From: a virus
IMG/VR virus record: IMGVR_UViG_3300037549_000087
Coordinates: 1-25,512 of that record
Length of the DNA: 25,512 nucleotides
Reading direction: 5' to 3' (one strand)
Below, in pieces: positions 1 to 25,512 of the stretch; the stretch's first letter is position 1, and each line of letters begins with the position of its first letter. A program made the position numbers and the translations under genes. The notes under the pieces are model-generated. The model saw only the letters and a program-made list of their open reading frames with translations, was not told the DNA's origin and ran no database searches.

Positions 1-20
1 CTCATTGCCCTATCGTAACG

Positions 21-116
21 TGAGAAAATGCCGCCCCGACCCTCCGGATCTTTCTCACCCAGGCTCCCCCCATAAGGGGGGCCGGTGAGAAAGAGCCGGG
101 GAGGGGAAATGAGAAA
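21..116. repeat. Four TGAGAAA boxes
   Basis: The heptamer TGAGAAA occurs at 21-27, 86-92 and 110-116 on the plus strand and at 51-57 on the minus strand. Three copies are preceded by G or GG, which gives a GGTGAGAAAG-like consensus. Four copies in about 100 bases suggest binding sites for one protein. The protein is unknown; the helix-turn-helix product at 328 is an obvious candidate by position only. Confidence 0.5.
50..93. promoter_or_regulatory. Compound inverted repeat (operator-like)
   Basis: CTTTCTCACC at 50-59 is a perfect inverted copy of GGTGAGAAAG at 84-93. Nested inside is a second hairpin, CCCCCC (66-71), ATAA, GGGGGG (76-81). There is no following T tract, so it does not look like a simple intrinsic terminator. 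The symmetry, and the overlap with two TGAGAAA boxes, suits binding by a dimeric protein. Confidence 0.5.
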
Positions 117-148
117 GATTTTGACAATCCTGACAAAAGTCAAATAGA

Positions 149-234
149 AACCGATCAGGTCTGAGGGGGGATCGGAAAGCCCTTCGACGCAACATACCAA
201 AAACCCCCGAACGCACGCTTAATCCTGATCGGTT
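149..234. promoter_or_regulatory. 11-bp inverted repeat
   Basis: AACCGATCAGG at 149-159 is perfectly complementary to CCTGATCGGTT at 224-234, with 64 bases between the arms. It could be a paired operator bound through a DNA loop, or a long-loop hairpin in the leader transcript. No coding sequence explains the conservation of the two arms. Confidence 0.4.
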
Positions 235-327
235 GGGGTCTTGTCAATTTGTCAAGAATGACGCGTTGTTGTCTTGCATGTTTTGACAAGTGCGTGTAGA
301 TGGTCGGTTGTAGACAGAGGACAAAGC

Positions 328-963
328 ATGTCACACGCATCAACTGACGCCCGAGCGGCGGCTATCCGCGACGCCAAGGAAAACAGCATCGAGGCCCTGG
401 CGAACTTCGGGCAGGAATTGCCTACATTGGTTATGCTTAGGACCTCGGCCGGCGTGGAGGTTGTTTCCTTCAACCCAGGCTCGTCCGCGGTGCTGCGAAT
501 GAGCCCGACCGCCTCGCCGCTGACCAGCCGGCAGATCGAGGCGGCCCACTGGCTCGAACGTGACTTTCTGGTCGAAGCATCCGGCGGCTCGAACGCTTCT
601 GCGATCGAAGCGTGGCTGAACACCTCCTTGGAGGCGACCCCCGCCCAGGCCGAGGAAAAAGCGTTTGGGCGGCTGATGCGGAAGTCCAAGGACGTGAAGC
701 TCCCGACCGACCACCACGAGAAGAAATTCGCGGCAGCCCACCGGATCGGCTGGGTCAAGATGCAGATGAACGCGGTCAGTTGGTCGATGGTCGAACTGGT
801 GGTGCGCTACCAGCTTTCGGCGGCGGACATTGCCCGGCGCACCGACACCAGCCGTGAGTATGTTACCGGGCGTGTTCGCGAGGCCCTAAGTGAACTTGCG
901 GCTGCGTTTGCGGCTTATACCGCAATGGCCGGGTATTCTCCGGATGAAGGAACGATGGCGTGA
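328..963 (+). CDS. Helix-turn-helix DNA-binding protein
   Basis: This is a 211-residue protein of unrecognised family. The ATG at 328 is preferred over the in-frame ATG at 274 because AGAGG lies 8 bases upstream of it. Residues about 162-188 (QLSAADIARRTDTSREYVTGR) have the spacing of a helix-turn-helix like those of sigma region 4 and phage regulators: a hydrophobic first helix, a turn after ARRTDTS, then a basic recognition helix. The N-terminal two thirds has no motif I know. As the first gene after a leader full of inverted repeats, it is a candidate regulator of the accessory operon. That role is inferred from position. It overlaps the next gene by 4 bases (GTGA). Confidence 0.7.
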   Translation: MSHASTDARAAAIRDAKENSIEALANFGQELPTLVMLRTSAGVEVVSFNPGSSAVLRMSPTASPLTSRQIEAAHWLERDFLVEASGGSNASAIEAWLNTSLEATPAQAEEKAFGRLMRKSKDVKLPTDHHEKKFAAAHRIGWVKMQMNAVSWSMVELVVRYQLSAADIARRTDTSREYVTGRVREALSELAAAFAAYTAMAGYSPDEGTMA

Positions 964-1265
964 AGATCCCCGCCTGGGCGCCAAAGGATAGCGCCGAAGA
1001 ACTCTCTCACATGAACCCGTCCTTTCGGCTGGGCTGGGCGGCTTGCCGTGACGACGCCCAGGTCGAGATCGACCGGCTCACGGCGCTAATCGAGGCCATG
1101 CAAACCTTAAAACCAGTTGCGGCGCCCTGCGCAGATCTGCAAGGCGAACAGGATTTGCAGACCCCCGCCCCGGCCGTCGTTACGACGGCAACTAACGACG
1201 AAAAGGCTCGGGTCGCCCGAATTGCAAACCGCTGCACGTACCAAGGCGGGCCAGGGACGCCATGA
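960..1265 (+). CDS. Hypothetical protein
   Basis: A 101-residue protein with a GTG start overlapping the previous stop as GTGA. AAGGA at 947-951 lies 8 bases upstream and supports this start. The first half (residues about 12-50) is predicted helical and contains a FRLGWAACRDDAQVEIDRL segment of the sort seen in short phage accessory proteins. The second half is rich in Ala, Pro and Thr and looks disordered. It carries no leader of the QTT type that marks the nine frames after it, so the leader run begins just downstream. The function is unknown. Confidence 0.6.
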   Translation: MKIPAWAPKDSAEELSHMNPSFRLGWAACRDDAQVEIDRLTALIEAMQTLKPVAAPCADLQGEQDLQTPAPAVVTTATNDEKARVARIANRCTYQGGPGTP

Positions 1266-1432
1266 CCGATCCCCAAACCACCAAGACCGAAGCGAAAGCC
1301 CTCGCAAAACAGCTATGGGATGCAGAGCGCGCCGTGCTACGCAACGCGCATCCATCGTGGCAGATGCCTGCATGGAGCCGCGCCCCGGCATGGCGGAAGC
1401 ACCCCTACCTCATGGAGGCCAACGCACGATGA
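1262..1432 (+). CDS. Small protein with QTT leader
   Basis: A 56-residue protein, translationally coupled on both sides by ATGA overlaps. It starts MTDPQTTK, the fullest form of the leader repeated at the start of the next eight frames. The body is rich in Trp, Ala and basic residues (four Trp between residues 19 and 45) with no recognised domain. The upstream ribosome binding site is poor (AGGGAC). The start is chosen from the leader and the coupled overlap. The function is unknown. Confidence 0.6.
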   Translation: MTDPQTTKTEAKALAKQLWDAERAVLRNAHPSWQMPAWSRAPAWRKHPYLMEANAR

Positions 1433-1716
1433 CACAAACCACCAAAGCCGAGACAATTGAGCCGCTATGTCAAGCATTTCCGGTCAGTATGATTTCCGGC
1501 GCCGGTACGCAAGGCAGCGATCAAACCGTGGGGCAAACCACCCCGCCGTGGCCACCGCGCGATCTGGTCGAGAAGGTAGCCCGCGCGATTTATGTGGCTG
1601 AAGGAAACGACCCAGACGTTATATCCCACGAGCATATGGCCGGTTGGGAATACCGTGATGCAGAAGCCGTTGCGGCCATTCAAGCAGTCAGAGGATATGA
1701 CCGTGCCCGAACCTGA
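1429..1716 (+). CDS. Small phage protein with QTT leader
   Basis: A 95-residue protein starting MTQTTKAE, with GGAGG upstream and an ATGA overlap with the previous gene. Residues about 45-95 (DLVEKVARAIYVAEG, then AEAVAAIQAV) match a short helical domain common in phage accessory genes, whose pattern is ARAIxxAEG followed by W and an Ala-rich helix. I know no function for it. Just before this domain, at residues about 36-38, an in-frame GQTTPP repeats the leader core (GGGCAAACCACC). The leader has therefore been copied to the domain boundary as well as to the start codon. Confidence 0.65.
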   Translation: MTQTTKAETIEPLCQAFPVSMISGAGTQGSDQTVGQTTPPWPPRDLVEKVARAIYVAEGNDPDVISHEHMAGWEYRDAEAVAAIQAVRGYDRART

Positions 1717-1924
1717 AACCACCCCGCAGTGCCCTACCTGCGCATTAGAACGTGCAGAGTGAAATGGCGCTTTGGCGATAGCCCGTGAAGCAAATGTGAG
1801 GTCTATGCGTGCCGCTTATCTGGAAGACGAGATCGAGCGGCTGAAAGACGCACTACACCGGATCATGAATTTGCCGGGCGGCGGCCCTGCTTTCGACATC
1901 GCATTGGAGGCGTTTGCGGCATGA
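1697..1924 (+). pseudogene. Small zinc-motif gene split by in-frame TGA
   Basis: One open frame from the ATG at 1697 to the TGA at 1922-1924 is interrupted by a single TGA at 1760-1762. The first part reads MTVPEPETTPQCPTCALERAE and has a CxxC pair and the leader-type start. The second part continues NGALAIAREANVRSMRAAY, then a charged helix LEDEIERLKDALHR. If the TGA were TGG (Trp), the frame would encode a 75-residue protein. TGA serves as the normal stop in the neighbouring ATGA overlaps, so reassignment is unlikely. Alternatively there are two short peptides, the second starting at ATG 1805 (39 residues). The end overlaps the next gene as ATGA. Confidence 0.5.
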
Positions 1925-2097
1925 CAACACATACCACCGCTGATGAAGATGCGCCCGAGCCATGCCGGACCTGTGAAGGCAGCGGCGAGGTGTTCGTCCG
2001 GCGCAATAGCCGAGGCCGCATCGACTATATCGACGGATCACCCACCAGCGAGACGACGCGCTGCGATATGTGCAACGGCGAAGGGGTCAGGTCATGA
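1921..2097 (+). CDS. DnaJ-type zinc-ribbon small protein
   Basis: A 58-residue protein starting MTTHTTADE, a divergent form of the shared leader. It has two CxxCxGxG motifs, CRTCEGSGE (residues 15-23) and CDMCNGEG (residues 48-55). This is the DnaJ-style zinc-binding repeat common in tiny phage proteins, and the four Cys would bind one zinc. GGAGG sits upstream of the start. Both ends overlap their neighbours by ATGA. A nucleic-acid or protein binding role is usual for such ribbons, but the substrate is unknown. Confidence 0.7.
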   Translation: MTTHTTADEDAPEPCRTCEGSGEVFVRRNSRGRIDYIDGSPTSETTRCDMCNGEGVRS

Positions 2098-2270
2098 CAA
2101 CGCAAACCACCGAAGCCATCGTTCACTCGTCAGGATCAACACGGGAAGATTTTGTTATTCAGCTACATGAGGCTGTTCGCTCTGCGACTTGGGGAAAGTT
2201 TGAAAAATCCCGCGCAGAACTCCACGGCGCTTTCATCGTCTTAGCCCGAATGGAAGCTGCAAATGTCTGA
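2094..2270 (+). CDS. Hypothetical small protein with QTT leader
   Basis: A 58-residue protein starting MTTQTTEA. I chose the ATG at 2094 over an in-frame ATG at 2070 because it carries the leader and overlaps the previous stop as ATGA. The body is mostly predicted helical (REDFVIQLHEAVRSATWGKFEKSRAEL) and acidic to neutral. No family is recognised. Its base composition is a little more AT-rich than the genes around it. It overlaps the next gene by 8 bases. Confidence 0.55.
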   Translation: MTTQTTEAIVHSSGSTREDFVIQLHEAVRSATWGKFEKSRAELHGAFIVLARMEAANV

Positions 2271-2757
2271 CCCCCAAACCACCGACCTGATCGACATTCT
2301 TAATTCGTATCGGCGTCCAACCGGGCCAAACTATCACCGGGAATATCAGGAATATTTGCGCTCGCATGGGTGGGAAATCATCTCCGAGGACGAAGGCCGT
2401 TTGCACGGGCTGTGGAAAGGCCCTCCCGAAAGCCACCCCATGTATGCCCCCCCGCCATGCCCTGGCCTCACCGATCCGTGGCCGCATCCCGGCGTGCTGG
2501 TTCGTGTGGCTGAACGCGAGCAAACCACCAAAGGCTGGCAGCCGATCGAAACCGCGCCAAAGGCTCCATTCGACAAATACGGTCAGGAAGAAGGTCCGAT
2601 GATCCTTCTTTGCGGAGGCTTCTTATCTGGCGGTCAGCCTTCAGTCCGCACAGGCCATTGGAAGGGGAAGCGCACAAATGCCTGGGCTGATACAGCACTT
2701 GGCCGATGCCCACGCATACCCACCCACTGGATGCCTCTACCGGAGCCACCGAAATGA
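2263..2757 (+). CDS. DUF551-containing protein with QTT leader
   Basis: A 164-residue protein starting MSDPQTTD. Residues about 91-163 carry the DUF551 signature: GWQPIETAPK near the start, ILLCGG, GHWKG, and the closing THWMPLPEPP. DUF551 is widespread in phages and of unknown function. It normally forms nearly the whole of a short protein. Here about 85 residues of unrelated sequence precede it, and the junction reads REQTTKGWQPIE, so a second in-frame copy of the leader core sits directly before the domain. This suggests that two leader-bearing genes fused. GGAAG precedes the start, and the end overlaps the next ATG as ATGA. Confidence 0.8.
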   Translation: MSDPQTTDLIDILNSYRRPTGPNYHREYQEYLRSHGWEIISEDEGRLHGLWKGPPESHPMYAPPPCPGLTDPWPHPGVLVRVAEREQTTKGWQPIETAPKAPFDKYGQEEGPMILLCGGFLSGGQPSVRTGHWKGKRTNAWADTALGRCPRIPTHWMPLPEPPK

Positions 2758-3092
2758 CCGACCCCCAAACCACCAAAGCCTTCCCGACCGCCGACGTGAT
2801 TGGTGCCATAACAGGCGTCTTGCTGGCCAAGATCGACGGCATCTATGAGGTGTCGCAGTTTATGTGTGGCGAGCCGGTATGGACACACCAGCTTCCGCGC
2901 GTCGGGCGTGAGATACAGCCGGTTGTGCTGCGGCAGCATCCCCATCTTGCCCCGTTGATCGAGGAAGCCAAGGAGGTGAACCCGGACAATTATCAGGAGA
3001 AACTAGCCGGATGGGTGGATCGCTTTGGCGACACAATCACCCTGTCACCGATGGGCGCCGATGACCACGAAAGCATCGACCCACTGTCATAG
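2754..3092 (+). CDS. DUF7736-like phage protein with QTT leader
   Basis: A 112-residue protein starting MTDPQTTKAF, with GGAG upstream and an ATGA overlap with the preceding gene. The segment DVIGAITGVLL, then IYEVSQFMCGEPVWTHQLPRVGREIQP and LRQHPHLAP, resembles a short phage domain I associate with DUF7736. That name is from memory and uncertain. The first 15 bases after the T-D-P codons (CAAACCACCAAAGCC) are identical to those in the gene at 1429, although the proteins differ after that. It is followed by the first non-overlapping gap of the run (44 bases). Confidence 0.65.
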   Translation: MTDPQTTKAFPTADVIGAITGVLLAKIDGIYEVSQFMCGEPVWTHQLPRVGREIQPVVLRQHPHLAPLIEEAKEVNPDNYQEKLAGWVDRFGDTITLSPMGADDHESIDPLS

Positions 3093-3136
3093 TTGGCAGA
3101 GAAGTTTCACACCGACCGCATTATCACGGTGTCGCC

Positions 3137-3268
3137 ATGACCAACCCGAAAACCACCTTTCAAATCGAGCCCGATGAGATCGAGTCTGACGAAATCGAGT
3201 CCGACGAGAGTGATGACAGCCTTCATTTTGCACACTCATGCGGCAGCAGCACGGTGGGTTGGCCATGA
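3137..3268 (+). CDS. Acidic small protein with QTT-type leader
   Basis: A 43-residue protein starting MTNPKTTF. Residues about 11-27 are a short acidic repeat, (D/S)EIES three times over, encoded by an imperfect 15-bp tandem repeat (GAGTC/TGACGAAATC type). Such a small acidic protein could mimic DNA or bind a basic partner, but that is speculation. A weak 6-bp hairpin (3109-3114 with 3127-3132) precedes the start, and I see no good ribosome binding site. It ends in an ATGA overlap with the next gene. Confidence 0.5.
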   Translation: MTNPKTTFQIEPDEIESDEIESDESDDSLHFAHSCGSSTVGWP

Positions 3269-3534
3269 CCGACCCACAAACCACAGTGCCGCATGATAAG
3301 CGCGTAGACGATCTGACACTTAGCGATCTGATCGCGCTGTATAAACTGCGCATGACCGAGCAAACCCAAACCACCGCGCTTCCGCGCCCCGATGATTGGA
3401 AGCAGCGAAACCCGCACCGCACTACACCGCGTTGTCAAAAGTGCGACACTCCGTTTCTAGGGATCATCCCGGCACGGTGCAGCCTCACCGGACAGGACGA
3501 GTGGTCATGCGATTATTGTGGAGTTGTAAAATGA
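3265..3534 (+). CDS. Zinc-ribbon protein with two QTT leaders
   Basis: An 89-residue protein starting MTDPQTTV. Residues about 53-89 form a four-Cys zinc ribbon (CQKC, then CSLTGQDEWSCDYCG), typical of phage nucleic-acid-binding peptides. At residue 30 (ATG 3352) the frame reads MTEQTQTTALP. This is another full leader with its own ATG, so a shorter 60-residue product holding only the ribbon is possible. The arrangement looks like a former separate gene read through into its upstream neighbour. Confidence 0.65.
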   Translation: MTDPQTTVPHDKRVDDLTLSDLIALYKLRMTEQTQTTALPRPDDWKQRNPHRTTPRCQKCDTPFLGIIPARCSLTGQDEWSCDYCGVVK

Positions 3535-3553
3535 TCGAACGTCATACTGCCCA

Positions 3554-3853
3554 ATGAGTATTCACGACGCGCAATGCGAAGCCGCTATTACTCAATCACC
3601 AACAAGAGCCATTCCTTGGTTTTTGATGGCGTCATACCTCTACTACCACAAAGACCTAATCATCATCAGCGATGCGCAGTTTGATAGGGTCTGCCGATCT
3701 CTCGAACATAACTGGCTCGATCTCGACCATCCCCACATGAGCCTCATCTTGCCGAACGACGAGGGCCAGATCGCATCTGGATTTCACCTCTCCGAGAAAG
3801 AGTATCCAAGCATCGTAAAACACGCCGCGCTGCGCCTCTACGATGGACGCTGA
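3554..3853 (+). CDS. Ligase domain Ia-like small protein
   Basis: A 99-residue protein. The segment IPWFLMASYLYYHKDLIIISDAQFDRVCRSLEHNWLDLDHPH (residues about 20-61) matches the pattern of domain Ia of NAD-dependent DNA ligase, YYxxDxPxISDAxYDxLxxxL. That pattern recurs in short stand-alone phage proteins. The catalytic adenylation lysine domain is absent, so it cannot be a ligase by itself. The later EYPSIVKHAALRLY is also seen in these phage proteins. It lacks the QTT leader and an evident ribosome binding site, is separated by 19 bases from the previous gene, and is the last gene of the left accessory run. Confidence 0.65.
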   Translation: MSIHDAQCEAAITQSPTRAIPWFLMASYLYYHKDLIIISDAQFDRVCRSLEHNWLDLDHPHMSLILPNDEGQIASGFHLSEKEYPSIVKHAALRLYDGR

Positions 3854-3903
3854 AAATAATTCTTTCCAAACGATCACAGTGACTTAGCTCTATTCTGCCC
3901 GTC

Positions 3904-3914
3904 TTGACTGTCAA
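3904..3914. promoter_or_regulatory. TTGAC-T-GTCAA dyad
   Basis: A perfect odd-centred palindrome lies in the gap between the accessory run and the gene at 4004. It belongs to the TGAC/GTCA element family that recurs at 121-289 and 9243-9280. It could be an operator, or a -35-like box for transcription of the tail gene pair downstream. I see no clear -10 box. Confidence 0.35.
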
Positions 3915-3948
3915 AAATTGCAAATTCTGCTTGACGGCCGCCGCAGTC

Positions 3949-3999
3949 GCCTCCAAAAACAGTCCCGGACGAACTTGCGTCTAAAGCGTTTTTGGAGGC
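3949..3999 (+). promoter_or_regulatory. Hairpin sequestering ribosome binding site
   Basis: GCCTCCAAAAAC (3949-3960) is a perfect 12-bp inverted copy of GTTTTTGGAGGC (3988-3999), with a 27-base loop. The 3' arm contains GGAGG (3994-3998), which is the ribosome binding site of the gene starting at 4004. In the folded transcript the site would be buried, so translation of the 4004/4166 pair may need unfolding by a ribosome, a protein or another RNA. Confidence 0.6.
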
Positions 4000-4003
4000 T
4001 GAC

Positions 4004-4165
4004 ATGGCCTGCGGCTCCTGCGCCGAGCGGCGCCAGATCCTTCTTCAAGCGATGAAAAACACCGTGACCTCCAAGCCAATCGCGCCCCAGGTCAAGGCTT
4101 TCAACGCTACCGTCCGCAAAGACATCAGCGCGGTCAAAGTTCGTTTGATGCGGGTTGGCAAGTAA
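4004..4165 (+). CDS. Small CxxC protein
   Basis: A 53-residue basic protein starting MACGSCAERRQILLQAMK. The ATG is preceded by GGAGG at 3994-3998 with ideal spacing. The CGSC pair near the N terminus could bind metal with a partner molecule; only two Cys are present. Residues 20-53 are basic (K and R throughout) and likely helical. It stops directly against the GTG of the next gene (TAAGTG), so the two are co-translated. Being paired with a tail gene suggests a virion-assembly role, though no family name can be given. Confidence 0.6.
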   Translation: MACGSCAERRQILLQAMKNTVTSKPIAPQVKAFNATVRKDISAVKVRLMRVGK

Positions 4166-4804
4166 GTGGCTACGAACAACCGCTCGGGCCTTTCGGGCGG
4201 CTATTCCTTCGAGGCCCAAATCGACATGGAGAAGATCGCCAAGGCGATCGAGATCTATGGCGACGAGATCAAATTCGTTGGCGTGCCCCGTGCGATCAAC
4301 CGCGGTGGCCAAGCCGGCACCGTTCGCCTGATCCGGGCTCTCGCCGGCCAGACTGGACTTACCTCTACGCTGGTCCGCAAGAACATCACGACCGAGAAGG
4401 CGAACCGTTCGCGGTGGCGCTTCACGTTCAAGGCTTCGAGCAAGGCGCTCGGTCTGTCGGCGTTCGGATTGCGTGGCAAAGTCGGTAGCGGAAAGCGCAG
4501 CCGGCCTTTTCAGGTGTGGGCAAAGCCCTGGGGCGTCAAAACCGTTTTCAAGAATGCCTTCATCGTCCGCACCAAGGGCGGCCAGCTTGAGGCTTTCAAG
4601 CGTAGCGCCGGCAAACACGGGCGCCATAACATCAAGATGCTCTATGGCCCGATCATTTCTTACGAAATGGTGCGCCAAGGTGGCGGGCACCAACGCGCAT
4701 CCGTCCAAGAGATCTTAAAAATTGCTGAGGACGTGGCGATCCGCCGGCTGCCGCACGAAATGAACTTTGCCTTCGAGCAAGCCAAAGCAAAGAGCGGCAC
4801 GTAG
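4166..4804 (+). CDS. Minor tail protein Z-like tail completion protein
   Basis: A 212-residue protein with a GTG start touching the previous stop. The pattern of residues about 35-85 (VPRAINRGGQAGTVRLIRALAGQTGLTSTLVRKNI) and the late RSAGKHGRHNIKMLYGPIISYEM fits the minor tail protein Z family. Those proteins complete the tail end that joins the head in lambda-like and other phages. A central glycine-rich basic stretch (GLRGKVGSGKRSRP) is typical. Such genes usually sit between the portal/capsid genes and the tail tube. Here it is about 20 kb from the sheath gene in window coordinates and has its own regulated leader. The family call rests on overall pattern, not on a catalytic motif. Confidence 0.7.
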   Translation: MATNNRSGLSGGYSFEAQIDMEKIAKAIEIYGDEIKFVGVPRAINRGGQAGTVRLIRALAGQTGLTSTLVRKNITTEKANRSRWRFTFKASSKALGLSAFGLRGKVGSGKRSRPFQVWAKPWGVKTVFKNAFIVRTKGGQLEAFKRSAGKHGRHNIKMLYGPIISYEMVRQGGGHQRASVQEILKIAEDVAIRRLPHEMNFAFEQAKAKSGT

Positions 4805-4825
4805 GTATCTTTTCGGCTCAAATTC

Positions 4826-5102
4826 GAGCACGAAAAATCGTCGCCAAAGTTTTGTCCCCTGCATTTCGGTTCAAAGCGAGCGCCTAAAAACCGCCACCAA
4901 AGTTTCGTGCGAAGTTTTGCTTCCAACTTCGTGCTCACAACTTTCGAGGACTTGAGACTGATCTGGTTTAATTTACAGATAAAATACCAGACCGCAACCA
5001 GCCCTCGAAAACCCATGCGGCACCGTGCTCCCGAAGCCAGTGCCGCTTCGCAGCCAGCCTCCTTGTTCCTTTTTGTCCTCTGAACGGGTCGAGGCTGGCT
5101 GC
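4826..5102. other. Hairpin-rich, possibly structured RNA
   Basis: Several perfect inverted repeats follow each other. GAGCACGAA (4826-4834) pairs with TTCGTGCTC (4928-4936). CGAAGTT (4910-4916) pairs with AACTTCG (4925-4931). TTTCGAGG (4942-4949) pairs with CCTCGAAA (5003-5010), enclosing TCTGGT/ACCAGA (4962-4967, 4986-4991). GCAGCCAGCCTC (5050-5061) pairs with GAGGCTGGCTGC (5091-5102). The first arm could instead pair with TTCGTGC at 4904-4910, so alternative folds exist. No open frame is supported here. Strand is unknown. Confidence 0.35.
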
Positions 5103-5155
5103 CCCTATTGCTCGGGCAACCATTCGCTTGACGCTACGCGCCATGTGCGCCGCGA

Positions 5156-5911
5156 TTAGCCCGCGCCTACGCTAGAATTTTTTGGGCAAACCGCTCGCTC
5201 GAAAACCGACTTTTTCCGTCCGACCACGATGTCGCACCGGAATGGGCTTTGTGGCCAAAAAGACACACCCCCGGATAGGACTGAAATCAGTCCTATATCA
5301 CGTTTTCGCGAGGGGACGGGGTGGGCGGGTCCAAAACGGGAACGGACAAGCGGAAACCCGCGGAAATCCGCCATTCCTGCCCAAAAACGGGGGCTGGATT
5401 GGTCAAGCCTTTGATATTGTTCCGTTATTTGGCGTTTCGGGCGTTTCGTGCCCGGATCTGGTGCCCAGGTGGCGCCGTCGCCGGTCGCTGGTGCCCAGGT
5501 GGCGCCGTTGCCGGTCGCTGGTGCCCAGGTGGTGCCGTTGCCGGTCGCTGGTGCCCAGGTGGTGCCGTTGCCGGTCGCTGGTGCCCAGGTGGCGCCGTTG
5601 CCGGTCACTGGTGCCCAGGTGGCGCCGTTGCCGGTCGCTGGTGCCCAGGTGGCGCCGTTGCCGGTCACTGGTGCCCAGGTGGTGCCGTTGCCGGTCGCTG
5701 GTGCCCAGGTGGTGCCGTTGCCGGTCACTGGTGCCCAGGTGGTGCCGTTGCCGGTCGCTGGTGCCCAGGTGGTGCCGTTGCCGGGCACTGGTGCCCAGGT
5801 GGTGCCGTTGCCGGTCGCTGGTGCCCAGGTGGTGCCGTTGCCGGGCACTGGTGCCCAGGTGGTGCCGTTGCCGGTCGCTGGTGCCCAGGTGGTGCCGTAT
5901 CGTTTTGCCAT
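5156..5911 (-). CDS. Doubtful repeat protein (GNGTTWAPAT repeats)
   Basis: Read on the minus strand, an ATG at 5911 opens a 251-residue frame starting MAKRYGTTWAP. It runs through the tandem array as ten-residue repeats, N-G-T-T-W-A-P-(A/V)-(T/P)-G. A purine-rich GAGGGGGCGG lies just upstream as a possible ribosome binding site. Against it: the array is also open in the three plus-strand frames and another minus frame, differences between units change amino acids freely, and the tail after the repeats looks like random translation. The terminator at 5945-5976 also lies upstream of this start. It is listed because the start coincides with the repeat edge. Confidence 0.15.
   Translation of the reverse strand: MAKRYGTTWAPATGNGTTWAPVPGNGTTWAPATGNGTTWAPVPGNGTTWAPATGNGTTWAPVTGNGTTWAPATGNGTTWAPVTGNGATWAPATGNGATWAPVTGNGATWAPATGNGTTWAPATGNGTTWAPATGNGATWAPATGDGATWAPDPGTKRPKRQITEQYQRLDQSSPRFWAGMADFRGFPLVRSRFGPAHPVPSRKRDIGLISVLSGGVSFWPQSPFRCDIVVGRKKSVFERAVCPKNSSVGAG
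5275..5296. promoter_or_regulatory. 22-bp operator-like palindrome
   Basis: ATAGGACTGA (5275-5284) and TCAGTCCTAT (5287-5296) are perfect inverted copies around an AA spacer. No T tract follows, and a 2-base gap is too small for an RNA loop, so a dimeric protein binding site is more likely than a terminator. A shorter dyad of the same form (GCGGA-AA-TCCGC) is at 5360-5371. Confidence 0.5.
5461..5898. repeat. 30-bp tandem repeat array
   Basis: There are fourteen complete 30-bp units plus an 18-base partial unit, head to tail without spacers. Each begins GTGCCCAGGTGG and ends CCGGTCGCTG or a variant. Units differ at three positions: GGCGCC or GGTGCC, GTC or GGC before the end, and CGCTG or CACTG at the end. 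From the fourth unit on, the CGCTG and CACTG endings alternate strictly, so the recent duplication unit was 60 bp. Possible roles are iterons, a partition site or protein docking; none is proven. Confidence 0.9.
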
Positions 5912-5944
5912 CCCGTCCGCCCCCTCACGCAACGCGCCAAACGC

Positions 5945-5976
5945 AAAAACGCCCCACACGGTATCCCGTGGGGGCG
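5945..5976 (-). terminator. Rho-independent terminator of minus-strand operon
   Basis: Read on the minus strand, CGCCCC then CCACGG form a stem with CCGTG and GGGGCG (11 pairs with one bulged T). The loop is GATA, followed at once by TTTTT. This is a textbook intrinsic terminator for transcripts arriving from the six-gene minus-strand operon. It lies about 230 bases past the last gene (end at 6204). Confidence 0.75.
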
Positions 5977-6074
5977 AACAACGCGGCGGACGTGATAGAG
6001 CACGGCGCCGCTTAGGGCGCGTATCTTACGGAATGGCGAGGGTTTGGCACGGGGCTAGATCCTATGGCTTGCAA

Positions 6075-6109
6075 CGGGAAAGCCTCGCAACGGTTTCCCG
6101 TGCGAGGCT
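6075..6109. promoter_or_regulatory. Two interlocked hairpins
   Basis: CGGGAAA (6075-6081) pairs with TTTCCCG (6094-6100), and AGCCTCGCA (6081-6089) pairs with TGCGAGGCT (6101-6109). The arms interleave, so the stems are mutually exclusive or would form a very tight pseudoknot. The position is between the last minus-strand gene and its terminator, in the 3' untranslated part of that transcript. Confidence 0.4.
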
Positions 6110-6203
6110 GTCTAGTGTCACACGGCCGCAAGCCGCGCGTTTGATCTAGGCTCTTCGCCTATCTCTAGCGCACGTTGGCATTCCGCCGCAAACCGTGGCG
6201 CCG

Positions 6204-6443
6204 TCATGCGTCCGCCCTCCGCACCAGCACGTCATAATTCAGTACCGTTCCGCCCTCCGCATCGCCACCGTGCAAGCGATAGGACCACGTAAACCGCCCT
6301 TCGTCCGAACAACCCACTACTTCCCATGATGCGGGAATGTGCGAAGCAATGGCGGCCATGTCATCAGTAGACATTCCGGACTTATCGCCATTTATAAGAT
6401 ACGGTGCCCAATGTGCCGGCGCCGTCAAAGTGGTTGCCATCAT
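6204..6443 (-). CDS. DUF6926-like small protein
   Basis: A 79-residue protein starting MMATTLTAPAHWAPYLINGDKSGMS. The ATG at 6443 overlaps the preceding stop as ATGA and is preferred over the ATG at 6476. The N-terminal motif HWAPYLINGDxSG, followed by an acidic helix and a late aromatic pair (RFTWSYRLHGG), is typical of a small family common in phages and plasmids. I associate it with DUF6926; the number is from memory. Its function is unknown. It is the last gene of the operon. Confidence 0.6.
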   Translation of the reverse strand: MMATTLTAPAHWAPYLINGDKSGMSTDDMAAIASHIPASWEVVGCSDEGRFTWSYRLHGGDAEGGTVLNYDVLVRRADA

Positions 6444-6745
6444 GAATAAAAGCTCCCAACGATAAATGCTTCGCATTTCTTGTCACAGTATTTGAAGCAA
6501 ACGCCGCTAAAGTATGTGTCGGACGCGAAACCTTGCCATCCCCTATCATGCAATTCACTACCATGCGGAATTAGCATAAATTCGCCCATGTCATAGACCC
6601 ACTTGCGATAGCGAAAGAATGAGGCTTCGCTTTGTTTTTCTTCGCTATCCAGATAGTCGAATTTTTTCTTTTCTTTATCCGTTAGATCATGCCAGCACAA
6701 AGCCTCGCGAGGCTTATAGTTTGACGTTACTTTAAGGCTGGTCAT
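6440..6745 (-). CDS. Conserved phage/plasmid hypothetical protein
   Basis: A 101-residue protein coupled on both sides by ATGA overlaps. The segment FDYLDSEEKQSEASFFRYRKWVYDMGEFM (residues about 29-57) matches a short conserved family in phages and plasmids of proteobacteria, with pattern FDYLDxEExQxxASFxRYRxxVYDLxEFM. It often sits beside small proteins like the one that follows here. Two Cys near the end (CFKYCDKKC) may be incidental. No function is known. Confidence 0.6.
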   Translation of the reverse strand: MTSLKVTSNYKPREALCWHDLTDKEKKKFDYLDSEEKQSEASFFRYRKWVYDMGEFMLIPHGSELHDRGWQGFASDTYFSGVCFKYCDKKCEAFIVGSFYS

Positions 6746-7500
6746 CCGTCCGCCCTCCCGTCCGCAAAACCTTCGCAGTTACCCCACTCCCGTTCGAGAT
6801 TGTCGCGTTTGGCGCGTTTCGCTTCTATGCGACGCAACAACCCGGCAACGTGCGAGCGAGCAAGGTTGCAAAGCCGCGCGATATAATCGGGCGTTGCGTC
6901 TACGGTCCGCCGCGCGTGGCGCAAGTCCGCAATCGTTTGCATCGCCTCCGATCGGAGGTTTATGGCTTCGTTGTGCAATTCGGCCGCGTCTTGCCCTTTG
7001 CGCCACGCTATCTGATATTCACGTTCTGTTTCGGCCGCGCGCTCCGCGTGCTGGTCCGCCAACCTTGCAGCGTCCGCCGCGTTATCAAAGCGGTCTAGCG
7101 GCCATAAGGTTATGCCGTCCCAATCGGAATGACGCGTTGCGGCAATGAATTGTGCAACACCCTTTCGCGCTGTAATTTGGATAACGAAGCCGCGCAAGGT
7201 TCCGCCGCAATCCGGATCAGTAAACCAGCCTTTATGGTGTATACGAACACCTTCTATTTCGTCCGCGTTGCCAGTCTCACGCCAACCGTTCGGCACGTTG
7301 TCGCAATAATAGGCCCTAGATCCGGTGGAGCTATACCGCGGCATATCCTCTAGGCGTTGCCAAACCCCGCCACCTTGATTTCCCGTTGCGGGATAGCGTT
7401 TCGTATTCTTTGCTTCGTCCGCCTTAGCTCGCACAAGCGATGTTGTTGCGCGGTAGCCATTTTGACGATGATACAGATAAGATGAGTAAAGAGGTGTCAT
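6742..7500 (-). CDS. Conserved phage hypothetical protein
   Basis: A 252-residue protein starting MTPLYSSYLYHRQNG. The ATG at 7500 overlaps the previous stop as ATGA, so the longer frame to 7581 is not used. Residues about 55-130 contain RAYYCDNVPNGWRETGNADE and LRGFVIQITARKGVAQFIAATRHSDW. These resemble an unnamed phage protein family with a conserved YYCDN and a G-x-V-x-Q-L core. The C-terminal half (about 140-245) is a long charged helical region rich in Ala, Glu and Arg, probably coiled coil. No catalytic motif is visible. Confidence 0.6.
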   Translation of the reverse strand: MTPLYSSYLYHRQNGYRATTSLVRAKADEAKNTKRYPATGNQGGGVWQRLEDMPRYSSTGSRAYYCDNVPNGWRETGNADEIEGVRIHHKGWFTDPDCGGTLRGFVIQITARKGVAQFIAATRHSDWDGITLWPLDRFDNAADAARLADQHAERAAETEREYQIAWRKGQDAAELHNEAINLRSEAMQTIADLRHARRTVDATPDYIARLCNLARSHVAGLLRRIEAKRAKRDNLEREWGNCEGFADGRADG

Positions 7501-7760
7501 AGGCTGCAATCCTCGTTGAATAGATGGTCTGCGATAGCAGCCCGGATAAACACAGAACCATCGTCGCGCAAACATGCGCAAAGCAGAAATCCAAAGGTTG
7601 CAACGTATCCTTTCCCGTCCGCTAAGTCATGTTGCGCTATAGACTTCATACGATTGACAATTTCGGCGGGGTCTACGCCGCGCAACCCTAAGTTATATTT
7701 CACAACTATAGACGCGACTTTTAAAAGATTGCGCTCTTGGTATTCATCGTAGTGGATCAT
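7497..7760 (-). CDS. Hypothetical small protein
   Basis: An 87-residue protein starting MIHYDEYQERNLLKVASIVVKYNLGLRG, with ATGA overlaps at both ends. It is predicted mixed helical, with a central SIAQHDLADGKGYVATFGFLLCACLRD. I do not recognise the family. The strict coupling to its neighbours and codon use matching the operon argue that it is real. Its function is unknown. Confidence 0.55.
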   Translation of the reverse strand: MIHYDEYQERNLLKVASIVVKYNLGLRGVDPAEIVNRMKSIAQHDLADGKGYVATFGFLLCACLRDDGSVFIRAAIADHLFNEDCSL

Positions 7761-8776
7761 GATGCAACCTCCGAGGTCGTAGCAGGCGCATCAAATACGC
7801 CCGCAATCCGTGCGGCGGCTTCTATTTCAGCCCATTGGATATAGTGGCAACCTGCCCGGAATGATCCATCAGTATTGATCTGATCCACTTGAAACGACCC
7901 AACCCGGATCGTGTGGCCATTGCGAACCCACTGCGTTGCGGTTTCGCGACATTGACGTGCGGCGAAGAAAACACGAATTGCATGGGATAGCGGAACGTTT
8001 GCGCCTTGTGAGGTTTCGAGTAGTTCGCCACGAATGCGAAGCAGCGCACCGGCTTGCGAAACTTCCCAAGGAAGCGAAACCGCTTCGCCATTGCGCCAAC
8101 GTGCCAATTTTTCGGCGTTGGATAGCTTCGCAAGTTCTGTCCGTGCGGCTTCTTCGCGCTGTAATTTTTCGGCCCTAGAAGCCGCCGCGCGTTCCTTTGC
8201 CGCAAGTTTTGCGGGCGTTGAATTGCGTGCAATTCGTTCGGCGTGCAAACGCCGCAAAGTTTCAAGATCCACGTTAACGTCAAGCTCAGGCGTCGCGAGC
8301 CCGAACGCGTCGGCATAAGCGTTTGCTTCGGAAAACAACCTGTGAAGATTGGACGGGGCTGATAGCCAGTTTATGCAGCGCAAGTTTTCCAAGTCTCGAA
8401 CGCGCGTTAACTTGTCGGCATATTCGCGATATTGCGAAACCAGATACGCCAAATTATGCGAGTGAAATTCAGATCCGGTATAATATCGCGAACGCCCGCC
8501 GGAAACGCCAAGTCGGGGCACAACGAACGTATAGCCGCTAAACGCGCGTATAGCTATGTTGCGCTGCGCAGAGGTTGTCACGCTGTAATTGTCACTTGTG
8601 ACAAGTGAGACGCGTTTACCGTTTACTGTATTGATTAGCTCCGCAATCGGCGTCTCATAACTAAACAAGGTTGTTCCATTGAACGAAAAGTTACTTGTTC
8701 CTGTTCTGGCATCCGATTGACTTTGGTTTGCCCAAAGGTGCGCGACCATATCTTTTGAAACCACACGCTTTACCAT
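7757..8776 (-). CDS. Conserved phage hypothetical protein
   Basis: A 339-residue protein starting MVKRVVSKDMVAHLWANQSQ. The ATG at 8776 forms a TAATG overlap with the preceding stop, so the frame extending to 8809 is not used. Residues 10-75 follow a pattern I know from many phage genomes: VAHLWAxQSQ, then FSFNGTTLFSYETPIA and SVTTSxQ. No function is assigned to that family. Residues about 195-250 are a charged Ala/Glu/Arg helix, likely coiled coil. The C-terminal 70 residues may form a small mixed domain. It is the largest gene of the minus-strand operon. Confidence 0.65.
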   Translation of the reverse strand: MVKRVVSKDMVAHLWANQSQSDARTGTSNFSFNGTTLFSYETPIAELINTVNGKRVSLVTSDNYSVTTSAQRNIAIRAFSGYTFVVPRLGVSGGRSRYYTGSEFHSHNLAYLVSQYREYADKLTRVRDLENLRCINWLSAPSNLHRLFSEANAYADAFGLATPELDVNVDLETLRRLHAERIARNSTPAKLAAKERAAASRAEKLQREEAARTELAKLSNAEKLARWRNGEAVSLPWEVSQAGALLRIRGELLETSQGANVPLSHAIRVFFAARQCRETATQWVRNGHTIRVGSFQVDQINTDGSFRAGCHYIQWAEIEAAARIAGVFDAPATTSEVAS

Positions 8777-9003
8777 TATGTGAGGTCCTTCAAGGCTGCT
8801 AAAACGCAAGTTAGATTGTATTTTCCGCCATCGGGCGTTGTGGCGCCGTCCCCCATTTCAGCAAGGAACATACGCGCCGCCGCACCTCGCGTTTTTCTTG
8901 ACTTGATGCAATCTAGGGCTAGGCGATAAAGCCCTTCGTCATTGCCAATCCATAGTGAGACATTCCAAGCGTTCCATGAACGATGGCCGTTATACTTCGC
9001 CAT
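8776..9003 (-). CDS. DUF7249-like phage protein
   Basis: A 75-residue protein starting MAKYNGHRSWNAWNVSLWIGNDEGLYRLA. The start pattern YNGxxSWxxWNVxLWIGNDEGLY is highly characteristic of a short phage family (DUF7249, number from memory). Its function is unknown. It is the first gene of the minus-strand operon. The ATG at 9003 is chosen because the family begins there; the frame upstream to 9108 has no matching sequence. Its stop overlaps the next start as TAATG. Confidence 0.75.
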   Translation of the reverse strand: MAKYNGHRSWNAWNVSLWIGNDEGLYRLALDCIKSRKTRGAAARMFLAEMGDGATTPDGGKYNLTCVLAALKDLT

Positions 9004-9242
9004 TATTTCGTTCCGATCGGTGCGGCGGACTTGCAAACGCAAAATGACATAGACAGCTTGCCAATTTTGACAAAACGAAGCCCGCCGACGCGACGCGTAG
9101 AAAAACAAGGAATGAAGTCCGCGGCATCAGCAAACGAAACGCCAAGAAGAGCAAACGCGCCGAGTTCGAGAATGTGTCTTGAGAGCATGGGGTTTTGACC
9201 TTTTAAGCTGGTGGATCATATCGCCACACATTCTTGCCATAC

Positions 9243-9280
9243 GTGACAACGTGACACAATGACAAAGTGACAATTTGTCA
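9243..9280. promoter_or_regulatory. TGACA direct repeats ending in a dyad
   Basis: GTGACA at 9243-9248, GTGACA at 9251-9256, ATGACA at 9259-9264 and GTGACA at 9267-9272 are spaced 8 bases apart. The last forms a perfect odd palindrome TGACAA-T-TTGTCA (9268-9280). The even 8-base spacing suggests cooperative binding of a protein rather than a stack of -35 boxes. Confidence 0.5.
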
Positions 9281-9324
9281 AAACTAATTTCGTGAGGGCG
9301 CCCTCGCTCGGCTGGATTGAGCTT

Positions 9325-9394
9325 CGTGGCAAGCCACGCGAAACCGTGGCCAAAGTATGACGCGGCTTCAAAACGTAGCCACGCTAAACCGTGC
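9325..9394. repeat. CGTGGC/GCCACG overlapping dyads
   Basis: CGTGGC (9325-9330), AA, GCCACG (9333-9338), then CGTGGC again (9345-9350) give two competing stems that share the middle arm. The 16-base stretch GCCACGC(G/T)AAACCGTG at 9333 recurs at 9378. These copies lie directly before the 50-bp array and may be its diverged first units. Confidence 0.4.
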
Positions 9395-9408
9395 GCAATC
9401 CGTCGATT

Positions 9409-9586
9409 AGCTCGGCACCAGCGCCACGCGGCGCCATAGCTCGGCACACGTCCGCCATAGCCCGGCACTAGCGCCACACGGCGCCGTAGCTCGGCATACG
9501 CCCGCGATAGATCAGCACCAGCGCCACACGGCGCCATAGCTCGGCACACGTCCGCCATAGCCCGGCGCCAGCGCCACGCGGCGCCA
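9409..9586. repeat. 50-bp tandem repeat array
   Basis: About three and a half units with a 50-bp period (unit starts at 9421, 9471, 9521, 9571). Each contains GCGCCAC(A/G)CGGCGCC, then TAGCTCGGCA and TAGCCCGGCA-type half repeats. 50 is not a multiple of 3, so the array is unlikely to code. GGCGCC palindromes are shared with the 30-bp array at 5461, though the units are otherwise unrelated. Confidence 0.8.
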
Positions 9587-9696
9587 CGCTATCGCCTCGC
9601 AGTTATTGAACGCACGACCGCGCGATATTTATCTTTGCAAAGCCCATGCCACGGACCGATACCCGCCACCCTGGTCCCCACTAGACCAGACCATTC

Positions 9697-9737
9697 AGTC
9701 TAGGCGCAAATCCCTAGACTACACCGTTCAGTCTAGG
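9697..9737. promoter_or_regulatory. AGTCTAGG hairpin and direct repeat
   Basis: AGTCTAGG (9697-9704) and CCTAGACT (9713-9720) form a perfect stem with an 8-base loop. TTCAGTCTAGG is then repeated directly at 9727-9737. CTAG is normally rare in bacterial DNA, so a cluster of four CTAG sites (9681-9737) is notable. Confidence 0.45.
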
Positions 9738-9753
9738 TCTGTCGTCCTATTAG

Positions 9754-9790
9754 ATAGGAATATCCCCCTATCTTGGGTCCCTATTCCTAT
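9754..9790. promoter_or_regulatory. ATAGGAATA inverted repeat
   Basis: ATAGGAATA (9754-9762) and TATTCCTAT (9782-9790) are perfect inverted copies 19 bases apart. The same first arm also pairs with CCTAT at 9746-9750 across TAG. This gives two overlapping dyads. It is part of the stack of inverted repeats leading to the terminase genes. Confidence 0.4.
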
Positions 9791-9825
9791 ACCCCCCTCC
9801 ACCCGCGGGCAACGCGGCCCCCCTG

Positions 9826-9875
9826 ATGCCCTATAGTTTTTGGCAAAATCGAACGATTTCAGCCCATTAGGGCAT
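9826..9875. promoter_or_regulatory. Nested inverted repeats before terminase
   Basis: ATGCCCTA (9826-9833) pairs with TAGGGCAT (9868-9875). Centred inside is AAATCG-AA-CGATTT (9846-9859). The nesting gives overall two-fold symmetry about 100 bases before the small terminase start. That fits a protein assembly site such as an operator or a terminase binding element. Confidence 0.45.
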
Positions 9876-9928
9876 TCCGTCCTATCAGGCAGGCAAGGCG
9901 CCAACCCCGACACTTTCAACGGCAGTGT

Positions 9929-9940
9929 GACAAAATTGTC
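9929..9940. promoter_or_regulatory. GACAA-AA-TTGTC dyad
   Basis: A perfect 5+5 dyad 18 bases before the small terminase start, preceded by GT so that it includes a GTGACA box like those at 9243-9272. It may be the late-operon member of the same site family. Confidence 0.35.
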
Positions 9941-9958
9941 GCTATTTACGAGGGCATC

Positions 9959-10627
9959 ATGGCAGACGCAGCGATCTATCTCTCAAAGGGCGGCCTCGCA
10001 ACCCTTTGGGGCGTCAGCAATGCCCGAGTGTCGCAACTCTGCACCGAGCACCAGCCGGCTAGTTACAGGGATGCGGGGGTCCACCTCCAACCGCTCCTTG
10101 AGATCCGCCCAGCCATCATCGACAAAGCAGCCTTCACGGCCGTTCTGATTGGCGCGACGGCGATCCTCGACGGCAAACACGTCGATGCGGTTGCTGCGGC
10201 CGAGAAGCAAGCCCTTTGGGAGCTTTACTCGTCTGTCCCCATTCCTCGGGGCGTTCGAGGCAAAGCGCACAAGACCATCGTTGCGGAGCGGGAAAACGGC
10301 ACTGAGGCTGCCCAGGCAGCTTTGGCGGCCCGAGATCGCACAGACGCCCTCGCAAGCCTCCGCGTGCGGAAATTAGAGGCTGAGATCGAGGGCCGTGAAC
10401 TTCGCACCTCTCGCGAGAGCGGCGACCTTGTGCGTCGCACCGATGTCGAGCGCGATCTCAAGTCTGCCGGCGCCGTCGTGCAGAGCGCCTTGGGCCTCCT
10501 GCCCTCTCGTATCGCTGAACTCGTGCCGGCGGACCAACGGGTCGAGACGATGCGCCGGGTCGAAGCCGCAATCGAGCGTGCGCTTTACGCGGTCGTGACC
10601 GCTCTTGGAGGGGCCGACGATGAATAG
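9959..10627 (+). CDS. Terminase small subunit
   Basis: A 222-residue protein with ACGAGGG upstream of the ATG. Residues about 10-28 (KGGLATLWGVSNARVSQLC) form a winged-helix-like DNA-binding motif as in lambda Nu1. The middle is a long charged helix (LRVRKLEAEIEGRELRTSRESGDLV), the oligomerisation region. The end contains ALGLLPSRIAELV, a pattern shared by small terminases of the Nu1/DUF1441 type. It recognises the packaging site and loads the large subunit that follows. The stop lies 8 bases inside the next gene, so the two are coupled. Confidence 0.8.
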   Translation: MADAAIYLSKGGLATLWGVSNARVSQLCTEHQPASYRDAGVHLQPLLEIRPAIIDKAAFTAVLIGATAILDGKHVDAVAAAEKQALWELYSSVPIPRGVRGKAHKTIVAERENGTEAAQAALAARDRTDALASLRVRKLEAEIEGRELRTSRESGDLVRRTDVERDLKSAGAVVQSALGLLPSRIAELVPADQRVETMRRVEAAIERALYAVVTALGGADDE

Positions 10628-12410
10628 CGCCGTGAATGCGGGCCTCGCCGCCGGTTTGATGCCCAAGAAGAAATTGAACCTCGCGGAGTGGATGGAACGC
10701 TTTATGCGTCTATCCGCCGAAAGCAGCGCCGAGCCCGGCCCTTTTCGCTTTGGCGACGCTGCCTACCAGCGTGGCATCGCAGAGGCCGTCTCGGACCCGG
10801 CCGTGAACGAGATCGACTTCATGTCGTCTTCCCAGGTCGGCAAGTCTACGATCCTTCGCGGCGTGATCGGCTACTATGCCGAGCACCAGCCGAGCCCGAT
10901 GCTTGTCGTCCTTCCGACCGAGAAAGTCGCGGGCGCCTTCGCCGCCGACTTCGTAGAGCCGATGATCCGCGACACGCCCGTCCTCAAGGCGCTGTTCGCC
11001 TCGAAAGACGGCCGCACGCAGCAAACGCTCAAGAAGTCCTATCCCGGTGGCACGATGACACTCGTCGGCGCCAACGTGCCTTCATCACTTGCCATGCGCC
11101 CGATCAGGGTTGTGTTGGGCGACGAGGTGGATCGGTGGAACAAGTCATCCGGCAAGGAAGGCTCGCCTATTGCCCTGGCTACGGCCCGGACGAAGACATA
11201 CGGCAGCACGCGCAAGCTGATTTGGGTTAGCACGCCCGTCCACAAAGAAACGAGCACGATCTCGGAACTGTTCGAGGCCAGCGACAAACGGTTCTTCAAC
11301 GTCGTCTGTCCCGACTGCCAAGAAGAACAGGCACTCACCTGGGACCGGGTGATTTACACCAAGGGCAAAGAGGACCAAGCGGGCTACTCCTGCAAAAGCT
11401 GTGGCGTGCTATGGAGCGAAGGCAAGAAGCGCAGGCTTGTGGCCCACGGCCGTTGGATCGCCACCGAGGCTTTTACGGGCAAGGCGGGCTTCCATCTTTC
11501 CGAACTCTACAGCCCGTGGTCGAGCATGGCCGCGATGGCGAAGGCATGTGAGGAAAGCAAGGGCCAACCTGGGCTCGAACAGACCTTTTACAACACGATG
11601 CTGGGCTTGCCTTGGTCGGGCGACCTCACGAGCACGGCACAGGTTGCCACCCTGCTTGAGCGTCGGGAAAAGCTGTCCCGCACGGCTATGCCGGCCCGAG
11701 CGTCTTTGGCCACAGCCGGCGTGGACGTTCAACGTGACCGTATCGAGGTTGCCGTCATCGCCTGGGGCGCTGGCGAAGAATGCTGGATCTTGGACCACCA
11801 GAAGCTCTACGGCGACACCAGCGGGCCGCGAGTATGGGAAGACCTCAATGCCTTCTTGCAACGGTCTTACCCGCATCCTTTGGGCCAACGCGTGCCGATC
11901 GAAGTGGTCGCCATCGACAGCGGGTTTATGACCCAAGCGGTTTACGACTTCTCGGCCAAGGCGCAGAGCATCGGCCGGGCATGGTATGCAGTCAAAGGCG
12001 TCGCTGGCCCGCGGCCAATATGGCTCCGGTCAAAAATGCGCTTTAAAGACAATACAAAGCTGTTCCTCATCGGCACAGACGATGCCAAGCAGAATACGTA
12101 TGCGCGTTACCAAGTAGAAACGCATGGACCTGGTTTTGTGCATATTCCAGATTGGCTTGATGAAGCAGTCATTGAGCAAATGGCTTCTGAGTGGTGCCGA
12201 GTTGAATACTCGCCGCACGGTTTCTCAACTCTCGTATGGGAGAAGAAAGCCGGCGCGCGAAATGAAATGCTCGACCTCATGTGCTACAACCTCGCGGCCA
12301 ACCGATCGCTCAACCTCGACCTTGACTACCGCCTGCGGCAGTGGGCGATGGCCACGGTGCCGAAACTGGACGCGGCAGAAATTGGCCGCGCTTATGCAAA
12401 GGGCCGGTGA
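10620..12410 (+). CDS. Terminase large subunit (GpA family)
   Basis: A 596-residue protein that packages DNA into the prohead and cuts it. The ATG at 10620 has GGAGG at about 10 bases. It overlaps the small subunit by 8 bases. Visible motifs: Walker A SSSQVGKST (69-77), Walker B VVLGDEVD (164-171), the STP coupling motif (204-206), and a zinc-like pair CPDC (230-233) with CKSC (258-261). RNase H-like nuclease residues include Asp369 in AGVDVQ and Asp433 in AIDSG. The length is normal for GpA-type terminases. Codons between about 12030 and 12240, in the nuclease domain, are visibly more AT-rich than the rest. Confidence 0.95.
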   Translation: MNSAVNAGLAAGLMPKKKLNLAEWMERFMRLSAESSAEPGPFRFGDAAYQRGIAEAVSDPAVNEIDFMSSSQVGKSTILRGVIGYYAEHQPSPMLVVLPTEKVAGAFAADFVEPMIRDTPVLKALFASKDGRTQQTLKKSYPGGTMTLVGANVPSSLAMRPIRVVLGDEVDRWNKSSGKEGSPIALATARTKTYGSTRKLIWVSTPVHKETSTISELFEASDKRFFNVVCPDCQEEQALTWDRVIYTKGKEDQAGYSCKSCGVLWSEGKKRRLVAHGRWIATEAFTGKAGFHLSELYSPWSSMAAMAKACEESKGQPGLEQTFYNTMLGLPWSGDLTSTAQVATLLERREKLSRTAMPARASLATAGVDVQRDRIEVAVIAWGAGEECWILDHQKLYGDTSGPRVWEDLNAFLQRSYPHPLGQRVPIEVVAIDSGFMTQAVYDFSAKAQSIGRAWYAVKGVAGPRPIWLRSKMRFKDNTKLFLIGTDDAKQNTYARYQVETHGPGFVHIPDWLDEAVIEQMASEWCRVEYSPHGFSTLVWEKKAGARNEMLDLMCYNLAANRSLNLDLDYRLRQWAMATVPKLDAAEIGRAYAKGR

Positions 12411-12610
12411 TGCCAGAGAAGTTGTTCTATGCGCCGTTTCGACTTCAAGAACTTGAGGCAGCTTACTATCAGTTAAAGACCACGGCCGCCCCTCTGACGA
12501 TCAGTAACGGAGAAGGCGGCTTCTACATGGCGACGGTCGATGATTTGCCTTCGATCAAGAAGGACATCGAGACGCTTCGCTATGCCTCGACGCTCACCCA
12601 TTACCAGTAG
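12410..12610 (+). CDS. Small head protein, unrecognised
   Basis: A 66-residue protein starting MPEKLFYAPFRLQELEAAYYQLKTT, with a TGATG overlap with the terminase stop. It is predicted to contain helices with aromatic residues, then SNGEGGFYMATVDDLPSIKKDIETLRYAS. It sits where a gpW-type joiner often lies, but the gene after it fits that family better. The family is unknown. Position suggests a head or packaging accessory role. Confidence 0.5.
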   Translation: MPEKLFYAPFRLQELEAAYYQLKTTAAPLTISNGEGGFYMATVDDLPSIKKDIETLRYASTLTHYQ

Positions 12611-12619
12611 GAGGGCCTG

Positions 12620-12934
12620 ATGGCTCAAGCCCCGGCTGATGCCGAATTTGATCTATCGAGCGCGACCGACTGCCGGGTGATCCTCCAAGGACTATTCCAG
12701 GCGCAGATTATGGCGGCGAGCGGCAACACCCGCACGCGCGTCCGGGTCCATGACCGATGGACCGACTACAGCAAGGCCAACGTGATCGAACTGCAAACGC
12801 TCTATCGCACGATCTACGGCCAATGCCGGGCAGCCGGAACCGATATGACCGGATTGCCAGATCTCAATCCGGGCCTTCGTGCCCTTCGCGGCCCCGCCGT
12901 TCGCGGCATTCGAGGCCCATTTCCCCACTTGTAA
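12620..12934 (+). CDS. gpW-like head-tail joining protein
   Basis: A 104-residue protein preceded by AGGAGG. Residues about 35-75 (TRTRVRVHDRWTDYSKANVIELQTLYRTIYGQC) follow the lambda gpW pattern: a short beta hairpin, then a helix starting with a polar cap. Placement between large terminase and portal is standard for W. W proteins seal the portal in the filled head before tail joining. The protein is about 35 residues longer than lambda gpW, with extra sequence at both ends. The Arg/Pro/Gly-rich C-terminal tail looks flexible. Confidence 0.65.
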   Translation: MAQAPADAEFDLSSATDCRVILQGLFQAQIMAASGNTRTRVRVHDRWTDYSKANVIELQTLYRTIYGQCRAAGTDMTGLPDLNPGLRALRGPAVRGIRGPFPHL

Positions 12935-12949
12935 AACGAGGCTTATCTC

Positions 12950-14518
12950 ATGGACAGTGATGCCGGCGGACAGGACGCCGCCATGAGGGCGTATCAAGGG
13001 CAGTGGAGCCGCGCGAGCCGCCTGCAATCCTCCGATATCGAAGCCTACCGCTCCAAAGACCATTTACTCTCTGGTGCCCGCGATGTCTCCCGTACGAGCC
13101 CCTACGGCCGCTCGGCCGTGCGGACTTTGGTGGACAACGTAGTTGGCAGCAATTTTGCTCTCTCGATGGACCCCGACCTCACCCTGTTGGGCGTCACGTC
13201 GGAGCAAGCCGAGGAATGGGCGGATCTGGTCGAGGCCGAGTGGCGGGCGTATGCCGAGGGCCTGGGCTTTAGTGCCGACGCGCAACGCCGGCAGTCATTC
13301 AGCGGCCTTATGCGGACAGCGTTCGCGGGTTATTTCGTCGGTGGCGAGGCTCTGGGCTCGGTCGAATGGAAGGCGGGGTTCGGCAGCGCCTACAGCACTT
13401 GTCTCTATCTCATGGACCCCGAACGCCTCAGCGACCCCCACGGCGCCATCGACTACAACTCGAAGCGCCGGATGGGTGTCGAGCGCGACAAGCATGGAGC
13501 GCCGATCGCGTATTGGATCAGGCAGGCCAGTCCTTCCGATGGGCTATGGCAGCCGGCGGCGACTTACAAGTGGGATCGCAAGGCGCGGTTCTCATCGTGG
13601 GGCCGCCCTCGGATTTTGCACGCCTTCGAGGCCGACCGGCCGGATATGAGCCGGGGCCTATCGCACTTCACGACGGCAATCGACCCAATCCGCAGCCTGG
13701 ATGAATACCAGCAGACGGAACTCGAAGCCGCCGCGGTACGTGCGACTTTCGCAGCGACGATCACCTCCGAACTGAATTACGAGCAAGCGATCGGTTTGCT
13801 CGGGCCAGACCAGCGGCAGGCGTTGCAAGCCAACGGCCCGCTTTCGATGGCGCTGCAAATGATGACCGAGCGTCTGGGCTTCTACGGTAGCCAGGACATC
13901 AAGGTCGGCAAGACGAAGATCACTCATCTTCTCCCAAACGAGAAGTTGGACATCAAAAACGGCACGCTGATGCCGGGCGTCCTGAAAGAGTATGACGAAG
14001 TTTCTCTATACAAGATCGCTTCGGCACTTGGCGTTGACTATGCGTCGCTGACCAAGAACTACTCGTCCACCAACTACAGCGGTGCCCGCGTCGCCCTGGC
14101 AGAAATTGCCCGGAGCTACAGCGTCCGCCGGGCCGACTTTACGTCTCAGCTTTGCATTCCGTTCGCGATGGCATGGTTGGAGGAAGCGATCGTTGTTCGC
14201 GAGACGATCCCGATGCTCGGCAAAAGTTCGTTCTACGAAAAGCGCGGCGCTCTGCGCATGGATTTCGACACGCTCGGCAAGCCGCTGATCGACCCGTTGA
14301 AGGAAATGCAGGCAAAGCAAACTCAATACCAGATGGGCGCGACCTCGCTGCGCCAGATCTGCAAAGAGTTCGATATGGACTACCGGCAAGTCTTGGAGCA
14401 ACGCGCTCGTGAGAAAGCCGACATGGCGCTCCTGGGGCTCAAGCCCGAGGACATCAACCCGGACCTCATCGCGCAAGGCGCCGGCCGACCCCCATCATCC
14501 TCGGCGGAAAGCAAATGA
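12950..14518 (+). CDS. Portal protein (lambda gpB family)
   Basis: A 522-residue protein with CGAGG upstream of the ATG. Typical lambda-family portal features: RDVSRTSPYGRSAVRTLVDNVVGSNF near residue 45, WRAYAEG in the wing, DPERLSDP, ILHAFEADRPDMSRGLSHFTTAI, and KNYSSTNYSGARVALAEIARSYSVRR near residue 375. It forms the twelve-fold ring through which DNA enters. The length is normal. The stop overlaps the protease gene start as ATGA. Confidence 0.93.
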   Translation: MDSDAGGQDAAMRAYQGQWSRASRLQSSDIEAYRSKDHLLSGARDVSRTSPYGRSAVRTLVDNVVGSNFALSMDPDLTLLGVTSEQAEEWADLVEAEWRAYAEGLGFSADAQRRQSFSGLMRTAFAGYFVGGEALGSVEWKAGFGSAYSTCLYLMDPERLSDPHGAIDYNSKRRMGVERDKHGAPIAYWIRQASPSDGLWQPAATYKWDRKARFSSWGRPRILHAFEADRPDMSRGLSHFTTAIDPIRSLDEYQQTELEAAAVRATFAATITSELNYEQAIGLLGPDQRQALQANGPLSMALQMMTERLGFYGSQDIKVGKTKITHLLPNEKLDIKNGTLMPGVLKEYDEVSLYKIASALGVDYASLTKNYSSTNYSGARVALAEIARSYSVRRADFTSQLCIPFAMAWLEEAIVVRETIPMLGKSSFYEKRGALRMDFDTLGKPLIDPLKEMQAKQTQYQMGATSLRQICKEFDMDYRQVLEQRAREKADMALLGLKPEDINPDLIAQGAGRPPSSSAESK

Positions 14519-15852
14519 CCCACCTCGCACGCATCGCCGGGCGGCTCTTTGGCGAGCCGCTACTTGTCTCGCAAAGCTACCTCGACGTGGCCCTGACGGC
14601 GATCCACGACCGCCTGGACATCGAGCCGATTGTAGCCGAGAGCGCCTTGGGCGCGCAGATCCGCCCCGCCCGCAGCACAGTGATTGACTTGAACCGGGGC
14701 ATCGCGGTCGTGCCGATCGTCGGCGCACTGGACCACAGGGGCGAGAGCATGAACCCACAATCGGGCATGACCTCATACACGGCGATCCAAGCCACGTTGG
14801 CCCAGGTCGCCAGCACCCGCGGCGTCCGCGCGATTATCCTCGATATCGACAGCCCCGGTGGCTCCGTAGCCGGCGTGATCGAGACGGCCGAGTTCATCAA
14901 GAAGCTCTCAGCCGAGATCCCGATCTACGCCATCGCGAACAGCCTGATGGCATCGGCTGCGTTCTGGCTTGGCTCCGCAGCCACGCGCGTCTACGCGGCC
15001 CCCCTCGCCAACATCGGCAGCGTCGGCGTCGTCGTCGCGCATGTCGATCAAAGCAAGGCGATGGAGAAACGCGGCGTCGCGGTCACGCATATTCACGCGG
15101 GCGCCCGCAAAGTCGATGGCTCGCCCTACGGGCCGCTATCCGATGCGGCCCGTGCAGAAACCCAAGCGCGAATTGACGCGGTTTACGCGCAATTCATCGC
15201 AGCGGTCGCGGACAACCGAGGCATCGACGCCAAGGTTGTTCGTGGAACGGAAGCGGCGATTTTCGGCCCCGAACAGGCGCTCGAACTCGGCTTCATCGAC
15301 GGCATCGGCACCCTGAATGATGTACTCGGCGCCCTGTCAACCCGGATCTCCCCCTCCTTTTCCGGTTATTCCGCAACCAAGGATCAAGCCCAAATGTCCG
15401 AACGCCTTACGTTCGCGCAGTCCGACATGGACAGCGCCATCACCCGCGCTACCGCCGATGCAGCGGCAGCGCACCGCGTCACCGCCGATGCCGCCCTGGC
15501 AACTGCGCTCGCCGCCCGCACCGCTGAGATCGCCGCCGCGGCAGCGACCCTCGCCCCCGAGAACGCCCGCTTGGGTGCCTTCTTTGAAGCCCTGACCGAT
15601 GGTGCGTCTGTTGCCCTTGCCGGCAAGATGAGCGCCCGCATCCCGGCCGCCATTGCGCCGGCTGCCGCTTCTGCCGCCGCTGACCCGGCTCGCGCTCGCG
15701 ATCTGGCGACTGTGTTCGCTGCCGCTGCCCCTGGTGTCAGCGCCGAGGGCGCCCCGGTCGAGGATCTGTCGCCTCGCGACGCCCGCCTCGCCCAGCTTCG
15801 CTCTGCCGCCAAGACCGGCACCGCCACCGTCTACACGGGCGGCGCACGCTAA
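14515..15852 (+). CDS. S49 capsid protease with scaffold domain
   Basis: A 445-residue protein related to lambda gpC and SppA. Residues about 60-275 form the protease domain, with IDSPGGSV (111-118), the nucleophile Ser147 in SLMASAAFW and the general base Lys199 in ARKVDG. These match the Ser-Lys dyad of the family. The remaining 170 residues are Ala-rich and helical, ending SPRDARLAQLRSAAKTG, and correspond to the scaffold region that is also made separately. The enzyme is expected to remove scaffold and trim head proteins inside the prohead. The start is fixed by the ATGA overlap with the portal gene. Confidence 0.92.
   Translation: MTHLARIAGRLFGEPLLVSQSYLDVALTAIHDRLDIEPIVAESALGAQIRPARSTVIDLNRGIAVVPIVGALDHRGESMNPQSGMTSYTAIQATLAQVASTRGVRAIILDIDSPGGSVAGVIETAEFIKKLSAEIPIYAIANSLMASAAFWLGSAATRVYAAPLANIGSVGVVVAHVDQSKAMEKRGVAVTHIHAGARKVDGSPYGPLSDAARAETQARIDAVYAQFIAAVADNRGIDAKVVRGTEAAIFGPEQALELGFIDGIGTLNDVLGALSTRISPSFSGYSATKDQAQMSERLTFAQSDMDSAITRATADAAAAHRVTADAALATALAARTAEIAAAAATLAPENARLGAFFEALTDGASVALAGKMSARIPAAIAPAAASAAADPARARDLATVFAAAAPGVSAEGAPVEDLSPRDARLAQLRSAAKTGTATVYTGGAR
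15394..15852 (+). CDS. Nested scaffold protein (Nu3-like)
   Basis: An in-frame internal ATG at 15394 would give a 152-residue protein identical to the end of the protease. It begins MSERLTFAQSDMDSAITRATADAAAAH. AAGGA at 15379-15383 lies 10 bases upstream as a ribosome binding site. Lambda makes scaffold Nu3 in this way inside gene C, and the sequence here has the same low-complexity helical character. The internal start is inferred from position and the binding site. Confidence 0.55.
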   Translation: MSERLTFAQSDMDSAITRATADAAAAHRVTADAALATALAARTAEIAAAAATLAPENARLGAFFEALTDGASVALAGKMSARIPAAIAPAAASAAADPARARDLATVFAAAAPGVSAEGAPVEDLSPRDARLAQLRSAAKTGTATVYTGGAR

Positions 15853-15873
15853 CCCACTCGATCGGAGATCGTC

Positions 15874-16305
15874 ATGTCTGTTTCCTTCCCCTTCCTCGCG
15901 GGCTCGCGCGTTGTCGATAGCATCACGCACAACCCGCTTTTCCTGCCCGGCCACAAGCCGGTGTTCATTCCGGCGGTATTGGCCACCGGCTTGACGCTGA
16001 TGCCCGGCACCGTGCTCGGCATGGTCGCATCGACCAATCAGCTTACGCCCTGCGTTCGGACTGCCACGGACGGCAGCCAGACCCCCTATGCGGTCTTGTG
16101 CGAGCCCGCCAATACCACGGCAACCGGCCCTGCCGGCGTCGCCGGCCCGGTCAGCCTCGGCGTTTGCGTCAACGGCTACTTCAATGCTTCGGCGCTCATC
16201 ATCGACACCAGCTTTGGCGTCGGCCCGGACTTGGCGTTCGCAGCGATCGAAACCGCGCTGCGTGTTGCCGGCATCTTCGGCCGCTTCCCTGGCTACTCGG
16301 GCTAA
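15874..16305 (+). CDS. Head decoration protein (gpD-like)
   Basis: A 143-residue protein after a short gap, with GGAGA upstream. It has the decoration-protein pattern: an N-terminal extension, a Pro/Gly-rich beta segment (LTLMPGTVLGMV), PYAVLCEPA, and near the end a G-x-F-N-A-S-A-L-I-I-D segment (VNGYFNASALIID). Such proteins form trimers on the capsid surface and stabilise it after expansion. It lies directly before the major capsid gene, as in lambda. Confidence 0.85.
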   Translation: MSVSFPFLAGSRVVDSITHNPLFLPGHKPVFIPAVLATGLTLMPGTVLGMVASTNQLTPCVRTATDGSQTPYAVLCEPANTTATGPAGVAGPVSLGVCVNGYFNASALIIDTSFGVGPDLAFAAIETALRVAGIFGRFPGYSG

Positions 16306-16338
16306 ACGGCACACCTTTTTTCGATTGGATAACAGAAT

Positions 16339-17391
16339 ATGTCCGGTACTGCTTTTACCCTGAACCGCTACGAGACTTGGGAACTCGACGCGATGCTCGA
16401 ACAGATCGAGCGTCCGAACCCCTGGTTGCTGAACACGTTCTTCAACCGCACGAAAATGTTCACGACCCCAACGATCGAGTTTGACTTGATCGACCGTGGC
16501 CGTCGCATGGCCCCGTTCGTGAGCCCGCTCGTCGCCGGCAAGCCGATGCGCCTTGAAGGTATGCGGACCCGCTCGCTCGCGCCGGCATACGTCAAGCCAA
16601 CCGCGATGCTCGTCCCGCAGCAAAGCTACGTTCGCCGCCCAGGCGAAGGCTACGGTGGCACCAAGACGCCGCAGCAACGCTTTGACGAACTGGTGGCCGA
16701 GACGCTGGCACTGCACACCGACATGGTGAACAACCGCCTCGAATGGATGGCCGCCCAGGCTCTCGTGTTCGGCGCCGTTACGATCTCCGGTGAAGAATAC
16801 CAGACTGTGCTTGTCGATTTCGGGCGCGACCCGAGCTTGACATTGAACCTTTCGGGTTTGCCGACTGCCTGGGATCAGGTCGCCGCGACCCCGATGGAAG
16901 ACATCGAGACGATGGCTTTGAAGGTTCGCCAGATCTCCAAAGGTGCCGTCGTCACGGACCTCGTGATGTCTGGCACGACTTGGCAGTTGATCCGCTTCCA
17001 CAGCAACATCAACGACCTGATCTCGGCGTTCTTCCGCCGGGGCAACAGCGAAGTCGATGCGGCGCCGCGCACTGATATGAACGTCGCGCAGCTTGTTGGC
17101 AATCTGAACGGGCGCTTGAACCTGTGGGTCTATGACGCTTACGTGCAGGACGATGCCGGCAACGATCAGCCATTGATCCCCGACTACAACTTGCTCGGCC
17201 TGTCCCATCAGATCGAGGGCACGCAGTATTACGGCGCCATCCTCGACCTCGACGCGCAGATGCAGGCCCGGACCTTGTTCTCGAAGTCGGAGAAGAAGTT
17301 CAATCCGAGCGCCCTCGAACTCGTGTCGCAGTCCGCCCCCCTGGCCGCGCCGAAGCGCCCCAACGCGATGTTCCGCATCATCTGCAAGTAA
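16339..17391 (+). CDS. Major capsid protein (gpE family)
   Basis: A 350-residue HK97-fold capsid protein of the lambda gpE type. Characteristic stretches: FFNRTKMFTTPTIEFDLIDRGRRMAPFVSP (residues about 36-65), GMRTRSLAPAYVKP, then PQQRFDELVAETLALHTDMVNNRLEWMAAQAL, and near the end DLDAQMQARTLFSKSEKKFNPSA. The length is typical of the family (about 340). A weak GGAT-type ribosome binding site precedes it. The gap before it has no terminator. Confidence 0.93.
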   Translation: MSGTAFTLNRYETWELDAMLEQIERPNPWLLNTFFNRTKMFTTPTIEFDLIDRGRRMAPFVSPLVAGKPMRLEGMRTRSLAPAYVKPTAMLVPQQSYVRRPGEGYGGTKTPQQRFDELVAETLALHTDMVNNRLEWMAAQALVFGAVTISGEEYQTVLVDFGRDPSLTLNLSGLPTAWDQVAATPMEDIETMALKVRQISKGAVVTDLVMSGTTWQLIRFHSNINDLISAFFRRGNSEVDAAPRTDMNVAQLVGNLNGRLNLWVYDAYVQDDAGNDQPLIPDYNLLGLSHQIEGTQYYGAILDLDAQMQARTLFSKSEKKFNPSALELVSQSAPLAAPKRPNAMFRIICK

Positions 17392-17430
17392 AGACTTGCG
17401 GGTTTTGCTTGACAAAAAGGAAAAGCCGAT

Positions 17431-17598
17431 ATGACGCTCGCCTTCCCAAATTCTGAAATGGTGCTCGTCACCGTGCAGCCTAACAAGACGATCAAAGTCG
17501 ATATCTCGGGCGTGCTCGTCACGCACATCGGCGGCGACACGTTCTATGTGAACAAGGCTGAGGCGGTGTATCTTCGTCGCGACGGGATCATCGTGTAA
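17431..17598 (+). CDS. Small protein after capsid gene
   Basis: A 55-residue protein, mostly beta: MTLAFPNSEMVLVTVQPNKTIKV, then HIGGDTFYVNKAEAVYLRRDG. AAAAAGGAAAAG precedes the ATG at 17431. Its stop overlaps the next start as TAATG. No family is recognised. Small beta proteins here can be head-completion or capsid-associated proteins, which is inferred from place only. Confidence 0.6.
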   Translation: MTLAFPNSEMVLVTVQPNKTIKVDISGVLVTHIGGDTFYVNKAEAVYLRRDGIIV

Positions 17599-17888
17599 TG
17601 AAGGTCAACCTCCTTCACACGATCGCCCACCACGACCCCGTGATCGACAACGCCACCGGCAAGCCGGTGATGCGGACTGTCAAATACCGCGGCATCGACA
17701 CCGTGGTCCCGGCGATCAACAACGTCTACCTCCCCGCCGGCACGTCGCATGACTTGCCTGACGATGTGGCGGACGCGGCTGTTCTGAGTGGCGCGGCCGA
17801 GTACGCGGACGCCGACCGGGAGGCCGCCGTTGAGCGCACTGCCTCGCGTCGCCGTAAATCCGTGGTTTCCGACCCCGCCCTCGACTGA
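17598..17888 (+). CDS. Hypothetical head-module protein
   Basis: A 96-residue protein starting MKVNLLHTIAHHDPVIDN, coupled by TAATG. The central part is beta-rich (KPVMRTVKYRGIDTVVPAINNVYLPAG), with an Ala/Asp helix after it (DVADAAVLSGAAEYADAD). A short basic tail (ERTASRRRKS) follows. I recognise no family. It is the last gene of the head module. A strong hairpin starts two bases after its stop. Confidence 0.55.
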   Translation: MKVNLLHTIAHHDPVIDNATGKPVMRTVKYRGIDTVVPAINNVYLPAGTSHDLPDDVADAAVLSGAAEYADADREAAVERTASRRRKSVVSDPALD

Positions 17889-17889
17889 T

Positions 17890-17922
17890 GAGCGAGGGGG
17901 CGATCCGTCGCCCCCTCGGCTC
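17890..17922 (+). terminator. Strong stem-loop after head module
   Basis: GAGC-GAGGGGGCGA (17890-17903) pairs with TCGCCCCCTC-GGCTC (17908-17922), giving a 14-bp GC-rich stem with one bulge and a 4-base loop. No T run follows, so it may be a partial terminator, an RNA processing site or a message-end protector. It separates high-output capsid genes from the fibre gene. Confidence 0.5.
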
Positions 17923-17969
17923 CCCTGCATGGCCTCGGCCGCAGACATTGACAATCAAAGGACCTTGCG

Positions 17970-20210
17970 GTGAGCAACACCATCACGCCCAACCCAGCGA
18001 CAAGCACCACGCCCGGTGTCGTCACCACTGGCGCCAACATCACCAACATCGGTGGCAATATCAGCCTCACGGGTGAAAACGTGATCGCAGCCTTGGGCTT
18101 CATGCCCGGCGCCGGCAGCGGCCCCCCAGGCACGCACGGTATGCCCGGAGCCCCAGGCCCAACGGGTGCGCGTGGACCGCAAGGCTACACTGGACCGCAA
18201 GGCCCGGTAGGCGATACAGGCCCGCAGGGTCCGCAAGGCGTGCAAGGCGCAAGCGGCGCCGCTGGTGCGACCGGCCCTGTGGGTGCTCCCGGCGTCCCAG
18301 GCGTGACCGGGCCATCCGGCCCGACCGGCGCGACAGGCGCGACCGGCGCGGCATCATCTGTTGCTGGCCCAGCCGGCGCAACCGGCGCGACTGGACCCGC
18401 TGGCCCGACCGGCGCCGCATCGACGGTCCCAGGCCCAGCCGGCGCAACTGGCGCAACTGGACCCGCTGGCGCGACTGGCGCGACGGGCGCGGCATCGACT
18501 GTTCCTGGCCCAGCCGGTGCGACTGGACCCGCTGGCCCGGCTGGACCGACTGGTGCAACGGGCGCGGCCTCAACTGTTCCTGGCCCAGCCGGTGCGACTG
18601 GACCCGCTGGCCCGGCTGGACCGACTGGCCCGACCGGCGCGACGGGCGCGGCGGGGGCATCAGGTGGCGTAACGGCCCCGGCGACAGGCAGTATCGTTTC
18701 GACTGTTCTCCCAGCCGACTACGTGTACACTTACTCGTCTGGCACGTTCAAATGGATCGCCGCGAGCGATTTTGTTGCCAGCCAGGGGTCGGTCATGCCC
18801 GCGGCAAACGCGGCTGCGGCCAGCGCAACCGATACTTTTTGGGTAAACCAGGGCGGCACTGCGCTTGCCGTGCAGACGATGGCAGCAGTCGTTACCCTGA
18901 CACTCAACGGACTGACCAGCTACAAAGTGCCAAGCGTTGCTGTTTCCGGCTCAATTTTGCTCGACAGCGCGTCACACAACGGCAAGCACGTTATTTTCAC
19001 GGGCGCTGGCACAGTTTCGCCGCCCGCCAGCTACGCCAGCTTTGGTGATGGTTGCTCTTGCGACATTACGAACTTGTCGGGCAGCACTGTGACTTTTGTT
19101 ACGACAACCACTGCCAACGCTGGCGGTATCGTTTCGTCGGGCAATGCCACGTCGCTTCCAAATTTTGGCACGGTTCGCGTTCGGTCATCTACAGCGTTAG
19201 GCGCGAGCGGGACGATCATGGTTACGCTCCCAGGGAGCGCCACGGCTACGCAGTCTGCCACCCTGGTTGCGCCGACTGGCATCACTCCCGGCGCCACGTA
19301 TGCAATCGCGGGCAGCCTGTCCGGATACTCTGCGGCCCCTACGCTTACGATCTCGATCGACGGCGCCGCGTTCGCAGCCCTCCCGACCGGCTCGACCGTC
19401 ACCGCATCGGTCGTCAACTTGTCCATGCCGGGCATTGCATCGGGCACGCACACTGTTCAAGTCAAAGACACAGGCACAGTGCAGTCAAACGTAGTCACGT
19501 TCACGGTTGCGGCTGCGGCCGAGACGATCACCGTCACCACTCCGGGTTCGCACACAGCAGGCACCGCGTTTACGCTCGCCGGCACCTACACCAACGGGCC
19601 GCCAGCCGCGCTCGACTACTCGCTGGACGGCGGGTCCACCTGGGTTGCGGCAGCTTCGCCAACAATCGCTTCGGGCGCGTATAGCTTTTCGCTTACTATT
19701 TCGAGTGCCAACGCATCGCAGACGGTCAAGGTGCGTGACCACACGGCTACAACGACTATTGGCACATCAGGCAGCTTCGTAGTGTCTGCCGCAGCCTCCG
19801 GCCCGGCGAACCCCAACGTGGTCTCGTTCCCGTATGGTGCCCCCCCGACTACGAAAACAGCCGCGGCCTACGGCTCAAGTGCTAATGCACAGCCGGGGAA
19901 CTACTTTGCGCTGACCACAACGGGTGGCGCTGCGCTTATACCTGGGACTGCGGTGGTGATCGCGGGTTGGACAAATTCAACCACCGTTCCTCCTGTTGCC
20001 GCGGCTACCGTTGGGCCATACATCAACACCAACGGATACCAAACCTGCGGCAATGCCGGTGCGTCAAATATGTTTATTGATATTTCCAATGTCACTGCAC
20101 CAACTGGATCTGGAACAGTCAACTACTACTTCTGGGCGTCCTCTAATAACGGTTCGACTTGGAGCATCTACGGTGGTGCGTCGCCTATTGCTTGCGCGGT
20201 CACTTTCTAA
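17970..20210 (+). CDS. Collagen-like tail fibre protein
   Basis: A 746-residue protein. It starts at GTG 17970, with AAAGGA seven bases upstream. Residues 1-50 are a short N-terminal domain ([22 protein letters not shown]), probably attaching to the virion. Residues about 51-230 are Gly-X-Y collagen repeats interrupted by [10 protein letters not shown]-type breaks. Residues about 235-420 are a beta-rich domain of stalk or head type ([21 protein letters not shown]). About 425-640 hold two Ig-like repeats ([20 protein letters not shown], then [25 protein letters not shown]). The last 110 residues are a distinct C-terminal domain, likely the receptor-binding tip. The more AT-rich end suggests exchange. 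It is followed by the esterase gene through a TAATG overlap. Confidence 0.85.
18120..18665 (+). repeat. Collagen Gly-X-Y coding repeats
   Basis: About 60 Gly-X-Y triplets in phase, mostly G-A-T, G-P-A and G-P-T. From about 18350 the DNA is organised as longer tandem units, each opening with GCATC(G/A)ACTGTTCC or a similar block (encoding [10 protein letters not shown]). Two neighbouring units (about 18500-18630) are nearly identical in DNA. Such repeats change length readily and would lengthen or shorten the fibre. Confidence 0.85.
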
Positions 20211-22240
20211 TGACCATATCCCTCATATCAGCAGGAAAGGCGGGGTTGCTCTCTGCCAAGACTTTCGCACTTCTCAGCCAAGTCGGGGGGGCAGTCGTTG
20301 CCCCCGCCGGCCCGGCGCCGTCGTTATCCACGGTGCCGGGCCTATCGGCTTGGTTCGATGCGGGCACGCTCGCGGGGAGCGTCGGATCGCTGCCCGATAA
20401 AACAGGAAACGGGAATGTTTCTGGCGTCGTGAGCGCCAATTACTCAGCCCAAGGTATCCCGCGCATTGCGGGACTACTTGGCGGCATGGCGGCAAATGGG
20501 GGCGCATTCAACTACACTATCCAAAACCCGTACATTGATCCTGCTTTTGGCTTTAATGCAACGGTGCCTATTTCTTCTGGAAGCCTAAGCGTTTACTTCG
20601 TTTGGTCACGGCCAAACCAAGTGCAGGACGGTGCTAATCCGACCACGGCATCCGTCACGCTGCTGACGATCGGGGGCGTAGCCGTGCTGGGCATGACCGG
20701 GCGAGGGGATGGTACCGACACGATCACGTTGTTCCCAAGCGGCGCCGCGATCTCGGCAGGCGTCGTCACGTTGCGGCACACGCACGCGGCCCGAGTTTGC
20801 ATATCTAGTGCAGGCATCGACGTGTGGCTGGACGGAACGAAATCTATTTCGGCCGCGGCCAACACGCTTTCGTTGGGGGCCACGGCCGCACTCGGCTTCT
20901 TGACCGGCGCGCAATGCTACTTCCACGAAGCGGGAACCTGGGCCAAGGCTCTGTCCACGTCCGATCACGCGGCTCTAACGCTTTGCATGGCGCGGTGGCC
21001 CGTGGGCGCTAGGTTCGCGGCCAATGGTATCTTGGTAGGCCAGAGCAATGCAGGAAATCTAATCAGCGGCAATATTCTGACAACCCGAACGCCATTTCAG
21101 TATTGGTCCGGAGCGTTGGCGGCCAACTTGTTGTCCAGTAACTCGGGGGGTGGCTCGCTGTATTCTGGCAGGGGGATATATGGCGCGGCAGGAGATAGCA
21201 GTTTCCTTCTGACAAATGCCGGGGATGGCAACCCTGCTGTCTGGGCGTATGGTGCTTGCGGCGCATCGTTTGTTGCTTTTATCGGCGCGATGTCCGCTGA
21301 CCTCTTGGCTGGGGTTTCCTACCTCGCGTGGTTTTGGTCCGAGAGCGACAGCATGAGGGCCTACTCCGAAAAAGCTGTGTTTACGGCAGCTTTGCTTCGG
21401 ACGTGGCAGCTTATGCGCGCCACGCTCGGTAAGACTGCCGCGCAGCTTCCGATACTCGTCACGAGCGCCTTGCCGTTCTCGGGCAGCGACGGCGGTTGCC
21501 AGATGATGCGCGAAGTCATGGCCGACTGTGTGGCCAACTCCGCGTTGAACGTGAGCTACTTGCTGACGCAGACGGCAGACGCGATCGGGCAGGGCGACAC
21601 ATGGAACGCGGCCACGGGGGCCGAAAGCGGCGGCGGCAATGGAGCGCACCGTGATGATACAGGGAACGCAAATTTCGTCCGTCGCATGGCCCTGCCAATC
21701 GCGCAGGCCGTTGTCAGGCGAAACGCAACGCTCGCCCGGACGACAGAGATCGTCGCCCTACCGGCAGGGTTGACGGGCTCACCAGGGCCACAGATCACGG
21801 CGGCGCACTATGAAGGTACGACCTACGCGTCTACAGGCTCTGTTCTCGTTACGCTGCAACACAACAATGGCGCGACCGATCTTATCGTGCCGCTTCAAGG
21901 CGCGATCGGCGCGGGCTGGACGATTATGGACGGAGGCACGCCCGCCGCTCCTGGCACGCTCGTCTCGGCTACAGCCTGTGTGCGGGTATCGGCAACGACA
22001 ATCCGCCTGACGACGGCTAAGGTGCTCGCAAACGCGTCTAGCGCGCATCTTTACTATCCCTACGGGCAGGCACTTACGCCGACGACTACTTATGTCGTCA
22101 TAGGCCAAGGTGATGCCGTTACCGATAATTTTTCAACGATAGCCCTTCCTGCTGGGTGGACGGCCGCAACCGATATTGGGCCGTCCTGCCAGCCCAACTA
22201 CCCGGTGCAAGCCCCCGCGTATGGTATCGCTTTTACTTGA
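20210..22240 (+). CDS. LamG-like / SGNH esterase tail protein
   Basis: A 676-residue protein coupled to the fibre gene by TAATG. Residues about 40-255 look like a concanavalin/LamG-type lectin domain (VPGLSAWFDAGT, SVYFVWSRP, IDVWLDGTKS, FHEAGTWAKALSTSDHAAL). Residues about 270-490 are an SGNH/SASA-type esterase. They include block I ILVGQSNAGN with Ser279, the WxxESD block (WFWSESD, 374-380), and the last block NGAHRDD with His480. Enzymes of this type remove acetyl or other ester groups from sugars. The usual Asp three residues before the His is Asn477 here. Residues about 500-676 are beta-rich. The likely job is to modify a surface polysaccharide of the host. Confidence 0.75.
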   Translation: MTISLISAGKAGLLSAKTFALLSQVGGAVVAPAGPAPSLSTVPGLSAWFDAGTLAGSVGSLPDKTGNGNVSGVVSANYSAQGIPRIAGLLGGMAANGGAFNYTIQNPYIDPAFGFNATVPISSGSLSVYFVWSRPNQVQDGANPTTASVTLLTIGGVAVLGMTGRGDGTDTITLFPSGAAISAGVVTLRHTHAARVCISSAGIDVWLDGTKSISAAANTLSLGATAALGFLTGAQCYFHEAGTWAKALSTSDHAALTLCMARWPVGARFAANGILVGQSNAGNLISGNILTTRTPFQYWSGALAANLLSSNSGGGSLYSGRGIYGAAGDSSFLLTNAGDGNPAVWAYGACGASFVAFIGAMSADLLAGVSYLAWFWSESDSMRAYSEKAVFTAALLRTWQLMRATLGKTAAQLPILVTSALPFSGSDGGCQMMREVMADCVANSALNVSYLLTQTADAIGQGDTWNAATGAESGGGNGAHRDDTGNANFVRRMALPIAQAVVRRNATLARTTEIVALPAGLTGSPGPQITAAHYEGTTYASTGSVLVTLQHNNGATDLIVPLQGAIGAGWTIMDGGTPAAPGTLVSATACVRVSATTIRLTTAKVLANASSAHLYYPYGQALTPTTTYVVIGQGDAVTDNFSTIALPAGWTAATDIGPSCQPNYPVQAPAYGIAFT

Positions 22241-22266
22241 ACCTTTGACCGCGCGGAGCCGCAATA

Positions 22267-22446
22267 ATGACTACTGACCTTGGGACCAAAGACCAGAAGC
22301 AAGCGTTCAAGGAAGCTATTAACGAATGGCTCGACAACAAGTTCATGCTGTTCGGAAAATATACTTTCGGAAGTCTTCTCGCTGCGGCATTTGCGGGCCT
22401 CATTTATTTGGCGATCTACAGCCTACCAATCCATGTCTTCAAATAG
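22267..22446 (+). CDS. Single-helix membrane protein (holin-like)
   Basis: A 59-residue protein with CGGAG upstream. The first half is charged and helical (DQKQAFKEAINEWLDNKFMLFGKYT). Residues about 34-54 (FGSLLAAAFAGLIYLAIYSL) make one clear transmembrane segment. The size and layout suit a small holin or holin-like protein, with the N terminus in the cytoplasm. No endolysin gene is next to it, so the lysis role is a guess. Confidence 0.55.
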   Translation: MTTDLGTKDQKQAFKEAINEWLDNKFMLFGKYTFGSLLAAAFAGLIYLAIYSLPIHVFK

Positions 22447-22467
22447 CAAAACCCGGAGGCTCGATAC

Positions 22468-22911
22468 ATGCTTACATTTGGCCCTGCGGGGTCCTCGTTG
22501 GGGCTGAACGACCGCACGTTTACGGTGCCAGTCGTTGACCCGGTGTTCTCCTCGACCAACCGCATCATCATGCCCGCCGCCGTGTTCCAAATCCGGCAGC
22601 GGGACACGCTCGACTATAGCGTGGACGCATCGGGTTGGCTGGCGGCCAACGGGTCGGCGCTGCTGGGTGCTGTCGCCTGGGGCGTGGCGAACGATAGCCC
22701 GATGCAGCCGATCATCATGGCAGATAGCTTCGATCCAACCGGGCTTTGCACTGTCGTCGTGGCGCCGGCTGCGGACGCGGCTGTGGGTGACGTTTATTGG
22801 ATCGACTGGTCGGCCGCGACCACCCCTACGCAGATCCCACGGCTTCCGAACGTGACGATCCCGCCCCGTACTGTGGTGCGCCGTTTCTACATCATGGTCG
22901 TGGCGGGGTGA
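22468..22911 (+). CDS. Possible fibre-tail adaptor protein
   Basis: A 147-residue protein with GGAGG upstream. The segment IRQRDTLDYSVDASGWLAANGSALLGAVAWGV (residues about 46-77) fits the pattern kDPxxxLDYxxDWxxWL seen in phage proteins annotated as fibre-tail adaptors. The C-terminal half is beta-rich and ends FYIMVVAG. Its place directly after the receptor-binding genes agrees with a role in docking the fibre or esterase to the tail. This assignment is from memory of the pattern and is moderate. Confidence 0.5.
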   Translation: MLTFGPAGSSLGLNDRTFTVPVVDPVFSSTNRIIMPAAVFQIRQRDTLDYSVDASGWLAANGSALLGAVAWGVANDSPMQPIIMADSFDPTGLCTVVVAPAADAAVGDVYWIDWSAATTPTQIPRLPNVTIPPRTVVRRFYIMVVAG

Positions 22912-23291
22912 TCCGGCCGCCCCCATTCGCGCAAGCGGAGGCGACCAGCCACAGCGAGATCCAAGACGAGTTCGCTGAACCCTTCCTCTTTCAGCCGATG
23001 GTAACTCGGCCGAATTTTCCGCCATGCCCGGATAGTAGCCGTGGGCGCCAACTGGTGCGCGTCACTTTCTTTTGGGATAACCACGACCAGAAGCTCGGAA
23101 TGCGCGAGGCCGCGATCGTCTCTCGCAAACCGATGGGCTCAATCCACAAAGGCGAAATGGCGGGGCAGCCCCGTCGCGGCGACACGTTCACCCGGCAAGC
23201 CGATGGCGAAACTTTCGAGGTGACGAAAGTCGAGCGCGACGGGCTGACCGGCATCATGGTCGAGTTCGTGCAGTTGGGAGTGCAAGACTGA
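22908..23291 (+). CDS. Head-tail connector/neck protein candidate
   Basis: A 127-residue protein with a GTG start overlapping the previous stop as GTGA. No other start fits as well, because the first in-frame ATGs are well inside. The C-terminal half (RRGDTFTRQADGETFEVTKVERDGLTGIMVEFVQLG) is an all-beta segment of the kind found in small head-tail stoppers of the lambda gpFII type. The next gene looks like a tail terminator, which is the normal neighbour. The call is from pattern and order, not from a clear motif. Confidence 0.5.
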   Translation: MIRPPPFAQAEATSHSEIQDEFAEPFLFQPMVTRPNFPPCPDSSRGRQLVRVTFFWDNHDQKLGMREAAIVSRKPMGSIHKGEMAGQPRRGDTFTRQADGETFEVTKVERDGLTGIMVEFVQLGVQD

Positions 23292-24148
23292 TGCTCAACC
23301 GCCTCTTGCTGAGGCTGGCCGTGGTCAACGCGCTCACGCGCCAGCCCGGCGAGCCGGCGCCAACGATCGCGGATGAAACCGTTTTCGATAGCCGCCTGGA
23401 CGACATTGAGTTTGATGGCGAGCACGTCGAGCTTCCGATCATCATCGTGTACACAGAGGATGATGAGAACGTACTAGCTGATCGGGGCCGGGGATTTGGC
23501 GCTTTCGAGCGCCACGTCATCCTGCGCCTCGAATTGGCGATCGGATCGTTCGTCGCAGCGACAGTGGACGGCGTGAAGCAAGTCTCCTACGGCTTGCCCA
23601 CGACCGACGCCGAGCTTGAAGGGCTCCTCGATCTGTTCGAGGCCCAGGTCTACCGGACGTTCATGCACCCGGTCAGACCCGCGTCCGTGCAACTGCAAGC
23701 CATGATCCTGCAACTGGACACATGGCACAGCACGGCAAGCCGGTCCGCTGACGGCAACAACCGGCTGGCGGCACGCACCATCACGGTTCGATGCCGCATC
23801 CCGCCAGACGCCCGTCCTGCTGTGTCCACGCGGCCGATCGCCCCCTCAGACGAGGTGCCTACCTTCCCGACAGCCCCATACCTTGACCCGCTGATCCTTG
23901 CGCTCTCGAAAAGCGATCGGAATGCCGGGCTCATGGCGATGCTTCGTGAGGCTGCCGGCGGCGGACCCCAGGTCTACGTGCCCGCATTTCAGCGGATCGG
24001 CGTCAAGGCCAGCGTCAAGCCTTCGTCGGATCAAAACCTCCTCGCCGTTCTGGCTCGCGCAGCCGGGCAGCAAGGCCCGATCTCGGTCGTTACCGAGTGG
24101 CCCGTGGGCGGCCACCATCACGACCGCAACAAATCCCCTCGGGGCTGA
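23291..24148 (+). CDS. Tail terminator-like protein
   Basis: A 285-residue protein with a TGATG overlap with the gene before. The start MLNRLLLRLAVVNALTR, then PAPTIADETVFDSRLDDIEF and a beta strand LPIIIVYTEDD, fits the pattern of phage tail terminator or completion proteins. Such proteins cap the tube near the head. The family core is usually about 140-200 residues. The extra C-terminal stretch (about 190-285) has a Pro-rich linker and a His-rich end (GGHHHDRNKSPRG). The function is inferred from pattern and from being upstream of the sheath gene. Confidence 0.55.
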   Translation: MLNRLLLRLAVVNALTRQPGEPAPTIADETVFDSRLDDIEFDGEHVELPIIIVYTEDDENVLADRGRGFGAFERHVILRLELAIGSFVAATVDGVKQVSYGLPTTDAELEGLLDLFEAQVYRTFMHPVRPASVQLQAMILQLDTWHSTASRSADGNNRLAARTITVRCRIPPDARPAVSTRPIAPSDEVPTFPTAPYLDPLILALSKSDRNAGLMAMLREAAGGGPQVYVPAFQRIGVKASVKPSSDQNLLAVLARAAGQQGPISVVTEWPVGGHHHDRNKSPRG

Positions 24149-24187
24149 CTGGCGCGTAGCCGGTCCAATACAACGCAAGGTGAACCA

Positions 24188-24400
24188 ATGAAGATCGCGA
24201 GTGTGAAGCCCGCACCGGGCATTCTTGTCTTTCGACAGCCCGAGAATGACTACAAGCCGATGCCTTTGGACGGCGCGATAGTGGAAATGACCCCCTACTA
24301 CATTCGCGCAATCCGAGAAGGCGACTTGGTTTTTGTGCCCGCCGCCGCGCCCGAATTGCCCCCGGCCGCCCCCACCACCCTCGACACCTCGGAAGGCTAA
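24188..24400 (+). CDS. DUF2635 tail-module protein
   Basis: A 70-residue protein starting MKIASVKPAPGILVFRQPEND. The KPAPG-x-x-V-x-x-P start, the central L-D-G-A-x-V-E (LDGAIVEMTPYYIRAIREGDLVF) and the closing G-D-L-V pattern are the DUF2635 signature. DUF2635 genes are found immediately before sheath genes in Mu-like phages, and that is the case here, four bases before the sheath ATG. The function is unknown, probably tail assembly. AAGGTGAA precedes the start. Confidence 0.8.
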   Translation: MKIASVKPAPGILVFRQPENDYKPMPLDGAIVEMTPYYIRAIREGDLVFVPAAAPELPPAAPTTLDTSEG

Positions 24401-24403
24401 CCC

Positions 24404-25512
24404 ATGCCCGTAACTTTCAATCAGATCCCCTCCAACCTCCGCGTGCCGCTGGCCTATTTCGAGGTCAATGCCGGATATAGCCCGACCACGAGCCCGTCGC
24501 GCCTCTTGCTGATCGGCCAGATGCAGGCCGGCGGCTCCGCGCTGCCATTCCAGCCGATCCTCGTGACCGGCGGTGAAGATGGCCTGTTCGGCAAGGCGTC
24601 GATGATGACCCGCATGGTCAAATCCGCCCGGCTCGCCCAGCCGTTCCAAGAGATTTGGGCCGCCCCGGCGCCTGACGCTGCCGGCTCGACCGCTGCCACC
24701 GCAACGATCACGGTGTCCGCAGCACAGATCACCAGCGCAGGCAGCATCGCCATTTACATCGGTGGCCAGCGCGTCAGCATCAACGTCAATCCCACGATGA
24801 CGAACGCGGCAATCGCGGCAAGCCTCGCTGCCGCAATCAACGCCAGCTACGCGCCGGTCGAGGCAACCGCCGTTGCGGCGCTCAACGTCGTGACCCTGAC
24901 CGCCGTCAACAAGGGGACGATCTATAACAAGCTCGCTCTGGCTACCCACCTGTTCTACGATGACAGCCCACTTGCTGATACGTTGCTGACACTGACCGCA
25001 TTCAGCGGCGGTGCAGGCGACCCCGACCTTGCGATGATCTTGGCTAACTTGGGCGCCGATGAATACGACTTCATCAGTTCCCCGTATTCGGACAGCGCCA
25101 ACACCAGCGAAGTCGAGGCATTCCTCTACGCCCGGTGGAGCCCGATGCAGTCCTTGTTCGGCGCGTACATCACCTACGCCGACAACTCAGCCGGCGGCCT
25201 GCAAACGCTCGGGGCAGCGCACAACTCCCCGAACACCACGGTCTACGGTGCGACCAATTTCCAGTCCTCGATCCCCACGATCGCGGCTGCCTGCGCGGCC
25301 ATCCACGCGGCCCATTTGCAGGGGGCTCCGGAACTGTCCCGGCCGCTGCAAAGCCTGCTGCTACCCGGCATCGTCGGCCCGAAGCTGGTATCCGATCGCC
25401 TCGGGATCTCCGCGATGAACACGTTGCTCTACTCGGGCATTTCGACGCTGATGGTGTCGAAGACCGGCGACGTGATGATCTCGCGCGGCATCACCACCTA
25501 CCAGACCGACCC
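24404..25512 (+). CDS. Tail sheath protein (Mu gpL-like), partial
   Basis: The first 369 residues of a contractile tail sheath protein; the 3' end lies beyond the window. GGAAGG overlaps the end of the DUF2635 gene and serves as ribosome binding site. The sequence follows the Mu gpL/FI-like pattern: MPVTFNQIPSNLRVPLAYFEVNAG, LLIGQMQAGG, FGKASMMTRMVKSA, an inserted Ala/Thr-rich beta domain (about 90-175) and DEYDFISSPYSD. Later come FGAYITYADNSAGGLQTLGAAHNSPN and ELSRPLQSLLLPGI. The sheath drives DNA injection by contracting, so the virion is a myovirus type. Confidence 0.92.
   Translation, partial: MPVTFNQIPSNLRVPLAYFEVNAGYSPTTSPSRLLLIGQMQAGGSALPFQPILVTGGEDGLFGKASMMTRMVKSARLAQPFQEIWAAPAPDAAGSTAATATITVSAAQITSAGSIAIYIGGQRVSINVNPTMTNAAIAASLAAAINASYAPVEATAVAALNVVTLTAVNKGTIYNKLALATHLFYDDSPLADTLLTLTAFSGGAGDPDLAMILANLGADEYDFISSPYSDSANTSEVEAFLYARWSPMQSLFGAYITYADNSAGGLQTLGAAHNSPNTTVYGATNFQSSIPTIAAACAAIHAAHLQGAPELSRPLQSLLLPGIVGPKLVSDRLGISAMNTLLYSGISTLMVSKTGDVMISRGITTYQTD

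Follow-up and report, generated by a model that had tools for sequence, protein, structure and literature searches.

Nine consecutive small genes of a viral contig begin with variants of one leader, M-T-D-P-Q-T-T, and, on the evidence of the nucleotide sequence, this array leader is a genuine and unusual start-associated repeat of nucleotide-level character that lies within the coding sequence. In its behavior, the leader word resembles a DNA signal, regulatory or copied, and not a protein part that the genes have in common. The contig, a 25.5-kb IMG/VR virus record (IMGVR_UViG_3300037549_000087; its whole length of 25,512 bases is referred to here as the window), carries the array at positions 1262-3534, several kilobases before the terminase.

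Placement and limits of the core word

The center of the leader is a nine-nucleotide word, CAAACCACC, of which the window holds eight exact copies, each of them on the plus strand in the interval from 1274 to 3375, while dinucleotide shuffles of the window gave a chance expectation of 0.22 copies on average and 2 at most. Four one-base variants (GAAACCACC at 1715, CATACCACC at 1930, AAAACCACC at 3149, and CAAACCACA at 3277) bring the total to 12 plus-strand copies spanning 1274-3375, nine at the starts of open reading frames (ORFs) and three within ORFs. The starts that bear a core are those of nine ORFs out of nine in succession (1262, 1429, 1703 [GTG], 1921, 2094, 2263, 2754, 3137, and 3265), and at these the core begins 6, 9, or 12 nucleotides (nt) from the start codon's first base, that is, after two to four codons; the internal cores (1534, 2521, and 3367) are in frame. 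The initial annotation, which had described nine consecutive frames with a common leader, was thus borne out as to the nine starts, but the copies number 12, three of them internal and in frame.

All core copies lie inside coding sequence and within one 2.1-kb block; no exact copy of the word was found elsewhere in the window, and the structural genes lack it. Its limits are sharp. Pairwise identity among the copies is 0.68 to 1.0 inside the nine nucleotides and about 0.2 to 0.45 outside them, the single exception in the flanks being position -2, which is C in 10 of the 12 copies, and an alignment of the flanks revealed no sequence upstream of the start that is common to the array genes. Other loci totaling about 1.9 Mb (414 strands, the window among them) served as a background, in which the number of ORF starts within 3 kb that had a 9-mer in common reached at most 5 and almost never exceeded 4, the exceptions being tandem repeats and, in record L011, a single start-associated repeat located upstream.

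The array consists of tightly packed small genes, most of them joined to their neighbors by an ATGA stop-start overlap, which partly fixes the Met-Thr at the starts. In the right part of the window, the late module is intact, with the small terminase (9959-10627), the large terminase (TerL; 10620-12410) and the major capsid protein (MCP; 16339-17391), the latter two matched to annotated records, and a portal (12950-14518), an S49-type protease (14515-15852), and a tail-sheath-like ORF (from 24404), all three labeled from a reading of the sequence. The nearest MCPs are those of viral contigs at 60 to 64% identity. The gene after the array (3554-3853), which lacks the leader, encodes a stand-alone 99-amino-acid protein matching the N-terminal domain of NAD-dependent DNA ligase (PF22745; E value, 7.5e-10). 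Positions 5461-5900 contain a 30-bp unit, GTGCCCAGGTGGTGCCGTTGCCGGTCGCTG, directly repeated about 15 times, and several frames are open there on both strands because the length of the unit is a multiple of three. The ORF at 17970-20210 includes a long, collagen-like run of Gly-X-Y and probably encodes a tail fiber or tail-associated protein.

Gene bodies and the origin of the leader

Gene 1 (1262-1432; 56 amino acids, no family; all nine genes are on the plus strand) has the leader MTDPQTT with its core at 1274-1282. Gene 2 (1429-1716) begins with MTQTTKA (core at 1435-1443), contains an internal core at 1534-1542 (GQTT), and probably arose when two once separate genes were fused. Gene 3 (1703-1924), which starts with GTG and has the leader MPEPETT with GAAACCACC, is interrupted by an in-frame TGA at 1760-1762, possibly a mutated Trp codon, past which the same frame runs on to 1924. 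Gene 4 (1921-2097; MTTHTT, CATACCACC) has a zinc-ribbon body with a DnaJ CXXCXGXG-like pattern (DnaJ-type zinc ribbon; E value, 1.5e-5), and gene 5 (2094-2270; MTTQTTEA, core at 2103-2111) encodes 58 amino acids. In gene 6 (2263-2757; MSDPQTT, core at 2275-2283), an internal core at 2521-2529 (EREQTTKG) stands immediately 5' of a DUF551 domain (2530-2757; E value, 2e-5), so that DUF551 forms the latter half of an ORF that arose by fusion and is not a leader-bearing gene of its own. Gene 7 (2754-3092; MTDPQTTKA, core at 2766-2774) has a DUF7736 body (E value, 9e-20). Gene 8 (3137-3268; MTNPKTT, AAAACCACC) has an acidic repeat body, and gene 9 (3265-3534; MTDPQTT, CAAACCACA) contains an internal MTEQTQTT at 3352 with a core at 3367-3375, after which a zinc-ribbon-like body follows. 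The internal cores at 1534 and 3367 look like junctions of fused genes.

Gene 7 ends at a TAG (3090-3092) in place of a Glu that is conserved in homologues; beyond it, LAEKFHTDRIITVSP still matches them, with 15 codons that agree with their conserved C terminus, up to a TGA that shares bases with the ATG at 3137. Recent mutation or sequence error may account for both stops, the one at 1760 and the one at 3090. Stop codon recoding is unlikely, since TAG terminates the ORF at 12410-12610.

An all-against-all comparison of the array bodies yielded no significant similarity. The earlier argument that duplication of whole genes is unable to explain the leader therefore holds: the bodies are mutually unrelated and belong to different Pfam families, and tandem paralogy, which we considered as an ordinary source of shared starts, is rejected because similarity along the full gene is absent.

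Two bodies have homologues with which the starts can be compared. A DUF551 relative (L229) begins with MWQPIETAPK, and in gene 6, QTTKG precedes WQPIETAPK; DUF7736 homologues start with MTTKAFPT (L344), MTQTKEFPT (L345), or MSETKAFPT (CcrPW), and gene 7 starts with MTDPQTTKAFPT. For both testable bodies, DUF7736 and DUF551, the sequence comparison shows the leader as an addition relative to the homologues. TKAFPT is thus native to DUF7736, the homologues' starts carrying TKAFPT-like sequence. In three copies other than gene 7, the core continues into AAAGCC, GAAGCC, or AAAGGC, each with at least 5 of the 6 bases of AAAGCC kept (P = 3e-4 versus hexamers from the same genes), and in gene 1, it runs into AAGACC. 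These extensions suggest that the start of the DUF7736 gene, gene 7, was the donor of the leader.

Relatives with the leader on new gene bodies, for which the initial annotation had proposed a search, were not found; the absence is no proof, as the nearest records may lie outside the searched data. Searches of viral and genome contigs with exact leader patterns returned only single starts in unrelated genes, and among core pairs 145 to 175 nt apart in viral contigs, none had both members at gene starts (ATG or GTG). No array was found in TerL relatives (385 alphaproteobacterial-class genomes plus viral contigs) or in MCP relatives (60 to 64% identity), one of which, 63 kb long, was read from end to end, and no close relatives were retrieved with the concatenated bodies and the upstream neighbor protein as queries. 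Among 76 DUF7736 loci, there was no comparable array, and 0 of the 29 N termini inspected had a DPQTT-type leader. With no relative carrying the array, the pattern is without evolutionary replication. One relative, L124 (G390; 63,029 bases), is listed as linear and has identical first and last 54 bases; its genome is therefore probably complete and either circular or terminally redundant.

Codon usage inside and beside the core

Within the core, 23 of 24 Thr codons are ACC, whereas ACC accounts for 40% of those elsewhere in the array bodies, and all nine Gln codons are CAA, which elsewhere in the array makes up 25%. ACCACC encodes 11 of the 12 Thr-Thr pairs of the leaders versus 3 of 36 such pairs elsewhere. 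Codons 2 to 4, in contrast, vary synonymously (CCC, CCG, CCA, and CCT; ACC and ACA). By a hand tally, synonymous departures number 7 of 19 in codons 2 to 4 (7 of 18 without the Asn codon) versus 1 of 33 in the core (Fisher P = 0.002); these statistics count the copies as independent although they are related, and the P values are guides only. The contrast between the core and its adjacent codons is an internal one and independent of overall age. Four changes have occurred inside the core, three nonsynonymous and one synonymous.

On this codon evidence, constraint or copying is judged to act at the nucleotide level, and selection on the peptide appears neither needed nor favored. Variation by whole codons had been taken as a sign of peptide selection, which does not agree with core synonymous sites that are frozen beside codons 2 to 4 that vary synonymously; the comparison of synonymous and nonsynonymous change suggested at the outset supports nucleotide-level constancy instead. 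It is accordingly very improbable that M-T-D-P-Q-T-T serves as a peptide tag that brings the proteins to a common partner or into virions. All 12 cores read in the QTT frame, as a tag would demand, but a leader copied together with its start codon keeps the frame anyway, so that frame constancy is no evidence for a tag, and Q itself varies to H, E, and K.

Possible functions and comparison with known systems

Our preferred reading, which we hold tentatively, is that the leader is a start-associated element within the coding sequence, probably a CA-rich translation initiation element copied between gene starts. We infer both the direction of copying and the function. The nine-nucleotide word would have arisen at the 5' end of the DUF7736 gene, from a native start like MTTKAFPT or MTQTKEFPT, and would have been copied, start codon included, onto the starts of neighboring genes. 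In the mRNA, the core would act as a position-tolerant translation initiation element, either as an enhancer bound by the ribosome or as a site for one regulator controlling the whole block. In T4, one regulator, RegA, acts on many early-gene start regions; its operator sites differ in sequence from the array core. A more doubtful extension is a portable in-gene start element: the phage would copy 9 to 27 nt (the start codon and the CA-rich word) from the DUF7736 gene onto newly acquired neighbors, placing unrelated genes under one translational control with a short constant peptide as a by-product.

Among the options raised initially, a regulator site or an enhancer at the nucleotide level fits best, but a generic unstructured enhancer is weak, since ACC offers no more openness than ACA or ACT codons would. 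Folding of the start regions averaged -9.3 kcal/mol for the array and -12.1 kcal/mol for other starts, and five of the nine array starts ranked in the lowest 15% for structure when set against their synonymous versions. The results for generic low structure as a sufficient cause are mixed, and we rejected it; the starts at 1262 and 3265 (two of nine) go against it, being more structured than most of their own synonymous versions. No phage-encoded RNA complementary to the core was found, antisense matches within the contig being no better than in shuffles. The main difficulty for an initiation role is posed by the three internal copies of the 12, which have no clear Shine-Dalgarno site and yet are exact, and which keep readings as a recombination handle or a DNA site alive. 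It also speaks against the initiation element that most true starts already have a Shine-Dalgarno-like stretch, as judged by eye.

As a recombination handle, the common 9 to 23 nt would provide short homology for body exchange and deletions, new bodies being joined at the core. The abrupt limits of the core at either end, the unrelated bodies, the three apparent fusions at cores, and the leader subfamilies in adjacent genes fit this reading, as does the recombination of 13-bp phage repeats, with deletions between stoperators (PMC5712189); we nevertheless consider it unlikely, since 9 nt makes a very short substrate for homologous exchange, the relatives searched yielded no second genome with a swapped body, and the fusions require illegitimate joining, which a handle present at both sites would not give. 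Recent spread of the leader by short 5'-end duplications or template switching, with no selection, seems similarly unlikely: premature stops in two of nine genes and three fossil-like cores in fused ORFs indicate a block in flux, and some copies have longer tracts in common, but the flanking codons have diverged, synonymous sites too, and the core has not. Improbable, in our estimate, is an asymmetric site for a putative phage repressor that would block transcription through the block in one orientation, like a stoperator. The core is asymmetric, has a single orientation relative to transcription, and is present in many copies, with internal sites kept too, and its reverse complement, GGTGGTTTG, is similar to how the L5 stoperator GGTGG(c/a)TGTCAAG begins, a similarity that may be chance (PMC5712189); no repressor was identified in the window, however, and cores at codon-fixed positions near starts are unlike the L5 sites.

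Start-associated sequences (SAS) are little-understood elements noted for over a decade; a version within the coding sequence, such as the array leader may be by analogy, separates the element from the Shine-Dalgarno site. With this position, synonymous recoding of the core (e.g., to CAGACGACG) can tell a nucleotide from a peptide function. The initiation element would also suggest how genes that a phage has newly acquired are brought under shared control.

Small nonstructural genes of phages are known to bear start-associated repeats, examples being those of cluster K mycobacteriophages, Citrobacter phage Mordin, and L011. The SAS of cluster K is 13 bp long, lies just upstream of the start codon, contains AGGAG (Shine-Dalgarno), and has 11 to 19 copies per genome (PMC3203893). 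Like it, the array core is a short asymmetric repeat in one orientation (plus only, nine of nine starts) at the starts of many unrelated small nonstructural genes. Unlike it, the core is coding, begins 6 to 12 nt downstream of the start, and, as CAAACCACC, differs from the SAS consensus GGGATAGGAGCCC in having no Shine-Dalgarno core; the distinction drawn initially between upstream SAS and a coding repeat was correct (PMC3203893). In the myophage Mordin, an SAS-like 26-bp repeat is found at the starts of eight hypothetical genes (PMC4611695); it lies upstream of the start codon, has another sequence, and includes GGAG, whereas the array core is inside genes. L011 (IMGVR_UViG_3300042305_001456), an uncharacterized phage, has an independent repeat, GGAGACTCTGCC followed by ATG, with an SD-like GGAG; it takes the classic upstream SAS position at nine or more small genes in succession on the plus strand (starts from about 2387 to 6045). 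Cluster A stoperators, such as those of L5, are likewise asymmetric repeated sites in one orientation, with documented recombination between copies, but they are DNA repressor sites, mostly intergenic and distributed genome-wide (PMC5712189), and all array cores are coding and confined to their one block. CA repeats and ACA motifs have been reported to raise translation from variable distances, including positions past the start codon, and the core resembles these enhancers and GcvB target sites in being CA-rich, near the start codon, and tolerant of position (PMC3879156); those enhancers belong to cellular genes and lie mostly upstream of the Shine-Dalgarno site, whereas the core has no ACA triplet and is specific for ACCACC. 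It is the in-gene position of the core, downstream of the start codon, together with the specific ACCACC, that differs from both SAS and CA enhancers.
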